A stretch of DNA of 64,000 bases from Aequorivita lipolytica (GTDB lineage Bacteria > Bacteroidota > Bacteroidia > Flavobacteriales > Flavobacteriaceae): assembly GCF_007997135.1 (NCBI RefSeq), contig NZ_VORU01000001.1:310001-374000 (forward strand), written 5' to 3'. Of the stretch, positions 1 through 64,000 are shown in pieces. How positions within the stretch are numbered: position 1 is the stretch's first letter; every line of letters begins with the position of its first letter. The notes beneath the pieces were generated by a model, which did no database searches, was not told the DNA's origin, and saw only the letters and a program-made list of their open reading frames with translations. A program made the position numbers and the translations under genes.

Positions 1-996
1 CTTTTAGGTCCATTCCATACCTTTATGACGGGCGATACCATTGATTGGTTTGAAAAAAGAGGAGTAGAACTGAAAATTGAAGAAGACGGCAGAATGTTTC
101 CGGTTTCAAATTCTTCACAAACTATTATTGATTGTTTTCTTTCTGAAACGAAACGTTTTGGAATTGATGTTCTTCTGAATCAATCTGTAAAAACAATTCA
201 AAAAGAGGTGGATCATTTCATAATAAATACAACCACGGATACTTTTTCCGCAGAAAAGATTGTAGTTGCCACAGGAAGTAACCCAAAGATTTGGCAATTA
301 CTTGAAGCTTTGGGACATACCGTTGTTCCTGCCGTTCCATCGCTTTTTACATTTAATATTAAAGATGGGCGGATTGTAGATTTGCCCGGATTGAGTACTG
401 ATGCATCCGTGAAAGTGCTGGATGGGAAGGGGAAAACGATTTTGGAAAGTAGCGGCCCGCTGTTAATTACCCATTGGGGACTGAGCGGACCAGCAATTCT
501 GAAACTTTCGGCTTGGGGCGCGCGGGTGTTGGAGCCTTTAAAATATCATTTCAATATTGAAGTGAATTGGTTGAATAATCTTTCCGAAGAAGATGTCTTG
601 GACGCTTTGAAGGAATTGAAGAATGAGCAGGGAAAGCAGACTATTTTTAAATACGCCCAGTTCAATTTGCCAAAACGCCTTTGGCAAAGTATTATTAAAG
701 CTGCCGGAATTGACGAACGCCTAACTTGGGCAGAAGCTACCCGCGAAAATCTTCAGAATATTGCAAACCAACTGATTTCTTCAATTTTTGAAGTTACAGG
801 AAAAAGTACTTTCAAAGAAGAATTCGTAACGGCCGGCGGTGTAGATTTAAAGGAAGTAAACTTCAAAACTTTCGAAAGTAAAATCTGTAAAAATCTCTAC
901 TTTGCTGGCGAAGTGCTAAATATAGATGCCATTACGGGCGGCTTCAATTTTCAAAATGCGTGGACTAGTGGCTTTATTGTTGCGAAAAATTTGTAG
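1..996 (+). CDS. BaiN/HI0933-family FAD-dependent oxidoreductase (5' end cut by window)
   Basis: The reading frame is open from base 1 (LLGPFHTF before the first Met at base 25), so the true start lies upstream and about 330 C-terminal residues are present. The family is the HI0933/YhiN/BaiN flavoproteins, of about 400 residues, which bind FAD in a Rossmann fold. The N-terminal GxGxxG loop is outside the window. The internal VATGSNPK segment and the C-terminal block GEVLNIDAITGGFNFQ are typical of this family, as is the LITHWGLSGPAIL stretch in the middle. Substrate is unknown for most members; a flavin-dependent reductase role is inferred. The gene ends with TAG, followed at once by a C/G-rich palindromic repeat. 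Confidence 0.85.
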   Translation, partial: LLGPFHTFMTGDTIDWFEKRGVELKIEEDGRMFPVSNSSQTIIDCFLSETKRFGIDVLLNQSVKTIQKEVDHFIINTTTDTFSAEKIVVATGSNPKIWQLLEALGHTVVPAVPSLFTFNIKDGRIVDLPGLSTDASVKVLDGKGKTILESSGPLLITHWGLSGPAILKLSAWGARVLEPLKYHFNIEVNWLNNLSEEDVLDALKELKNEQGKQTIFKYAQFNLPKRLWQSIIKAAGIDERLTWAEATRENLQNIANQLISSIFEVTGKSTFKEEFVTAGGVDLKEVNFKTFESKICKNLYFAGEVLNIDAITGGFNFQNAWTSGFIVAKNL

Positions 997-1022
997 TTCC
1001 CCCTTTGGGGTTTAGGGGGCTA
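997..1022. repeat. CCCCTTTGGGG-type palindromic repeat
   Basis: Directly after the stop codon lies CCCCCTTTGGGG followed by a TTTAGGGGGC tail. Close relatives occur at 47849-47875, 54464-54497 and, inside a coding region, 55067-55097. The palindrome also supplies the -33 TTG of the next promoter. Confidence 0.7.
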
Positions 1023-1035
1023 TGTTATATATTTG
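1005..1035 (+). promoter_or_regulatory. Bacteroidota-type promoter for the toxin-antitoxin pair
   Basis: TTG at 1005-1007 and TATATTTG at 1028-1035 are separated by 20 nt, matching the Bacteroidota TTG-N(17-23)-TAnnTTTG consensus. The antitoxin ATG follows at 1056. The -33 element lies inside the C/G-rich palindrome. Confidence 0.55.
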
Positions 1036-1055
1036 ATATATATAATCTATATACA

Positions 1056-1301
1056 ATGGGAAAGACAAAAAAATTGATCGAGCTGGATGATAAGGCTATA
1101 GCTATTCTTGAAGAACAGGCAAAACTCCAAAAACGTTCCTTAAAAAATTATCTTGAATTTATGATTGAGGATAGGGCGCTAAACTTTAGGGAACCTTCGG
1201 AAGAATATAAGGCTATGATGGATGATATGCTGGAAAGACAAAAAAATGGCACCTTAGAAACTATTCCTTATTCGGAAATCCGAAAGAAATATGGATTTTG
1301 A
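1056..1301 (+). CDS. Antitoxin of a RelE/ParE-type module
   Basis: An 81-residue protein starting at the ATG at 1056, chosen because the upstream in-frame start would put the promoter and the palindromic repeat inside the gene. The N-terminal half (KLIELDDKAIAILEEQA, then KRSLKNYLEFMIED) reads as a ribbon-helix-helix or short DNA-binding segment. The acidic C-terminal part (EEYKAMMDDMLERQKNG, then IPYSEIRKKYGF) is typical of antitoxins that wrap a RelE-type toxin. It overlaps the toxin gene by 11 bp, so the two are translated together. Neutralisation of the toxin and autorepression are inferred from the family and gene order; no operator was identified. Confidence 0.7.
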   Translation: MGKTKKLIELDDKAIAILEEQAKLQKRSLKNYLEFMIEDRALNFREPSEEYKAMMDDMLERQKNGTLETIPYSEIRKKYGF

Positions 1302-1560
1302 TTTAGAATTTTCTCGGGAGGCTGATATTGAATTTAATACGATTGATTGTTTTTTTGGTGCAATAGGTATAGGTGAGAGATTTCATAAAGATTTTCACTT
1401 GCAGATGATTCGGATACAATCTAATCCATTTCAGTTTCAAGTGCGTTATGCAAATATCAGGATTGTTCATTTAAAGCATTTCAAATACTCTATCCATTAC
1501 AACATCGTTGATAATACAATAACTGTGCTTAGAATTTTAAGCCAACAACAATCCTATTAA
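1291..1560 (+). CDS. RelE/ParE-family toxin
   Basis: An 89-residue protein starting inside the antitoxin gene. The layout is that of the ParE/RelE barnase-like fold: an N-terminal helical part (LEFSREADIEFNTI), the middle stretch IQSNPFQFQVRYANIRIVHLKHFKYSIHYNI, which supplies the core strands, and a last strand NTITVLRILS. In the family such proteins either cleave mRNA on the ribosome (RelE) or poison gyrase (ParE); the sequence alone does not decide which. It is followed one base after its stop by a degraded gene, so this small region appears to be a site of insertion and decay. Confidence 0.7.
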   Translation: MDFDLEFSREADIEFNTIDCFFGAIGIGERFHKDFHLQMIRIQSNPFQFQVRYANIRIVHLKHFKYSIHYNIVDNTITVLRILSQQQSY

Positions 1561-1561
1561 T

Positions 1562-1926
1562 ATGAAAACCTATGTCGCCCTTCTCCGTGGCATTAACATT
1601 GGCGGACATAAAAAACTGAAAATGGCCGACCTTAAACTTCTTTTTGAAGTTTTGAGATTTGATAATGTGGTTACATATATACAGAGTGGAAATGTGTTTT
1701 TTTCTGCGAAGAAAGAAAAGGGTTTTTCTTAAAAATCTCAGAGGAAATAACGAAGAAGTTTGGTTGTGAAGTTCCAGTGCTTGTGAAAACGGCAGATGCG
1801 ATTGCTAAAATTTTAGCGGTTTTTCCTTTTGAGCGAGCGAAGAAGGAAGAAAGTTATTGTATGCTGCTTGCCACACCGCCCAAAAGGGAATTTATAGAGG
1901 CGATTAGGCTACAAAAAAGGCTATAA
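1562..1926 (+). pseudogene. Frameshifted, truncated DUF1697 gene
   Basis: The start MKTYVALLRGINIGGHKKLKM, followed by NVVTYIQSGNVFFSA, is the diagnostic N-terminus of DUF1697 proteins (about 180 residues). The frame hits TAA after KKEKGFS, in a poly-T/A stretch near 1722-1731. The continuation (LKISEEITKKFGCEVPVLVKTADA, then FPFERAKKEESYCMLLATPP) runs in another frame to the TAA at 1924-1926. The last third of the family is missing. It is therefore broken by an indel and lacks its 3' end. Confidence 0.8.
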
Positions 1927-1969
1927 TCTTTTGCAAGTATAGCCTTTAACATATATTTTATCCAATTAT

Positions 1970-2125
1970 TTAAGATTGGGTTTGTGTCACTTCATCATAT
2001 TTTAATTCAACTTTTTTGTTCCTTTTACCGTATTCAACTATTACGGAATTATCTTTTAGTCCTATGATTTTCCCGTCCACGATTTTTCCATTCTTTGTGA
2101 AAACAACCGCATCCCCAATTGCCAA
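1970..2125 (-). pseudogene. Short KOW-like ORF remnant
   Basis: The minus strand carries an open frame of 56 codons between stops, with no ATG; the only plausible start is TTG at 2125. It reads LAIGDAVVFTKNGKIVDGKI, then IGLKDNSVIVEYGKRNKKVELKYDEVTQ. The pattern of a small beta-barrel (GD.VVF..NGKIVDGKI....NSVIVEYG) is protein-like rather than random. It may be a fragment of a longer gene whose 5' part has been lost. The function is unknown. Confidence 0.4.
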
Positions 2126-2247
2126 TTCTGAGATTTGGGTTTATATTAATTGCTAAACAAGGTTTTTTTCTTTTCTGCAAACAAAAAGTGATGACATTTC
2201 ATACCCTCGCTCGATGTGTGGTTATAATCCTTTAAAAACCATAAATC

Positions 2248-3297
2248 ATGAAAAAAATTATTTTCTTTTCCGTGCTATCAATTTCCTTGTTTGCCCAAAA
2301 TATTTGGGCGCAAGATTTTCAGAATAATTTTAGAAGCGTTGCTTCCCATGCATATGTGCAAAATTCATTTGGGGAATACGGAACTGTTCCACTTGCCGGA
2401 CCTTATTATCCACCAGACAATGTAATCTCCACAAATACATTTACCATGCTTGGTGGCGATTTTAATGATGAAGATGTTTTGTACGTTATTGTATATATTG
2501 ATCCCGATTATTTATTGGGAATTGTTGAATTAAATACAGGGACAGTAAATTATGCGGCAACGCTTTCTGGGGTAGTTGCTCCACAATTTTTATCTCAGCT
2601 ATCCTACAATTTTACCAATGATACCTATTATGTGCTTAGTCATGACCCAAATAACAACACGGGCACGCAGTTTTATTCCCTAAATATCAATACGGGTGTT
2701 TTAACTCCTATAGGCTCGGGGACAGGCTTGGCTAATGGTGTGGCGATGGAAATTGATAACAACGGTATTGTTTACGCCGCAGATGCCAACACGGGCAATC
2801 TCTATACAATTGATATTAACACAGGTTTGGGGACAGTACTTGGCAATATGAGCCCTAATGGATTCTACCCTGTACAGAGTGGTTTATCAGTAGATCGTAG
2901 TACCAATGTAATGTATGCTTCTCTGCCTTATAGAAATGGTGTGATATGGAATCAATATTATACAGTAGATCTCGCCACTGGTACACTTACTCATCTGGGT
3001 CAAGGCTTATCGCGAAGAAATAACCTTTTTGCCATTGCAAGTGATAATTTGGGGATTAATGATACTTCTTTAAATAGGTTAAGTGTGTATCCAAATCCGG
3101 CATCTAGTGTTATACATATTTATAATCCCAATGGAATTGTTCTCAAAACCGCAAAATTATACGACGTTTTGGGAAGGGATACAGGAGCTACACTTGAAAA
3201 TAGCGAAATGAATATTGAAAATCTTACCAAAGGAATGTACATGCTTCAGCTGGAAACTGAAAATGGTGCTACTACAAGAAAGATAGTGAAGGAATAG
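2248..3297 (+). CDS. Secreted T9SS-sorted beta-propeller-like protein
   Basis: A 349-residue protein with a signal peptide (MKKIIFFSVLSISLFAQNIWAQ). The middle (residues about 60-260) has repeated blades of the kind LYTIDINTGLGTVLG, YSLNINTGVLTPIG and YTVDLATGTLTHLG. These resemble a DUF4394/quinoprotein-like beta-propeller. Residues about 270-349 form a type A T9SS sorting domain: LSVYPNPASSVIHI, then LYDVLGRD, a LTKGMYMLQLE strand and a final RKIVKE. This predicts export through the outer membrane by type IX secretion and surface attachment or release. The ligand is unknown. It is a single gene with no obvious partner. Confidence 0.8.
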   Translation: MKKIIFFSVLSISLFAQNIWAQDFQNNFRSVASHAYVQNSFGEYGTVPLAGPYYPPDNVISTNTFTMLGGDFNDEDVLYVIVYIDPDYLLGIVELNTGTVNYAATLSGVVAPQFLSQLSYNFTNDTYYVLSHDPNNNTGTQFYSLNINTGVLTPIGSGTGLANGVAMEIDNNGIVYAADANTGNLYTIDINTGLGTVLGNMSPNGFYPVQSGLSVDRSTNVMYASLPYRNGVIWNQYYTVDLATGTLTHLGQGLSRRNNLFAIASDNLGINDTSLNRLSVYPNPASSVIHIYNPNGIVLKTAKLYDVLGRDTGATLENSEMNIENLTKGMYMLQLETENGATTRKIVKE

Positions 3298-3470
3298 TTT
3301 TAAGTTTTTGAATGTGAGGGGAAAGAGCTTTCGGGATGTTGTGAAACCGGAGGCTTTTTTTATTGAAGAATATTTGCCCAACCAACCTGTTAATGCCCTG
3401 TTAAACAAATTATGTACCGCTTCAACACGGTATTTATTGCGTAATTTTAATTGTCATAAAATATTCAGCC

Positions 3471-6251
3471 ATGCAACAAGACATCTACAGCCTCAAAAAG
3501 ACCCTAAAAACCACAACAGAAGAACTTACATACTACAGCCTTCCAGAACTTGAAAAACAGGGGCACAGTATAAAAAAGATGCCTTTCTCAATTCGAATTC
3601 TTCTTGAAAACGCGCTTCGTAATTACGACGATTTTTCGGTGACAAAAGATCATTTGGAATCAATATTAAATTGGAAGCCTGAAAAAAGCGAAAAGGATGT
3701 GGCCTTCAAACCTGCGCGTGTTCTGATGCAAGATTTTACAGGTGTTCCGGCGGTTGTTGATATTGCATCTCTACGTTCGGAAATGGCGCGAAAGGGCGGT
3801 GATGCTTCAAAAATAAATCCATTGATTCCTGTGGATTTGGTGATAGACCATAGTGTTCAGGTAGATTATTTTGCGGCGCAATACGCCTATCAGCAAAATA
3901 TGGAAGAAGAATACAAGCGCAATAAAGAGCGCTATACTTTTTTGAAATGGGCACAGAAATCCTTTGATAATTTCAGCGTGGTGCCCCCCGGAATGGGCAT
4001 TTGCCATCAAGTGAATTTGGAATATTTTTCCAAAGGAGCTATTGCCCGAGACGGTATGGTTTTTCCCGATACGCTTGTGGGAACTGACAGCCACACCCCG
4101 ATGGTAAACGGAATTGGCGTAGTAGCCTGGGGCGTCGGCGGAATAGAAGCCGAAGCCGCAATCCTCGGCCAGCCCATTTATTTTATCAGCCCCGAAGTAA
4201 TTGGTTTAAAACTCACCGGAAAACTTCCGGTTGGAACAACGGCAACCGATTTGGTGCTTACTATTGCCAACTTGCTTCGTAAATACGGTGTGGTAGGGAA
4301 ATTTGTGGAAGTCTTCGGTCCAGGAGTAGGCCACCTTTCCGTGCCGGATAGAGCGACCATTGGAAACATGTCGCCAGAATTTGGTTGTACCGTTACCTAT
4401 TTCCCAATAGATGATAAAACGCTGGAATATATGCGAAGCAGCAACCGAAGCGAAGAACAAATTCAGTTGGTTGAAGATTATTGCAAGGCCAATATGCTAT
4501 GGCGAAAAGATGAAGACGAAATAAATTATACTGATGTTTTGGAACTGGATGTTTCAACAATTGAACCAAGCGTTGCAGGACCAAAAAGACCGCAGGATAA
4601 AATAGTTTTAAAGGACTTTAGGGATAAATTTGTGGAACTGCTGGATAGTGGTTTTGACAGAAAATACATAAAACCTTCCGAGCGCGAAGAAGCCATAACC
4701 CGTTGGAGGGAGGAGGGCGGAAGCCAGCCTGTAGACCCTCCGAAAGAACCCAGCCCAGATGTTGAAATAGAGACAAAAACCAAGAACGGCCTAAAAACGG
4801 TTTGGATTTCCAATGGCAATCAAAAATATATGCTCTCTGATGGTTCCGTAGCCATTGCGGCCATTACTTCCTGTACAAATACCTCAAACCCATTTGTAAT
4901 GATTGGCGCCGGTTTGGTTGCCAAAAAAGCACGCGAAAAAGGAATAGATGTGAAACCTTGGGTAAAAACATCGTTGGCGCCAGGATCCAAAGTAGTGACA
5001 GATTATCTTGAAAAAGCAGACCTTTTGAAAGATTTGGAAGCCTTAAAGTTCCACTTGGTTGGCTACGGCTGTACTTCCTGTATTGGGAATTCAGGACCGT
5101 TGCCTCCGCAAATTTCTAAAGCTGTTGAAGAGCAGCAACTTGTTGTAGCCTCGGTACTTTCGGGAAACCGGAATTTTGAAGCGCGAATCCATCCACAAGT
5201 AAAAATGAACTTTTTGATGTCGCCAATGCTGGTCGTTGCTTTCGCAATTGCAGGCCGGGTTGATATAGATTTGACCACGGAACCACTGACTTGCGATCAC
5301 AACGGAAAAGCTATTTTTCTAAAAGATATTTGGCCTACTGATGATGAAATTCACGAAGTGATGAAGAAAGTGCTTTCCCCAAAAGATTTTGAAAAAAATT
5401 ATGGTGAAATATTCGAAGGCAACGAAATATGGCGAAATCTGGATGTTCCGGATGATAAAATTTACAAATGGGATGATGATTCAACATATATTAAAGAAGT
5501 TCCATTTTTCCGAGATCTTTCCGATGAACCTAAAGATTTGAAGAATATTGAAGGCGCTCGAGCCCTTTTGGTTTTGGGCAATAGCATTACCACCGACCAT
5601 ATTTCCCCAGCGGGAGCGTTTTCCGAAGATTCCGCCGCAGGACAATATTTGATATCGAGAGGGGTGGAAAAGAAAAACTTCAATAGCTACGGTTCTCGCC
5701 GCGGAAATGATGAGGTTATGGTTCGAGGAACTTTTGCAAATGTTCGCATCAATAATCAGTTATCAGATAAAGAAGGCGGCTACACCACCCATCTTCCATC
5801 GGGCGAGGGAATGACGGTTTATGAAGCAGCCCAAAAATATATAAAAGATAAAACCCCACTCATAGTTTTGGCCGGAAAAGAATATGGAAGCGGCTCCTCC
5901 CGCGATTGGGCTGCCAAAGGCACCTTTCTTTTGGGCATAAAAGCCGTTTTGGCAGAAAGCTATGAACGCATCCACCGAAGCAATCTTATAATGATGGGCG
6001 TTTTGCCGTTGGAATATTTGGAAGGCGAAAGCGCAAAATCGCACGGTTTGAGCGGAAAGGAATATTTCAGCATTACAGGCATTGAAAAGGATTTAACCCC
6101 TTCAAAAAAAGTGACCGTAACTGCCAAAAACAGCGATGGTAAGGAAATTGAATTCAAGGCAATTGCAAGGCTGGATTCTCCAATTGAAGTTGCCTATTAC
6201 CAAAATGAAGGGATTTTACAATATGTATTGCGACAGTTTTTGAAAAAATAA
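3471..6251 (+). CDS. acnA: Aconitate hydratase A
   Basis: A 926-residue aconitase of the AcnA/IRP1 type, which interconverts citrate and isocitrate in the TCA cycle. The three 4Fe-4S cysteines are visible: Cys468 in SCTNTSNP, and Cys534 and Cys537 in GYGCTSCIGNSG. Other hallmarks are GTDSHTPMVNGIGVVAWGVGG near residue 205 and the swivel-domain signature KEYGSGSSRDWAAKG near residue 805. The length matches the family (about 890-930). The start MQQDIYSLKKTL is the natural one. About 170 bp of unannotated sequence precede it. The gene is monocistronic or loosely linked to the next small gene; a 7-bp tandem repeat begins 3 nt after its stop. Confidence 0.97.
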   Translation: MQQDIYSLKKTLKTTTEELTYYSLPELEKQGHSIKKMPFSIRILLENALRNYDDFSVTKDHLESILNWKPEKSEKDVAFKPARVLMQDFTGVPAVVDIASLRSEMARKGGDASKINPLIPVDLVIDHSVQVDYFAAQYAYQQNMEEEYKRNKERYTFLKWAQKSFDNFSVVPPGMGICHQVNLEYFSKGAIARDGMVFPDTLVGTDSHTPMVNGIGVVAWGVGGIEAEAAILGQPIYFISPEVIGLKLTGKLPVGTTATDLVLTIANLLRKYGVVGKFVEVFGPGVGHLSVPDRATIGNMSPEFGCTVTYFPIDDKTLEYMRSSNRSEEQIQLVEDYCKANMLWRKDEDEINYTDVLELDVSTIEPSVAGPKRPQDKIVLKDFRDKFVELLDSGFDRKYIKPSEREEAITRWREEGGSQPVDPPKEPSPDVEIETKTKNGLKTVWISNGNQKYMLSDGSVAIAAITSCTNTSNPFVMIGAGLVAKKAREKGIDVKPWVKTSLAPGSKVVTDYLEKADLLKDLEALKFHLVGYGCTSCIGNSGPLPPQISKAVEEQQLVVASVLSGNRNFEARIHPQVKMNFLMSPMLVVAFAIAGRVDIDLTTEPLTCDHNGKAIFLKDIWPTDDEIHEVMKKVLSPKDFEKNYGEIFEGNEIWRNLDVPDDKIYKWDDDSTYIKEVPFFRDLSDEPKDLKNIEGARALLVLGNSITTDHISPAGAFSEDSAAGQYLISRGVEKKNFNSYGSRRGNDEVMVRGTFANVRINNQLSDKEGGYTTHLPSGEGMTVYEAAQKYIKDKTPLIVLAGKEYGSGSSRDWAAKGTFLLGIKAVLAESYERIHRSNLIMMGVLPLEYLEGESAKSHGLSGKEYFSITGIEKDLTPSKKVTVTAKNSDGKEIEFKAIARLDSPIEVAYYQNEGILQYVLRQFLKK

Positions 6252-6253
6252 AT

Positions 6254-6283
6254 TTCATTATTCATTATTCATTATTCATTATT
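6254..6283. repeat. 7-bp tandem repeat (TTCATTA)
   Basis: Four perfect copies of TTCATTA fill the gap between the aconitase stop codon and the TTG start of the next gene. Confidence 0.85.
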
Positions 6284-6610
6284 TTGATCCTACTCGTCCG
6301 CCCAAAACTACTCCGAAAAAACTTCAACGGAATGACCCTTTGGCCTTTTGTAGTAGTAAAGCATCATTTGATGAAAGAGGACATGGTTTTCTTAAACCAC
6401 GAAAAAATTCATCTTCGCCAGCAAGTAGAATTGTTGATTGTTTTTTTCTATTTGTGGTACGGACTTGAGTTTTTATATAGGTTCATTCAGTACAGGAATC
6501 GTTATAAAGCTTACAGAAACATTTCGTTTGAAAGGGAAGCATATCATCACGAAAGCGACCAGTTCTATTTAAAAAAGCGTAAACCCTACGGGTTTTTCAA
6601 ATTTTTATAA
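6284..6610 (+). CDS. Small HExxH membrane protein
   Basis: A 108-residue protein with TTG as the only reasonable start. It contains FLNHEKIHLRQQVELLIVFFYLWYGLEFLYRFI. HEKIH fits the zinc-protease HExxH pattern and is followed directly by one hydrophobic segment (about residues 50-68). A second conserved-looking part is FEREAYHHESDQFYLKKRKPYGFF, which offers a downstream Glu or His as a possible third ligand. It resembles short flavobacterial conserved hypotheticals related to the M56/BlaR1-like minimal core. Protease activity is not shown; it could be a non-catalytic relative. It lies between two simple repeats, with no partner gene. Confidence 0.6.
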   Translation: MILLVRPKLLRKNFNGMTLWPFVVVKHHLMKEDMVFLNHEKIHLRQQVELLIVFFYLWYGLEFLYRFIQYRNRYKAYRNISFEREAYHHESDQFYLKKRKPYGFFKFL

Positions 6611-6615
6611 TTTTT

Positions 6616-6747
6616 CAACTATCAACTATCAACTATCAACTATCAACTATCAACTATCAACTATCAACTATCAACTATCAACTATCAACTATCAACTATC
6701 AACTATCAACTATCAACTATCAACTATCAACTATCAACTATCAACTA
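6616..6747. repeat. 7-bp tandem repeat array (CAACTAT, about 19 copies)
   Basis: A perfect CAACTAT array of about 132 bp fills the whole space between the stop at 6610 and the ATG at 6749. No promoter element other than the repeat itself is visible, so transcription of the next gene must start within it or read through. Confidence 0.95.
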
Positions 6748-6748
6748 A

Positions 6749-7816
6749 ATGAGCATTCTTTTTTCCCCCCTAAAAATAAAAAATACAACCTTCAAAAACC
6801 GAATGGTCGTTTCGCCAATGTGTATGTACAGCAGCGTTGACGGTTTCGCGAACGATTTTCATCTCGTCCATTTGGGAAGCCGTGCCGTTGGTGGTTCGGC
6901 ATTGATAATCCAGGAAGCAACTGCCGTTTCGCCCGAAGGAAGAATTACTCACGCCGATATGGGCATTTGGAAAGATGAACATATTGAAAAGGCGAAACAG
7001 ATTGTCAACTTTGTTCATTCACAAAATGCTTTGATTGGAATTCAATTGGCGCACGCCGGACGAAAAGCCAGCTACCAATTGCCAAAAGATGGAGCCAGAA
7101 AAATAGCTCCCGAGCAAGAGAATGGGTGGCAAACAGTTTCCGCTTCGGCTTTGCCATTTCGGGAAGGTGAACCAGCTCCCGTTGCATTGGATGCCGCTGG
7201 AATTGAAAAAGTAAAAAACGATTACGTTGCCGCCACCCATAGAGCCGAAAAAGCAGGCTATGATGTTGTTGAAATACACGCTGCCCACGGTTATCTGTTC
7301 CATCAGTTCTATTCGCCTTTGGCCAATGAACGCACGGATGAATACGGCGGCAGTTTTGAAAATAGAATCCGTTTTTTATTGGAAGTTACAGAAGTAGTCC
7401 GAAAAGAATGGCCCAATGAAAAACCACTTTTCGTTAGAATTTCAGCCACAGATTGGACCGAAGGCGGATGGACTATTGAAGATTCGGTAAAACTTTCAAT
7501 TAAACTGAAAGAGTTGGGTGTGGATTTAATCGATACTTCTTCCGGCGGAAATGTTCCAAAAGCAACCATTCCCAGCGAGCCGGGCTATCAAGTTCCTTTT
7601 GCGGCACAGATTAAAAAAGAAGCAAATATTTTAACCGGAGCTGTTGGACAAATAACAACTGCCGAACAATCCGAAGAAATTTTAAAAGAAGGAAAAGCGG
7701 ACTTGATTCTTTATGCCCGCGAAAGTCTGCGACAACCGTATTTCGCTTTACACGCCGCAAAAGAATTAAATGTAGATGTGGAATGGCCACTACAGTATGA
7801 AAGGGCCAAAATATGA
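6749..7816 (+). CDS. namA: NADPH dehydrogenase, old yellow enzyme family (YqjM/NamA class)
   Basis: A 355-residue FMN-dependent ene-reductase of the thermophilic-like OYE class. SPMCMYSS places Cys25 and Tyr27 where YqjM has its FMN-tuning cysteine and tyrosine. [11 protein letters not shown] carries the substrate-binding HxxH pair. [19 protein letters not shown] and the C-terminal phosphate-binding [14 protein letters not shown] complete the barrel. It reduces activated C=C bonds of enals, enones or nitro compounds with NADPH; the physiological substrate is not known. It overlaps the next gene by 4 bp (ATGA), indicating co-translation with a second flavin enzyme. Confidence 0.92.
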
Positions 7817-8835
7817 GCAAAATGAATAAAGAAGAAAATTTAAAAAATATCCCTTTTTCTGTTTTGGATTTGGTTCCCGTAATTCAAGGAAGCACCCATA
7901 AAACCGCAATGGAAAATAGTCTTGCTTTGGCACAGCACGCTGAAGAACTCGGCTACAAACGCTTTTGGATTTCCGAACACCATAATGCCGAAAGCCTTGT
8001 AAGTAGCGCCACCCCGTTGCTTATCGGTTACATAGCCCAAGGCACAAAAACCATTCGTGTAGGTTCGGGAGGAGTAATGCTCCCAAACCACGCACCTTTG
8101 GTAGTTGCTGAACAATTTGGAACGCTTGCCACTCTTTATCCGAATAGAATAGATTTAGGGCTCGGTCGAGCGCCGGGAACGGATCAGCAAACTGCTCGTG
8201 CTTTACGGCGCGAACGTGCTGAAACCGTAAATGATTTTCCAGAAGATGTACAGGAACTTGAAAAATATTTTTCAAAAAATAACACTCACAGTCCCGTTAG
8301 AGCTATTCCCGGGGAAGGATTAGAAGTGCCTTTGTATCTTTTGGGCTCAAGTACTTATAGTGCGCAATTGGCAGGCGCGCTAGGTTTGCCTTATGCTTTC
8401 GCCAGCCACTTTGCACCAACCCACCTCCACGACGCCTTGAGTTTATACCATAGCAATTTTGAAGCTTCCAAACAACTCACAAAACCGTATTCCATGGCTT
8501 GCGTAAATGTAGTGGTTGCCAATACCGATGAAGAAGCTGAATGTTTGGCAACGAGCATGAAACTTTTTATGTTGAATATAATCCGAAATACTAGAAAACC
8601 TTTACAGCCACCGATAGAAAATATTCAAGAAATTTGGAGCGCTATGGAAGAAGCGCATATTTCGCAAATGATGCAATATTCCTTCGTTGGAAGCAAAGAA
8701 ACGGTGCGTGAAAAACTAACTAATTTTGTAGCCGAAACACGAGTAAATGAAATTATTGCAGTAGCCCATATTTATGACCAAACAGCACGCTTACGCTCTT
8801 TTGAACTTCTTTCGCAATTAAATAAAGATATTTAA
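7813..8835 (+). CDS. LLM-class flavin-dependent oxidoreductase (luciferase-like, MsnO8-type)
   Basis: A 340-residue luciferase-like monooxygenase fold. Family blocks include [12 protein letters not shown] at the N-terminus and [18 protein letters not shown]. Further blocks are [36 protein letters not shown] and the C-terminal [13 protein letters not shown]. Such proteins use FMNH2 or F420-like flavins; the substrate is not predictable. An in-frame ATG at 7822 is an alternative start, but the one at 7813 gives the 4-bp ATGA overlap with the OYE gene. The pairing suggests both flavoenzymes act on related electrophilic compounds, which is inference. Confidence 0.88.
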
Positions 8836-8858
8836 GAATTTGGAAATCAATATTGAAA

Positions 8859-8902
8859 AATCCAACAATCCAACAATCCAAAAATCCAACAATCCAATAA
8901 TC
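8859..8902. repeat. 8-bp imperfect tandem repeat (AATCCAAC)
   Basis: Five or so copies of AATCCAAC/AATCCAAA/AATCCAAT lie between the monooxygenase stop and the HAD gene. Just downstream, TACCTTCG at 8908-8915 is one mismatch from the TAnnTTTG -7 box and may drive the HAD gene. Confidence 0.8.
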
Positions 8903-8929
8903 TATATTACCTTCGCAAAAAAAAGAAAA

Positions 8930-9592
8930 ATGCTAAAAGCCGTACTTTTTGATATGGATGGCGTCATTGTAGACACCGAACCGTTGCACAGGAAAGCCTA
9001 TTTCAAAATGTTTGAGGAAGTAAATATTGACGTGAGTGAAGCACTTTATGATTCTTTCACGGGGCAGGCAACCTTGCCTATTTGCAGAACACTTTGTCAG
9101 CATTTCAGTATTTCCGAAACCCCTGAAAATCTTGTTTCAATAAAACGGAAACACTTTAAATATCTTTTTGAAAACGATAACGAACTAGCGCTTTTGGATG
9201 GCGTTCATGAACTTATAAAAGATTACCACGCCAATGGACTTACCCTGATCTTGGCGTCTTCGGCCTCTATGCCAAACATCAACCGGATTTTTGAACGCTT
9301 TGATCTCGACAAATATTTCAATGCGAAAATAAGCGGCGCCGATTTAAAAGCATCAAAACCTCATCCCGAAATTTTTATAAAAGCTGCCGAACTTGCCAAT
9401 GAGCACGGAGATAATTGTATGGTAATTGAAGACTCTACAAACGGTATTGCCGCTGCAAAAGCTGCAAACATTTACTGCGTAGGTTTCAAAAGCCCCCATT
9501 CTGTTAATCAGAATTATAGTAAAGCAGATAGGGTAATTATGAGTTTTGATGAGATCTTGTTTTCCAAGCTGACAGATTCTTTTCCAATCTAA
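8930..9592 (+). CDS. HAD-superfamily phosphatase, beta-phosphoglucomutase-like
   Basis: A 220-residue HAD hydrolase. The start at ATG 8930 (MLKAVLFDMDGVIVDTEPLH) is preferred over an upstream in-frame codon that would translate the simple repeat. Motif I is DMDGVIVD, motif II is LASSASM, motif III is the Lys in KPHPEIF and motif IV is VIEDSTNGI. The cap lies between motif I and II, as in subfamily IA enzymes of the PGMB/YcjU/GPH type. A sugar phosphate substrate is likely but not certain. Its last 4 bp overlap the convergent gene at 9589. Confidence 0.88.
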   Translation: MLKAVLFDMDGVIVDTEPLHRKAYFKMFEEVNIDVSEALYDSFTGQATLPICRTLCQHFSISETPENLVSIKRKHFKYLFENDNELALLDGVHELIKDYHANGLTLILASSASMPNINRIFERFDLDKYFNAKISGADLKASKPHPEIFIKAAELANEHGDNCMVIEDSTNGIAAAKAANIYCVGFKSPHSVNQNYSKADRVIMSFDEILFSKLTDSFPI

Positions 9593-11070
9593 AGGGTCTC
9601 ACCCCAATGCGCAAAAACATCCTCTTTACTATCAGTTAAAGCACTCTTTTTCATCGTATTAATTCTATGGTTCGCAAGCTGAAGAGGCTTTTCAAAATAA
9701 ACCAAATTCCGTTCCCCATTCTTTTTAAGATGACTTCTAATAATAGCATGGGTGTGATAACTAGCTTGCTGCAATTTCATAAAAGGTTCGTAATCTTCAA
9801 TAGTACAAATAGAATCGCTACGGTCAAAAAAGCCGAAACCTCTATATTGTCCATCAACAACTAGTGCAAAAGCAATTTCGCCTTCGGTTCGCCCTTTTCC
9901 CTGTATTGCAAAACTCAGATTATTCTCTTTTAAAGATTGAATTGCGGCTTGCACCTTTAGGTTGTATTCTTCAACAGTTTCGGTTTCTTCACAAATGCCT
10001 TCACAGTTTTTTATGCGGTAATGTGAGCATTTTTCAGAACTGCTCTGCAAAGCACAAAAGCGCGGACAAAGCTTAAATATTTCGCAAATTTCCTCTAGTT
10101 TCTCAGTAGCTTCAGTTCTATTGTAAAATGTGCTTACAGAATCGTGGAGCACTTTCGTTTTTCCCAAAGCCAGTTGAATTACCCCGCGCTGGTTTTCATA
10201 GCTTATAATCTGGTAGGTAGTGGCCGGCCATTTCTGCGCCCGATTGTATTTTGGGTAATGCTTTCTAATGTGTTCAGATTCTACCAACAGAGCCAGCAGT
10301 TCATTTCCTGTAAGTTCATAATCTATAAAGTGTGTTTCCTGACCAAGATGGTATTCCTTCGTTTTTTTATCGTAGAAATGAGAAAGCACACGCTTTTTTA
10401 TATTCTTCGCCTTTCCCGCATAAATTACTTTATGTTTTTGGTTTTTGAAAAGATAGATCCCGGCTTCCTCCGGCAGTTCCTCTATCTGCTCTGCAGGTAA
10501 ATGGGGTGGGAGGGTGGCCTGTTTGGAAAGTGGGTTTAAAAATGTATTGATTACACTCAAATCTTCATCAAGCGAAAGCAATCTTTGAAAAAGAATTACA
10601 GTAGCATCTACATCGCCCTCGGCGCGGTGCTGATTTAAGTGTGGAATATTTATGGAAGAGCATAGTCTTCCTAAGCTATACGACAGCAAGCCCGGAATCA
10701 ATTTACGCGAAAGCCGGACGGTGCAAAGTTTTTTACGGTTGTAATGCTGCCCCAAAAGACGAAACTCGCCGCGGATTACGTTATAATCAAAGCTAACGTT
10801 ATGCGCCACAAAAATGGTGTCTTTTGTAAAACTCTCTATTCTTTCAGCAACTTCAATAAACCGGGGAGCATCCGCGACCATTTCATTGTCAATCCCTGTA
10901 AGCGCAGTAATATGCTGTGGAATATCCCGCTCTGGATTTACAAGAGTGGTATATTTATCAACCACTTCGCCATTCTTCAACAGGGCAATACAAATTTCTG
11001 TAATGCGATTACCGGCAATGCCACCGCCGGTGGTTTCTACGTCAATAATTGCGAAAAGTTGTGAATGCAT
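9589..11070 (-). CDS. DnaQ-like exonuclease fused to a GIY-YIG nuclease domain
   Basis: A 493-residue protein. Residues about 1-175 form a DEDDh 3'-5' exonuclease: AIIDVETTGG (ExoI), FVAHNVSFDYNVI (ExoII) and HRAEGDVDATVILF (ExoIII with His and Asp). From about residue 198, EEAGIYLFKNQKHKVIYAGKAKNIKKRV is a GIY-YIG domain of the UvrC/Cho type, followed by a UvrC-like region with CALQSSSEKCSHYRIKNCEG. The architecture matches the widespread DnaQ-UvrC/Cho fusion thought to act in DNA repair or proofreading. The family has no defined pathway in Bacteroidota. A minus-strand TACATTTG box lies 22 bp upstream of the start. Confidence 0.88.
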   Translation of the reverse strand: MHSQLFAIIDVETTGGGIAGNRITEICIALLKNGEVVDKYTTLVNPERDIPQHITALTGIDNEMVADAPRFIEVAERIESFTKDTIFVAHNVSFDYNVIRGEFRLLGQHYNRKKLCTVRLSRKLIPGLLSYSLGRLCSSINIPHLNQHRAEGDVDATVILFQRLLSLDEDLSVINTFLNPLSKQATLPPHLPAEQIEELPEEAGIYLFKNQKHKVIYAGKAKNIKKRVLSHFYDKKTKEYHLGQETHFIDYELTGNELLALLVESEHIRKHYPKYNRAQKWPATTYQIISYENQRGVIQLALGKTKVLHDSVSTFYNRTEATEKLEEICEIFKLCPRFCALQSSSEKCSHYRIKNCEGICEETETVEEYNLKVQAAIQSLKENNLSFAIQGKGRTEGEIAFALVVDGQYRGFGFFDRSDSICTIEDYEPFMKLQQASYHTHAIIRSHLKKNGERNLVYFEKPLQLANHRINTMKKSALTDSKEDVFAHWGETL

Positions 11071-11091
11071 CTATGGTTTTTGCTGGGAATA

Positions 11092-11099
11092 CAAATGTA
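11092..11099 (-). promoter_or_regulatory. -7 promoter element of the exonuclease/GIY-YIG gene
   Basis: On the minus strand this reads TACATTTG, a perfect TAnnTTTG box, 22 bp before the ATG at 11070. No clear -33 TTG was found. The rest of the 310-bp divergent gap to 11381 is AT-rich. It contains TACGTAC twice, 10 nt apart, near 11309-11325, which could be a regulator site for the divergent surface protein gene. Confidence 0.45.
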
Positions 11100-11380
11100 G
11101 AAAAACATATTTAATTTCGTTGGAATATTTCCTGCTAAATGGAAATAATCCAAATATTTATGATGAAAATACAGCACTCAGAATTCCACTCATCGTTCTT
11201 TTTTAAATTTTATCGTAAGATTGCGATTACAATATCTATATTTTTTAAAATTTAAAACCTTAAAAAACAATTGTTTGATCGATTGATGATGAAGTTGAAA
11301 AAATTTATACGTACTACTACGTACAGAACTTTTAACATAATATTATATTTTAGCCGCTTTTTAACTTAAACCCCAAATCG

Positions 11381-14300
11381 ATGAAAAAAATTCTACACAC
11401 ACTTGTTGTGTTGATTCTTGCAATGGTTGTTCTTCCTTTGCAAGCACAAACTTACACTTTTACAAATGCCGGAGCATCCGGCAGCAACGGCCCCACACAA
11501 GGACAGGTAAATGCAGCTTATACAGCCACAACCTTGGATGGTCAAGTTACTATAAATACGCAGGGTATTCAAGAATGGACGGTTCCCTCTAGTGGAGAGT
11601 ATCGTATTCAAGTAATAGGATCAACAGGTGGAAACCAAAATGAAACTACAGTTTCAGTTGGACATCCTGCCGATATTAGCGGCGATTTCACTTTAACAGC
11701 AGGTGAAACTCTCAAAATTTTAGTAGGTCAACATGGCCATTTGGGAAGCACGCGTCCGGGTTGGGGCGGTGGAGGTGGTTCATATATCACTCAAGCAGAC
11801 AATACCCCTTTGGCAGTAGCTGGAGGCTGTGGATCTGGCCATACTTCTCTTACAAATCAAGGTCTTACTGAACAAAATGCAAACACGGGTACTAGTGGAA
11901 AAAACGGATCAGCAGGTACAGGTACTTGGCCAGATGGCTTTGGAGCTACGGGAGGTCAAGGTGGAGATGGTGCAGGATTGTTAGGTAATGGAACTGTTGG
12001 TAATAATCAAGTTTCAACACCTCCTCCTGGAATAACTGTTCACACTGTTCCACAGGCTTTTATAAATAATGGAGCGGGCGATGAAGTTGGCGGCGGCTTT
12101 GGCGGCGGCGGCGGTGTTACAAATACGTATGGCGGCGGCGGCGGCGGTTATAGCGGCGGTCAAGGTGCTGTAAGTTTTCCTTTTTTTGGCGGCGGTGGAG
12201 CATCTTATAATAATGGTGTTAATCAGATAAATATTTTAAGTTCTAATGATGAATTTACTATGTCCCATGGACAAGTAATAATAACCTTATTAAATGCTCC
12301 TCCAGTAATTACCTGCCCTGGAGATATTACAGTTTCTAACGACCCAGGTATCTGTGGTGCAGTAGTAAATTATACAGTAACAGCAACTGATGCTGAAGAT
12401 GGTGTATTAACCCCAACGCAAACAGCAGGTCTTCCTTCTGGCTCAGAATTTCCGGTGGGTACTACAACCAATACTTTTGAAGCTACCGACAGCGATGGCA
12501 ATACAGTAACTTGTAGTTTTGATGTAACAGTAAATGATACAGAAGCACCGGTAATCACTTGCCCTGGTGATATTACACAGGATAATGACCCTGGTATTTG
12601 CGGCGCAGAGGTAACTTATACTATTCCTACTGCTACTGATAATTGTGGTTCAACGTCATCAAATATCTTATTTGTTTCAGACAACGGAGATGCAAGTGAA
12701 ATTGAAACGGCTCTTACCTCTGAGGGATATACTGTTACTGCAGTGTACAATGATTTTTCAGGAGGAGATAATGCCACATTACAAGGGTCATTGTCATCGT
12801 ATGAACTTATCTATTGGCACGCCTCAGGTGCAAATGGTTCTGGAGAAACACATAATTCATCAACTTTTACAAACTTAGATGCTTTCGTAGCTAATGGTGG
12901 AAATGTCTTTGTCACCGGATATGACGTAATTGTTAGTCCAGTAGATATTAACCTAATCACCTTTTTGGGAGGTACCTCATCAAATGACGTTGGTCCGTCG
13001 AATGGAACATTAATTGGTCCTAATAGCATTACAGCTGGATTTGCTGATACTACAGGAATGAGCTTAATTGCTCCAAACGGAGATCAAGATAACTTAAACG
13101 GATTGGCTCCCACAGTAACTGTTGTGCTCCCAGGGAGTGCCCCAGGTGGTGCTGAGTGGGGAATTAATGATGTGCCAGGTGGAGAGATTGCCTGGGTGTC
13201 ATCTGGACAATTTGCAGGATCGCCTTTTCCAGCATGGACCACTTTAGGTTCTGGATACCACGAGGCGCTATTAAATTTTGCATTTAATTCCTCTTCACCA
13301 ACCATTAATGTAGTTCAAACTGCCGGTTTGGCCTCGGGAGAAACATTCCCAATCGGCACTACGACCAATACCTTTGAAGCAACAGACGCAAGTGGAAACA
13401 CAACCACCTGCAGTTTTGATGTTACAATAAATGATAACGAAGCTCCTGTTTTTGCAGATATTTATGGAGATGGAACTTTATCTAATCCTTTTACTTCCAT
13501 ACTTCCAGAGATAGTTGGAAGTGTACCAACTGGAACTTATTACTTTAGTTATAATGGTAATACTTTCCAAGGAGCATTGGACAACGATACTGATGGTGGT
13601 GGATGGTTAATGATCCTTAACTATGTGCATCAAGCAGGAGATAACTCAAACCTTCAGGTAAGAAATACAGATCTTCCGCTATTAGGCGCATCCATATTGG
13701 GAACTAGCGAAGCAGCTTCACCTTCTTGGGGTCACTTTGGAAATGCATTGGCTGCCGACATCGATTTTGCAGAAGTGCGTTTCTATGGACAAACCTCAAG
13801 AGATCCAAATAATATAATTGATTTCACTACAGACTATTCCGCAGTTTTGGACTATGTGAAAACTGGTAATGGTAGTTTTTCTGGAATAAATAATCCTTCA
13901 AACTATACGCTGGGAGCAAGTCATAATGCTTCAATTCCACAAAATGCTCCGGACTTCTTTTCAAATGAAGGAGATTTTGCTTTGACCAATTTTCCTTTTT
14001 GGAGAGCCGGACAGGCACACTGGGGAATTAGAGGTTTAGGAAATCGTTGGGAAGTCGATGATTTTGAAAATAATAATTTTAGTACCATTCATCGTGTTTG
14101 GGTAAAAGGTGATCTTTCTCCTTCTGCCAGTATTGAAAGTACTTCAATCACAGTACAGCTTGACGCATCAGGAAACGTAACCATATCGGCTGCCGATTTT
14201 GGATTAACGCCTACCGATAATTGTGGTGTTGTAACTCAAACATTAAGTATGACTGATTTCGACTGTTCAAATGTTGGAAGCAATACCATTCAATTAACGG

Positions 14301-16345
14301 GAACAGATGCAGTTGGAAATGAAACAATAATTGATGTTATCGTTAATGTTGAAGACAATGTTCCACCAGTAGCAAATTGCGCCGCACCGTTCACCATCCA
14401 ACTGGATGCCAACGGAGATGCAAGCATCACGGTTGCTGATATTGAAAATGGCAGCACCGATGCCTGTGGTATTGCGAGCACCACGATAGATATTACCGAC
14501 TTTACCTGTGCCGATGTAGGACCAAATACAGTGACTTTAACGGTAACAGATGTAAACGGAAACACTTCAACCTGTACCGCTGTGGTAACTGTTGAGGACA
14601 ATGTGGCCCCAGTAGCCAATTGCGCCGTGCCATTCACGGTTCAACTTGATGCCAACGGAGATGCAAGCATTACGGTTGCTGATATTGAAAATGGCAGCAC
14701 CGATGCCTGCGGAATAGCGAGCACCTCGATAGATATTGACACCTTTGACTGCAGCAATGTAGGCGCAAACACAGTGACACTAACGGTAACCGATGTAAAC
14801 GGAAACACTTCAACCTGTACCACAACAGTAACGGTAGAGGACGGTATCGCTCCAACAGTAATATGCCCAGCGGACATTACCGCCAATACAGATGCGGGCA
14901 ACTGTTTTGCAACGGTAAGTTTCTCTATGCCTATAGCATTGGATAATTGCGGTGTGGATACTGTGGTGCAGACAGCAGGACTTCCAAGCGGAAGCCAGTT
15001 CCCAGTAGGAGTGAATACTATTGAGTTCACCGCCACCGATGTAAACGGAAACACAAGCACTTGTAGCTTCACCATTACGGTAGTTGACAACGAGGCGCCA
15101 TTGGCCGTATGCCAGAACATCACCATCCAGTTGGATGCCAATGGAAACGCAAGTATTGTTGCGGGCGATGTTGACGGCGGAAGCACAGACCAATGTGGTG
15201 TGGCAAGTATCGCGATTGATGTGAACACTTTCGATTGTTCCAATGTTGGCGACAACAATGTTGTATTGACGGTAACAGATGTAAATGGAAACACAAGCAC
15301 CTGTACGGCAATCGTAACGGTAGAAGATATAACCGCACCTGTAGTTGCTTGCCAGGATATCACGGTAGAACTAGACCCAGTAACAGGAACAGTTACAATC
15401 GCGGGAACAGATATTGACAACGGCAGTACAGATGCCTGTGGCATCGCCAGCTATGATCTTGACATCGATACCTTCGACTGCTCTAACATCGGCGATAACA
15501 TGGTAGTACTAACGGTAACCGATGTAAACGGAAATACCGAAACCTGTACAGCAATCGTAACGGTAGAGGACAATACAAGTCCAGTACTTGTTTGCCAGGA
15601 CTTCACAATTGAAATTGGAGCGGACGGAACTGCTACCCTTGATCCAAGTGATGTGATAGCAAGTAACGATGATGCCTGTGGTATCTTTACGGTAGCAGTG
15701 GACATTACGGAGTTCAGTTGTGCGGATATCGGTACGCCGGTAACAGTACAGATTTTCAGCCAGGACAACAATGGGAACCTTGCTACCTGTACCGCAGTGG
15801 TAACGGTTGTTGACAATCTTGCACCAGTGGTTAGCTGTCCAGCAGATCAAACAGTTGATCCTGGAGCTGGCAACCTGTTTTATATTGTTCCGGACTATTT
15901 TGCAACGGGCCAAGCAACGGCAGTCGATAACTGTACCGATCCCGTAACAATTACAAGCCAAGACCCAGCAGTTGGAACAGCTCTGCCTGATGGCACCTAT
16001 ACAATTACCCTTACTGCCACGGACGAATATGGCAACACCGGTAGCTGTAGCTTTGAGTTAACGGTAGATACGATACTGGGAGCTGGTGATAACAACCAAA
16101 ATCTTGGAAGCATCGCAATGTATCCTAACCCAGCAAAGGGTTATGTAAACATCGGCAACCCACAAAGCCTTGAGCTTGAGAGTGCAGATATTTACGACCT
16201 AACGGGAAGATTGGTACAATCATTCAATTTAAAGGGAATGGCAACTGCCAAGACCTTAAATGTAGATAACCTTGCTGCCGCTACCTATGTAGTGATTATC
16301 AAAGGCAAAAATGGTCAGATAACCAAACGCCTGTTAAAGGAATAG
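11381..16345 (+). CDS. Giant secreted HYR-repeat adhesin-like protein with T9SS sorting domain
   Basis: A 1654-residue protein with a signal peptide ending near LQAQ. Residues about 25-305 are a glycine-rich domain with GGGGGSYI and GGGFGGGGGV runs. HYR-type modules follow (VITCPGDITVSNDPGICGA, then TVTCSFDVTVND), interrupted by a long insertion around residues 425-640. Residues about 690-915 resemble a fibrinogen-related domain (DNDTDGGGWLMIL). Seven or so further Ig-like modules follow, two being almost identical at DNA level. A type A T9SS domain (IAMYPNPAKGYVNI, ending KRLLKE) closes the protein. It is probably a cell-surface or gliding-associated adhesin; the ligand is unknown. The gene stands alone and is ended by a strong terminator. 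Confidence 0.85.
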   Translation: MKKILHTLVVLILAMVVLPLQAQTYTFTNAGASGSNGPTQGQVNAAYTATTLDGQVTINTQGIQEWTVPSSGEYRIQVIGSTGGNQNETTVSVGHPADISGDFTLTAGETLKILVGQHGHLGSTRPGWGGGGGSYITQADNTPLAVAGGCGSGHTSLTNQGLTEQNANTGTSGKNGSAGTGTWPDGFGATGGQGGDGAGLLGNGTVGNNQVSTPPPGITVHTVPQAFINNGAGDEVGGGFGGGGGVTNTYGGGGGGYSGGQGAVSFPFFGGGGASYNNGVNQINILSSNDEFTMSHGQVIITLLNAPPVITCPGDITVSNDPGICGAVVNYTVTATDAEDGVLTPTQTAGLPSGSEFPVGTTTNTFEATDSDGNTVTCSFDVTVNDTEAPVITCPGDITQDNDPGICGAEVTYTIPTATDNCGSTSSNILFVSDNGDASEIETALTSEGYTVTAVYNDFSGGDNATLQGSLSSYELIYWHASGANGSGETHNSSTFTNLDAFVANGGNVFVTGYDVIVSPVDINLITFLGGTSSNDVGPSNGTLIGPNSITAGFADTTGMSLIAPNGDQDNLNGLAPTVTVVLPGSAPGGAEWGINDVPGGEIAWVSSGQFAGSPFPAWTTLGSGYHEALLNFAFNSSSPTINVVQTAGLASGETFPIGTTTNTFEATDASGNTTTCSFDVTINDNEAPVFADIYGDGTLSNPFTSILPEIVGSVPTGTYYFSYNGNTFQGALDNDTDGGGWLMILNYVHQAGDNSNLQVRNTDLPLLGASILGTSEAASPSWGHFGNALAADIDFAEVRFYGQTSRDPNNIIDFTTDYSAVLDYVKTGNGSFSGINNPSNYTLGASHNASIPQNAPDFFSNEGDFALTNFPFWRAGQAHWGIRGLGNRWEVDDFENNNFSTIHRVWVKGDLSPSASIESTSITVQLDASGNVTISAADFGLTPTDNCGVVTQTLSMTDFDCSNVGSNTIQLTGTDAVGNETIIDVIVNVEDNVPPVANCAAPFTIQLDANGDASITVADIENGSTDACGIASTTIDITDFTCADVGPNTVTLTVTDVNGNTSTCTAVVTVEDNVAPVANCAVPFTVQLDANGDASITVADIENGSTDACGIASTSIDIDTFDCSNVGANTVTLTVTDVNGNTSTCTTTVTVEDGIAPTVICPADITANTDAGNCFATVSFSMPIALDNCGVDTVVQTAGLPSGSQFPVGVNTIEFTATDVNGNTSTCSFTITVVDNEAPLAVCQNITIQLDANGNASIVAGDVDGGSTDQCGVASIAIDVNTFDCSNVGDNNVVLTVTDVNGNTSTCTAIVTVEDITAPVVACQDITVELDPVTGTVTIAGTDIDNGSTDACGIASYDLDIDTFDCSNIGDNMVVLTVTDVNGNTETCTAIVTVEDNTSPVLVCQDFTIEIGADGTATLDPSDVIASNDDACGIFTVAVDITEFSCADIGTPVTVQIFSQDNNGNLATCTAVVTVVDNLAPVVSCPADQTVDPGAGNLFYIVPDYFATGQATAVDNCTDPVTITSQDPAVGTALPDGTYTITLTATDEYGNTGSCSFELTVDTILGAGDNNQNLGSIAMYPNPAKGYVNIGNPQSLELESADIYDLTGRLVQSFNLKGMATAKTLNVDNLAAATYVVIIKGKNGQITKRLLKE
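14351..14836 (+). repeat. Two near-identical 243-bp coding repeats
   Basis: The units 14351-14593 and 14594-14836 encode 81-residue Ig-like modules (APVANCA..PF..QLDANGDAS start, VNGNTSTCT end). They share long blocks of identical DNA, which points to recent duplication or gene conversion. More diverged modules continue to about 15810. Confidence 0.8.
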
Positions 16346-16365
16346 TTTTCTTTTTAAATAATTAT

Positions 16366-16408
16366 AAAAACCCCTTGTGCTATTTGCACAAGGGGTTTTG
16401 TTTTTTTA
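16366..16408 (+). terminator. Rho-independent terminator
   Basis: A perfect 12-13 bp stem (AACCCCTTGTGC / GCACAAGGGGTT) with a 5-nt TATTT loop is followed by GTTTTTTT. It lies 20 bp after the stop of the surface protein gene. Confidence 0.93.
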
Positions 16409-16527
16409 TAATTTCATAATTCCCCCTCAATACCTAACCTTATATACTAGAAAGCTATGGTTAAAGTATCGTGAAATTAGCTGCGTTTTTCATACTTTAA
16501 TTCTAATTTTAAAAGAAAAAGTAAACA

Positions 16528-17304
16528 ATGAGATCAATATGGAATGGCTCGATAAGTTTTGGCCTAGTATCAATCCCCATAAAAATGTACAGTGCTTCCG
16601 AAGATAGGAGGCTGGATTTGGATATGCTGGACGTGCACGACAATGCCCGCATTCGCTATAAACGCGTAAACGAAGACACTGGCAAAGAAGTGGAGTGGAA
16701 AGATATTGTAAAAGGTTTTAAGAAAGATGATGCTTACGTAATTCTTGAAAAAGAGGATTTTGAAATGGCGAATATGAAAAAGAGTAAAACCATCGACATT
16801 GAAGAGTTTGTGGAAGAAGCCGAAGTAAACGATCTACTCTTTAAGAGCCCGTATTTTTTGGAACCGCAAAAGGAAGGTGGAAAAAGTTATAATCTGCTGC
16901 GCGATGCCCTAAAAAAAACAGGCAAATTGGGCGTAGCAACTTTCGTGATGCGACAGAAAGAACAACTGAGCCTCATCGGTGTCTATAAAAATGCTTTGGT
17001 ACTTCATGTTATTCGCTTTGCGGAAGAAATTCGCGACCCAGCCGATTTAAAATTGCCGTCCACCAAAGTTTCAAAAAAAGAGGTGGATATGGCTCTTTCT
17101 TTAATCGAGAACTATACTACCGGTTTTAAACTCGATAAATATAAAGACGTATACAACAAACAGTTGATGAAGATCATTAACAATAAAGTATCGGGCAAGA
17201 AAACGCGCTCGAAAAAAGTGGACACCACTCCAACGCAAGCAGACGATTTGATGGCAAAACTGAAAGCCAGCCTTGAGCGCAAAAAGAAATCTAAAGCTTC
17301 TTAA
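16528..17304 (+). CDS. ku: Bacterial Ku DNA end-binding protein
   Basis: A 258-residue Ku homodimer subunit for non-homologous end joining. The N-terminus MRSIWNGSISFGLVSIPIKMY is the family signature, followed by RRLDLDMLDVHDNARIRYKRV. Core-domain blocks include FKSPYFLEPQKEGGKSYNLL and YKNALVLHVIRFAEEI. The C-terminal extension is short and lysine-rich (SGKKTRSKKV, then SLERKKKSKAS), as in Ku proteins that recruit LigD. The gap to ligD is 2 bp, so the pair is co-translated. The length is normal for the family (250-300). Confidence 0.97.
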   Translation: MRSIWNGSISFGLVSIPIKMYSASEDRRLDLDMLDVHDNARIRYKRVNEDTGKEVEWKDIVKGFKKDDAYVILEKEDFEMANMKKSKTIDIEEFVEEAEVNDLLFKSPYFLEPQKEGGKSYNLLRDALKKTGKLGVATFVMRQKEQLSLIGVYKNALVLHVIRFAEEIRDPADLKLPSTKVSKKEVDMALSLIENYTTGFKLDKYKDVYNKQLMKIINNKVSGKKTRSKKVDTTPTQADDLMAKLKASLERKKKSKAS

Positions 17305-17306
17305 CC

Positions 17307-19730
17307 GTGGCGCTAGACGAGTACATAAAAAAGCGCAAGTTCAATGAAACAACGGAGCCAAAGGGTGATCTGGATAAAAACGACGCACACCGTTTTGTAA
17401 TCCAACGCCACCAAGCGCGAAGATTGCACTACGATCTACGGCTGGAAATGGAAGGGGTGCTCAAAAGTTGGGCAGTGCCAAAAGGACCATCAATGAACCC
17501 GCGAGATAAAAGACTGGCAATAATGACCGAAGACCATCCAGTAAAATATCTCACCTTCCACGGTAGCATTCCCAAAGGTAACTACGGCGCGGGCGTTATG
17601 GATATTTGGGACGATGGCATCTTTCGGATTATGGAAAGCGAGGAAGGTAATGATCCCCTAAAACAACTTAAAAAAGGCGATCTCAAAATTGAGTTCTTCG
17701 GAAAAAAAATAAAAGGCGCTTTCGCTTTGGTACATACCAAACGGGGAGAGAAACAAAACCAATGGCTGCTCATCAAAAAAAAAGACAATTATGCCACCGA
17801 TCTGGAATACGATGCTGAGGTTTTTTTATCGGACACTCAAGGAACCAAACCCGGAAAGATAAAACCTCTCAACCCAACTGAATTAATAAAACCGATGCTC
17901 GCCAGCCCAGCGAAAAAGATATTCAGCGACCCAGACTGGGTGTTTGAACTTAAATGGGACGGCTATCGCGTTTTGGCAAACATAAACGATGGTGAAGTAG
18001 CCATATATTCACGTAACGGAATTTCATATAACAGTAAATTCGCATCCATAAAAAATGAATTGCAAGCCATTCCGTACGATTGTATTTTGGATGGGGAAGT
18101 GGTAATTGTAGACAAAAGCGGTACGCCAGATTTCCAAAAACTTCAAAAATACGATGCTGAAAAAACCAAGGGCCAACTTCGGTATTATGTTTTTGACCTA
18201 CTTCACTTGAACGGCCACGATACAATTTCCCTTCCGCTTTTGGAACGAAAAAGCCTGCTTCCCGAAATTTTGGATGGTTTGGAAAACGTTCTTTTCTGCG
18301 ATCATATTGAAGCTATGGGCCCTACGCTCTACAAACGGGCAGTTGAGGCGGGAATGGAAGGTGTAATTGCCAAAAAAGCCAATTCCCTCTACACACCCGG
18401 TTATCGAAGCGAAAATTGGTTAAAAATAAAACACAGTAATACGGAAGAAACCATAATCTGTGGCTACACAGATTCCCAAACGGGCGGTTCTATTTTTGGA
18501 TCCCTAATTTTGGGAATGTACAAAGAAGAAAAACTCACCTACGTTGGTAATTGTGGGACAGGCTTTTCAGCTTCGGAACAAAAAGAGCTTTTGCAAAAAC
18601 TGCAAACGCTGGAAACAGAAACGAATCCCTTTGGTAAAAAAATTTCGCTTAAAGGAAGAACGCCACATTGGGTAGCGCCAAAACTGATCTGTGAGATAAA
18701 ATTTTCAGAATGGACTAAAAGCGGGCTTATGCGCCATCCCAGTTACAAGGGACTTCGAAATGATAAGAATTTGGAAGAAGTGGTGCCGCAGCAATCAAAA
18801 AAGACTAATGCAAAAGGTGCCAAAAATAGTTCATCACATTTGCAGGTGGGAGATATTTCTGTGCCATTATCAAATCTTGAAAAAGTATATTGGCCCGATG
18901 CAGGATATACTAAATACGATTTGATTGACTATTACCTCAATATTTCTGAAATAATTTTACCTTATCTAAAAGACCGTCCACAAAACCTACACCGTCATCC
19001 CAATGGCATCAATAAACCCTCTTTCTATCAAAAAGATAACGATACCCTGCCAGATTGGGTAGAAACTGTGCAAATTTATTCCAAATCCTCCAAAAAGGAA
19101 ATTGAATATCTGCTCTGCCAAAATGAGGCCTCACTTTTATACATGGCAAATTTGGGATGCATAGAAATCAACCCGTGGAACTCTCCCATAAACCAACTTG
19201 AGAACCCGACATATACGGTAATAGACATAGATCCTTCAGATAAAAATAGTTTTAAGGAGGTAATAGAAGTGGCGTTGGCAGCAAAGGAAATCCTAGATTT
19301 GGCAAAGATAAAAGGCTATTGCAAAACCTCCGGCTCCAGCGGAATACATATTTACATTCCACTGGACGGAAAATACGGTTACGATGAGGCGCGTGATTTC
19401 ACCAAATTGCTCTGCTATTACATTCGCGAAAAACTGCCAAAACTAACCAGTATGGAACGAGCAGTAAAGAACCGCAAAGACAAAATCTATTTGGATTATC
19501 TCCAAAATCGACGTGGCCAAACCCTCGCGGCTCCCTATTGCGCAAGACCAAAACCTGGTGCCCCCGTGTCCGCCCCCCTTTCGTGGAAAGAGGTGAGGCC
19601 GGGTTTACAAATTTTGGATTTCACTATAAAAAATATGCCAGAGAGAATCCAACAAACAGGCGATTGGTTTAAACCCGTTTTGGGTAAGGGAATTGATATG
19701 GAAGCCGCAATTGACGAGCTCTCCCGATAG
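17307..19730 (+). CDS. ligD: ATP-dependent DNA ligase D (multifunctional NHEJ enzyme)
   Basis: An 807-residue protein starting at GTG, 2 bp after ku. The domain order is phosphoesterase, ligase, polymerase. Residues about 1-170 are the 3'-phosphoesterase (HRFVIQRHQARRLHYDLRLE, then HGSIPKGNYGAG). Residues about 190-500 are the ligase, with the adenylated lysine Lys216 in FELKWDGYR and ILDGEVVIVD. Residues about 520-807 are the primase-polymerase (VYWPDAGYTKYDLIDYY, then YTVIDIDPSD with the metal-binding Asp pair, and KTSGSSGIHIYIPL). It processes and seals double-strand breaks held by Ku. All three domains look intact. Confidence 0.97.
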   Translation: MALDEYIKKRKFNETTEPKGDLDKNDAHRFVIQRHQARRLHYDLRLEMEGVLKSWAVPKGPSMNPRDKRLAIMTEDHPVKYLTFHGSIPKGNYGAGVMDIWDDGIFRIMESEEGNDPLKQLKKGDLKIEFFGKKIKGAFALVHTKRGEKQNQWLLIKKKDNYATDLEYDAEVFLSDTQGTKPGKIKPLNPTELIKPMLASPAKKIFSDPDWVFELKWDGYRVLANINDGEVAIYSRNGISYNSKFASIKNELQAIPYDCILDGEVVIVDKSGTPDFQKLQKYDAEKTKGQLRYYVFDLLHLNGHDTISLPLLERKSLLPEILDGLENVLFCDHIEAMGPTLYKRAVEAGMEGVIAKKANSLYTPGYRSENWLKIKHSNTEETIICGYTDSQTGGSIFGSLILGMYKEEKLTYVGNCGTGFSASEQKELLQKLQTLETETNPFGKKISLKGRTPHWVAPKLICEIKFSEWTKSGLMRHPSYKGLRNDKNLEEVVPQQSKKTNAKGAKNSSSHLQVGDISVPLSNLEKVYWPDAGYTKYDLIDYYLNISEIILPYLKDRPQNLHRHPNGINKPSFYQKDNDTLPDWVETVQIYSKSSKKEIEYLLCQNEASLLYMANLGCIEINPWNSPINQLENPTYTVIDIDPSDKNSFKEVIEVALAAKEILDLAKIKGYCKTSGSSGIHIYIPLDGKYGYDEARDFTKLLCYYIREKLPKLTSMERAVKNRKDKIYLDYLQNRRGQTLAAPYCARPKPGAPVSAPLSWKEVRPGLQILDFTIKNMPERIQQTGDWFKPVLGKGIDMEAAIDELSR

Positions 19731-19965
19731 AAACTGCAAAACAGCCGCAGTCTTTAAAATATGGGAAAACATAAAAAGCGCTATTACCCCCATTTCTCGT
19801 ACCAGACTTCGTTGTTGATCTATCCTAACAGGTTCGCACTTCGTTTTTTGTAGGTCGTCATTTTCTAACTCACCACATTTTTTCCTCTGAGCTAATCTCT
19901 CTTCGCCCATCCCTTTTCGCCAAAAGTCATAAGAATTATCCTATATTTATGCCCTGATCCTACTT

Positions 19966-21816
19966 ATGAAAAAAACAATTCTTATTGCCCTATTCTTTTG
20001 CCTTTTTATGGCTTCCCATTCACAAACTCCCGAGATAGAAAAACTCAACCAACAGATAGAAAACAATTTTCGCACAAACCCCGATTCTACAAAAATCTAT
20101 TTGATTCGTTTGCTGCGTTATTCTTCAAAATTGCACGATACGGTAGTAGGCAAAACATATAGCAATATAGGCATACAGTATAACAAATTGGCAGTTCCAG
20201 ATTCCGCGGAATTCTATATGAAAAAAGCGCTGGAATACACTGAAGAATACCCTTTGTCGCACGCCAGAATGTATATAAACCTTGCCATCAATTATCGAAT
20301 CGGTTCGCGTTATGACGAATCATTGGAAGCAGCAGAAAATGCCATCATTTGGTATAAAAAGGCAGATAACAAAGAAGGTGTGGGCATAGCTTATGGCGAA
20401 ATGGCTTCCAACTATAATTATATGATGGATAGCTCCAAAGCACTTAAATATCTCAAAAAAGCTATTGCTATTCTTACAGAAGTAGGCAATAAAAGAGATT
20501 TGTATATAGTGAAACAAAAATTGGCAAACCTATATTATAACAACGCGGACTACGCTTTTGCTAGAGATTTATACGAAGAAATTCTACCGGTATTTGCAAA
20601 AAATAAGGGCACCAATTATTATGTTACTCTTTTAAGTTATGCAGATTGTTTGATTAAACTGGAAGAAAATTATAAGGCCGCCGAGGAAGCATTAAAAGAA
20701 GTAGAAAGCGGTTTTCGGGCAATGAACCATAAAGAATATATGTGGATAGGCGTGGGCAATCTCGCGCAAGTTTATAGGGCTACCGGTAAAACACAAAAAG
20801 CACAAGAAGCATTTCAGAACGCCTATGAAGGATTATATCAGCTAGACTCCCCTCGCTTTATGGAGCTAAGCGTAAAATACTTAGACTTTTTAAACAGCCA
20901 AAAACAATACGCTAATGCCCTAAATGTAATAGACAGGGTAAAAGCCACGGCAAAATCGTCTAGGCTTAAAATGAATGCCGATAACGAAATAGCCTTCTTA
21001 AAACAGGCTGTTTCTACCTATAGCCAAGAAGGAATGGTAGAAAATTCTTTGCAATCTTTTGAGCGTATGGATTTCTTGAACGATTCACTCAACACCGTTA
21101 TCAATCAAGAGAAGTCAATGGAACTTCAGGAAGCTTATCAAAACGATCTGCAGCGCGAGAAAAATCTTGTATTGACAAAAAACAACGAACTTTTGGTTGA
21201 AAATAACAGTACAAAAGATAAAATGCTAATGCTCAGCATAGCTAGTTTTATGCTTATACTTATTATTGGGTTTTTTCTTTTCAGGTCGAATAGAAACAAG
21301 CTAAATCTGCAACGTGAATTGGTAGCAAGTTTAGAAAACTCCCAAAAGGTTTTGAAAGAGAAGAACACTTTGGAAAGTGAACTGCATCTGGAACAGGAAA
21401 GAACTTTGGCCAATAAGGAAAAGGAACTGGTACAAGTATCTTTAGAGATGTCTGATGTACAAAACAGAATATTAGATCTTATAGAAAATCGTGAAAATCC
21501 CGAAAGCTCAGAATTATTTGTCACAAAATTGACGGAGCTTCTGGGTCAAAATAATTATTGGAAATACTTTAAGGGCAAATTTGTAGAAGTACATCCTATT
21601 TTCGCCTCACAGCTTTCCCAAATGTTTCCCACTCTTTCAGATAGTGAAGTGGCTTTTTGCTGCATGTTAAAACTTCAACTTTCCACCCAGGAAATCGCTT
21701 CCCTAATGGGTATAAGTCCGGACCAGGTAGAATCGAAGAAAACAAATCTCCGAAGAAAAATAGGAATGGAAGATAACATTTTAGCCTTTGAAAAACTAAT
21801 AGACCACCTGGAGTAA
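19966..21816 (+). CDS. Membrane-anchored TPR / LuxR-type HTH regulator
   Basis: A 616-residue protein with a signal peptide (LIALFFCLFMASHSQ). A run of tetratricopeptide repeats follows (residues about 30-370; YSNIGIQYNKLAVPDSAEFYM and similar). One transmembrane helix near residues 420-438 (MLSIASFMLILIIGFFLF) and a coiled coil (about 445-500) come next. The C-terminus is a helix-turn-helix of LuxR type (FPTLSDSEVAFCCMLKLQLS, then IASLMGISPDQVESKKTNLRRKIG). The topology puts the TPR part in the periplasm and the HTH in the cytoplasm, a common Bacteroidota one-protein sensor-regulator design. The signal and target genes are unknown. About 230 bp upstream contain no gene. Confidence 0.85.
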   Translation: MKKTILIALFFCLFMASHSQTPEIEKLNQQIENNFRTNPDSTKIYLIRLLRYSSKLHDTVVGKTYSNIGIQYNKLAVPDSAEFYMKKALEYTEEYPLSHARMYINLAINYRIGSRYDESLEAAENAIIWYKKADNKEGVGIAYGEMASNYNYMMDSSKALKYLKKAIAILTEVGNKRDLYIVKQKLANLYYNNADYAFARDLYEEILPVFAKNKGTNYYVTLLSYADCLIKLEENYKAAEEALKEVESGFRAMNHKEYMWIGVGNLAQVYRATGKTQKAQEAFQNAYEGLYQLDSPRFMELSVKYLDFLNSQKQYANALNVIDRVKATAKSSRLKMNADNEIAFLKQAVSTYSQEGMVENSLQSFERMDFLNDSLNTVINQEKSMELQEAYQNDLQREKNLVLTKNNELLVENNSTKDKMLMLSIASFMLILIIGFFLFRSNRNKLNLQRELVASLENSQKVLKEKNTLESELHLEQERTLANKEKELVQVSLEMSDVQNRILDLIENRENPESSELFVTKLTELLGQNNYWKYFKGKFVEVHPIFASQLSQMFPTLSDSEVAFCCMLKLQLSTQEIASLMGISPDQVESKKTNLRRKIGMEDNILAFEKLIDHLE

Positions 21817-21893
21817 AAATTCTAAATCCCAAATCCCAAATTCCAAAACCCGAATTCCAACCAACAACCATCAACCAACAACCATCAACCATT
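21817..21893. repeat. 7-bp-based degenerate tandem repeats
   Basis: Directly after the TAA stop come AAATCCC/AAATTCC heptamers and then CAACCAT/CAACCAA heptamers, up to 17 bp before the promoter box. Confidence 0.75.
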
Positions 21894-21909
21894 TTTAATT
21901 TTCTAATCG

Positions 21910-21917
21910 TAACTTTG
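21910..21917 (+). promoter_or_regulatory. -7 promoter element of the DUF1206 gene
   Basis: TAACTTTG is a perfect TAnnTTTG box 30 bp before the chosen ATG at 21948. A -33 TTG is not evident. Confidence 0.5.
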
Positions 21918-21947
21918 TATATTAAGTGCCTAGAAACAATCGCGCGC

Positions 21948-22724
21948 ATGAAAAAATCATATAAAACAATCGCCAACATAGGCTTCATCTCCAAAGGCAT
22001 AATCTATTTGGTGATTGGCGTTCTGTCACTTTTGGCAGCTCTTAATATGGGAGGTGAGAGTTCTGGTACTAGCCAAGCGCTCAACTTTTTGGAAAAGCAG
22101 CCCTTTGGGCAGTTATTGTTGCTGCTCTTGGGTGCCGGCCTGTTGTGTTACTCCTTTTGGATGTTCTTTCAGAGCATTGCGGATCCGGAAAATATTGGTA
22201 CGGACGGCAAGGCATTAATGCGCCGCTTCGGCCTCTTCATCACAGGTTTTGTGTACACCTTCATAGCCATACTTACATTTTACCATTTGTTTACGTTAAT
22301 GGGTAGTGGAGATTCAGCTATTTCATATATAGATTTTCTTGGCCCCTCCTTAATCTCCATTCTCTTTATTATTATAGGCGTGATTTTAGGAATACAAGCC
22401 GCGGTTTTAATTGTCGGGGTCTTTAAGGGCGGTCTGCTAGATCAGTTTAATCTGGAAGGTGCAAAGTATTCACGGTATGTTAGGCGTCTAGGTATGTTTG
22501 GCTTTTATGCTCGTGCTTTTGTGGTGGCAATCATTGCCTATTTCTTTTTACGCGCAGGAATTTACAGTGGCAGTAACAACATAAAAGGCATACAAGAGGC
22601 CTTTGCCTTCTTAGACCAATCTACGTTCGGTAGAATCTTAATGGCCATTACCGCTATAGGTTTTGTATCTTACGGAACCTTTTATGTTTTTCTTTCACAC
22701 TATCGCAGTTTCGAGAAAAAATAA
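21948..22724 (+). CDS. DUF1206 integral membrane protein
   Basis: A 258-residue membrane protein starting at ATG 21948 (MKKSYKTIANIGFISKGIIY), chosen because a promoter box lies just upstream. Three tandem DUF1206 units, each of two helices, are visible: GFISKGIIYLVIGVLSLLAAL, then RRFGLFITGFVYTFIAILTFY, then RRLGMFGFYARAFVVAIIAYFFLRAG. The C-terminal unit ends FGRILMAITAIGFVSYGTFYVFLSHY. The function of DUF1206 is unknown. An 8-bp simple repeat separates it from the metal ATPase, and the two could be co-transcribed. Confidence 0.88.
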   Translation: MKKSYKTIANIGFISKGIIYLVIGVLSLLAALNMGGESSGTSQALNFLEKQPFGQLLLLLLGAGLLCYSFWMFFQSIADPENIGTDGKALMRRFGLFITGFVYTFIAILTFYHLFTLMGSGDSAISYIDFLGPSLISILFIIIGVILGIQAAVLIVGVFKGGLLDQFNLEGAKYSRYVRRLGMFGFYARAFVVAIIAYFFLRAGIYSGSNNIKGIQEAFAFLDQSTFGRILMAITAIGFVSYGTFYVFLSHYRSFEKK

Positions 22725-22732
22725 TTTCCCAC

Positions 22733-22806
22733 CCAAAAATCCAAAAATCCAAAAATCCAACCATCCAAAAATCCAACCATCCAACCATCCAACCATCCAA
22801 CCAACT
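22733..22806. repeat. 8-bp tandem repeat (AAAATCCA / ACCATCCA)
   Basis: About nine 8-bp units of AAAATCCA and ACCATCCA fill the gap between the DUF1206 stop and the ATPase start at 22822. An open frame runs through the repeat into the ATPase, but translation of the repeat is unlikely. Confidence 0.88.
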
Positions 22807-22821
22807 AAAAATCCCGCACAA

Positions 22822-24843
22822 ATGATAAAGAAAAAAATGAACCTTCGGGATATTAACAACCATTCAGAACAACATTCACAAGGTGATGGCCATTCACACG
22901 GCAATGAAAAGGCTAATTTTAAAGCATACCTCCCTGCCATCTTCAGTTTTATATTACTGATAGTTGGTATAGCGATGGATTACTTTGGTGTCGCATTTTT
23001 CAAAGACTGGGTTCGTATCCTTTGGTATTCGGTAGCATATCTTCCCGTAGGTTTTCCCGTGATTAAGGAAGGATGGAAAAGCATCAAAAAAGGCGATTTC
23101 TTTACGGAATTTCTATTGATGTCCATCGCCACAATCGGTGCGTTTGCTATAGGCGAATATCCCGAAGGTGTTGCAGTAATGCTATTCTATGCCGTAGGCG
23201 AATTATTCCAAAATGCAGCGGTAAATCGCGCCAAAAGCAATATAAAAGCTTTGCTCGATGTAAGGCCGAACGAAGCCTTAGTATATCGAAACAACGACTA
23301 TATTTCAGTAAATCCAGAAACGGTTGCCATTGGCGAAAAAGTGCAAGTACGTGTGGGCGAAAAAATACCTTTGGACGGCATCCTGCTTTCTGAAAAAGGC
23401 TCCTTCAATACAGCAGCCTTAACAGGCGAAAGCAAACCCAGCACCATTGCAAAAGGCGAAAAAGTATTCGCAGGTAGTATCAATTTGGATGGCGTAATCG
23501 AAATTGAAACCACCAAAGAATTCAAGGATAGTTCCATCGCCCGTATTCTTGAAATGGTTCAAAACGCCACGGCACGGAAATCCAAGACTGAATTATTCAT
23601 TCGGAAATTTGCAAGGGTTTACACCCCCATCGTGGTATTTCTCGCAATTGGACTTACCTTTTTACCTTACTTCTTTGTAGCAGATTATGTATTTCAGGAT
23701 TGGTTGTACAGAGCCCTTATTTTCTTGGTTATTTCCTGCCCCTGTGCTTTAGTAATCTCAATCCCCTTGGGATATTTTGGTGGCTTGGGCGCGGCTTCAA
23801 AAAATGGTATTCTATTTAAGGGCGCCTCATTTTTAGATGAAATGACCAAAGTGACTACCGTAGTAATGGATAAAACCGGCACCGTGACCAAAGGTGTTTT
23901 CAAAATAAAGGAAATAAAATCCATTGGCACGGAGAAAGCCGAAATGCCTGTATCCAGCGAAGCCGAAATGCCTGTATTGAGCGAAGCCGAAATGCCTGTA
24001 TTGAGCGAAGCCGAAATGATGAAATACCTAATGGCAATGGAAGCGCAAAGCACACATCCCATCGCCAAGGCCATTATGGAATATAAAGCCGATGGTGATA
24101 ATTTTAAGGCATCCAATGTTTCTGAAATTGCCGGCAAAGGATTAAAAGGAACCGTAAATGGTAAAACCGTTTTGGTTGGAAACAAAGCGTTGCTCGCTTC
24201 AAATAACATAGAAGTTCCATTAGAAACGGACACTATTGTGGAATCCATCGTTATGATTGCCATTGAAAATAAATTCGCTGGCTACGTAATCATTGCAGAT
24301 GAATTAAAGGACGATGCCCACGAAGCCATTAAACAAATTCGCGATGCAGGCATTACAAAAATAATAATGCTTTCTGGCGACAAAGATTCCATAACCCAAC
24401 AAGTTGCAACAGAATTAGGTGTGGATTGGGCCAAAGGAGGTCTGCTTCCGGAAGATAAATTGGCCGAAGTTGAAAAACTGATGTCCGAAAATAACAATAA
24501 AGTGGCATTTATTGGCGACGGAATAAACGATGCCCCAGTCTTGGCAGCGAGCGATATTGGTATTGCAATGGGCGGTTTAGGTAGCGATGTAGCCATTGAA
24601 ACGGCAGACGTTATCATCCAAACAGACCAACCCAGCAAGATTGCAAAAGCAATAAAAATAGGCCGTTCCACACGTCGCATCGTTTGGCAAAATATTGGCT
24701 TGGCCTTCGGGGTAAAAGCAGTGGTTTTAATCCTGGGCGCTGGCGGATTGGCCACTATGTGGGAAGCGGTATTTGCTGATGTGGGTGTTGCTTTATTGGC
24801 AATTTTGAATGCTGTGCGATTGCAGAAAATGGATTGGAAATGA
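22822..24843 (+). CDS. Heavy-metal-translocating P-type ATPase (Zn/Cd/Pb type)
   Basis: A 673-residue P1B-type ATPase. The start at 22822 avoids the simple repeat; ATG 22837 is an alternative. A short His-rich N-terminus (HSEQHSQGDGHSHG) replaces the usual heavy-metal-associated domain. The metal-site motif SCPCALV, the actuator loop LTGESKPS, the phosphorylation site DKTGT and the HP-locus AQSTHPIAKAI are all visible. So is the hinge GDGINDAPVLAASDIGIAMG. CPC with a His-rich tail favours a ZntA/CadA-like exporter of Zn, Cd or Pb. An unusual in-frame 8-residue tandem repeat lies just after the DKTGT motif. Confidence 0.93.
   Translation: MIKKKMNLRDINNHSEQHSQGDGHSHGNEKANFKAYLPAIFSFILLIVGIAMDYFGVAFFKDWVRILWYSVAYLPVGFPVIKEGWKSIKKGDFFTEFLLMSIATIGAFAIGEYPEGVAVMLFYAVGELFQNAAVNRAKSNIKALLDVRPNEALVYRNNDYISVNPETVAIGEKVQVRVGEKIPLDGILLSEKGSFNTAALTGESKPSTIAKGEKVFAGSINLDGVIEIETTKEFKDSSIARILEMVQNATARKSKTELFIRKFARVYTPIVVFLAIGLTFLPYFFVADYVFQDWLYRALIFLVISCPCALVISIPLGYFGGLGAASKNGILFKGASFLDEMTKVTTVVMDKTGTVTKGVFKIKEIKSIGTEKAEMPVSSEAEMPVLSEAEMPVLSEAEMMKYLMAMEAQSTHPIAKAIMEYKADGDNFKASNVSEIAGKGLKGTVNGKTVLVGNKALLASNNIEVPLETDTIVESIVMIAIENKFAGYVIIADELKDDAHEAIKQIRDAGITKIIMLSGDKDSITQQVATELGVDWAKGGLLPEDKLAEVEKLMSENNNKVAFIGDGINDAPVLAASDIGIAMGGLGSDVAIETADVIIQTDQPSKIAKAIKIGRSTRRIVWQNIGLAFGVKAVVLILGAGGLATMWEAVFADVGVALLAILNAVRLQKMDWK
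23938..24018 (+). repeat. In-frame 24-bp tandem repeat within the P-type ATPase
   Basis: Three full 24-bp copies (23938-23961, 23962-23985, 23986-24009) plus 9 bp of a fourth encode AEMPVSSE, AEMPVLSE, AEMPVLSE and AEM. The core TGAGCGAAGCCGAA also occurs at 54857-54870, in the 3' end of the hydroxylase gene, so this is a dispersed repeat expanded inside a gene. Confidence 0.9.
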
Positions 24844-25428
24844 GGGGGATAGGTGAGTAGGTGAATAATTGAATATGTGAGTATGCCAAACTTGCATCCC
24901 AAGTCAGTTTGAATGTTTTAATTTAGCGGAAAAGCTCAATATAAAATACGCTTTAGTAATCTTATGGAAGTGGTTAACTAATGATTACAATTTCCGAATC
25001 CTTCTATGGTTGTCAGGTTGAGCGCAGTTGAAAACCTCTTTGGTGCGTAGCTCACCTGTCACAATTCAAACCCTAAACAAACATCACATAAGCTTCGTTA
25101 CTATTTTCTAGTACATAGCACCAAAATGCCATTAGTAAAATTCATAATATAAAACGGAATATAAATTACAGGGGATGGTGCTTTGCGCTTCATATCTTTT
25201 AGCAAAGAAGTGGCTCCCGACCTTTTCGGAGGGAGACGGAAGGTGGTGTTGATTGTGCTTTGGGGCAGGGCCAGGAGGTTTGTGCCAAAGGGGAACAACT
25301 TATCTGTTTGGTTCAGTTGTAAATTGTTTTCAGAAATGCGAAGCATTCACGAGTATCTTAATTTAAAATATAATCCCAGGAGTAATTGTATTTTATATCA
25401 CTATTCATTTTAAAATAAAACATCAAAA
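24844..25428. other. Intergenic region at the edge of the defence operon
   Basis: About 585 bp between the convergent ATPase and AIPR genes. It starts with degenerate GTGAGTAG/GTGAATAA simple repeats. A short stretch GGTTGAGCGCAGTTGAAAAC near 25016-25035 resembles a common flavobacterial dispersed repeat. Two weak open frames (25101-25346 minus, 25183-25413 plus) have no protein-like features. No RNA gene, att site or terminator was recognised. Confidence 0.5.
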
Positions 25429-27756
25429 TTAAAGAACGAATCCCGCATCCTGCAACTTTGATAAATGACGTTGAATATTTTGAATGTGAAAATCGTTGAG
25501 CTTTGTGAAACCATATGCGAAATTAGACACGTATTCCAATTCTCTAGGGGAAAGAACCTTTGCTTTGGTGTCCCAAAGAACCATTTTTATGAGTAGATTA
25601 ATATTAACAATCTCTATTGAGTTTTCTTTGGACTTCAATATCCCTTTGTCCAAAGAAATTTCATCAAAAAAATGAGGAGAATCCTTTAAAATTATATCCA
25701 ATATCTTCATCGCGTCTTTTCGTTGATTATCAGATAGGATCTTTTTTAATTTAAGAGTGGATAAAATATTAATTGCTCTATCCTTTTGATGCTGTGTCAT
25801 TTCTTCTATATCAGAACCTATCTTACTAATCTCACTCCATTTTTCTATCGGAATAGATTGAATTAATGCTTCTTCACTCGCAATAATCCTATCATCCACA
25901 TCTCTTTCGGTAAGCTGTTTTCTTTTATTTAAATGAACGGGATTGATAAGTAGGGATTTTAAACTGGATAGGTCAATATTTAGTGAGTTATCTTTAATCT
26001 TGGACCAACATTCTTCTTTTTTTGCCCATTCTCCATATAGAGAACCTGGGGCATTTGATTTAATAAACTGTTCAACTTTGATCATAATCTCTTCAAGTTT
26101 AGATTTAAGAACTTCATCTAAACTCTGTTCTTTCCATATTTTGTATAAATCGAGTTTATAATCTAGCTTGTAGTTGAGCCAAGATAATGAATATGGAACT
26201 GTTATATACCGCATATCACCAATTGCATTTGGTTTCACTCCATAAACTTTTTCAGCTTGAGAGAATAGAATTGCTTTTGATATAGCATCTTCAAACCAAA
26301 TATTGTCTGGTTTTTGACTGAAGTTATAATTTAGAAATTGGGCATAGTTTTTCTGACTTCCTCTTACTACAATATGTGGCCCAACCACAAGTTTTTTTGA
26401 ATTATAGACTTCTTCATAAGTATTAATATACTTTGCCAATGACTCCTTGGTAAACACTTGACTTCGCGGATTCTGTTTGTCAAATTGTTTTTTCTTGGAG
26501 GTAGTTAATCCATGGCGTCCCCTTTCATTTCTATATTGACCTCTTGAGCGTTCGAAAAACCAGCGTGTTTGGAAAGATTGTCCTTCTATTGGGGGAGCCC
26601 ATATAGTTCTTGAAAGTTTCTCAATTAAAACGTGATTTTCACGATTCGAGCTTAAATCAGAAGCTGACACTCTGTTTTGAGTATTAGCATACTCCGCGAT
26701 TCGTCCCACTATCTCAGAGAAGTTTTCTCTGTCTTTAACAATCGTAAGTTTTACGGGAACAAAAACTTTCGAGATATCTACTTTGTCCTTTTTCCAAGTG
26801 TGATATATGGAAGCGGTTGTCTGCCCTCCATTTACTATTTGAAAATCTTTGACTTGTGCAATTGCTTTTCCTTGGTTGTTGTCCAAATTTGTAACAATCA
26901 CTTCTTCGGCTGTTGCAGCGATACCATTGTTAAAAGCCATAAACATATGCTGGTCTTTAAGAATTGTATTCCTAATACCTTTGTTTATCTTTCCGGTAAA
27001 TTGAAGAAAGGAACGAACATTTTGCTCTAAAAGTCGTGCTCCATATTGTTCATAAATATCTACTAAAGCAGGTCCAGGAATGATAGCTAACCAAGATTGA
27101 TAATCTTTATTTTCCGTTTCGTTGGCAATACACGGAATTTTATATCCTAATTGCTCAAAATTGATTTCAATAGGGATTCTGGATTTGTCAGAGAGGTTGT
27201 ACAAATAATTAATATCTATTATTCTATAGAAAATTTGATATCCCGCGACAGTATCTGACGTTTTTAAATCTGCTTTTACTTCTCCGTTTGTGATTAAAAA
27301 GATATTTACGCGAGTTAAAAATTCTTTTACTTCAGGAACGTTTGCTAGAGTTTGGGCTAAATCGAAAATTTCAGAACTCTCCTCAATCGAATTTATGTAG
27401 TCTTTATATATGGAATTCCGAAAGAAATTTTCGACTTTGGAGATAGCCCAATCTAAATCCGTCTTTTTTGTTGATTGAATCTTGGACTCAGAATGATACC
27501 ATGTAACAAATAAATCCAACGTCTCGTAATTTTCATATAAAGAGTATCCATTTATTTTATGTTCTACTCCACGATTACTCAATTTTTCATCGAAACAAAC
27601 ACGAAAGTTCTCCGTTTCACCGGCATCTGACAGAAATGACAATACCAGTTCAGTGAAAATTTGTTCAGGGTTAGTACCTTCCTCTTCAGAAATTAAACTT
27701 GCTTTTACTTCTTCTTGAATGTTTGTATAAAATTTTTGCAGTTCTCTGTTTTCCAT
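25429..27756 (-). CDS. AIPR-family (abortive infection phage resistance) protein
   Basis: A 775-residue protein, last gene of the seven-gene operon. The AIPR core (about residues 230-420) is recognisable by ARLLEQNVRSFLQFTGKINKGI, FMAFNNGIAATAEEV and the hallmark QIVNGGQTTASIYHTW. AIPR proteins occur in phage-resistance and restriction loci; their biochemical activity is not settled, although a nuclease or effector role has been proposed. The C-terminal 300 residues are helical and unassigned. It starts 8 bp after the stop of the PD-(D/E)XK gene, so it is part of the same transcript. Confidence 0.88.
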   Translation of the reverse strand: MENRELQKFYTNIQEEVKASLISEEEGTNPEQIFTELVLSFLSDAGETENFRVCFDEKLSNRGVEHKINGYSLYENYETLDLFVTWYHSESKIQSTKKTDLDWAISKVENFFRNSIYKDYINSIEESSEIFDLAQTLANVPEVKEFLTRVNIFLITNGEVKADLKTSDTVAGYQIFYRIIDINYLYNLSDKSRIPIEINFEQLGYKIPCIANETENKDYQSWLAIIPGPALVDIYEQYGARLLEQNVRSFLQFTGKINKGIRNTILKDQHMFMAFNNGIAATAEEVIVTNLDNNQGKAIAQVKDFQIVNGGQTTASIYHTWKKDKVDISKVFVPVKLTIVKDRENFSEIVGRIAEYANTQNRVSASDLSSNRENHVLIEKLSRTIWAPPIEGQSFQTRWFFERSRGQYRNERGRHGLTTSKKKQFDKQNPRSQVFTKESLAKYINTYEEVYNSKKLVVGPHIVVRGSQKNYAQFLNYNFSQKPDNIWFEDAISKAILFSQAEKVYGVKPNAIGDMRYITVPYSLSWLNYKLDYKLDLYKIWKEQSLDEVLKSKLEEIMIKVEQFIKSNAPGSLYGEWAKKEECWSKIKDNSLNIDLSSLKSLLINPVHLNKRKQLTERDVDDRIIASEEALIQSIPIEKWSEISKIGSDIEEMTQHQKDRAINILSTLKLKKILSDNQRKDAMKILDIILKDSPHFFDEISLDKGILKSKENSIEIVNINLLIKMVLWDTKAKVLSPRELEYVSNFAYGFTKLNDFHIQNIQRHLSKLQDAGFVL

Positions 27757-27764
27757 TATAAATC

Positions 27765-28760
27765 CTAATTTATTTCATTGAAAAGTGTGTACTTGTCTAT
27801 TCTCCATTCTTCAGATTCAGATAAAACAATTGAGTATCTTACATCTCCAACCCCTGTAGGAATCTGACTTTCGGTTATTCTTGGGAAATTTCCAGAAACA
27901 CGATAGATGTTTTCTTGCCTAATAGTGTAACCTCGTTCTTCATATAAAGAGTAATGAGTATCATAATATCCTGATTCAAGAAGTTTAAGCTTAAATAAAT
28001 TCAAGGCTAATGTGTGGTCATTCAATAACTCCTTGACTTGTTTAATAATGTGGTTTAAGGACTCTCCATTCCCTTCCCGAACATCTAGAGATAGATGATA
28101 TAGAAAAATACTATCAATTATAGAATCATCTAGTTGTCTTTCGCTGGTAATATGGATTTTTTGGTGGTTATTTCCGTGGGTGGTTTTTACTTCAACCGCC
28201 CAATTTGTATATTGGAAGTCTTGAATTGACTTTTCTGGACCAAGCCAAGACTTTAAACAATAGTTTTTATCTGTTGAATTATTCAAGAACTCACGCAGAA
28301 AATAGCCTTCTCCATAAAGCCCTCTTTGGGCTTCGTCTGATAACCCTTGCTTTCCGACTTTTTCAAACAAGGATTGCCATTTTGCCAATCGTTCAAGTAA
28401 TTTTTCAACCAAGGTTTGTTCGGTAGTTACATCTGATACTCCGAATATCAAGTCTTCACATAAAGTTGAGAAAATATCTTTGTGTTGCTTATTAAGCAAC
28501 AAAATGAGTAGAAATTTTTTTGATCTATCTCTTTCGTCAGGAAGTGTTTCAATCTTGATGTCTTTGAGTTTATTCCATTGGTTTTCGTCAAAAGAGAATG
28601 CATGACTTATTCTAAATGCAATACATCTTAATTTTTCTGGAGCTTTTAAACCAACAAAAATATCAGGCATTACTTCTGCAGAATACCGCTTATAAAGCAA
28701 ACCAGAGTGATTGGAATTATCACTTTCTAAACCTATCCAAATATTTTCAATCTTCGTCAT
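27765..28760 (-). CDS. PD-(D/E)XK motif protein (DUF4420)
   Basis: About 331 residues from the ATG at 28760 (MTKIENIWIGLES); ATG 28766 is an alternative, and a longer frame back to 28817 overlaps the Z1 gene more than its neighbours do. The nuclease-like core is GLYGEGYFLREFL, then WLGPEKSIQDFQYTNWAVEVKTT. The E-x-K in AVEVKTT, with the earlier Glu and Asp, matches the PD-(D/E)XK fold. DUF4420 proteins travel with Z1 helicases and AIPR in restriction-like loci. DNA cleavage is inferred from the fold. The start overlaps the Z1 stop by 14 bp. Confidence 0.83.
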   Translation of the reverse strand: MTKIENIWIGLESDNSNHSGLLYKRYSAEVMPDIFVGLKAPEKLRCIAFRISHAFSFDENQWNKLKDIKIETLPDERDRSKKFLLILLLNKQHKDIFSTLCEDLIFGVSDVTTEQTLVEKLLERLAKWQSLFEKVGKQGLSDEAQRGLYGEGYFLREFLNNSTDKNYCLKSWLGPEKSIQDFQYTNWAVEVKTTHGNNHQKIHITSERQLDDSIIDSIFLYHLSLDVREGNGESLNHIIKQVKELLNDHTLALNLFKLKLLESGYYDTHYSLYEERGYTIRQENIYRVSGNFPRITESQIPTGVGDVRYSIVLSESEEWRIDKYTLFNEIN

Positions 28761-31527
28761 CTCCATAATCTTCAAAATCTTCTTCAACAACATCAAACCT
28801 ATCGAGCAACTCTTCATTTACTGCATAAGATACTGGTGCGTTGTAATTACTTTTCGGGAAGCTTATTGCATATCCAACAAATGGATTAGTTCCCGTGGGA
28901 AGAGGATATTTTTCAAGACTCTCTTCGGGGTCAAGCAAATAGAATATCAATAATGGTTTTCTTGGGTCTCTTAATTCATTTCTTACTATTTGTCCGTTAG
29001 GATACATAGGTTCGCCTTCTTTTTTTCTGTGAAGATTCGTCAATTCCATTGCTCTTGACTTTTCAGCTTCAGTAAAATCGATAAATTCGTCCGAAGGACT
29101 TATAATATGTGATTTTCTTAAATAGTAAAGTTGTTCACTTGAATTCTTATCATCCTCAGTTCTTTTCCATTGACCAATTTGAACATTATTACGATTAATG
29201 TCAAACTGTGAATGATTTTTAGCATTTGGTTTTGACATTAAAGCAATTCTCCAATCAGTTAATTCTCCATTTTTCAATTGAGCATTAATGAATTGAATTA
29301 ACTTTCTGGGTTCTGCTTTTTTAAGGTTCTCTACAGATTGAATTCCTTCAAAAAAATTAATGACCTGTTCCGCTGGGATGTCATACCAAACAAAAGCACT
29401 TGGCTTAGAAACGAAATTATCAGGTAAAACTGATATGAATTTTTTAATGTTACTAAGGTTATTATCTATAATCGAAATGTCTTTTTTAAACTCGTAAGAT
29501 TCAACTAATCTTCCTGCCCAAGAAATCTGAACAGTAATTGCCGAACGCATTTTATTTGTTGCAGAAATTTGAAGAACTCCAGGATGTGTTCTAACTTTTA
29601 AAGCATATTGCTCTGGAGTCGAACCAGCAACATCCGTCATATAATCAAATTCTTCTCTTACTTCTTCAGATGCATGTGTAATATGGCAGAACCATTCATT
29701 CAGTTCTCTACTTGTGAAAAGACGACATAAATCAACATAACCACCTCGATAACCAAACCAACGACCCATTTGCATCAGAGTATCATACATTCTTGATGCT
29801 CGTAAATAATAACTTACGGAAAGACCTTCTAAGGTTAACCCTCTGGATAATTTATTTCCACCGACAGCAATTACGGAAAGCCCGTTTTTTCGATCAAAAT
29901 AGTCTAATGCTTCCCCTGATCCACCGTGAATTGATTTCACTACAATTGGTGCAGCTGCATCGTTCAAATGCTTTAATACTTCAGACCATTGATGGACTTG
30001 TATTTGAGAATCTAGACTTTTAAGTTCCGATTCCAAAATCTGTTTTGAAACGGAAACATAAGATTTGTATCCATTTTCATCTTTTTCAAAAGTTCTCTTA
30101 AACTCATTTATAATTTCTGAATCATTTTGGTCAATCCCTCTTCTGTAATACAGAAATTGATTATCAACTAATTCGGAAATATGATCCTGCCAAAAAACGA
30201 ATCTTGAAACGTGAATAAGCATAGAGTTATGAACTGTAGTTTGTCCTCTCAATCTTCTTATGGCACATGTAATTATAAAACAGCGAATTGCTGTTTTTAA
30301 GGATTCAGGAAGAGTAGAAGGTTTTTGGTCACTCATTTTATGTCTATCCGGTACAAAATCTCCATAATCATTAATTCTGTTGACAATAGGAAGTACGGTA
30401 TTGGATTTTTCGTCTTCTTTAAGAGGGCTGAAACCAAAAACTTTTTCAGGACCAATGTAATTTGTAGGCGCTGGTATATTCTTAATAAAATTTCTCGGAA
30501 ATAGATTTTTGTCATCCAAAGGAATAAAAATATTGGCGAATGGAGTTGCGGTATAACCGACATAAGCATTCTTTCCGAAGAGATTTAATATTTTGGTAAT
30601 CCAACTATTTATAGTGCTTTGACGTTCAGGGTCATTTGAAATGTTGATTGAAGCATTATCAGCTTCATCATCTATAAGTAATAGTGATTTATTTCGAATT
30701 ACCCGACCAAGATCATCATCCTCATTAGCTTGTGCTGCTAACCATTGATGAATTCTTCTAAGGACGTGAGGGTTTTTTTTAATAACTGCAACGATCGGTT
30801 CAGATGTATTAAAGTTTAGACCTAAAGCATTTGCAGCACCTTGTGTGAAATCTCCTTTATCAATGCTTGACGTTAGAGAATGAGCCACTATTGGAGAGCC
30901 AAAATAGGGATCGCCCACACCTATTTGAATACTTCGTTGATCAAAAGCTCTGGTGTGTTGAGTATCAAATCCTAAAAAACTTTCATCAATTCTTATTTGC
31001 GTTTGACTTCTAAGATTATTATGAATTCCTGCCAAAACTATAATTAGCCCAAACCCAGCATCAGCGGCCTTACAAATAAGACCAGTATAATTTGCGGTTT
31101 TACCTGATTGTACTTGACCAACTACCAAGCCCTTCTTATTGACGGTAGCCTTTAGTGTTGGGTCAAAAAAATTGTCAAGAATGCTATCTGTTATTCTGTC
31201 TAATTTATTTATAACATCAGGGGCGAAATTCTTTTCAATTTCCAAATACTCTCTATATCTCCCCCAGAAACCATTTTCAAAGTCAATATTTGCTCTTTTC
31301 TCATTTAACCAAGGATTATTTTCGTCTTCTTTTAGAATCGTTCCAAACTCATCTTGTCTAATGGTATAAAGTTCCTCAATCCTTCTAATTAACATTTCAC
31401 GATTCTCATTTATGAAATACTTCATTTTCAGAACTTCATCCACTGCATCTTCAATTTCCTCTCGAGTATATGAGGAACTATCAGATAAAAGTTGTCTAAT
31501 ATTTTTTATAGGGTCTTTTTTACTCAT
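28747..31527 (-). CDS. Z1-domain superfamily helicase/ATPase
   Basis: A 926-residue protein. Walker A is GQVQSGKTANYTGL (about residue 137) and Walker B is LLIDDEADNASIN (about 285). The Z1 hallmark block is GGNKLSRGLTLEGLSVSYY, then DTLMQMGRWFGYRGGYVDL (about 560-600), which acts like helicase motifs V-VI. Z1 proteins are predicted DNA-dependent ATPases of phage-defence and restriction loci, thought to move DNA for an associated nuclease. Its start overlaps the MutL-like gene by 8 bp. Confidence 0.92.
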   Translation of the reverse strand: MSKKDPIKNIRQLLSDSSSYTREEIEDAVDEVLKMKYFINENREMLIRRIEELYTIRQDEFGTILKEDENNPWLNEKRANIDFENGFWGRYREYLEIEKNFAPDVINKLDRITDSILDNFFDPTLKATVNKKGLVVGQVQSGKTANYTGLICKAADAGFGLIIVLAGIHNNLRSQTQIRIDESFLGFDTQHTRAFDQRSIQIGVGDPYFGSPIVAHSLTSSIDKGDFTQGAANALGLNFNTSEPIVAVIKKNPHVLRRIHQWLAAQANEDDDLGRVIRNKSLLLIDDEADNASINISNDPERQSTINSWITKILNLFGKNAYVGYTATPFANIFIPLDDKNLFPRNFIKNIPAPTNYIGPEKVFGFSPLKEDEKSNTVLPIVNRINDYGDFVPDRHKMSDQKPSTLPESLKTAIRCFIITCAIRRLRGQTTVHNSMLIHVSRFVFWQDHISELVDNQFLYYRRGIDQNDSEIINEFKRTFEKDENGYKSYVSVSKQILESELKSLDSQIQVHQWSEVLKHLNDAAAPIVVKSIHGGSGEALDYFDRKNGLSVIAVGGNKLSRGLTLEGLSVSYYLRASRMYDTLMQMGRWFGYRGGYVDLCRLFTSRELNEWFCHITHASEEVREEFDYMTDVAGSTPEQYALKVRTHPGVLQISATNKMRSAITVQISWAGRLVESYEFKKDISIIDNNLSNIKKFISVLPDNFVSKPSAFVWYDIPAEQVINFFEGIQSVENLKKAEPRKLIQFINAQLKNGELTDWRIALMSKPNAKNHSQFDINRNNVQIGQWKRTEDDKNSSEQLYYLRKSHIISPSDEFIDFTEAEKSRAMELTNLHRKKEGEPMYPNGQIVRNELRDPRKPLLIFYLLDPEESLEKYPLPTGTNPFVGYAISFPKSNYNAPVSYAVNEELLDRFDVVEEDFEDYGDDED

Positions 31528-33001
31528 TTATTAAAAATTCAATGTACTCTGGATAAAAATTATAAGGTTCTGTGTTCAGTATTCGCGCTTTTGCTTTTTC
31601 GATTGACAATCCACTAAAAACAAATCCATTAAAAAGCTTTTGCATCGTTTCTTTTATAGCATTGTGGTCAATCCCTTCAAAAGGTTGGCCGTGTGGTTTT
31701 TCGTTCTCACTTTCTTGAAGTGTGATTAAGGGAACAGGGATTGTTTCCTCAATGAACTGAATTACCTTTTCAATATCCTTTTTTAGTTCTCCTGATTTTG
31801 AAAGCAAATCATCTAGAAGAGGGTGCTTTCGATTAATTTTATAAAATCTTTTTCCGTGCCTTGTCCGTTCCTCCCAAAATGGAAAATATTCATCCGAAGC
31901 TAGTTTTCTTTTTAAAACTTTTCCTTTGTGACGATAGACTTCTACTGCTTGATTTCGTACTTCTTTAGCTAATGCTAAAATTTGTTCTCGGAAACGAGAG
32001 GGAGGACGAGCGATAGATTTTTTTATATCAATCTGCCAATCATCATCAAAATTATTGGGTAGGTCAATTTGTATTCTGCATAAATCATAATGAACTTCTC
32101 TTTTAAAAAGGCCTAGCCAATCACCGGCAACTAATAGTCGTCGGTTACGATAAACATAAAATCCTTGATGGGAAGTCCAACTATCTTTAGGTCCTTTTCC
32201 GTATGAATATTGCTCCGGAGAAAGTTTGGAGCGGTGTGGCAGAATAAATCCTTTAATTTTAATTCTACCTTCTTCCAATCGAGTTTCTGGTTTTGTTTGA
32301 AGTCCATCAACTCCGATCATAAATGGATCCCAAGGAGTAATTAATCTATCTCGAAAATAAATTTTTAATCCTTCATTCATATATCTGTGAAAGACCATTG
32401 ATAGATGAGACTTGACTGAGTCCATAATTCCGAGAAATTTGCTTTTTGCAATTTCATCTTCTTCTCTAACGTCTTGTGTCAACCTATCGAGATCCCACCA
32501 AATTACACAAGTTCCAGCGTTGCTTAGATCAACTTTATCGATCCAAGCCTTTTCATTGGGTACGAAACGAATCAACTTCCAGGCCTTCTCTTGGTTTACG
32601 TAATCCAAATCCCAACTCCAAAAAACTGGTTTGTAGTCAACGGCTTTGGAAACTACAGTAAATTTTCTAGTTTGCGAGAATGATGCTGTTTTTAGTCCTA
32701 ATCCGAATCTTCCTAAGTCATCCTCATTTCTAGTGTCCAATGGATTTTTACTACCAGGACGCATAGCTTGAATAAGTTGCTCATTATTCATTCCTGTCCC
32801 ATCATCTAGAATAGACAAAGTAGTTTTACCTCCTTTCCAATCATAATCTACCCAAATGTTTTTTGCGCCAGCAGTAATTGAATTATCGACTATGTCAGCA
32901 ATGGCAGTTTCAATAGAGTAGCCAATAGCTCGAAATGTTTCAATCATTGAGCTGGCTTCGGGTTCAGCGGAGGTGGATTGTATGTTGGTGTAATCAATCA
33001 C
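31520..33001 (-). CDS. MutL/Hsp90-type GHKL ATPase of the defence operon
   Basis: A 493-residue protein with one GHKL ATPase domain near the N-terminus. The N box is IADIVDNSITAGAKNIWVDY (about residue 35-54), the G1 box is LDDGTGMNNEQL and the G2 lid is DLGRFGLGLKTASFSQ. The rest (about 220-493) lacks the MutL endonuclease motif DQHAxxE. By family and gene order (upstream of Z1, DUF4420 and AIPR) it should be the ATP-driven dimerising clamp of a MutL-Z1-DUF4420-AIPR defence system. It shares 4 bp with the receiver-domain gene and 8 bp with Z1. Confidence 0.88.
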   Translation of the reverse strand: MIDYTNIQSTSAEPEASSMIETFRAIGYSIETAIADIVDNSITAGAKNIWVDYDWKGGKTTLSILDDGTGMNNEQLIQAMRPGSKNPLDTRNEDDLGRFGLGLKTASFSQTRKFTVVSKAVDYKPVFWSWDLDYVNQEKAWKLIRFVPNEKAWIDKVDLSNAGTCVIWWDLDRLTQDVREEDEIAKSKFLGIMDSVKSHLSMVFHRYMNEGLKIYFRDRLITPWDPFMIGVDGLQTKPETRLEEGRIKIKGFILPHRSKLSPEQYSYGKGPKDSWTSHQGFYVYRNRRLLVAGDWLGLFKREVHYDLCRIQIDLPNNFDDDWQIDIKKSIARPPSRFREQILALAKEVRNQAVEVYRHKGKVLKRKLASDEYFPFWEERTRHGKRFYKINRKHPLLDDLLSKSGELKKDIEKVIQFIEETIPVPLITLQESENEKPHGQPFEGIDHNAIKETMQKLFNGFVFSGLSIEKAKARILNTEPYNFYPEYIEFLINE

Positions 33002-34110
33002 GACAGTAATGAATCAATTATTTCATCTGTTTCAAAATCAGGCGAACCTTGTCTTGAATAATAATATGAAAATCGAGAAACAATGTCTTTAGTAAAACCT
33101 CCGTTAATTGATGCAACTCTTGTAAAACTACTTTCAAAATCTTTAGCACGAAATGAATGTAGCTTTTGAAAATTAATTAATCCCCCTTCAATGTCTTTGT
33201 ACTTAGGCAGAAAGTGATATTTATTTGAGTATGCATTATGAACAATTTTTTGCAAATCTAGTTTTGCTTCTGCTATTTTTTCAACTTCTACTTTCCCTTT
33301 TTTTATGATGCTAATTTTTTCTCCCGCTATTGTTTTGTTTATAGGTTCAATTGAGACCAATAAAATATCTTTTGCTTTCGATTGTGCTAAATCACAAGAT
33401 GGTGTCAGAACTATGTAATTTGAACTGTCTTCGTTGCTTTGGACTATGTCTCCAGTAAAAACTCGAGGTTTTATAACTGGCGTAATGTATATTTCAGAAG
33501 GATGATAATTTTCAAATTCAGAATCTTCAGTTATTTCTAAGTATTCTTGTAAATGTAACAATGTATATCTAAGTAAAGACTTCTGTTTTTCCTCTGGATT
33601 TCTTTTTAAATCATTAGTCCATAAGTCAAGGGAGTTTGATAAATGATTCCAAAATATATCATTTATGTAATTTTCAATTATTCCTTTTCGATTTAAAATT
33701 TCTGTTATTCCAGTATTATAGATAGCCACAAGCTCCTCAATAAAATCAAAATCAGCATCTCTATCTCTTACCTTAAAAAATGACGTTTCTTCGCTAAGAG
33801 ATTCCTCAAGATTATGTGATGTGCCTGATATTACGAAAACAGGAAACCTTAAATTATCTTTAACTTCTCTAATAACCTCATTACCAGAACTATCAGTCCC
33901 TCCCGATTGTTTTAAATCTAAATCAATAATTGCCCCATCAAAAATATTATCAGAATTTTTAAGTATTGCCAAGGCTCGGTCTTTGTCAGAAATTATGGTT
34001 TCAATAATTTTTATTTTCTTATTACCTTTATTGTAAGAGTCAATATCCCTTGTGTAAATTTCTATTACATTGGTGTCATCTTCTACAATAAGTAATTTTA
34101 GCTCTTTCAT
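32998..34110 (-). CDS. Response-regulator receiver fused to an SH3-like C-terminal domain
   Basis: A 370-residue protein. Residues 1-130 form a receiver domain: acidic pair in LLIVEDDTNVIEIY, likely phospho-acceptor Asp63 in GAIIDLDLKQSGG, switch Ser/Thr in VFVISGTS and the conserved Lys in FFKVRDRD. There is no DNA-binding output domain. The C-terminal half has KPRVFTGDIVQSNE followed by YIVLTPSCDLAQSKAKDIL. This resembles PemK-like/SH3-barrel segments with a TPSCDL motif. It follows the histidine-kinase-like gene by a 4-bp overlap and precedes the MutL-like ATPase by another, so it is the likely relay partner. The output mechanism is unknown. Confidence 0.8.
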   Translation of the reverse strand: MKELKLLIVEDDTNVIEIYTRDIDSYNKGNKKIKIIETIISDKDRALAILKNSDNIFDGAIIDLDLKQSGGTDSSGNEVIREVKDNLRFPVFVISGTSHNLEESLSEETSFFKVRDRDADFDFIEELVAIYNTGITEILNRKGIIENYINDIFWNHLSNSLDLWTNDLKRNPEEKQKSLLRYTLLHLQEYLEITEDSEFENYHPSEIYITPVIKPRVFTGDIVQSNEDSSNYIVLTPSCDLAQSKAKDILLVSIEPINKTIAGEKISIIKKGKVEVEKIAEAKLDLQKIVHNAYSNKYHFLPKYKDIEGGLINFQKLHSFRAKDFESSFTRVASINGGFTKDIVSRFSYYYSRQGSPDFETDEIIDSLLS

Positions 34111-36338
34111 ATTTTACTTATTTCTATTTGAAAATATGCACCATCGGAATAACTTCTAGCAGATAGGTCGCCATTTAATCTGTCAATTGCCTCGCCAGCT
34201 ATGGCAAGTCCCAAACCTGTTCCGTTTATTTTTTTAGAATATCCTGGTTCAAATATCGCACCTGACTCAATCTCCAAACTTGATAATCCTGGACCAGAGT
34301 CCTTAAAGTCGATTAAAACTGAATTGACATTTTCTTGTACTGTAATTTCTATTTCCCTTTTGCCAGATTTTGACAATTCAAGCCAATATATGCTGTTTTC
34401 AATTAAATTGGTTAAAGCAATATACAAATCCTCAGACCAACCAAATATTGTAATGCCTTTACTTCCAGTAATTGTGACTTTTATTCTTTCGTCTTCCAAG
34501 TGAGATTTGAAAACGGCAAAACTGTCTTCAATTATTTGAATTACATTAAAATCAGATTTCTTATCTCTTTTTTGCTTGGCTAATGGTGAAATTCTTTTAA
34601 ATAATTCTGAGATGAATTTACTATTTACCTTAAAACCATTTATGCTTTTAGTTAGTTCATCGAGGTTTCCCTCATCTTTTGTTGCTCGATAAAACTTTAA
34701 ATATCGTTCCATTACTCTAGTTTCAGAATTAAAAAATTGTAATGGCTTTCTGCCTTCGTGTAGAATAAAATTCACAATCTTACCTAGAGTTGCTTGTCCT
34801 TGGTAAATCGCAATTGTTTTTTCGATTTCTTCTTTTAATTCTGCCTTTTTCTCTTCCTCCTTGGTTAAAATTATATTAATTTCATCAATAGCTTTTTTGT
34901 CTATTTGAAGTTCCGATAGCTTTTTACCAATAGTTGATTTAACTTCTGCTAAACTAAATAATGAGTTAATCGTATCTTGAACCTTAGAAGACTTTCCACG
35001 ACTTTTCTCGCTTTTGATTCTATATGCCAATCTTCTTGTTTCAAGTTCTAATAGAGCCTTTTGGACAAGTTCTTTTAAGCCAAAATAATGCTCATTTTCT
35101 TTAAGACCATCCCTCGCACTTTTTTCTTCTAATCCAGAATTCTCTTCGGATTGAATTGTTACAAAACCAACAATTTGATTGTTACTGATTTTTAATGTAA
35201 AGTTTTGTATTCTATCTTTATCTAAATCCAGCCAGTCAATCCCAGCATTTCCATATGGTCTAATTCGAAATGAATTTTTATAAACATTGACACCATATAC
35301 TTCATCAAGCAATTTTTTAGCTTGTCTTTTCCCCATTAGATTTTTTGAAACAGGGTTGATTAAACCTTTATTTATTAAATTATCTATTGCTTCAGGTTCT
35401 CTATCAAAAACTCTAAAATCGATTTTTAGCACTCCACAGTATTTACTGTTTCCAGTTAACTCAAAATCTGTCGAAATTTTTTCTTGTTGTACAACTTCAG
35501 GATTAACATTGTTTTCAAATAAAAGATTTGCTTTTCCATTCTCTGATATAATTCCCGAAATACGATAATCATAGAATTGAACAATTGGATAAGTATCAAT
35601 TTTTATGTTTTCATCAATATCTTTAAATGGTGAATTTTCAAAATATAAATTAATTTTAAATTCATCATCTGTAGACTCCTCAAAAGGTGAAATGAGTTTT
35701 CGCAATTCGTTTATTAACTGCTCTAATGTATCTTTGTTCCAATAGGATAATTTAGCATCAATTTTCTCAACAATTTCTTCATCTCCATTGTCGTATAACA
35801 CCGTTTCAGTATACTTTTCATCCTTTGCTATTATAAGTAATTCTGTCCCAGATGATTCTTTGGTTTGCTTTTTTTCGACAAGTAACTCTATGTTTTCAAG
35901 CAATTCATCTGTCTTAAAAATTCTCCAATCAATAACTGCTTCTGATTTTTCACCTGTTTCATCAACGGTCGAAAGTGTCATTTCTTGCCCTAAAATTGAT
36001 GCAGCAAAACGACCGATTCCTTTTCTTCCTTGTAAGACTCTTGAACCCTTTTTACTTATTTTTCTTTTCAGCTTATCATCAGTCGCAGGCACTAACCATT
36101 TATTTATTACCGTTTCGAAATCCATCCCGTGACCATTATCTTTAATGGAAATAAGCAAAGCATTTTCATTTTCGATCTTAGTATATTTAAATACTATGTC
36201 AACATTAGCTGCATCTGCGTCATAAGAATTTTTAACTAACTCAACTAGTGCAGCATAAGAATCACCAATTAGATCACTTCCAATTGTGTGAATTAATCTT
36301 GCTGCTGGTCTGATTCTGTATGTCAAATTATCACTCAT
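34107..36338 (-). CDS. Double-GHKL histidine-kinase-like sensor protein
   Basis: A 743-residue protein with two GHKL ATPase domains. The first (residues about 1-150) is Hsp90/MutL-like: VELVKNSYDADAANVDIVF, SIKDNGHGMD and LQGRKGIGRFAASI. The second (about 610-743) is histidine-kinase-like: LTNLIENSIYWLEL, FKDSGPGLSS and GTGLGLAIAGEAIDRLNGDL. A coiled coil (about 450-510) leads to an H-box-like NFILHEGRKPLQFF with His527. No transmembrane segment is present, so it acts in the cytoplasm. The likely role is sensing (perhaps DNA or a phage product) by the first domain and phosphotransfer to the adjacent receiver protein; this is inference. It overlaps both neighbours by 4 bp. Confidence 0.85.
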   Translation of the reverse strand: MSDNLTYRIRPAARLIHTIGSDLIGDSYAALVELVKNSYDADAANVDIVFKYTKIENENALLISIKDNGHGMDFETVINKWLVPATDDKLKRKISKKGSRVLQGRKGIGRFAASILGQEMTLSTVDETGEKSEAVIDWRIFKTDELLENIELLVEKKQTKESSGTELLIIAKDEKYTETVLYDNGDEEIVEKIDAKLSYWNKDTLEQLINELRKLISPFEESTDDEFKINLYFENSPFKDIDENIKIDTYPIVQFYDYRISGIISENGKANLLFENNVNPEVVQQEKISTDFELTGNSKYCGVLKIDFRVFDREPEAIDNLINKGLINPVSKNLMGKRQAKKLLDEVYGVNVYKNSFRIRPYGNAGIDWLDLDKDRIQNFTLKISNNQIVGFVTIQSEENSGLEEKSARDGLKENEHYFGLKELVQKALLELETRRLAYRIKSEKSRGKSSKVQDTINSLFSLAEVKSTIGKKLSELQIDKKAIDEINIILTKEEEKKAELKEEIEKTIAIYQGQATLGKIVNFILHEGRKPLQFFNSETRVMERYLKFYRATKDEGNLDELTKSINGFKVNSKFISELFKRISPLAKQKRDKKSDFNVIQIIEDSFAVFKSHLEDERIKVTITGSKGITIFGWSEDLYIALTNLIENSIYWLELSKSGKREIEITVQENVNSVLIDFKDSGPGLSSLEIESGAIFEPGYSKKINGTGLGLAIAGEAIDRLNGDLSARSYSDGAYFQIEISKI

Positions 36339-37585
36339 AATATCTCCTTAATATTTTCAGCTATAACCTTAGCCATCAATGGTGGAACAGCATTTCCAAT
36401 TTGTTTGAATGCCGCAGTTCTATTAGCACCTTCTCTTTCTCCTTCGAAATAATAATCGTCTGGAAAGGATTGTAATCGTGCGGCTTCTCGCACACTAATA
36501 GAACGATTTTGTTTAATATCTGGATGGATATAATAATGGCCATCTTTTGAAATGTGTGCAACAATTGTCTGTGAATAAGATAAGTCAGCAGCCACAACTT
36601 TGAATCGATCGATAAATGAAGTGCGATTATGATGAGTCTTTAGCCTCTCGGGTAAATCATTATAATTTAGGCGTTCTTGATTCTTTTGCCACTTTTTTAC
36701 AGCAATTTCATAGATCTCTTTATCTTGAGTATTATTTGGTCTTGCAACGTGTTGTGTTAAAATATCAATGCCATTCCTTAAGGAATGAGTTTTAAGATAA
36801 TCCGTAGTGGAAGTGTGATAATTTAAAAATTTATCCTTTCCTTCCCCAGCTTTAATAGATGGTAAATCTTTCAATAGATCCTCTACTTCAAAGTTATTTT
36901 CGATAACTATTTCTTCTAAATTGGGTATGTTCAACTGCTTATCTTTTTGCCAGCCGATTATAATTACTCTTTTTCTATTTTGAAGAACTCCAAAGTTTCG
37001 GGCTTCCAATGTGAATAATTTTATTTGATAGCCTTTCTCATTAAAGAGTTTTTCCATTTCAGCTAGATAGTGACCTTTCCGTGCGGATTTTAGACCTAGA
37101 ACGTTTTCAAATACAAACATTTTTGGTTGATATTTTTCCAAATAGTTAGCATACTGAATAAATAGATAATTTCGGGAATCTCCTGCCATTCCTGTTTTAG
37201 ACCGTGCCCTACCGACAAGCGAGTAGGCCTGACAGGGCGGACCTCCAATTATTAAGTCAACTTTTCTTTTCCCCAAGAGTTTATCTATCTGTGTGAAAAT
37301 AGTTTTGTTGTGATCAGTGCCTATTGGAAGATTGATGACTGAATCTAAAAGGCTCGTTGGTGTTTGATCATAAAGATTCTCACGGGAAATTTCATCTTTA
37401 AGATATGAAAGATAGATTTCCTTTTTTTTTGAAAGGTTTAAATAATGATATGCAGTTCTAGTTTTTAAAGTGTTGCAAGCGGATTTTTCTATTTCCACAT
37501 GTGCAACCGGTTCAAAACCAGCTTGGATAAAGCCTTCAGAAAGTCCCCCTGCTCCTGCAAATAAGTCAATGAAATTGTAAGACAT
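36335..37585 (-). CDS. DNA (cytosine-5-)-methyltransferase
   Basis: A 416-residue C5 methyltransferase, first gene of the defence operon. ATG at 37585 (MSYNFIDLFAGAGGLSEGF, motif I) is preferred over an in-frame TTG 6 bp upstream. Motif IV is GGPPCQAYSLVGRAR with the catalytic cysteine, motif VI is FENVLGLKSA, motif VIII is LQNRKRVIIIG and motif X is FKQIGNAVPPLMAKVIA. The target recognition region (about 220-330) gives no specificity by eye. It would protect self-DNA by 5-methylcytosine while downstream gene products attack unmodified DNA. It overlaps the next gene by 4 bp (ATGA). Confidence 0.95.
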   Translation of the reverse strand: MSYNFIDLFAGAGGLSEGFIQAGFEPVAHVEIEKSACNTLKTRTAYHYLNLSKKKEIYLSYLKDEISRENLYDQTPTSLLDSVINLPIGTDHNKTIFTQIDKLLGKRKVDLIIGGPPCQAYSLVGRARSKTGMAGDSRNYLFIQYANYLEKYQPKMFVFENVLGLKSARKGHYLAEMEKLFNEKGYQIKLFTLEARNFGVLQNRKRVIIIGWQKDKQLNIPNLEEIVIENNFEVEDLLKDLPSIKAGEGKDKFLNYHTSTTDYLKTHSLRNGIDILTQHVARPNNTQDKEIYEIAVKKWQKNQERLNYNDLPERLKTHHNRTSFIDRFKVVAADLSYSQTIVAHISKDGHYYIHPDIKQNRSISVREAARLQSFPDDYYFEGEREGANRTAAFKQIGNAVPPLMAKVIAENIKEIL

Positions 37586-37604
37586 GTTCAATTTTATGTT
37601 ATGT

Positions 37605-37612
37605 CAAATCTA
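37605..37612 (-). promoter_or_regulatory. -7 promoter element of the defence operon
   Basis: On the minus strand this reads TAGATTTG, a TAnnTTTG match 20 bp upstream of the methyltransferase ATG. No clear -33 TTG. It is the only good promoter box seen upstream of the seven overlapping genes, so the whole operon may depend on it. Confidence 0.5.
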
Positions 37613-37939
37613 TTAATTTTTTACTGAAAAGTCTTAAATAAGCTGTTCATTATATATCCGGGGCTCTTAATATGAATAATATAACAGATGATTGGTAAAG
37701 CTAATAATCATTTTTCGATTTAAATTGAGGGAAACCGTAATGTCATCAAATATTTTTTTCATTGCTAATAATCACATTTTTTAGGTGTCTCACAAAAAAA
37801 GTTTTAAAAAAGACAGTAAATAAATCAGCAATATCTTATTTTAATTTTAATCTCTCAATAAATCTCAAATTCTATACACAAACAAATCACGTGCACGGAC
37901 AGGTCGCGACCTGTCCCTTCCTGATTCTCCTGCTCTCTT
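37613..37939. other. Intergenic region upstream of the defence operon
   Basis: About 330 bp of AT-rich sequence. It contains an 11-bp direct repeat GCTAATAATCA at 37700-37710 and 37764-37774 and a perfect 20-bp palindrome at 37897-37916. An open frame at 37762-37980 has no protein-like character. Confidence 0.5.
37897..37916. repeat. Perfect 20-bp palindrome
   Basis: GGACAGGTCGCGACCTGTCC equals its own reverse complement. It lies 24 bp beyond the 3' end of the convergently placed hypothetical gene, at the edge of the defence operon. With no loop it suits protein binding or cruciform formation better than transcription termination. Confidence 0.85.
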
Positions 37940-38743
37940 CTAAAATACCCCCAAAACCCGCATCCCCCCAGTATCCTTAATCTCCAACAACTCCCCATTC
38001 ACATTCCTAAAAAACACAACCCCAACTACACTCACTACCGCCACTTCCTCAGGTATGGCAGTAGCCTCGGTTAATTTTAAGTTTAGGCTAATGGGTGCAA
38101 TAGTCTTTTGTTTCAAAGCAATCGGCTCACTTTCCACAAAGACAGCTGGCGTTTTAAATTTAGGCTCCAAAGGCAAATATTTTTCGTGCTCTAGGCTATA
38201 TTCATAATTACTCAAGGTAGCGGCACCCAATATAAATTTAAAGTGAGTGGCTTCCTTGGGCGCCGTTATTTGCTCCTTTCGGTTTAGGGTAGGCGAGGTC
38301 CAATACACCTCGTTCCGCTCGGGGTTCAAAGTGGGTTTTTCTTTTATTCCGCCAATGCTATACACCAATGGCCGCGCATTTATAAATTCAAACCCTTCCA
38401 GCATTCCTCCGTTTTTTCGCAGATCCAGTTTCCGTTGTCCGCGTAAACCTTCGCCTTTGCCAACTACCAAGCGCATCGCTCCGTTCAGCCTGCCAGAAAA
38501 GTAACGGTCGCTTATGCCTTCCTTCTGCTGCAAAAAAGCCAATCGCAATACTTTGGCAGCTTTGCTCGCTCCGCCCATCTCCATCATACCGTCACGCGTA
38601 CCTTTACTTCTTGGATTTTTCAGTATTCGCTGCTTACTTACCGTAGCTTTCAGTTTTACAATAGTGCCCTTTTCATCCTGGCTAAAGCTCATCCCACCCA
38701 TACTGCCGGTCAGTTTCAAAAGATCATTCTTTAGTCGTGCCAT
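37940..38743 (-). CDS. Conserved Bacteroidota hypothetical protein
   Basis: A 267-residue protein starting MARLKNDLLKLTGSMGGMSFSQ. The N-terminal layout (short basic start, LTGSMGGMSFSQDEKGTIVKLK, then NPRSKGTRDGMMEMGGASKAAKVLR) resembles a Bacteroidota family of hypotheticals whose members start like MAKQKGIIKLKGTIGD. No signal peptide or membrane segment is seen. The C-terminal half is beta-rich (VAVVSVVGVVFFRNVNGELLEI). The function is unknown. It is not part of the defence operon: a 355-bp gap separates it from the methyltransferase start, and its base composition is less AT-rich. Confidence 0.7.
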   Translation of the reverse strand: MARLKNDLLKLTGSMGGMSFSQDEKGTIVKLKATVSKQRILKNPRSKGTRDGMMEMGGASKAAKVLRLAFLQQKEGISDRYFSGRLNGAMRLVVGKGEGLRGQRKLDLRKNGGMLEGFEFINARPLVYSIGGIKEKPTLNPERNEVYWTSPTLNRKEQITAPKEATHFKFILGAATLSNYEYSLEHEKYLPLEPKFKTPAVFVESEPIALKQKTIAPISLNLKLTEATAIPEEVAVVSVVGVVFFRNVNGELLEIKDTGGMRVLGVF

Positions 38744-39268
38744 ATCTAGCGTTTTTAATTATTGTCCAGAGTTGCAAATAAACAACGCAAGCCAATAATT
38801 GGTTAAACAAGAAATTTTAAAAGATAGCAAAAACACCTAAAGCGCTAATGCCTATCAACTGGGGAGAATAAAAGTAGCGTTTCAAGCAGGCAGAAGCCCA
38901 CAGTATAAAACACTTTGAAAATCTAAACTAAATTAATTTTTACAACTAAGCAAATTCCAATTCCAAAACTCGTTTAAATGCACCCAGCCAAAATAAAGAA
39001 CTAAGGGTGTTAACACTTAAATTTTAAAGAGAAATTACAAACCAAATTTTCCAAAACAAAAACAAATAAAAGCAGTTTTAGTAAACAAAACTGTAGTAGT
39101 ACAAATCAAAGAATCGACCATTATAATTAAACCTTAAAGAAGCTTTCTTTAATACTTAAGGAATACAAAGTCCAGCTGAGGTCTAGATCAAGTCCAGCTA
39201 AACTCAAGAAATGGAGAAGGTTTAAATAGTCGTAAAGCTAAATGCTAAATCATATCAAAAAAGAGTAA

Positions 39269-39600
39269 ACAAATCCCAAATCAACGAATCCCGAATTAAC
39301 AAATCCCGAATTAACAAATCCCAAATCCCGAATTAACGAATCCCAAATCCCCGAATCAACAAATCCCAAATCAACAAATCCCGAATTAACAAATCCCAAA
39401 TCTCGAATCAACGAATCCCAAATCCCAAATCAACGAATCCCAAATCCCGAATTAACGAATCCCAAATCCCAAATCCCCGAATCAACAAATCCCAAATCAA
39501 CAAATCCCAAATCCCGAATTAACAAATCCCGAATTAACAAATCCCAAATCAACGAATCCCAAATCCCAAATTAACGAATCCCAAATCCCAAATCCCCAAT
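39269..39600. repeat. Mixed heptamer array (AAATCCC with CGAATTAA/CAAATCAA variants)
   Basis: About 330 bp built from 7-bp steps such as AAATCCC, GAATCCC, AATCAAC and AATTAAC in changing order. The register stays close to 7 bp although the unit sequence varies. Confidence 0.85.
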
Positions 39601-39723
39601 TACTAATATACAATCAAAATGACCGAAAATCACAAATCAAAAAAAAATAAGTAAAGAAGTCAGCGCACAAAAGGCTTAAGGCAATAAATTTTAATCAACA
39701 ACTAACAGATTTCCGCAACAAAA

Positions 39724-39818
39724 ACCCACAAACCCACAAACCCACAAACTCACAAACTAACATATTCACGCACTAACATATTCACATACTCACATATTCA
39801 CATACTCACAAACTCACG
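39724..39818. repeat. 8-bp tandem array (ACAAACCC / ACATATTC / ACATACTC)
   Basis: About twelve 8-bp units starting ACA or ACG, changing from ACAAACCC to ACATATTC/ACATACTC and back to ACAAACTC. The array ends 13 bp before the promoter box of the pyrophosphatase gene. Confidence 0.85.
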
Positions 39819-39830
39819 TAAAAAAAACAA

Positions 39831-39838
39831 TACCTTTG
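39831..39838 (+). promoter_or_regulatory. -7 promoter element of ppa
   Basis: TACCTTTG is a perfect TAnnTTTG box 29 bp before the ATG. The -33 position falls in or next to the 8-bp repeat array, which may therefore influence promoter strength. Confidence 0.55.
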
Positions 39839-39867
39839 CACCCACAAAATAATTCACAGAAAAGACA

Positions 39868-40380
39868 ATGAAAAAGACATTCGACGTACTAATAGAAATC
39901 CCAAAAGGAAGCCGCAACAAATACGAATACGATTTTGAACTAAAGAAAATCCGCTTTGACCGTATGCTTTTCAGCAGTATGATGTATCCTGCCGATTATG
40001 GTTTTATTCCAGAAACCTTCGCACTGGACGGCGACCCATTGGATGTTTTGGTTTTAGGAGGCGAACCAACGTTCCCAATGTGCGTGATGCAAGTAAAGCC
40101 CATAGGCGTTTTCCACATGGCCGATGAAAAGGGCCCGGATGAAAAGGTAATCTGCGTCCCAGTTTCCGACCCTATTTGGAGCAGCCTGAACAACCTTTCT
40201 GATATAAACCCACATCTAGTGCGCGAAATAGAACACTTCTTCCAAGTTTACAAAGATCTTGAAAAGAAAAAAGTAGATGTAGGCGGTTGGGGAGATGCAA
40301 GTGAAGCAATAGATATTTATAATCTATGTGTAAAACGCTATAAAGACACGCCAGAAGTTCAAGGGCATTTCAGTATTTAA
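39868..40380 (+). CDS. ppa: Inorganic pyrophosphatase, family I
   Basis: A 170-residue cytoplasmic Mg-dependent pyrophosphatase. It has EIPKGSRNKYEYDFE at the N-terminus, MMYPADYGFIPETFALDGDPLDVLVL with the DGDPLDVLV family signature, and the KGPDEKVICVPVSDP strand with further metal-binding Asp residues. The C-terminal KRYKDTPEVQ is normal. It hydrolyses PPi released by biosynthesis. It lies just upstream of a membrane-bound pyrophosphatase gene, so soluble and ion-pumping PPi hydrolysis are encoded side by side. Confidence 0.96.
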   Translation: MKKTFDVLIEIPKGSRNKYEYDFELKKIRFDRMLFSSMMYPADYGFIPETFALDGDPLDVLVLGGEPTFPMCVMQVKPIGVFHMADEKGPDEKVICVPVSDPIWSSLNNLSDINPHLVREIEHFFQVYKDLEKKKVDVGGWGDASEAIDIYNLCVKRYKDTPEVQGHFSI

Positions 40381-40437
40381 GAAAATTACTTTATTGAAAG
40401 AAAAATGACTAAATATTAAAGGGCATAAGATATATTA

Positions 40438-40545
40438 CAATTCTCAATTCTCAATTCTCAATTCTCACGTCTCACGTCTCACGTCTTGATTCTTGATTCT
40501 TGATTCTTGATTCTTGATTCTTGATTCTTGATTCTTGATTCTTGA
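40438..40545. repeat. Three successive heptamer arrays (CAATTCT, CACGTCT, TGATTCT)
   Basis: Four CAATTCT, three CACGTCT and about eight TGATTCT units follow one another without losing the 7-bp register. All units share the ending TCT. Confidence 0.92.
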
Positions 40546-40609
40546 GTCATATATATTAAGTCTTATCCTCCTATGTCATTTTCTTGTTTCGTATCCCAAC
40601 CTATTTCCC

Positions 40610-40617
40610 TATTTTTG
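40610..40617 (+). promoter_or_regulatory. -7 promoter element of hppA
   Basis: TATTTTTG matches TAnnTTTG, with TTG at 40584-40586 23 nt upstream. The ATG is at 40656. Confidence 0.5.
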
Positions 40618-40655
40618 CAATCGCAAATTTGAAAACCAACCTTAATTAAAAATTT

Positions 40656-43160
40656 ATGGAATCAATGATGATTTATGCGCCTATAGCAATGGCGGTATTA
40701 GGCTTAATCTTTATGGCCGTTAAACGCTCTTGGGTAATGAAACAAAACCCGGGCGATGGTAAAATGAAAGAAATAAGCGACCACATTTATGAAGGTGCCT
40801 TAGCCTTCCTTAACGCTGAATACAGATTACTTGCTATTTTCGTAGTTATTGTAAGTATTGCCTTAGCAGTTGTTTCATACGTTGTTCCAACAACACATAT
40901 ATTAATAGTAGTTGCATTTATATTCGGTGCTATATTCTCAGCCCTTGCAGGTAATATGGGAATGAAAATAGCAACCAAAACAAACGTTCGTACCACACAA
41001 GCTGCCCGTACAAGTTTACCAAACGCGCTTAAAATATCTTTTGGCGGTGGTACCGTAATGGGTCTTGGTGTTGCAGGTCTTGCAGTATTAGGTCTAACAG
41101 CATTCTTTATCTTTTTCTTTCACTTCTTTATGGGCGGTGTTTGGACAAATACAATGGATATGACTATCGTTCTTGAAACATTAGCAGGTTTCTCTCTTGG
41201 AGCAGAGTCTATTGCATTGTTCGCAAGAGTAGGTGGTGGTATTTACACAAAAGCTGCCGATGTAGGTGCAGATTTAGTAGGTAAAGTTGAAGCTGGAATT
41301 CCAGAAGACGATCCACGTAACCCAGCTACAATCGCTGATAACGTTGGTGATAACGTAGGTGACGTTGCCGGTATGGGTGCCGATTTATTTGGTAGTTATG
41401 TAGCAACAGTGCTAGCAGCAATGGTTTTAGGAAACTATGTTATAAAAGATATGGGCGGCGCCATTACAGACGCTTTTGGCGGTATTGGTCCTATTTTATT
41501 GCCAATGGCAATTGCTGGTACAGGTATCATCATTTCAATTATTGGTACTATGCTAGTGAAGATAAAAAGTAACGATGCGAAAGAATCGCAAGTTATGGGT
41601 GCTTTGAATGTTGGTAACTGGGTTTCTATAGTTTTAGTGGCTGTTTCGTGTTTTGCTCTTGTAAAATGGATGCTTCCAGAAACTATGAATATGAGTTTCT
41701 TCGGCGAAGGGATTAAAGAAATTTCTTCAATGCGTGTGTTTTATGCTACATTGGTTGGTTTGGTTGTAGGTGCTGTAATTTCATCTGTAACCGAATACTA
41801 CACTGGTTTGGGTAAAAAACCAATTCTTAAAATAGTACAACAATCATCAACTGGTGCTGGAACAAACATTATAGCAGGTTTGGCTACGGGAATGATTTCT
41901 ACTTTCCCTTCAGTATTACTTTTTGCTGGTGCTATTTGGGCATCGTATGCTTTTGCTGGCTTTTATGGGGTTGCACTAGCAGCTTCTGCAATGATGGCAA
42001 CAACTGCTATGCAACTTGCAATTGACGCTTTCGGTCCAATTTGCGATAACGCAGGTGGTATTGCCGAAATGAGCGAACAAGAACCAATTGTTCGTGAACG
42101 TACCGATATTCTTGACGCTGTTGGTAATACAACTGCTGCTACAGGAAAAGGTTTTGCGATTGCTTCTGCTGCGTTAACCTCTTTAGCACTTTTTGCTGCT
42201 TATGTAACTTTTACAGGAATTGATGGAATTAACATCTTTAAAGCTCCAGTTTTAGCGATGCTTTTTGTGGGAGGTATGATTCCGGTTGTGTTTTCTGCCT
42301 TGGCAATGAATGCGGTTGGTAAAGCTGCAATGCAAATGGTGAATGAAGTAAGAAGACAGTTCCGTGAAATTCCAGGAATTATGGAAGGAACCGGCAAACC
42401 AGAATACGCTAAATGTGTTGATATTTCTACCAAAGCAGCTTTAAGAGAAATGTTGTTGCCTGGTGTTTTAACCATTGGTTTTCCATTACTTATTGCTTTC
42501 GGTCCGATGCTTTTCGGAATGAACAATATGGCAATCGCCGAAATGCTTGGTGGTTATATGGCCGGTGTTACCGTAAGTGGTGTGCTTTGGGCTATTTTCC
42601 AAAACAACGCTGGTGGTGCTTGGGATAACGCTAAAAAATCTTTTGAAGCTGGAGTACTGATTGACGGTGAAATGACCTACAAAGGAAGTGATGCCCACAA
42701 AGCAGCCGTAACTGGCGATACCGTTGGTGATCCTTTCAAGGATACTTCAGGACCATCTATGAATATTTTGATTAAACTTACGTGTTTAATTGGACTTGTA
42801 ATAGCGCCAATTCTTGGAGGCCACACTAATGAAACAATGGCTACTGAAACTTCTTCCCAAGAAGTTTACTTTATTGATGCCGAAGGAAATAAAACCATTT
42901 TGACCGAAAAGCAAGTTCAATATATTGAAACCGGAAGTACTATCTCAGAAGGTGAAGACCTAAAGGATAAAACTGAAACAATGGTTGAAATGTTAAAGAA
43001 CGACAATAACGACCAAGTAACTGCAAATGTTACAATCTCAAAAACCGTGGATGGCGTTGAAACTACAGAAACCAAAACTTTCACCGGCACCGAAGAAGAA
43101 GTTCGTGCGCAACTAAAGGACGTTGACGGAATGAAAATCAAAATAAAGGATAAAGAATAA
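40656..43160 (+). CDS. hppA: Membrane-bound ion-translocating pyrophosphatase (K+-dependent type)
   Basis: An 834-residue protein with about 15-16 transmembrane helices. It couples PPi hydrolysis to H+ or Na+ pumping. The PPi-binding motifs are [11 protein letters not shown] followed by [33 protein letters not shown] and [39 protein letters not shown] has Ala at the position where K+-independent enzymes have Lys, so it should be K+-dependent and may be a Na+ pump. A hydrophilic tail of about 100 residues (about 730-834) follows the last helix. The tail is beta-rich and charged, unlike the usual abrupt end. A hairpin terminator follows. Confidence 0.95.
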
Positions 43161-43193
43161 AGGGAAAATCTCAAATAACAAATTCCAAATCAC

Positions 43194-43228
43194 AACCTGT
43201 CAAGTTTTAAAAACCTGACAGGTTTTTT
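43194..43228 (+). terminator. Hairpin terminator after hppA
   Basis: AACCTGTCA pairs with TGACAGGTT across a 13-nt loop, followed by TTTT. It lies 33 bp past the hppA stop. The stem also resembles a dispersed flavobacterial palindrome (compare 58676-58702). Confidence 0.65.
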
Positions 43229-43234
43229 AATGTC

Positions 43235-43258
43235 AATAACCCAATAACCCAATAACTC
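43235..43258. repeat. 8-bp tandem repeat (AATAACCC)
   Basis: Three copies of AATAACCC/AATAACTC immediately after the terminator. A weak box TATCTTAG near 43282 may serve the next gene. Confidence 0.75.
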
Positions 43259-43297
43259 GTAACTGATAATTTAAAATTTTCCTATCTTAGCCTTGCT

Positions 43298-44563
43298 ATG
43301 GATTACGAAGACTTAATAACACTCGCAATCGCCTTTGGTTTGGGAATGCTTGTGGGTCTCCAACGGCAGAAAAGCAAACACGAAATGGCGGGTGTGCGCA
43401 CTTTTACCCTTATCTCAATTATGGGGGTTATTGCAGCTTTTTTGGCTCGGGACTACAACAACCCATTTATTCTTCCCTTGTTGGGAATATGTTTAACCGC
43501 CTTATTGGTAACCGCCAATATTATAAAACTTAAAAAACTAAACGACATTGATGTGGGCCAGACTACAGAAGTTGCCGCCCTGCTTATGTTTGCGGTCGGA
43601 GCTTACTTGGTTATGGGCGATCGCGTGGTCGCTGTTATTGTGGGAGGCTCCCTGGCCATTCTACTTTATTTGAAGGAACACCTTCACAATTTTATTGAAA
43701 ACCTCAAGGAAAAGGATCTTGCAGCTATTATGACTTTTGCAGGTATATCTCTTGTAATCCTACCCCTGCTGCCTAATAAAACTTATGGCCCCCTGGATGT
43801 ATTGAATCCGCAGAATATTTGGTTTATGGTAACCCTTATTGTCGGTATAAGTGTTGTTGGATATTTCATCTATAAATTTGTTGGCAAAAAAGTCGGTATT
43901 ATTTCCAATGGAATTCTGGGCGGTCTCATTAGTAGTACAGCCACCACCGTAAGCTATGCCCGAAAAACAAAGGATACTGAATCTATAAGCAAAATGGCAG
44001 CATTTGTAATTACAGTGGCTTCGGCTGTTGCATTGGTTCGGGTCATGGTTGAAGTAGGAGTGGTTATTCCCGAAAAGCTGCCCAAACTGGTGTTGCCACT
44101 AATAACAGTTTTTGTTCTAATGGTCTTGATATGTATAGGGTTGTTCTATTTCACCAATAAAAATGGTGGGGATGAAAAAATGCCCGAGCCCAAAAATCCC
44201 GCACAATTTAAAAGTGCTTTGATTTTCGGGCTTTTGTACGGAGCTATTTTATTGGCAGTAGCCTTTACCAAACAGGAATTTGGAAATGACGCCCTTTACA
44301 TAGTCGCCATCATCAGCGGACTAACCGATGTTGACGCAATAACACTTTCACTATCACAACTTATGAAAGGCGGTGGTTTAAACACTTCCACAGGCTGGCG
44401 GCTTATTCTTTTGGCCTCTCTGTCCAATCTACTTTTTAAGGGAATTATGGCGGCCGTTCTCGGGACGCGACAGTTGGCCAAGTGGATAGGAGTTTCCTTT
44501 GGAATCACAATCGTCTTTGGGTTGTTGCTAATGTGGCTTTGGCCCGAGGCTTGGCACTTATAA
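43298..44563 (+). CDS. MgtC/SapB-family membrane protein with DUF4010 domain
   Basis: A 421-residue protein with about 12 transmembrane helices. The N-terminal part (residues 1-130) is MgtC/SapB-like, with LAIAFGLGMLVGLQRQ and MAGVRTFTLISIMGVIAAFLARD. The C-terminal part (about 150-421) is DUF4010: IWFMVTLIVGISVVGYFIYK, GGLISSTATTVSYAR and GLTDVDAITLSLSQLMKGG. The family is linked to Mg2+ homeostasis or ion transport in a loose way; no transport activity is established for this architecture. The next gene starts 6 bp downstream, which suggests an operon. Confidence 0.85.
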   Translation: MDYEDLITLAIAFGLGMLVGLQRQKSKHEMAGVRTFTLISIMGVIAAFLARDYNNPFILPLLGICLTALLVTANIIKLKKLNDIDVGQTTEVAALLMFAVGAYLVMGDRVVAVIVGGSLAILLYLKEHLHNFIENLKEKDLAAIMTFAGISLVILPLLPNKTYGPLDVLNPQNIWFMVTLIVGISVVGYFIYKFVGKKVGIISNGILGGLISSTATTVSYARKTKDTESISKMAAFVITVASAVALVRVMVEVGVVIPEKLPKLVLPLITVFVLMVLICIGLFYFTNKNGGDEKMPEPKNPAQFKSALIFGLLYGAILLAVAFTKQEFGNDALYIVAIISGLTDVDAITLSLSQLMKGGGLNTSTGWRLILLASLSNLLFKGIMAAVLGTRQLAKWIGVSFGITIVFGLLLMWLWPEAWHL

Positions 44564-44569
44564 TTGCGT

Positions 44570-45565
44570 ATGTTCAAAAAAGACCCAATCCAGATCATCA
44601 CTTTCCGAAGCTACGGAACACCAAACCATTTGTATGTAAAGGGCCGCGCTCTGGAAGATGAAAATATAGACCTTTCAAAAAAAGGGTTTTTCAATCTTCT
44701 TTGGAATACCTACAAACGCTTCAAAACCGATTTGGTAAAAAACGAACCGCTAGTTTTAAAACTTCCCGACGGAAGAAAAATTGAAACCAAAACCGACGAG
44801 CAGGGTTATTTTTTAATTGATGAAACCATCGAAAATATGCTGCCTTTAATTGATGAAAACGGCTGGTTGAAGTATGAAATTTCTTTTGCTGAAAAGTTTC
44901 CCAAAAGAATAATTCAGGAGAATAATATTTTTTTTGGTGAAGTAATGATTCCGTCCGAAACTGCTAAATTCGGTTTAATCAGTGACATTGACGATACCAT
45001 TATGCACACAGGCCTTACTTCCCGATTTAAATGGCAAGTTGCGAAGAATACTGTTTTTAAACGCGCCGAAAAAAGAATTCCGCTGGAAGGTGCAGCAGAT
45101 TTTTATGAAAAGTTGAAAAATGGAAAATCGGGCAATGACCACAATCCAATTTTCTACGTAAGCCACGGCCCGTGGAATCTTTACAGATATTTGGAAGTAT
45201 TCCTCGAGAAAAACAATTTTCCGAAAGGCCCAATTCTTCTACGTGATTTCGTGAATCCTTTCGCCAAAAAATACAAACCCGAAAAACCGCAAAAACAAAA
45301 GGAGATTATCAATATTCTGGAAACCTATCCCGAGCTGCGTTTCATTTTAATTGGCGATAGCGGCGAACACGACCCAGATATTTATACCGAAATTGCCGAA
45401 GCACATCCTGAACGTATTCTCGCAATCTATTTGCGAAACGTAAACCACAAAAAGAGGATGCTACGTGTAAAAGGCCTTTTTGAAAATTATGAAACCGTGC
45501 CTGTATTATTAGTTGAAAATAGCAAAGCTGCAATTGAACACGCAAAGCAGATGAAATTTATTTAA
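44570..45565 (+). CDS. App1-like (DUF2183) phosphatase
   Basis: A 331-residue protein from ATG 44570 (an in-frame TTG lies 6 bp upstream). The C-terminal half is the App1 catalytic domain, a HAD relative: LISDIDDTIMHTG (DxDxT motif, about residue 140), IFYVSHGPWNLYRYLEVFL and RFILIGDSGEHDPDIY. Yeast App1 is a phosphatidate phosphatase, and bacterial members are uncharacterised. The N-terminal half (about 1-125) is a beta-sandwich-like domain that precedes the catalytic part in many members. No signal peptide is seen, so it should be cytoplasmic or membrane-associated. Confidence 0.87.
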   Translation: MFKKDPIQIITFRSYGTPNHLYVKGRALEDENIDLSKKGFFNLLWNTYKRFKTDLVKNEPLVLKLPDGRKIETKTDEQGYFLIDETIENMLPLIDENGWLKYEISFAEKFPKRIIQENNIFFGEVMIPSETAKFGLISDIDDTIMHTGLTSRFKWQVAKNTVFKRAEKRIPLEGAADFYEKLKNGKSGNDHNPIFYVSHGPWNLYRYLEVFLEKNNFPKGPILLRDFVNPFAKKYKPEKPQKQKEIINILETYPELRFILIGDSGEHDPDIYTEIAEAHPERILAIYLRNVNHKKRMLRVKGLFENYETVPVLLVENSKAAIEHAKQMKFI

Positions 45566-45701
45566 GCTGAAAAATTTTCGTTTTCGAGAAAGAGTCGAGA
45601 ATGCGTCATTTTTTTGCTACGACTAAAAAAAGTTGAAAAATGGGTGAAAACTAGAGTCTATAGATGCTTTTGTTTTCAAGTCGTGGTTCCAAAAGTCCTT
45701 T

Positions 45702-47738
45702 TTATTGCATCCGCTCAAAGTATTCATAAGTAGCAAGCTGCGACTGAACCTTCTTTTCTGAATTTCTCACATATTCGTTTTTCTGCTCTGCATCAATAAT
45801 GCGGGCTTTTACGTTGTCTTCCAATTCTATGTTTATAAGGTCTAGAATAGTTCTTTTGTGATCTTCATCCAAAATAGGTGCAACCACTTCTATGCGGTGC
45901 GTTAAATTGCGTGTCATCCAGTCTGCAGAGCCAATATAAATTTGTGCGTCGCCGTCATTTCCAAAAATATACAACCGCCCGTGCTCCAGAAACCTGTCCA
46001 CTATGCTAGTAACGTAAATATTTTCACTTTGCTCTTCAATCCCGGGAACTAGGGAACACATTCCTCTAATTAGCAATCGCACTTCTACTCCCGCATTGCT
46101 GGCTTTGTAAAGTTCCTTTATCATTCCTTCGTCCTGCAGGCTGTTCATTTTTAAAATAATCAAACCTTTTTTACCTTCATTCGCTAGTTCTATTTCCTTT
46201 TCTACTAAAGCGGTGAACCGCTCACGGGTAGAAAAAGGAGAAACTAACAGTTTTTTGGTTTTGGGCACAATCATATCGCGCTCCAAAACCATAAACACTT
46301 TCTTTAAATCTTTGGTGATTTTTTTATGGGCAGTCATCAGGCCGAAATCTGTATAAAGGGTCGCCGTATTTTCGTTGAAGTTTCCTGTGGCAATATATGC
46401 GTAGCGCTTGGGTTTGCCTTCAACTTCCCTTTCAATATAAAGTATTTTTGAGTGTACTTTAATGTCTGGATAACTGTAAATAACGCGTGCTCCATTTTTT
46501 CTGAAAATAGCACCCCATTTTAAATTGTTGTGTTCGTCAAAACGTGCTTTCACCTCAATAAAAATAGTTACATCTTTTCCGTTTTTTGCAGCTAGGGCAA
46601 TGGCATCGTTTAGGGCAGATTCATCCGCGGCACGATAAATAGTCATCTTTATGGTGGTCACCAAAGGATCGTTTGCCGCCTCCTGCATCAATTTTATAAC
46701 TGGTTCAAAACTTTGATAGGGGTAATGCAGCAGTTGGTCTTTTTTATTTATTACTTCAAAAATAGACTCGCAATTTGCCAGAATGGGGTGGGGAAGCGGT
46801 GGCAGTTTTTTATATGAAAGCTTTTTCTGCGTTGGGTTTGGAAACTGCATAAAATCCTTGAAATTATGGTAGCGTCCTCCCATAACCACATCAGTATGGT
46901 TTACATCCAGCGCCTTTTTCAGAATTTCGCGGAAGTGATCTGGCATTTCGGGGTCTATCAAAACCCGCGTAGCCTGTCCGGTGTCGCGTTTGGGAAGTGC
47001 TTCTTTTATTTTTTCCATCAAATTGCCGGAGAATTCGTCTTCAATATAAAGTTCCGCATCACGGGAAGTTTTTAGTGAATGGAATGCCGTTTCCCTTTTT
47101 TCCGAAAACTCCTTTTGCAGATTGAATTTCAGAATATCATCAATAAAAGTGATGTGGAATGATTTTTCACTTTCTGAAGGAAACACGAAGAACCGTGGTT
47201 CTGTTTCGGGTATTTCCACCATCAAAAATTCATCTTCCGCAGTCTGTGCCGCCAAATAGAGTCTTTCATTTTTTACAAAGACAGAATGATCTTCCGTACA
47301 GGGATTACAACTAATTTCGGTGATTTGTTTTAAGCTCTCTTCGTAGTATGTAGTGGCAATTTCCTTTTGTTCCTCCGAAAAATCTTCGTGGCGAATCAAG
47401 TGAATTCCCTCTGACGCCAACTGCGGAATTATTTCTTCATTAAAGATTTTTCCGAAATCATTTTGCTGAATATCAACCTGTTCTTTAATCTCTTTTAAAA
47501 CCTTATTGGGTTTGGATATTAGTTTTTTCCGAAGCGGTTTTTCAATATTCTTTATTTGCCGAATGTCTGAAACACGAACACGGAAAAATTCATCAAGATT
47601 TGAGGAAAAGATTGCTAAAAACTTGATGCGCTCGTAAAGCGGATTTCTTTGGTCTGCCGCTTCCTGGAGCACGCGATGGTTAAAGCGCAACCAAGAAAGG
47701 TCGCGATGATAGAATTTTGTGTTGTAGAGTGATGCCAT
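45702..47738 (-). CDS. ppk1: Polyphosphate kinase 1
   Basis: A 678-residue PPK1, which makes long-chain polyphosphate from ATP. The N-terminal domain starts with FYHRDLSWLRFNHRVLQEA and SSNLDEFFRVRVSDI. The catalytic PLD-like domains contain ARVIYSYPDIKVHSKILYI, with the phosphorylated His in VHSK, and IVDRFLEHGRLYIFGND, with the second His. YAYIATGNFNENTATLYTDFGL is also diagnostic. The length is normal (680-720). It lies 134 bp downstream of the deoxynucleoside kinase gene on the same strand, with a CCCCTTT/AAAGGGG hairpin repeat at 47742-47762 in the gap. Confidence 0.95.
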   Translation of the reverse strand: MASLYNTKFYHRDLSWLRFNHRVLQEAADQRNPLYERIKFLAIFSSNLDEFFRVRVSDIRQIKNIEKPLRKKLISKPNKVLKEIKEQVDIQQNDFGKIFNEEIIPQLASEGIHLIRHEDFSEEQKEIATTYYEESLKQITEISCNPCTEDHSVFVKNERLYLAAQTAEDEFLMVEIPETEPRFFVFPSESEKSFHITFIDDILKFNLQKEFSEKRETAFHSLKTSRDAELYIEDEFSGNLMEKIKEALPKRDTGQATRVLIDPEMPDHFREILKKALDVNHTDVVMGGRYHNFKDFMQFPNPTQKKLSYKKLPPLPHPILANCESIFEVINKKDQLLHYPYQSFEPVIKLMQEAANDPLVTTIKMTIYRAADESALNDAIALAAKNGKDVTIFIEVKARFDEHNNLKWGAIFRKNGARVIYSYPDIKVHSKILYIEREVEGKPKRYAYIATGNFNENTATLYTDFGLMTAHKKITKDLKKVFMVLERDMIVPKTKKLLVSPFSTRERFTALVEKEIELANEGKKGLIILKMNSLQDEGMIKELYKASNAGVEVRLLIRGMCSLVPGIEEQSENIYVTSIVDRFLEHGRLYIFGNDGDAQIYIGSADWMTRNLTHRIEVVAPILDEDHKRTILDLINIELEDNVKARIIDAEQKNEYVRNSEKKVQSQLATYEYFERMQ

Positions 47739-47848
47739 AAGCCCCTTTCATCCCCAAAGGGGAAATAAATAGTTAGCTCACAAATTAGTAGTAATTGTTT
47801 TAAAACGAAATGTTTTAATTAAATCTTATGATTAATCTGAATTCTGTA

Positions 47849-47872
47849 ATTCCCCCTTTGGGGGTTAGGGGG
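47849..47872. repeat. CCCCCTTTGGGGGTTAGGGGG repeat
   Basis: The same palindromic family as at 997-1022. On the minus strand it begins directly after the TAG stop of the deoxynucleoside kinase gene. Confidence 0.75.
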
Positions 47873-48487
47873 CTAAAACAATCCATGAAGCTCTGCGTCT
47901 ATCTTGTTGATTACCTGACCCAAATGCTCCGGATCGTCCACAAAATTTAGATTATCTACATCCAGAATTATAAGGTTGCCTTTGTCGTAACCGTGGACCC
48001 AAGCTTCGTAACGCTCGTTCAGACGGCTTAGGTATTCAATGCTTATAGAGTTTTCATAATCGCGGCCGCGTTTGTGAATTTGATTTACCAAATTCGGGAT
48101 GCTACTTCGCAAATATATCAACAAATCCGGACCTTCGGTAACGCTTTCCATTAGCTCAAATAGCGAACGGTAGTTCTCAAAATCGCGGTTAGTCATTAGG
48201 CCCATGGCATGTAGATTTGGCGCAAAGATGTAGGCATCTTCGTAAATGGTCCTGTCTTGAATTACACTTTTTTCCTTTTCCCGAATTTCAAGGATCTGGC
48301 GGAAACGGCTGTTCAAAAAGTAAATCTGAAGGTTAAAGGACCAACGCTCCATTTGGTTGTAAAAATCGTCCAAATAAGGGTTGTCATCTACTTCTTCATA
48401 ATGGGCTTGCCATTTGTAGTGTTTTGCCAATAAACGGGTAAGGGTGGTTTTTCCGGAACCTATATTTCCTGCAATTGCAACGTGCAT
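47873..48487 (-). CDS. Deoxynucleoside kinase
   Basis: A 204-residue kinase of the dNK/dGK-dCK family. The P-loop is IAGNIGSGKTTLTRLLAKHY, the substrate-binding segment is VDDNPYLDDFYNQMERWSFNLQIYFL and the ERS/DR-like catalytic motif is SVIQDRTIYEDAYIFA. The lid region is QIHKRGRDYENSISIEYLSRLNE. It phosphorylates deoxynucleosides in salvage; base preference is not predictable by eye. It starts 2 bp after the stop of the secreted hypothetical gene, so the two are co-transcribed. Confidence 0.92.
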   Translation of the reverse strand: MHVAIAGNIGSGKTTLTRLLAKHYKWQAHYEEVDDNPYLDDFYNQMERWSFNLQIYFLNSRFRQILEIREKEKSVIQDRTIYEDAYIFAPNLHAMGLMTNRDFENYRSLFELMESVTEGPDLLIYLRSSIPNLVNQIHKRGRDYENSISIEYLSRLNERYEAWVHGYDKGNLIILDVDNLNFVDDPEHLGQVINKIDAELHGLF

Positions 48488-48489
48488 AG

Positions 48490-49290
48490 TTATTCTTTAA
48501 TTGGTGGGGTTAATTTAAAAGTGTGCAAAATTTCGCCGTCATAAATATACAGGAAATCATTGGTAAGCTGCAAATCTTTAATTGTTATTTCGGGGAATGA
48601 CAGCTTCACGGTTTCGCGGGAAATGGCATCATTACGCTTCGCGAAATCGGGAATGTAGTATAGTGAATTTTCTTTCAAAGCGACCAAATTTTCATTCTGT
48701 TGAATGATTTTTTCATAGCCTTCCGAAGGTACTTCGTTCAAAATACTTCCGTAAATATTAAAAGCGCGAAGTTTCTTTTCTGTCAATGTGAAACAATAAT
48801 TGAAATTACTTGCCTGTGAAAGCAGTTTCCCCGGGAAGGGTTGCGAAACCACAGTCTGCAATTTCGAACCGTAATTGTACATTTCTAATTGCTGGGTGTC
48901 CACATTAAAAAGCCACAAGCTATTGTTGCCCGCATTTGTAGCAGTGCTCACGTTCAAAAACAGTGGGAGGTTGTTAAAATTGATGCGCTCAATCTCGTTC
49001 AACTTGTTATCCAGCATCACAACAGTATTGGTGTCCTGAAAAAACGCAACCACTTTCAGCGGATTTATAATATCTACGGAAGTAATCCGCCCCAATTGCA
49101 GATCATTGAAAATAAAATTGCCGTCCGGACCCTGTTTATTGATTACCCTATTTTTTACGAAATAACTGTTTTTGTAATTGTCGAAACCTATAAACCTATC
49201 TGCAATAAGCGGAACCTTGCTCAAGGGAGCGAGACTTTGCGCAATGCTTAATTGGCAAATAAGCAATAAAAGAAGGAAGAGCTGTTTCAT
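48490..49290 (-). CDS. Secreted conserved flavobacterial hypothetical protein
   Basis: A 266-residue protein with a signal peptide (MKQLFLLLLLICQLSIAQ). The mature part has repeated short beta-strand segments (FIFNDLQLGRITSVDIINPL, NNLPLFLNVSTATNAGNNSLWLFNVDTQQLEMYN, LNEVPSEGYEKIIQQNENLVALKENSLYYI). This suggests a beta-propeller. The same gene is commonly found beside the deoxynucleoside kinase in flavobacteria, as far as I recall, but its role is unknown. It has no T9SS domain and no lipobox cysteine, so it is probably periplasmic. Confidence 0.75.
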   Translation of the reverse strand: MKQLFLLLLLICQLSIAQSLAPLSKVPLIADRFIGFDNYKNSYFVKNRVINKQGPDGNFIFNDLQLGRITSVDIINPLKVVAFFQDTNTVVMLDNKLNEIERINFNNLPLFLNVSTATNAGNNSLWLFNVDTQQLEMYNYGSKLQTVVSQPFPGKLLSQASNFNYCFTLTEKKLRAFNIYGSILNEVPSEGYEKIIQQNENLVALKENSLYYIPDFAKRNDAISRETVKLSFPEITIKDLQLTNDFLYIYDGEILHTFKLTPPIKE

Positions 49291-49430
49291 AGATTCCGCA
49301 AGTTACAAAATGAAGGTTTTATTTAAACGAAAAAGAATGTAACAGATTATAACTTGGTTCGTCTTAGTGATAACAACTATTTTTGTTCAAACAAGTTAAA
49401 CTATTTTTAAACGTTTTGGTCAAAGTATCT

Positions 49431-49438
49431 TAACTTTG
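49431..49438 (+). promoter_or_regulatory. -7 promoter element of the GLPGLI gene
   Basis: TAACTTTG matches TAnnTTTG, 23 bp before the ATG at 49462. A TTG lies at 49416-49418, rather close for a -33 element. Confidence 0.5.
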
Positions 49439-49461
49439 ACTTTAACAATCAATAAATTCCT

Positions 49462-50373
49462 ATGACAAGATATATCTTTATTTTTCTACTACTGTTTTCT
49501 TTCGGAATAAAAGCCCAAAACATTAGCGGCCAAGCCTATTATGAATCCAAAACCACCGTAGATCTCGACGCATTTGGAGGTGGTAATGGTGAAATGTCTG
49601 AAGAAATGAAAAAGGCAGTGGGCCAAATGATGAAAAGCGCACTGGAGAAAACCTATATTCTCACTTTCAATCAATACGAATCTATCTATAAAGAACAGGA
49701 AACGCTGGATGCAGGTCCAGTAAATCCCGGTTTTAAAATGATGATGAGCAGTTATACGCCGGGTGCCCAGTATAAAAACCTGAAAACTAACCAAATTGTT
49801 GAGGAAAATGAATTCTTCGGAAAACAATTTTTGGTGACAGACTCCATCCAAACCTTGGATTGGCAAACAACGAATGAGTCAAAACAAATTGGACAATACA
49901 TCGCTTTTAAAGCTACTGCAATGAAAAAGGTTGATCCGAATGATTACAGCATGGCGCGTCCAAAAAAGAAAGAATCATCTGCCGCTAAAGCTAAAGATGA
50001 CGAAGGAAAGGAAAATGCTGAAGTAAAAAAGGATTCCGTCCAACCGCAAGACCCAATGGATATGATTGAAATTCCAAAGGAAATTGAAGTTACAGCTTGG
50101 TTTACACCACAAATCCCAGTAAGCAACGGCCCGGGCGAATTTGCGGGACTTCCCGGACTTATTTTGGAGTTGAACGTTTACAGAACAACCCTTTTGTGCT
50201 CCAAAATAGTGATGAACCCAAAAGATGCCGAAAAAATTGAACCCCCCAAAAAAGGAAAGGAAGTAACGCGTGCCGAATACGTAAAAATAGTAAAGGAAAA
50301 AACAGACGAGCTGCGCGAGAATTTTAGAAATAGTGGTGGCAATGGCCGCCGCGGCGGCGGATTTGGCGGATAA
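49462..50373 (+). CDS. GLPGLI family protein
   Basis: A 303-residue periplasmic or surface protein with a signal peptide (FIFLLLFSFGIKAQ). The family motif is present as GPGEFAGLPGLILELNVYRTTL (about residue 225). A charged low-complexity linker precedes it (KKKESSAAKAKDDEGKEN), and the C-terminus is glycine/arginine-rich (GGNGRRGGGFGG). GLPGLI proteins are restricted to Bacteroidota, have no known activity and usually sit next to a TonB-dependent-receptor-like outer membrane protein, as here. The two genes are probably one unit. Confidence 0.9.
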   Translation: MTRYIFIFLLLFSFGIKAQNISGQAYYESKTTVDLDAFGGGNGEMSEEMKKAVGQMMKSALEKTYILTFNQYESIYKEQETLDAGPVNPGFKMMMSSYTPGAQYKNLKTNQIVEENEFFGKQFLVTDSIQTLDWQTTNESKQIGQYIAFKATAMKKVDPNDYSMARPKKKESSAAKAKDDEGKENAEVKKDSVQPQDPMDMIEIPKEIEVTAWFTPQIPVSNGPGEFAGLPGLILELNVYRTTLLCSKIVMNPKDAEKIEPPKKGKEVTRAEYVKIVKEKTDELRENFRNSGGNGRRGGGFGG

Positions 50374-50590
50374 ATAATTTTTTCAAAATTCTATTATTCC
50401 TGCTTTTTTAATAATAAATTTTAAATAATAAATGTAAAAGTTAAAAGTATTGGTTAAAATTATCTTTGAATTTTACACTTTGAGTTTTTATCCATTTTTC
50501 ACGTTTCACTTTATCCTTTTACATTTTGCGGTTCAATCCTGATCACTTTCATCTATTACCTCCTATATTTTGAAAATCCAAATAAAAATT

Positions 50591-53350
50591 ATGTGCAAAA
50601 TCCTTTGTTTAGTTCTCTTTTTTTTGGGATTTTCCCTTTCCGCACAAAGCATTAAGGTCAAGGGTACCATTAAAGACAGCATCGGCAATCCGCTGGAATT
50701 TGCAAATGTTATTGCCAGTATAAAAGCTACGGGTAAAACTGAATCTTACGGCATTACCAATTACCAAGGGCGCTATCAATTAGATCTTCCCAAGGGAAAT
50801 AACTATATTTTAAGAGCTAGTTTTTTAGGTTATGAAACTAAGGAACAAACAGTAGATGTTCCCGCCGACGCCGAAAATATCGATTTGGATTTCATCTTAA
50901 ATCCGCAAGAAAACCGATTGGATGATGTGGAAATTGTTTATGAAATGCCAGTTACGGTAAAAGGCGACACCATTGTTTATAACGCAGATAGCTTCACAAA
51001 TGGCGATGAACGAAAACTGGGCGACGTGATGAAAAAACTTCCCGGAGTTGAAGTAAACGAAGATGGTGAAATACAGGTTGAAGGTAAAACCGTTACCAAA
51101 GTAATGGTTGAGGGAAAAGATTTCTTTGACGGCGATAGCAAACTTGCGACCAAAAACATTCCCGCAGATGCAGTGGACAAAGTGGAAGTGCTCCGCAACT
51201 ACAACGAAGTGGATCAAATGCGTGGTCTTGGAAACGACCGCGATAACGTTGCGATAAACATCAAATTAAAAGAAGGAAAGAAGAATTTCTGGTTCGGGGA
51301 GGTTACAGCCGGAGCGGGATTGGCAGATGAATACGGTGAAGAAAATGGCCGCTATTTAGTGCATCCAAAACTTTTCTATTACAGCCCGAAATACAGCATA
51401 AATGTAATTACTGATTTCAACAATATTGGGGAAGTGCCGTTTACGTTTAGGGATTATTTCAACTTTACTGGTGGATTTAAAAATTTCAACAAAGGCGGTG
51501 GAACCAATTTTAGAATTAGCGATAGTGACCTCGGATTTGCGGTTTCACAGAACGATCGTGCAAAAAGTATTGACGCGAAATTTGTCGCCGGAAATTTCAG
51601 TTATGCGGTAAATGAAAAACTGGATATAAGCGGCTTTGGAATTTTGAGCGACAACAAAACGAACATTGTTAACAATAGCATTCGTCAATATATTTTGACT
51701 GGAATTACTGAAAACACAAATACCAGCAATGATCAGCGCAACCAATTGGCAATGCTGAAACTGAGCAGCACTTACAAGCCAAATACAAACTTTCAGCTGG
51801 ATTATGATGCGCTGATCAAAACTTCGAAGCAAACCGAGGATGATGCCACAATTTCTATTGTTGGCGGAAACCAAAACGACATTTCCGAAGTGAAGGAGAA
51901 CAAGCCATTTTCAATAAATCAAACGGCGAATGCTTATTTTACTTTAAACGATAAGAACATTTTCGCAGCAGAAGTGCAGCATTTGTATCAAAACGAAGAT
52001 CCGTTTTACCAAGCGGTGCAGGATTCCATTCCGTTTCGTGGTGTTTTTACAGTTATAAATCCGCTGGATCCTTTCAATAGTGATTCGGATACATTTGATC
52101 CATTGGAACAATCTGACCGATACAGTGTCAATCAAAACAAAACCGTAAAAAGTAATAAGCTGGATGCAAAGGTTGATTATTATTATGTTTTGAACAATGT
52201 TAGTAATCTTAATTTTACGATTGGAACTACCTATAGTAACCAAAAATTCAACTCTAGTATTTTTCAGATTTTGGATAATGGTAACCGAAATGATTTCACT
52301 GAAAATGATTTCAACAACGACGTAACCTATACTTTTACGGATGCTTTTTTCGGACTTCATTATAAATTGAAAAGCGGGAAATTCATTTTCACTCCGGGCG
52401 TTACGCTCCACAATTACAATTTAAAAAACGAGCAATTGGGAACGACTGCAACTCAGAACGATTGGATGGTTTTGCCAGATATGAATGTGGTTTTGGAATT
52501 GAAGAAAAGCGAAAATTTGCGATTCAACTATGCTATCACTTCAGAGTACAGCGATGTAAACAATTATGCCCAAGCCTATGTTTTCAATAACTACAATCGT
52601 CTTTTCCGAGGAAATAGGGAGCTGGAAAACTCGCTTTCACACAGTTATAATTTAACGTATTTCAGTTTTAATCTTTTCAATTATACAAACATTGGCGGGA
52701 ATTTAAGCTACACCCGCCGAATTGATGCCATTAAAGCAAATACTGAATTGGTAGGCATCAATCAAGTGAGTAGCCCTTTGAATTTTGATAGCAACTTCCC
52801 AGACGAAACATTTTCAGCAGTGGGGAGATTCAGCAAAACCATAAAAAAAGTTCAGTTTAAGCTGGATGCCGCTGTGTTTTTAACCAAAACAAACAATACT
52901 ATAAATAATGAAATACAGGAAAGCCAAAGTCTTACGCAGAACTATAACGCCAGTGTACAAAGTAATTTCAAAAGCTTTCCAAATTTTGAAGTGGGCTACC
53001 GTTTTATCAGTAATGATTACGACAATGGTGGCTCGACCCAAACATTTTTTACAAATCGTCCGTATGCAAATGTGAATATTCGGTTTTTGAAAGATTTCAA
53101 TTTCTTTGCGGAGTGGGATTATTATAAATACACTAACGACGCCAAAACTATTGAAAACAGTTATTCCTTTTTCAATGCAAATTTATATTATCAGCACGGC
53201 GAGAGTTCTTGGGAATTTTCAGTGCGTGCGACCAATATTTTGGATACCAAATCCATAAACAATGACAGTTTTAATGATCAATTCAATACTACTTCGCAGT
53301 ATTTTGTGTTGCCACGTATTGTAATGTTCGTTATAAAATATGATTTGTAA
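50591..53350 (+). CDS. TonB-dependent-receptor-like outer membrane beta-barrel protein
   Basis: A 919-residue protein from ATG 50591, with a signal peptide (LCLVLFFLGFSLSAQS). Residues about 20-110 are a carboxypeptidase-regulatory-like domain (VKGTIKDSIGNPLEFANVIA, then LRASFLGYETKEQTV). A plug-like region follows (GDVMKKLPGVEVNEDGEIQV, then ADAVDKVEVLRNYNEVDQMRGLG). The rest is a large beta-barrel with aromatic-rich strands, ending FVLPRIVMFVIKYDL. It probably receives or displays something together with the upstream GLPGLI protein; the ligand is unknown. A TATCTTTG box at 50461-50468 may be its promoter, in a 190-bp leader. Confidence 0.88.
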   Translation: MCKILCLVLFFLGFSLSAQSIKVKGTIKDSIGNPLEFANVIASIKATGKTESYGITNYQGRYQLDLPKGNNYILRASFLGYETKEQTVDVPADAENIDLDFILNPQENRLDDVEIVYEMPVTVKGDTIVYNADSFTNGDERKLGDVMKKLPGVEVNEDGEIQVEGKTVTKVMVEGKDFFDGDSKLATKNIPADAVDKVEVLRNYNEVDQMRGLGNDRDNVAINIKLKEGKKNFWFGEVTAGAGLADEYGEENGRYLVHPKLFYYSPKYSINVITDFNNIGEVPFTFRDYFNFTGGFKNFNKGGGTNFRISDSDLGFAVSQNDRAKSIDAKFVAGNFSYAVNEKLDISGFGILSDNKTNIVNNSIRQYILTGITENTNTSNDQRNQLAMLKLSSTYKPNTNFQLDYDALIKTSKQTEDDATISIVGGNQNDISEVKENKPFSINQTANAYFTLNDKNIFAAEVQHLYQNEDPFYQAVQDSIPFRGVFTVINPLDPFNSDSDTFDPLEQSDRYSVNQNKTVKSNKLDAKVDYYYVLNNVSNLNFTIGTTYSNQKFNSSIFQILDNGNRNDFTENDFNNDVTYTFTDAFFGLHYKLKSGKFIFTPGVTLHNYNLKNEQLGTTATQNDWMVLPDMNVVLELKKSENLRFNYAITSEYSDVNNYAQAYVFNNYNRLFRGNRELENSLSHSYNLTYFSFNLFNYTNIGGNLSYTRRIDAIKANTELVGINQVSSPLNFDSNFPDETFSAVGRFSKTIKKVQFKLDAAVFLTKTNNTINNEIQESQSLTQNYNASVQSNFKSFPNFEVGYRFISNDYDNGGSTQTFFTNRPYANVNIRFLKDFNFFAEWDYYKYTNDAKTIENSYSFFNANLYYQHGESSWEFSVRATNILDTKSINNDSFNDQFNTTSQYFVLPRIVMFVIKYDL

Positions 53351-53374
53351 ACGTCATTGCAAGCGAAGAATCTT

Positions 53375-53382
53375 TACTTTTG
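53375..53382 (+). promoter_or_regulatory. Possible -7 element of the DUF4230 gene
   Basis: TACTTTTG matches TAnnTTTG, with TTG at 53357-53359 15 nt upstream, 70 bp before the ATG. The surrounding CGTCATTGCAAGCGAAGAATC resembles a dispersed flavobacterial repeat, so the match may be accidental. Confidence 0.35.
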
Positions 53383-53452
53383 ACACATAATTACGTAGCC
53401 CTAAAAGTCTAATATCTCAAATCTAATAGCGCAGCGGTCTCATATCTACTTT

Positions 53453-54067
53453 ATGCGAAACATCCTCCTAGGAATTGTAATTGCCTTTGTAATCGTTTTT
53501 GGTTTGCGTTATTGTGAAAACCAGAAGGATACCCGTGAAACTTTGGAAGCAAATACGGCCCTCATTCAAAAAGAACTTAAAAACGTGGGCAAACTAATTG
53601 TTACCGAAGGAAGTTATGCGCAGGTTTTCAGTTATAATGACAGCAAAGATTTAATGTACGGCCTGTTCGATGCCCGAAAAAAAGCATTGATTGTTGTAAA
53701 TGCGAAAGCAACGATTGCGTATGATTTAAGCCAAGTGAATACCGAAGTTGATGAAGCCACCAAAACCGTAACTATCACAAATATTCCCGAACCCGAGCTT
53801 TCCATAAACCCAAATATTCAGTATTACGATGTTACCCAAGATTATTTGAATCAGTTCACGGCTTCAGATTACAACAAAATAAAACAACGCGTTGAAAAAT
53901 CGCTTCGAAAAAAAATAGAGGCTTCGGAACTTCGCACGAATGCTGAAAACCGTTTGATTTCAGAACTTCAGAAAATTTATATTTTAACCAATTCTATGGG
54001 TTGGACTTTAAAGTATAATGGAAACCCAATTGAAAAAGAACAAGACTTTAAGAAGTTGAAATTATAA
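53453..54067 (+). CDS. DUF4230 domain protein
   Basis: A 204-residue protein with one N-terminal transmembrane helix (ILLGIVIAFVIVFGLRY), so most of it faces the periplasm or is anchored at the inner membrane. The DUF4230 core is KNVGKLIVTEGSYAQVFSY, then KKALIVVNAKATIAYDLSQVNTEV and the strand-rich TVTITNIPEPELSINPNIQYYDV. A helical region follows (about 145-185). The function is unknown across the family. Its last 6 bp overlap the convergent nuclease gene. Confidence 0.85.
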   Translation: MRNILLGIVIAFVIVFGLRYCENQKDTRETLEANTALIQKELKNVGKLIVTEGSYAQVFSYNDSKDLMYGLFDARKKALIVVNAKATIAYDLSQVNTEVDEATKTVTITNIPEPELSINPNIQYYDVTQDYLNQFTASDYNKIKQRVEKSLRKKIEASELRTNAENRLISELQKIYILTNSMGWTLKYNGNPIEKEQDFKKLKL

Positions 54068-54388
54068 CATATATTCCGTGGCGTATCCATTATCTACCAA
54101 CCAAATATTTACATCTAGATCTCCAAGCATAATGTTTGCAAGATAACGGCCGTACTTTCCCTGTTTATCTTTATAAGAGCGAATTTGCACTTCTTTATCC
54201 AGTATCATTTCCCTTAAAATATCTCGGGCTATAATACCCTGCTCTTTTTCTTCTCCTCGAATTTCTGGAGTGTTTATGCCATAAAGACGAAGTTTCATTT
54301 CCTGAGTGTGAAGGAACCCTAGGTCTACTAGAGCCGTAACTGTATCGCCATCGTAAACGGCGATAATTTTTGCTTTGTAATGATACAT
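54062..54388 (-). CDS. Thermonuclease (SNase-like) family protein
   Basis: A 108-residue SNase-fold protein. YKAKIIAVYDGDTVTALVDLGF carries the catalytic-site Asp pair, and MKLRLYGINTPEIRGEEKEQG contains Arg and Glu equivalents of staphylococcal nuclease Arg35 and Glu43. VQIRSYKDKQGKYGRYLANIML supplies the second Arg. No signal peptide is seen, so it should act in the cytoplasm unless the start is missed. The domain is minimal in length. Nuclease activity is expected from the conserved residues but not proven. Confidence 0.85.
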   Translation of the reverse strand: MYHYKAKIIAVYDGDTVTALVDLGFLHTQEMKLRLYGINTPEIRGEEKEQGIIARDILREMILDKEVQIRSYKDKQGKYGRYLANIMLGDLDVNIWLVDNGYATEYML

Positions 54389-54463
54389 AATTTCAGATTT
54401 TTTGGTTGGTTGTATAAAGCTACAAAAAACTGAAATTCAATCGATTGAATATTTTAAATATTT

Positions 54464-54497
54464 ATTCCCCTCCCTTTGGGAGGGGTTAGGGGTGGGA
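54464..54497. repeat. CCCCTCCCTTTGGGAGGGGTTAGGGG repeat
   Basis: A longer member of the C/G-rich palindromic family. On the minus strand it starts immediately after the TAG stop of the rhodanese gene. Confidence 0.75.
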
Positions 54498-54803
54498 CTA
54501 AAGTTTCTGGCTCAAACTGAACCAACCACCACCATTCATCGCTTCTACACCGCTGCTTTTTAAAATGGTCGCGGCGCTTGCACTGCGCATTCCGCTAGCG
54601 CAACAGGTAATTACGGGTTTGTCCCATTTTTTTATTTCGCCCATTTTTGAAGATATCTTTTGAAGCGGAATGTTTTTGGAACCCGGAATTGCTCCACTTT
54701 CATATTCGCCTTTGCTGCGCACATCAACGATGATGGCACCGCGGCTTTTAAAATCCTCAATCTTCTTTGTTTTGTTTCCGAATAAAAAATCAAATAGTCC
54801 CAT
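54498..54803 (-). CDS. Rhodanese-like domain protein
   Basis: A 101-residue single-domain rhodanese. GAIIVDVRSKGEYESGAIPGSKNIPL is the typical first half. The active-site loop is VITCCASGMRSASA with the catalytic Cys68 in CASGMRS. It could carry persulfide sulfur in the cytoplasm. The first residues (MGLFDFLFGNKTKKIEDF) give a short amphipathic start. It lies 33 bp downstream of the aromatic amino acid hydroxylase gene on the same strand and may share its transcript. Confidence 0.9.
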   Translation of the reverse strand: MGLFDFLFGNKTKKIEDFKSRGAIIVDVRSKGEYESGAIPGSKNIPLQKISSKMGEIKKWDKPVITCCASGMRSASAATILKSSGVEAMNGGGWFSLSQKL

Positions 54804-54836
54804 GTTTACTGCCCGAGAAGTCGGGCAACTTTTTAA

Positions 54837-56675
54837 TTAATCTTTATTTTGGACACTGAGCGAAGCCGAAGTTTCAATAAGCCCCAACCCACCATCAATC
54901 AAATGTGCCACTTTTGGTTTTTGTTGCTTCAAATGTAAAAGATGTTTCAAGATTTCTTCGGAAAAATCTGATTCAGTTTGTGCAACCAATTCATAAATTT
55001 CCAACGGAAGCAACCAATCTGTTGAATGGTTTTCTTTTACAGTTTTAAAAATTACTTCTAATCTGTCCCCCTCCTTCGAAGGAGGGGTTAGGGGAGGATG
55101 TTCTTCCCGAATCTCCCGAACTTCTTTATAAAGTGAATTCAACTCTCTTTCTTTTTCCGAAAGCTGCACACGAATAGTCTCGCTTGAGGAAACGTGGTTC
55201 ACCGAATCAAAAGAATTATAATCCGCTGCACCCGCAAATGCTGAAGCAATTTCCTTGCCCACGGCCATATCAAAATCGCCCATTTCTGGGGAAAACAATA
55301 CTTCGTTTTTATATTTTACGGTGCATTCTGTAAATTGAATTAACATCAATTCTCCTCTTAAATTTCGCATTCCGGTTACGTTCAAACCTGCTACGGTTAT
55401 TCCGCTTTCAAACTCAAAAGCAATAGGTTTTCCGTCATAAAAATTATACGCCTGCAAATCGCGCGGCCCCATATTTTCAATAGATAAATTAATGCCTTTC
55501 AATTTCCCCAAAGGCGAACGGAATCCTTTTCTATGCCGAAGTATTCCGTGGCCAATCACTTCTTTTTCGCGATAGCTAAGTGCGGTTTCTCCCTCAGTTT
55601 CAAAATAAACCACTTCATTGTCCTCGTTTTTGATCATTCGAGAAAAATGACCGCTTATTTGAAGTCCGGTACTAATTTCAATAGTGCCAAGTTGTTTTGA
55701 TTTTATAAGTTTTTTCAATCCGCGCCATCCACCTTTTCGAACAGCCATTGTATTTGCAAATTCTTCCAAAACTTCCTGTAAATAAGCAAAATCTGGCGTT
55801 ACATAAAGTTGCGGTTGTGGTTTTGTAATATCGAAATCTTGATAGGCCGCTTCAATGGAATAGGGAATTTTCTTCACTTCATCTTTCATACACCAAACGC
55901 TTTCGCCAATGGAAGAAAGCAGCCCTGCGCCATAAATCTTCGGATTTTCAACCGTGCCGACCATTCCGTATTCCACAGTCCACCAATGCAAATTTCGAAT
56001 CAAAGAAATCTCGGAAGGTTTCACTTTTTTGTTTTGAAGTTCTTCAACGCGGTTCTCGGCTATTTCAATTTTTAGAAGATGGCTATTTAGCGCCATATTT
56101 TCATCTCCCCCCTCGGGGGAGGCCGGGTGGGGGCTTTCTTTCAAAATAGAAAGTTCACGAACGGCTTCATACATATCAATATCGTGCGCACTGGAAATAG
56201 CTTTTGCGCCCACTTCCCCGAAACGTCGCAAATACTCAGCATAATCCGGACTGGCGATAATAGGTGCGTGTCCGGCACCTTCATGAATAATATCTGGCGC
56301 AGGCGTGTATTCTATGTTTTCAAGTTGGCGGATATCGCTGGCAATCACGAGCACTTTATACGCTTGAAATTCCATAAAAGCGTTGGGCGGAATAAATCCG
56401 TCAACCGCAACTGCTGCCCAACCAATTTCCTTCAAAATACGGTTCATTCCGTACATGGATGGAATTTCGTCTATGGAAATACCGGTTTTTTTAAGACCTC
56501 CCAAATAACTTTCATGGGCAACCTTTGCCAGATAATCCACGTTTTTTCGCATTACATAACGCCAAACGGCTTGGTTTATGGGCGTATATTGCTCATAATT
56601 CTGTGGCTTTATGTACTGTTTTAAATGCGGTGGTAACCGGTCTAACAATTCGTTGGTTTCAATCTTGCTTTCCAT
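54837..56675 (-). CDS. Aromatic amino acid hydroxylase (phenylalanine 4-hydroxylase-like)
   Basis: A 612-residue protein from ATG 56675. The iron site is APDIIHEGAGHAPIIASPDYAEYL, with the two His ligands, and the third ligand (Glu) is likely in HWWTVEYGMVG. It would hydroxylate phenylalanine to tyrosine with a pterin cofactor. The bacterial catalytic domain is extended by about 300 residues, as in other Bacteroidota members. Three repeat-derived peptides are visible: SPHPASPEGGDEN (about residue 190), EEHPPLTPPSKEGDRLE (about 530) and the C-terminal ETSASLSVQNKD. All three match dispersed DNA repeats, so the gene has absorbed mobile palindromic sequence without loss of frame. Confidence 0.87.
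   Translation of the reverse strand: MESKIETNELLDRLPPHLKQYIKPQNYEQYTPINQAVWRYVMRKNVDYLAKVAHESYLGGLKKTGISIDEIPSMYGMNRILKEIGWAAVAVDGFIPPNAFMEFQAYKVLVIASDIRQLENIEYTPAPDIIHEGAGHAPIIASPDYAEYLRRFGEVGAKAISSAHDIDMYEAVRELSILKESPHPASPEGGDENMALNSHLLKIEIAENRVEELQNKKVKPSEISLIRNLHWWTVEYGMVGTVENPKIYGAGLLSSIGESVWCMKDEVKKIPYSIEAAYQDFDITKPQPQLYVTPDFAYLQEVLEEFANTMAVRKGGWRGLKKLIKSKQLGTIEISTGLQISGHFSRMIKNEDNEVVYFETEGETALSYREKEVIGHGILRHRKGFRSPLGKLKGINLSIENMGPRDLQAYNFYDGKPIAFEFESGITVAGLNVTGMRNLRGELMLIQFTECTVKYKNEVLFSPEMGDFDMAVGKEIASAFAGAADYNSFDSVNHVSSSETIRVQLSEKERELNSLYKEVREIREEHPPLTPPSKEGDRLEVIFKTVKENHSTDWLLPLEIYELVAQTESDFSEEILKHLLHLKQQKPKVAHLIDGGLGLIETSASLSVQNKD
55067..55097. repeat. C/G-rich palindromic repeat inside the hydroxylase gene
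   Basis: CCCCCTCCTTCGAAGGAGGGG followed by a TTAGGGGAGG tail, of the same family as the intergenic repeats. It is read in frame on the minus strand as PPLTPPSKEGD. Confidence 0.85.
56107..56133. repeat. Second C/G-rich repeat inside the hydroxylase gene
   Basis: CCCCCCTCGGGGGAGGCCGGGTGGGGGC, read on the minus strand as SPHPASPEGGD, between two otherwise ordinary helical segments of the catalytic domain. Confidence 0.75.
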
Positions 56676-56691
56676 AATTATCAAAAGTACT

Positions 56692-56699
56692 GAGTTTTG
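56692..56699 (-). promoter_or_regulatory. -7 promoter element of the hydroxylase gene
   Basis: On the minus strand this reads TACTTTTG, a perfect TAnnTTTG box 17 bp before the ATG at 56675. Confidence 0.5.
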
Positions 56700-56716
56700 T
56701 TTTGAAAACGTACAGC

Positions 56717-56911
56717 TCCTTCCCCTTTTTCACTTGCATCCGACGAGGGAGGCACGACCGAGAGGAATGCACGGTGGCTTTTTTGCTTTTCCGCAAAAAA
56801 GTCGGAAGGGGTATTTCCTCTTTTTCACTTGCATCCGACGATGGAGGCACGACCTAGAGGAATGCAAAGTGGATTTAAAATCTTTTTAGATTTTAAAAGA
56901 CGGAAGGGGTA
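56717..56911. repeat. Tandem pair of about 95-bp repeats with variable internal hairpins
   Basis: Unit A (56717-56813) and unit B (56816-56911) share CTTTTTCACTTGCATCC, GGAGGCACGACC and AGAGGAATGCA, then differ completely inside a perfect hairpin. In A the stem is CTTTTTTGC/GCAAAAAAG; in B it is TTTAAAATC/GATTTTAAA. Both end CGGAAGGGGTA. A shorter relative with the same two ends lies at 63191-63249. The conserved ends with a swapped stem suggest a structured mobile repeat. Confidence 0.8.
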
Positions 56912-56942
56912 ATTGGGTCTTGTTTTGTAAATTGCATCAACA

Positions 56943-57512
56943 ATGAAAGCAATTTCCAGAAAAGAAGAAATAATAACAACCGCAGCTCGCCTCTTTAACG
57001 AAAAAGGTTATAAAGCAGTTTCTATGCGCGACATCGCCACGGCAATGGATATTAAGGCTGCGAGTCTTTACAATCACATTAACGGAAAGCAGGAAATACT
57101 TTCGGAAATTATTTTAAAAGTTGCTGAGGAATTTACAAAGGGAATGACAAACGTGGTTGCTGAAAACAGTTCGGCGATTAAAAAAGTTGAAAAAGTAATC
57201 GAGCTTCACATAGATATAACGGTAAACCATTCCGATGCACTTGCCGCTTTGAATAACGATTGGATGCATTTGGAGGAAACAGATTTAAAGGCGTTTGTAA
57301 AAATGCGGGAAGATTACGAAGAAAATTTCCGAAGGATCATAAAACAAGGAATTGAAGCGGGTGAAATAAAACCATATCATCCCGAAGTAATACTGTTTTC
57401 AATACTTTCTACACTGCGAACCCTTTATTTGTGGTATCAAAAACGCGGAAAATTGGATGTGAATATTCTGAAAAAAGATATGGTTTCGGTATTGATAAAG
57501 GGTATTGTGTGA
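56943..57512 (+). CDS. TetR/AcrR-family regulator of the phenylacetate operon
   Basis: A 189-residue repressor. The helix-turn-helix is in residues about 8-50 (EIITTAARLFNEKGYKAVSM, then RDIATAMDIKAASLYNHING). The C-terminal ligand-binding region is helical and unassigned. It precedes paaE in the same direction. A perfect inverted repeat with 7-bp arms overlaps the paaE promoter 38 bp downstream of its stop. By analogy with TetR-type PaaR regulators it should repress the paa genes until phenylacetyl-CoA binds. That ligand is inference. Confidence 0.85.
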   Translation: MKAISRKEEIITTAARLFNEKGYKAVSMRDIATAMDIKAASLYNHINGKQEILSEIILKVAEEFTKGMTNVVAENSSAIKKVEKVIELHIDITVNHSDALAALNNDWMHLEETDLKAFVKMREDYEENFRRIIKQGIEAGEIKPYHPEVILFSILSTLRTLYLWYQKRGKLDVNILKKDMVSVLIKGIV

Positions 57513-57539
57513 GGGGCAATTTATCACAAAGTTAATAAT

Positions 57540-57570
57540 TTGCAATTCTAACTAACAAGCGTTAGTTTTG
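57540..57570 (+). promoter_or_regulatory. paaE promoter
   Basis: TTG at 57540-57542 and TAGTTTTG at 57563-57570, spaced by exactly 20 nt. This is one of the best promoters in the window. The GTG start of paaE is at 57594. Confidence 0.7.
57550..57567. promoter_or_regulatory. Likely TetR operator overlapping the paaE promoter
   Basis: AACTAACAAGCGTTAGTT is a perfect inverted repeat (AACTAAC / GTTAGTT) with a 4-nt AAGC centre. It covers the spacer and the first bases of the -7 box, so a bound repressor would block transcription. No second copy was found before the TetR gene itself. Confidence 0.65.
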
Positions 57571-57593
57571 TTAACCTAATTCGACAAAAACAC

Positions 57594-58667
57594 GTGGCGA
57601 AATTTCATAAAATAAAAGTAAAGAACGTTTACAAAGAGACCGACGATTGTTCGGTAATCACATTTGACGTTCCTGAAGAATTGGCCGAAGAATTCCACTT
57701 CCGCCAAGGTCAACACTTAACTTTGAAAGCTGATATAAATGGCGAAGATACCCGCCGTTCCTATAGTTTGTGTTCCAGTCCGGTAGATGATGAATGGAAG
57801 GTTGCCGTAAAAGTGATTCCCGGTGGTACTTTTTCAACCTTTGTAAATTCAGAATTAAAAACGGGAGACACGCTTGAAATCATGGAACCCAGTGGAATGT
57901 TTGGGGTTGAAATTGAACCAGACAAGGAAAAAAACTATCTGTTTTTTGCGGCCGGAAGCGGAATTACACCAGTACTTTCAATGATTAAAACACATTTGGC
58001 ATTGGAGCCAAATGCAACTTGCAAGCTGTTTTATGTGAATAGAACGGCGAAATCCATTATCTTTAAAGAAGCTTTGGAACAGTTGCGCAACGAATATTTT
58101 GGAAGGCTGGAAATCTATTATTTTTTAACTAAAGAGCGCCGCGATATTGAACTTCTGAATGGTCGTTTTGATGATGAAAAGATGGAGGTTTTAACCAAAA
58201 CCTTTATCGATATACCTGATACCAGCGAAGTGTTTTTGTGCGGTCCCGAGGAAATGGTGAGTTACGTGAGCAACTATTTAATTGAAGCTGGCTTGCCAAA
58301 AGAATTGATTCATTTTGAATTGTTCGTAACAGGATTAACCGAAGAAGATAAAAAACGCGCCGAACGTTTGGCGCAGCAAAATGTTGAAGGTGTTGAAATA
58401 ACTATTGTGGATGGTGGAAAAGAGTTCCAGTTTACAATGACAAAAGATTTTGACAATATTCTCGATGCCGCCTTAGCCGCTGGTGCAGATTTGCCATTCG
58501 CCTGTAAAGGCGGCGTCTGCAGCACTTGCAAATGTCAAATTTTAGAAGGCAGTGTAGAAATGAAAGTAAATTACGCTTTGGAAGAAAAGGAAGTGGCACA
58601 AAACTTTGTGTTGAGTTGCCAAAGTGTTCCAACTTCCAAAAAAGTAAAAGTAGATTTTGATGTATGA
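57594..58667 (+). CDS. paaE: 1,2-phenylacetyl-CoA epoxidase reductase subunit PaaE
   Basis: A 357-residue reductase starting at GTG. Residues 1-100 are the FAD domain (RRSYSLCSSP), about 105-240 the NAD(P) domain (FFAAGSGITPVLSMI and VFLCGPEEMV), and about 265-357 a plant-type 2Fe-2S ferredoxin (FACKGGVCSTCKCQI and the fourth Cys in FVLSCQS). It passes electrons from NADPH to the PaaA diiron centre. It is first in the operon here, separated from paaA by a toxin-antitoxin cassette. No missing residues. Confidence 0.95.
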   Translation: MAKFHKIKVKNVYKETDDCSVITFDVPEELAEEFHFRQGQHLTLKADINGEDTRRSYSLCSSPVDDEWKVAVKVIPGGTFSTFVNSELKTGDTLEIMEPSGMFGVEIEPDKEKNYLFFAAGSGITPVLSMIKTHLALEPNATCKLFYVNRTAKSIIFKEALEQLRNEYFGRLEIYYFLTKERRDIELLNGRFDDEKMEVLTKTFIDIPDTSEVFLCGPEEMVSYVSNYLIEAGLPKELIHFELFVTGLTEEDKKRAERLAQQNVEGVEITIVDGGKEFQFTMTKDFDNILDAALAAGADLPFACKGGVCSTCKCQILEGSVEMKVNYALEEKEVAQNFVLSCQSVPTSKKVKVDFDV

Positions 58668-58675
58668 TGAATCTT

Positions 58676-58702
58676 CCTGTAAGGTTTCAAAAACCTTGTA
58701 GG
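58676..58702. repeat. Hairpin repeat downstream of paaE
   Basis: AAGGTTT and AAACCTT pair across a CAA loop, with partial outer pairing (CCT/AGG). There is no T-tract, so it is more likely a dispersed palindrome or attenuator than a full terminator. Confidence 0.55.
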
Positions 58703-58720
58703 TCTATATAAAATAATATT

Positions 58721-58957
58721 ATGAGCGAAAAAGGAGCATTAAATAGAATAACAATCAACCCAAAGATTTGCCACGGCAAGCCTGTGGTAAGAAATTTGCG
58801 TTGGCCTGTAGAGGTTATTTTAGATATGTTGAGTTCGGGGATGAGTAAGGAAGAAATCGTCTCGGATCATTCCGAACTTGAATTAGAAGATATTCACGCT
58901 TGTTTGCAATATGCCAAACTATCTGTATCGGGAAAATCAATTCTTGAAGCGAGTTAG
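58721..58957 (+). CDS. DUF433 antitoxin
   Basis: A 78-residue DUF433 protein: LNRITINPKICHGKPVVRNLRWPVEVILDMLSSGMSKEEIV, then LELEDIHACLQYAK. DUF433 proteins are DNA-binding antitoxins (VapB-like) partnered with PIN-like DUF5615 toxins. The first residues MSEKGA are the same as those of paaA (MSEK) at DNA level and appear to come from the duplicated paaA start. DUF433 proteins normally begin near LNRITINP. It abuts the decayed toxin gene, so it may no longer have a partner here. Confidence 0.85.
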   Translation: MSEKGALNRITINPKICHGKPVVRNLRWPVEVILDMLSSGMSKEEIVSDHSELELEDIHACLQYAKLSVSGKSILEAS

Positions 58958-59324
58958 ATGAAATTTTTATGTGATGTTCATATTTCTATAAAAATAGCAA
59001 AATCAATTGAAGATTCAGGCTATAAATGTGAACACATAAAGTAGAATACTAAGAAAGTGGAATACAACCGACGATGAAATAATACGTTATGTAGATAAAA
59101 ATAATCTCATTTTAATAACCAAGGATCAGGATTTTAGAAATTCATTTTTATTGAATTCGAAACCGAAGAAATTGATAAAGATTGATTTGGGAAATATCTC
59201 AAACGAAAATCTTTTGAAGATTATGAAAGAGATTCTGCCAATGATTGATAGCGTAAATAGAGGAAATATTAAATTTATGATTGAAGTTTCTGAAAACACT
59301 TCATCTGTAATAATAAAAGAATAG
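58958..59324 (+). pseudogene. Frameshifted DUF5615 (PIN-like) toxin gene
   Basis: It starts MKFLCDVHISIKIAKSIEDSGY, then stops at a TAG after GYKCEHIK. In another frame it continues RILRKWNTTDDEIIRYVDKNNLILITKDQDFRN, and on to a TAG at 59322-59324. The conserved Asp residues (CDVHIS, TTDDEII, TKDQDF) match DUF5615. One indel in the 59035-59050 region separates the two parts. It is probably inactive, leaving an orphan antitoxin. The stop is 3 bp before paaA. Confidence 0.85.
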
Positions 59325-59327
59325 GTT

Positions 59328-60284
59328 ATGAGCGAAAAAGAAGTAAAGAATCTCGAAGAAGTTTTCGAAGCCCGCATTGCGCGCGACGAAAAAATAGAGC
59401 CGAAAGATTGGATGCCAGAGAAATACCGTCAAACACATATTCGGCAAATGAGCCAGCACGCCCATTCTGAAATTGTAGGGATGCTTCCCGAAGGAAACTG
59501 GATTACCCGAGCGCCTTCATTGCGAAGAAAAGCGGCATTGCTTGCAAAAGTTCAGGATGAAGCCGGGCACGGATTATATCTGTATTCTGCTTGTGAAACT
59601 TTGGGAATTTCCAGAGATGAACTTTACGAACAATTGCATTCCGGAAAGGCAAAATATTCCTCAATATTCAATTATCCAACAGTAACTTGGGCCGATATGG
59701 GGGCAGTGGGCTGGTTGGTTGATGGCGCTGCGATTATTAATCAAGTGCCGCTTTGTAACACTTCCTTTGGGCCTTATGCTAGAGCGATGGTTCGCGTTTG
59801 TAAAGAAGAAAGTTTTCACCAACGCCAAGGATTCGAAATTATGTTAACCCTTTGCCGTGGCAGCGAAGAGCAAAAAGCAATGGCGCAAGATGCGCTAAAT
59901 CGTTGGTGGTGGCCAAGTTTGATGATGTTGGGACCAACCGATGCGGAATCAGTTCACACAGAGCAATCGATGAAATGGAAATTGAAGCGAAAAAGTAATG
60001 ACGAATTACGTCAACAGTTTATAGATCAAACAGTGCCACAAGCAGACCTTTTGGGAATTACTGTTCCCGATCCAGATTTAAAATGGAACGAGGAAACCGG
60101 ACATTACGATTTCGGCGAAATTGATTGGGACGAATTCTGGCAAGTTGTAAAAGGTCACGGTCCGTGCAACAAAGAGCGAATGAATGCCCGTGTAAATGCA
60201 TGGAATAATGGCGAATGGGTCCGTGATGCCGCAATGGCTCACGCTGAAAAAAATGCAAACAAAAAAGTAGCTAAAGCAAGTTAA
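59328..60284 (+). CDS. paaA: 1,2-phenylacetyl-CoA epoxidase subunit PaaA
   Basis: A 318-residue catalytic subunit with a ferritin-like diiron centre. ExxH-type motifs are [17 protein letters not shown] and [13 protein letters not shown]. Other family blocks are [33 protein letters not shown] and [21 protein letters not shown]. It epoxidises the aromatic ring of phenylacetyl-CoA together with PaaC, PaaB and PaaE. The start [11 protein letters not shown] lies right after the toxin-antitoxin cassette. An S23-type element starts 2 nt after its stop. Confidence 0.97.
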
Positions 60285-60286
60285 GT

Positions 60287-60721
60287 AAGTATTGAGTATT
60301 GAGAAATTAGTAATTAGAACTTTACGATTATGAATGTATTGAATGATTTAAAAGTTTGGAATAAAGCAATGGACATTGCGGTTGAAACGTATAAATTATC
60401 TTCAAAATTTCCAAAAGAAGAAAAATACGGATTGACAAGTCAAATACGGCGAAGTGCCGTTTCTGTTCCGTCAAATATCACAGAAGGTGCAGGGAGAATT
60501 ACAAAAGGTGAATTTAAAAACTTTATTAGCATTGCAAATGGTTCAGCCTATGAGCTTTTTACTCAGTTAATACTTTCACACAAACTTAATTTAGTATCTG
60601 AAAATCTGGTAGAACCTATTCTTAAAGAAGTAATAGAAGTAAAAAAAATGAATTACGCATTAATTAAATCTTTAGAGAAATAATGAATAACTCAGTACAA
60701 AATACTAACTACTCAATACTT
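60287..60721. mobile_element. S23/four-helix-bundle element 1 (paaA-paaB gap)
   Basis: 435 bp bounded by a perfect 12-bp inverted repeat, AAGTATTGAGTA at 60287-60298 and TACTCAATACTT at 60710-60721, with weaker matching further inward. It begins 2 nt after the paaA stop, ends 5 nt before the paaB ATG and encodes one four-helix-bundle protein. Confidence 0.7.
60330..60683 (+). CDS. Four-helix-bundle protein (23S rRNA intervening-sequence type), canonical subtype
   Basis: A 117-residue helical protein with the family's signature NDLKVWNKAMDIAVETYKLSSKFPKEEKYGLTSQIRRSAVSVPSNITEGAGR. The later helix is FISIANGSAYELFTQLILS. The family (S23/TIGR02436) was named from proteins encoded in intervening sequences of bacterial 23S rRNA, and relatives serve as Avd in diversity-generating retroelements. 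The molecular role is probably RNA or nucleic-acid binding but is not settled. The gene fills element 1 and is in the same direction as paa, so it is transcribed with the operon. Confidence 0.9.
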   Translation: MNVLNDLKVWNKAMDIAVETYKLSSKFPKEEKYGLTSQIRRSAVSVPSNITEGAGRITKGEFKNFISIANGSAYELFTQLILSHKLNLVSENLVEPILKEVIEVKKMNYALIKSLEK

Positions 60722-60726
60722 TGTTT

Positions 60727-61011
60727 ATGAAAAAAAACTGGCCCCTTTGGGAAATATTTGTACGCAGTAAAAACGGATTAGAGCACCGTCACTTCGGAAG
60801 CCTTCACGCTGCTGATGCCGAAATGGCAATGGAAAATGCCCGCGATGTTTACACTCGCAGAAACGAAGGCGTGAGCATTTGGGTGGTGGAAAGCAAAAAT
60901 ATTACTGCTTCAAATCCTGCAGATAATGGTGAAATGTTTGAACCTGCCCAAGATAAAGTATATCGTCATCCCACTTTTTATGATTTGCCTGACGAGGTGA
61001 AACACATGTAA
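60727..61011 (+). CDS. paaB: 1,2-phenylacetyl-CoA epoxidase subunit PaaB
   Basis: A 94-residue structural subunit from ATG 60727, just after element 1. NWPLWEIFVRSKNGLEHRHFGSLHAADAEMAMENARDVYTRR and VSIWVVESKNITAS are typical, and the C-terminus is YDLPDEVKHM. PaaB bridges PaaAC heterodimers in the epoxidase complex and has no catalytic residues. An in-frame TTG 6 bp upstream lies at the end of the element and is less likely the start. The next element begins 1 nt after its stop. Confidence 0.95.
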   Translation: MKKNWPLWEIFVRSKNGLEHRHFGSLHAADAEMAMENARDVYTRRNEGVSIWVVESKNITASNPADNGEMFEPAQDKVYRHPTFYDLPDEVKHM

Positions 61012-61012
61012 A

Positions 61013-61435
61013 TGAAATCGAAACTGAAATCGAAATCGAAATCAAAAAAAATGATTTGATGAAAAATTATAATTTAGATAGTCGTTTTGAAGATTTTGCT
61101 GCTTCAGTTGTTATTCTTTTCAAAACACAACCGAACTCATTTGCCGCAGATTATTTAGCAAAGCAACTTATAAGATCAGCCTGTTCATCTGCACTAAACT
61201 TCGGCGAATTTGAAGGAGCCGGTTCTGACAAAGATCGAGCCAACAAACTTAGAATTTCATTGAAAGAATTACGTGAGTCACTTAGAAATTTAAACATTCA
61301 AATCAATGCAGGACTTATTGATATCAATGCAGTTACTTCAGTAAAAAATGAAAATGACGAACTTATTATAATCGTCGTTACACTTATTAAAAAATATAAC
61401 TAATAAATTCGATTTCGATTTCAGTTTCGATTTCA
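61013..61435. mobile_element. S23/four-helix-bundle element 2 (paaB-paaC gap)
   Basis: 423 bp bounded by a perfect 28-bp inverted repeat at 61013-61040 and 61408-61435 (built from GAAATCG steps). It begins 1 nt after the paaB stop and ends 10 nt before the paaC ATG. In mRNA the ends would form a long stem with the gene in the loop. Confidence 0.8.
61059..61403 (+). CDS. Four-helix-bundle protein, divergent subtype
   Basis: A 114-residue protein from ATG 61059. The helical pattern is FEDFAASVVILFKTQPNSFAADYLAKQLIRSACSSALNFGEFEGAGSDKDR. The RSACSSALNFGEFEGA part aligns with RSAVSVPSNITEGA of the canonical family. LKELRESLRNLNIQINAGLID is the third helix. The sequence is closer to the broken gene in element 3 than to the one in element 1. 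It is complete, in the direction of the operon and enclosed by the 28-bp inverted repeat. The function is unknown. Confidence 0.85.
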   Translation: MKNYNLDSRFEDFAASVVILFKTQPNSFAADYLAKQLIRSACSSALNFGEFEGAGSDKDRANKLRISLKELRESLRNLNIQINAGLIDINAVTSVKNENDELIIIVVTLIKKYN

Positions 61436-61445
61436 AACTTTTAAA

Positions 61446-62195
61446 ATGAGCAATCTATACAACTACATCCTAACAATCGCCGACAACTCCCTAATCCTAG
61501 CGCAGCGTTTGGGTGAACTTTGCGGTCACGGCCCCAGTTTGGAAACCGATATTGCGCTAACCAATATCTCTTTGGATTTGCTCGGTCAAACACGAAGTTA
61601 TTATCAATATGCCGCCAAGTTAAAAGGTGAAGACAAGACCGAAGACGACATCGCTTTCCTAAGAATTGAAAGGGAATACAAGAATTGTTTGCTTGTTGAA
61701 CAACCAAACACACATTTTGGATATACAATTGGGCGACAATTTTTATTTGATGTCTATCATTTAATGTTGATGGAAAAATTGCAAAACAGTCCGGATGAAA
61801 CACTTTCAGCAATCGCAAAAAAAGGAATAAAGGAAGTAAGCTACCACAAACGATTTTCAAGCGATTGGGTAAAACGTTTGGGCGACGGAACTGAGGAAAG
61901 TAACCAAAAAATGCAAGAAGCAATAAATGATCTCTGGCGTTTTACGGATGAACTTTTCTTTATGACGGAAGCTGAAAAGGCTATGGCAAAAGAAGGAATA
62001 GGCATTGATGTTTCAACCTTCAAAGAAAAATATTACAAAGAAGTTTCTGAAGTTTTAAAAGAAGCCACGCTCACTGTTCCCGAAAATAAATATTTCACTA
62101 AAGGTGGAAAAGAAGGAGTTCACAGCGAACATATGGGCTATATTTTGGCCGATTTGCAATATATGCAGCGTACTTATCCCAATATGCAGTGGTAG
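61446..62195 (+). CDS. paaC: 1,2-phenylacetyl-CoA epoxidase subunit PaaC
   Basis: A 249-residue ferritin-like structural partner of PaaA. SLILAQRLGELCGHGPSLETDIALTNISLDLLGQTRSYYQYAA is the N-terminal signature. YHKRFSSDWVKRLGDGTEESNQKMQEAINDLW and HSEHMGYILADLQYMQRTYP complete the fold. PaaC lacks a functional diiron site in this family and is needed for complex stability and CoA binding. Element 3 begins at the next base after its stop codon. Confidence 0.96.
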   Translation: MSNLYNYILTIADNSLILAQRLGELCGHGPSLETDIALTNISLDLLGQTRSYYQYAAKLKGEDKTEDDIAFLRIEREYKNCLLVEQPNTHFGYTIGRQFLFDVYHLMLMEKLQNSPDETLSAIAKKGIKEVSYHKRFSSDWVKRLGDGTEESNQKMQEAINDLWRFTDELFFMTEAEKAMAKEGIGIDVSTFKEKYYKEVSEVLKEATLTVPENKYFTKGGKEGVHSEHMGYILADLQYMQRTYPNMQW

Positions 62196-62625
62196 GCAAT
62201 GCTCAATGTTCAACTAACAATTTTCAATGTTCAATTAAAAAATGAATTATGGAAAAGAAATTTGATTTAGAAGATAGACTTATTGGCTTTGCAATCTTGT
62301 GCATTAAAATTTTTACTAAAGTGGAATATAATTATGCGATAGACCATTTGTCTAAACAGCTTATCCGTTCAGCAACAGGAGCTGCACTAAATTATGGAGA
62401 AGTGCAAGGAGCAGAATCTGCAAAGGATTTTACCCATAAAATGGGAATAGTTTTAAAAGAATTGAAAGAATCGAGAGTAAATCTTAAAATCTAAATTGGA
62501 GCAGAACTTATAAAGGAAATCGAAAAAGCTGAAAAATGCTTAAAAGAGTGCGAAGAATTGACTGCAATTTTCGCGAAAAGCATTCAAACCGCAAAAGCTA
62601 AGAAAAATTGAAAATTGAGTATTGC
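62196..62625. mobile_element. S23/four-helix-bundle element 3 (paaC-paaD gap)
   Basis: 430 bp with an imperfect inverted repeat: GCAATGCTCAATGTTCAACT at 62196-62215 against the complement of 62606-62625, 17 of 20 matching. It starts at the base after the paaC stop and ends 3 nt before the paaD start. Its gene is broken. Confidence 0.65.
62249..62611 (+). pseudogene. Four-helix-bundle gene with an internal stop
   Basis: It starts MEKKFDLEDRLIGFAILCIK and carries SKQLIRSATGAALNYGEVQGAESAKDF, like the element-2 protein. A TAA at 62492-62494 sits where the relative has Gln in NLNIQINAG (here NLKI-stop-IGAE), so a single C-to-T change explains it. The frame then continues open for 38 codons (IGAELIKEIEKAEKCLKECEEL and on to AKAKKN) to a TGA at 62609-62611, inside the right inverted repeat. 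It is recently inactivated. Confidence 0.85.
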
Positions 62626-62628
62626 TAA

Positions 62629-63129
62629 TTGAAAATTGAAAATTTAAATATCGATAGTTCTTTGGTCGAAACATTATCATCCGTTTCAGACCCGGAAATT
62701 CCCGTGCTTACTGTTTTGGATTTGGGCGTAATTCGCGAAGCAATTGAAAAAGATGGAATAATTTATATAAAATTAACGCCAACCTATTCAGGTTGCCCAG
62801 CAATGGACGTTATCGGCGACGATTTAAAAAAGGCTTTTTCAGAAATAGGGAAGCAAGCAAAAGTCGAATTGGTACTTTCGCCAGCGTGGAGCAGTGATTG
62901 GATTTCCGAAGAAGGTCTGCAAAAAATGGAAGAATACGGCATTGCGCGTCCGCTTTCAGAATCAAACGATATTGATGTTTTATTAAATAGTAAAAAACTC
63001 GTAAAATGTCCACAATGCCAAAGCACAAACACGCATTTGGTAAGTCAATTTGGTTCCACGGCCTGTAAAGCACTTTTTAAATGCGACGATTGCCTAGAAC
63101 CTTTTGATTATTTTAAATGTCTTAAATAG
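62629..63129 (+). CDS. paaD: Phenylacetate pathway Fe-S assembly factor PaaD
   Basis: A 166-residue DUF59/MIP18 protein: SLVETLSSVSDPEIPVLTVLDLGVI, TPTYSGCPAMDVIGDDL and WSSDWISEEGLQKMEEYGIA. The C-terminal module has paired cysteines (CPQCQSTNTHLVSQFGSTACKALFKCDDC). PaaD is thought to help mature the PaaE cluster or the epoxidase. No ATG is available: a TAA lies directly upstream, and the best start is TTG at 62629, at the outer edge of element 3. The native start may have been replaced when the element inserted. Confidence 0.92.
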   Translation: MKIENLNIDSSLVETLSSVSDPEIPVLTVLDLGVIREAIEKDGIIYIKLTPTYSGCPAMDVIGDDLKKAFSEIGKQAKVELVLSPAWSSDWISEEGLQKMEEYGIARPLSESNDIDVLLNSKKLVKCPQCQSTNTHLVSQFGSTACKALFKCDDCLEPFDYFKCLK

Positions 63130-63190
63130 ACGTTAGATTTTAGATATGAGATATGAGAAAGCTTAAAATTAACTTTAAACTCCCAATGTT

Positions 63191-63249
63191 CCTTCCCCTT
63201 TTTCAGGGGAAGTTGGCCCCGACTTTTTCGTTGGGTACGGAAGGGGTAA
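63191..63249. repeat. CCTTCCCCTTTTTCA ... CGGAAGGGGTA repeat, short member
   Basis: It shares both ends with the tandem pair at 56717-56911 but has a different, shorter interior with its own hairpins (CTTCCCC/GGGGAAG). It lies between paaD and the next gene. Confidence 0.7.
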
Positions 63250-63265
63250 AGCTAAATAAATACAT

Positions 63266-64000
63266 ATGACTATAACCACCCATATAGAAAACAAAATAGC
63301 AACCTTAACCTTGAACCGGCCCGAGGTTTTTAATAGTTTCAATCGCGAAATGGCATTGTTGCTTCAAAAAGAACTTGATGCCTGTGAAAAAAACCCTGAA
63401 GTTCGGGCAATAGTAATCACTGGCAGTGGAAAAGCTTTTTGCGCCGGACAGGATTTAAAAGAGGTTACTTCCCCAGATTTGAATCCGGGTTTTAAAAAAA
63501 TCCTTGAAGAACATTACAATCCAATCATTTCTCGAATCCGAAGTATTGAAAAACCTGTAATTGGCGCCATTAATGGCGTAGCCGCCGGAGCGGGAGCAAA
63601 TATTGCTTTAGCTTGTGATGTTGTAATTGCATCGGAAAACGCAAGTTTTATTCAAGCCTTCAGTAAAATAGGATTGATTCCTGACAGTGCTGGAACGTTC
63701 TTTTTGCCGCGACTTATTGGTTTTCAAAAAGCTTCGGCTTTGATGATGCTGGGCGATAAAGTTTCTGCCGAAGAAGCCGAAAAACTGGGAATGGTTTACA
63801 AAGTAGTTTCTTCAGAAAATTTTTCTGAAGAAGTAAATATCATTGCAAACACATTGGCAAATATGCCCACAAAGGCATTGGGTTTGACAAAACGATTATT
63901 GAATAATTCGATGAACAATTCTTTGGAAGAACAATTAAATTTGGAAAGCAAACTTCAAATAGAATCTGCCCAAAGCGAAGATTATGCAGAAGGTGTTGAT
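63266..64000 (+). CDS. paaG: Enoyl-CoA hydratase/isomerase PaaG (3' end cut by window)
   Basis: 245 residues are visible, with no stop before the window ends. The crotonase signature is SFNREMALLLQKELDACEK, AFCAGQDLKEVTSPD, and GVAAGAGANIALACDVVIAS with the oxyanion-hole glycines. FSKIGLIPDSAGTFFLPRLIG with the Asp, and the operon position after paaD, point to 2-(1,2-epoxy-1,2-dihydrophenyl)acetyl-CoA isomerase. That enzyme converts the ring epoxide to an oxepin. Related crotonases such as PaaF cannot be fully excluded. Confidence 0.85.
   Translation, partial: MTITTHIENKIATLTLNRPEVFNSFNREMALLLQKELDACEKNPEVRAIVITGSGKAFCAGQDLKEVTSPDLNPGFKKILEEHYNPIISRIRSIEKPVIGAINGVAAGAGANIALACDVVIASENASFIQAFSKIGLIPDSAGTFFLPRLIGFQKASALMMLGDKVSAEEAEKLGMVYKVVSSENFSEEVNIIANTLANMPTKALGLTKRLLNNSMNNSLEEQLNLESKLQIESAQSEDYAEGVD

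Follow-up and report, generated by a model that had tools for sequence, protein, structure and literature searches.

S23 genes with inverted heptad or hexad arms in the paa operon gaps of Aequorivita lipolytica, a candidate family of intervening-sequence-type elements in mRNA

The three successive gaps between paaA, paaB, paaC and paaD of Aequorivita lipolytica each hold an element made of an S23/IVP gene (PF05635) flanked by inverted arms of degenerate tandem repeats. We put at about 60% the probability that such elements form a family of intervening sequence (IVS)-type elements living in mRNA instead of rRNA, and rate equally the view that their unit is a hairpin with arms of degenerate 7-nt tandem repeats, in which the S23 loop gene is optional. 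The anatomy of the elements, their co-orientation with neighboring genes, their anchoring at stop codons, the empty and S23-free states of their sites, the joint change of their two arms, purifying selection on S23, and a parallel in cyanobacteria were all computed.

Results

Anatomy of the three elements

The window is the whole 64,000-nt stretch that was analyzed (contig NZ_VORU01000001.1, positions 310,001 to 374,000), and coordinates count from its first letter; all features lie on the forward strand. Pfam searches confirmed the paa genes and found PF05635 in each of the three gaps, as the original prediction had it. The upstream host gene paaA (59328–60284; PF05138, E = 9.2e-97) is followed by element 1, with a 5′ arm of AGTATTG-type heptads (60287–60317; lag-7 array at 60282–60316), an intact 117-aa S23/IVP gene (60330–60683; E = 1.6e-38), and a 3′ arm of CTCAATA-type units (60691–60721). 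Element 2 lies between paaB (60727–61011; PF06243, E = 4.7e-44) and paaC (61446–62195; PF05138, E = 5.4e-95) and consists of a 5′ arm of GAAATC/GAAACT hexads (61013–61040), a 114-aa S23/IVP gene (61059–61403; E = 2.9e-10), and a 3′ arm (61408–61435). Element 3 begins at 62196 and has a 5′ arm of CAATGTT-type heptads (62198–62236) and a 3′ arm (62606–62644; lag-7 array at 62603–62637) that, at its full 39 nt, overlaps the TTG start of paaD (62629–63129; PF23451 and PF01883). The arm unit is 7 nt in elements 1 and 3 and 6 nt in element 2. This heptad and hexad structure is an addition to the first description of the elements. Another lag-7 array, with no S23 gene, runs across the paaD stop codon (63123–63157).

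The upstream stop codons end at 60284, 61011, and 62195, and the elements start 2, 1, and 0 nt later; distances of 5, 10, and 3 nt separate their ends from the start codons that follow (60727, 61446, and 62629). Both sets of distances agree with those first given. The terminal inverted repeats were likewise recovered, with arms of 31, 28, and 39 nt that are 77%, 100%, and 79% complementary in elements 1, 2, and 3. The claim of an S23 gene in each element held as far as the PF05635 match goes, but in the third an in-frame TAA (62492–62494) divides the reading frame. The first part of this gene (62249–62494, 81 aa) matches PF05635 with E = 7.8e-07, below the curated cut-off; the second part, in the same frame and ending in TGA at 62609–62611 (62495–62611), has no Pfam match on its own. 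When the genome was searched reading through the stop, the element gave a PF05635 match above the cut-off that contains the one TAA and extends to 62569, covering a portion of the second part.

The S23 proteins of elements 1 and 2 are 22% identical, consistent with the statement that the genes are not close copies. Pfam found only PF05635, and no transposase, inside the elements, and Rfam gave no match with E up to 1 within 58500–64000. All three elements are located between paa genes and none inside 16S or 23S rRNA; by gene position, all three S23 genes are in the sense strand of the operon.

A profile search revealed 21 PF05635 copies in the genome, 8 of them with stops in the S23 frame. Two further copies occur in the paa operon beyond the window end (374000), at contig positions 375433 and 377356, so that 5 of the 21 lie inside 7.4 kb. 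For most, not all, of the 21 loci the best arm match exceeded the best of 15 shuffles.

The paa junctions across Aequorivita

PF05635 is present in 28/28 Aequorivita genomes, at 5–21 copies each. Comparison of the paa operons of these relatives, which had been proposed as a check, showed junctions filled by S23 elements of several subfamilies or by short S23-free inserts, many of the latter being predicted hairpins. The same junction holds different S23 subfamilies in different genomes. At paaA-paaB the junction is empty in 3 of the 28 genomes, with one empty site of just 1 nt; the first codons of paaB also differ between filled and empty sites. The S23 gene of element 1 at this junction is common to 8/28 genomes. 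In three orthologue sets, one from each of three junctions, dN/dS of S23 was 0.04 (the paaA-paaB element), 0.08, and 0.06, and S23 is under purifying selection at these junctions. With one copy common to eight genomes and under such selection, the copies cannot all be recent, and the notion of recent movement finds no support here.

Orientation and stop-codon anchoring

Among 70 S23 genes in five Aequorivita genomes, 65 have both neighbors on their own strand and none has both on the opposite one (the script counted 64; one antisense ORF miscall was replaced by paaB). Counted by distinct site, the numbers are 44/49 and 0, and within paa gaps 40 of 40 S23 genes are forward. Co-directionality with both neighbors extends to cyanobacterial plasmids (10/12 S23 loci, with 2 opposite) and to a Bacteroidota-wide sample (25/29, with 1 opposite). 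A transposase control gave 15 same and 4 opposite (Fisher 0.002 against 65 to 0 for S23).

In 46 of 59 Aequorivita cases the arm starts no more than 12 nt from where the preceding gene stops, a zone that comprises 7.9% of the window's co-directional intergenic bases; the corresponding cyanobacterial count is 7/9. These figures bear out the proposal that the end of an ORF is the place of insertion, and S23 genes elsewhere were found to have both inverted repeats and the stop-codon bias. With these and the empty paaA-paaB sites, neither of the two outcomes first named as counter-evidence was observed. Selection may be behind part of the stop-codon pattern, since a junction is the sole harmless place in a tight operon.

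Such data could also be read in terms of S23 being an ordinary, useful small operon gene, in which hairpins stabilize the transcript or couple translation between cistrons and S23 is a host regulator of this effect, with no mobility needed. The low dN/dS values and the sharing of the paaA-paaB element are what such a gene would show, 30 of 32 ordinary gene triples in the window whose outer genes are co-directional are co-directional throughout, and roles in coupling translation or stabilizing transcripts have been proposed for cyanobacterial STRR hairpins (PMC2670836). We nevertheless find this explanation rather unlikely, given the patchy occurrence at otherwise equal junctions, the 1-nt empty site, the different subfamilies at one junction, the unrelated neighbors of S23 (paa, cas, and plasmid genes), and the share of interrupted frames in the genome.

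Repeats, pairing, and polarity of the arms

Lag 7 was the best lag in 79/140 Aequorivita arms and 17/24 cyanobacterial arms, compared with 207/2000 random stretches and 93/700 shuffles; taken singly, 31 of the 140 arms exceed the control's 99th percentile for lag 7. Units measure 7 to 8 nt in some other Bacteroidota (the lag tally of that sample includes one arm with a masked stretch) and 6 in one subfamily. Against mismatched pairs, 36/70 Aequorivita loci scored above the 95th percentile for arm match. This control is weak for cyanobacteria, whose elements have unit types in common; there 4/12 loci exceeded the 95th percentile of 23.4. When elements at one site were compared between genomes, arms matched better within their own element than across the two in 46 of 56 pairs. 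The arms also have a G/C polarity that tracks S23 direction: 5′ arms with G in excess of C outnumber those with the reverse by 41 to 4, 7 to 0, and 23 to 0 in three tallies, the 5′ arm of element 3 being an exception.

Different subfamilies have no terminal sequence in common, and units vary freely among elements. A Mantel-type test of arm unit against S23 phylogeny gave rho = 0.064, with 29/500 permutations as high, and units are alike only among close S23 proteins (similarity above 0.5). The idea that S23 recognizes its arms by their sequence was rejected on this result; from the weakness of the link, S23 seems not to read a fixed sequence. Covariation was dropped as proof of an RNA stem, the double compensatory changes in six orthologue alignments being too few (0, 1, 1, 2, 0, and 3 pairs). 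The predicted fold of element 1 is only slightly better than that of 30 mononucleotide shuffles (-81.1 versus -74.9, sd 6.4). Predicted folds of elements 1–3 contain 17, 27, and 18 end-joining pairs, compared with shuffle means of 5.0, 5.4, and 4.5 and maxima of 29, 29, and 30.

Heptad arrays across Bacteroidota

S23 is present in 157 of 198 sampled Bacteroidota genomes, own genome counted. Heptad arrays were detected in 99/157 genomes with S23 and 9/41 without (kinship uncorrected), and rise with S23 copy number from that 9/41 up to 28/30 genomes; a period-10 pattern does not track S23 (3/157 versus 3/41). The nine S23-free genomes with arrays include the two genomes of the same family that lack S23, and many arrays have no S23 nearby. 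A reversed word pattern, used as control, was matched about as often as the TGAG/GATT pattern; since heptads built on other words also occur, neither TGAG nor GATT stands out.

Heptad arms might instead arise in AT-rich gaps through slippage of the DNA and correction of hairpins, with S23 nearby since both are tolerated only at junctions. Heptameric repeats have been reported to be over-represented in many bacteria and ascribed to polymerase slippage (PMC4692102), and the arrays distant from S23 and the free variation of units fit this origin. What makes us give it little credence is that the period flanks S23 on both sides in two phyla, that arm polarity follows S23 direction, and that it is heptads, not the period-10 pattern, that increase with S23 copies.

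Terminal inverted repeats, sporadic occurrence, and a near-precise empty site would also suit a DNA transposon mobilized by a transposase that is encoded at another genomic locus. This is very unlikely: a shared terminal sequence is missing among subfamilies, orientation is not free, and the genome is S23-rich, yet the two transposase families sought yielded one rve match below cut-off and one Y1_Tnp match. Least probable is a retroelement akin to diversity-generating retroelements, in which S23 would play an Avd-like part beside a reverse transcriptase acting in trans: S23 and Avd are considered homologous (PMC10053308) and the strand bias is compatible with an RNA step, but a PF00078 (RVT_1) search of six genomes, which was confined to that family of reverse transcriptases, gave no match in the three most S23-rich (this one, unlike a diversity-generating retroelement, and two others; 21, 21, and 17 copies) and matches in the three with 5, 6, and 15, and the partnership was rejected.

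Discussion

The closest known counterpart is the 23S rRNA IVS of Coxiella burnetii, which is described in PMC4990558 as a 428-nt sequence with an S23 gene, a 28-bp stem, and tandem GACAGAT heptamers that is cleaved by RNase III. The paa elements are similar in having S23 in sense, a length of ~430 nt, a terminal stem of ~28 bp, and purine-rich heptamers ahead of the S23 frame, element 2 having hexads. Since S23, the stem, and the heptamers recur in the Coxiella IVS, the paa elements look like its mRNA-located relatives, in keeping with the IVS-like nature first proposed for them. Decay of the S23 frame in some strains is shared with S23p-encoding rRNA IVS (PMC4990558). In contrast to rRNA IVS, as described there, the paa elements are found in operon gaps and not in helix 9, 25, or 45 of 23S rRNA; they come in many copies with varied repeat units, and purifying selection on S23 was measured at three junctions.

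Heptad hairpins have a second counterpart in cyanobacterial STRR, located in the hupS-hupL gap (PMC2670836) and in P6b of the tRNALeu intron (PMC3488679). Common to both are 7-bp repeats folding into a hairpin, degenerate in P6b and lying between operon genes in hupS-hupL; elements 1 and 3 have such 7-bp tandem units in an intergenic hairpin, while element 2 has 6-bp units. Unlike STRR, for which the parts of these reports that we draw on describe no S23 link, the arms here often enclose an S23 gene. The intergenic heptamers TAACTGA (PMC4679880) and GGGNATC (PMC4692102), reported between them from Beggiatoaceae, Cyanobacteria, and Bacteroidetes and from Xanthomonas and Nostoc, resemble our arrays in being mostly intergenic and often close to start codons. 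They differ in being described as direct repeats or G-quadruplex formers with no carrier; for TAACTGA, "no mechanism is evident" (PMC4679880). Finally, 23S_rRNA_IVP genes lying between cas genes are listed as a cas-associated function (PMC3936711); many occur together with Cas4 or Cas6, or else separate Cmr2 from Cmr3. We found PF05635 genes between cas genes on plasmids as well and read these as another operon-junction insertion. Among the literature matches listed, in a search that most subscription papers fall outside, none placed heptad-armed S23 elements between the genes of operons.

If the paa elements are IVS-type elements of mRNA, each would be transcribed together with the operon and its arms would pair in the RNA as a long stem. 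RNase III would cut this stem, separating the cistrons without ligation. Such excision from paa mRNA is plausible. Re-joining of the pieces, which the original prediction allowed, is not expected, as rRNA IVS fragments stay unligated after cutting (PMC4990558). S23, whose function is given as not known in the same source, would be translated from the operon transcript and might act on the heptad arms as a pentamer, the form known from a relative of solved structure; its action would keep the two arms matched, and S23-free hairpins could persist in trans.

A wider proposal, which we consider possible though doubtful, is that S23 is the missing trans-acting partner of heptanucleotide repeats. 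On this view, rRNA IVS, the STRR and heptamer hairpins of Cyanobacteria and Bacteroidota, and cas IVP genes, so far described separately, would belong to a single selfish family acting at the RNA level. It would copy heptad hairpins into the junctions of operons or correct them there, the S23 pentamer reading period and not sequence. If S23 elements have their place at operon junctions and are tied to heptad hairpins, a candidate agent emerges for the puzzling heptamer repeats of bacteria, there is no need to assign the IVP genes of cas and other operons to those pathways, and S23 function becomes testable through RNase III, hairpin binding, and cistron separation.

S23 Elements in the paaABCD Operon and Its Relatives

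The paaABCD operon of the window is the site of three elements, found between paaA, paaB, paaC and paaD where the original prediction had placed them (elements 1, 2 and 3). An S23-type gene was claimed for each, and all three match PF05635, the family known from rRNA intervening sequences (IVS); one in-frame TAA interrupts the frame in element 3. Two more PF05635 genes are present just beyond the window end, so that 5 of the 21 copies in this genome lie within 7.4 kb. Stops are found in 8 of the 21. Elsewhere in the window, a DUF433 gene (PF04255, 58721-58957) is directly followed by a short frame (58958-59044) resembling the beginning of DUF5615 (E = 6.2e-4, under the cut-off), which ends after 28 codons; the pair resembles a two-gene unit in which the second gene is broken.

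The paa gaps of 28 Aequorivita genomes were classed by length and S23 content. At paaA-paaB, the gap was ≤31 nt in 3 genomes and 32-329 nt in 16, contained S23 in 8, and held another long insert in 1. The corresponding numbers were 1, 9, 14 and 3 at paaB-paaC (missing in 1 genome) and 0, 20, 6 and 0 at paaC-paaD (missing in 2). Comparison of relatives provided the anticipated empty site: in the 3/28 genomes with the shortest paaA-paaB gap, a single nucleotide separates stop and start codons (TAA-A-ATG in two, TAA-G-ATG in one). By eye, many short gaps are heptad hairpins without S23, and others are REP-like hairpins. Among 80 named loci, which overlap the 28-genome set (at least L114 is in both), S23 was present in 3 paaA-paaB, 8 paaB-paaC and 1 paaC-paaD gaps. 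Several S23 subfamilies occupy paaB-paaC within this one genus, the main two being 25-27% identical. In one sister pair, a paa gap of L071 retains only the apparent left arm (flanking inverted repeat) of the L063 element, which reads as element loss.

Other sequences were also seen at these junctions. A small gene is present at paaA-paaB of other Flavobacteriaceae (L122, L152, L179, L180), making a second type of junction element. In L180 (4635-4949) its product has a GIY-YIG domain (PF01541, E = 5.8e-17); the inserts of the other three loci look similar by eye. REP-like hairpins such as TTCCCGCGAAGGCGGGAATC, and the GTCACCCTGAGCGCAGTCGAAGGGTC repeat, lie a few nucleotides from stop codons in relatives (paaC-paaD of L058, L066 and L075; paaD-paaG of L081 and L064). 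At paaA-paaB of L072, L067, L077 and L070, the final hairpin unit (ATGTCT) apparently provides the paaB start codon.

Most Elements Follow the Direction of the Host Operon

Our main sample comprised 70 Aequorivita S23 loci, 21 from the genome of the window and 49 (covering 51 match rows) from four closed genomes. Sixty-five (64 by script, one corrected) lie between two same-strand genes and none (0/70) between two genes on the opposite strand; of the others, 3 lie between converging genes, 1 between diverging genes, and 1 has no downstream gene. Counted per distinct site, 44/49 are co-directional. No minus-strand S23 was found among 40 S23-containing paa gaps (of 50 gaps of 330-640 nt), 28 of them in the 28 genomes and 12 in named loci, 2 of these 12 from a record also counted among the genomes. 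Co-directional loci made up 10/12 on cyanobacterial plasmids (2 opposite; 12 plasmids from 37 records with a match) and 25/29 in a phylum-wide sample (1 opposite). In a small control with 36 Aequorivita transposase loci, 15 were co-directional and 4 opposite; 13 lay in gaps of other kinds, and 4 could not be classified.

The elements had been proposed to start at ORF ends, and the counts support this: among loci with an arm match score ≥12 (68/76 with a usable same-strand upstream gene), the 5' arm begins ≤12 nt from the upstream stop in 46/59 Aequorivita and 7/9 cyanobacterial loci, compared with 7.9% of the window's co-directional intergenic bases lying that near a stop. Host genes are functionally unrelated (paa, cas6-cas4, cas10-cmr3, plasmid genes). 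In the cyanobacterial plasmid loci L216, L217 and L220, S23 lies in operon direction inside cas loci: two species carry it in the cas6-cas4 gap, and the third has it between cas10 and a Cmr3-family gene. IVP genes have been reported in cas loci (PMC3936711). The strand rule may reflect an RNA step, or it may arise because S23 has to be expressed from the host transcript.

Heptad Arms Change Together

In register, the arms of elements 1 (AGTATTG type) and 3 (CAATGTT type) consist of degenerate tandem heptads, and those of element 2 of degenerate tandem hexads (GAAATC type). The best self-match of 65-nt arms fell at lag 7 in 43/70 upstream and 36/70 downstream Aequorivita arms, compared with 207/2000 random window stretches and 93/700 shuffled arms. 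Lag 7 was also best in 9/12 and 8/12 cyanobacterial plasmid arms and, among the 29 best-scoring phylum-wide loci, in 30/58 arms (lag 8 in 17/58). Individually, only 31/140 Aequorivita arms score above the control's 99th percentile, and many arrays are therefore worn or absent. Where both neighbours were near enough, G exceeded C in the 5' arm in 41/47 (reverse in 4), 7/7 and 23/24 (reverse in 0) elements of three sample sets; element 3 is an exception.

Repeat units vary from element to element, but the paired arms within an element tend to resemble each other and to change together. The median score was 15.75 for own arms vs 10.0 for arms from different elements, with 36/70 own pairs above the 95th and 20/70 above the 99th percentile of mismatched pairs. 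Swapping arms with another genome at a shared site lowered the match in 46/56 diverged pairs (1 tie); in short gaps, 93/116, 25/32 and 58/77 non-independent pairs favoured own arms. Orthologue alignments retain the stem, with few double changes.

Median S23 dN/dS was 0.04 at paaA-paaB (8 genomes, median dS 0.70) and 0.08 (8 genomes, dS 1.23) and 0.06 (6 genomes, dS 1.59) in two other orthologue sets; the ratios are rough, since broken frames were trimmed at their stop codons and dS approaches saturation in the sets with higher values. Even so, S23 behaves like a functional protein, and part of its copies are old, although 8/21 in this genome carry stops.

Heptad Arrays without S23

Intergenic heptad arrays with no S23 nearby occur in the window at 6242-6276, 6600-6739 (a long ATCAACT array), 21810-21883, 39569-39603, 40424-40528 and 50414-50448. 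In 20-kb samples (six short or masked contigs left out; unequal intergenic bases, 80,426 vs 55,935), a stricter threshold gave 19 lag-7 arrays in 10/20 S23-bearing genomes and 0 in 19 S23-lacking ones, and a looser threshold 36 vs 2. Across whole genomes of the phylum, arrays (TGAG or GATT occurring four times with a 7-nt period, some being S23 arms themselves) were present in 99/157 S23-bearing vs 9/41 S23-lacking genomes (Fisher 2.8e-6, uncorrected for kinship and G+C). Their share rises with S23 copies: 9/41 at 0, 9/28 at 1, 14/29 at 2-3, 28/46 at 4-6, 20/24 at 7-9 and 28/30 at ≥10. A period-10 control gave 3/157 and 3/41; a single family gave 15/32 vs 1/11. Counter to this link, both S23-lacking genomes of the window's own family have GATT arrays.

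Known Relatives and a Proposed Mechanism

We take 'A. sublithincola DSM 14238' to be an Aequorivita. It is among the carriers of TAACTGA heptamers, found in Beggiatoaceae, Cyanobacteria and Bacteroidetes with no mechanism evident (PMC4679880). GGGNATC heptamers occur in Xanthomonas and Nostoc (PMC4692102). Repeats of usually 7 bp make up cyanobacterial STRR hairpins, which are placed at hupS-hupL (PMC2670836), and the tRNALeu intron contains degenerate heptanucleotide repeats in its P6b hairpin (PMC3488679). The Coxiella rRNA IVS (428 nt) resembles the Aequorivita elements in its sense-strand S23, stem-forming ends (28 bp, one mismatch and one bulge) and heptameric repeats (tandem GACAGAT); RNase III cuts it, and the fragments stay unligated (PMC4990558). 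The solved S23 relative 2gsc, XCC0516 of Xanthomonas campestris, is described as a homopentamer (PMC4990558). The parts used of these works on IVS, STRR, heptamers and cas loci contain no tie of S23 to such repeats outside rRNA.

We infer that, most likely, the element is transcribed together with the host operon and its arms pair and fold it, making a cut possible there. Such a cut would separate the cistrons, with no ligation. S23 would be produced from the operon transcript and, presumably by binding, would act on heptad hairpins, both its own and S23-free ones.
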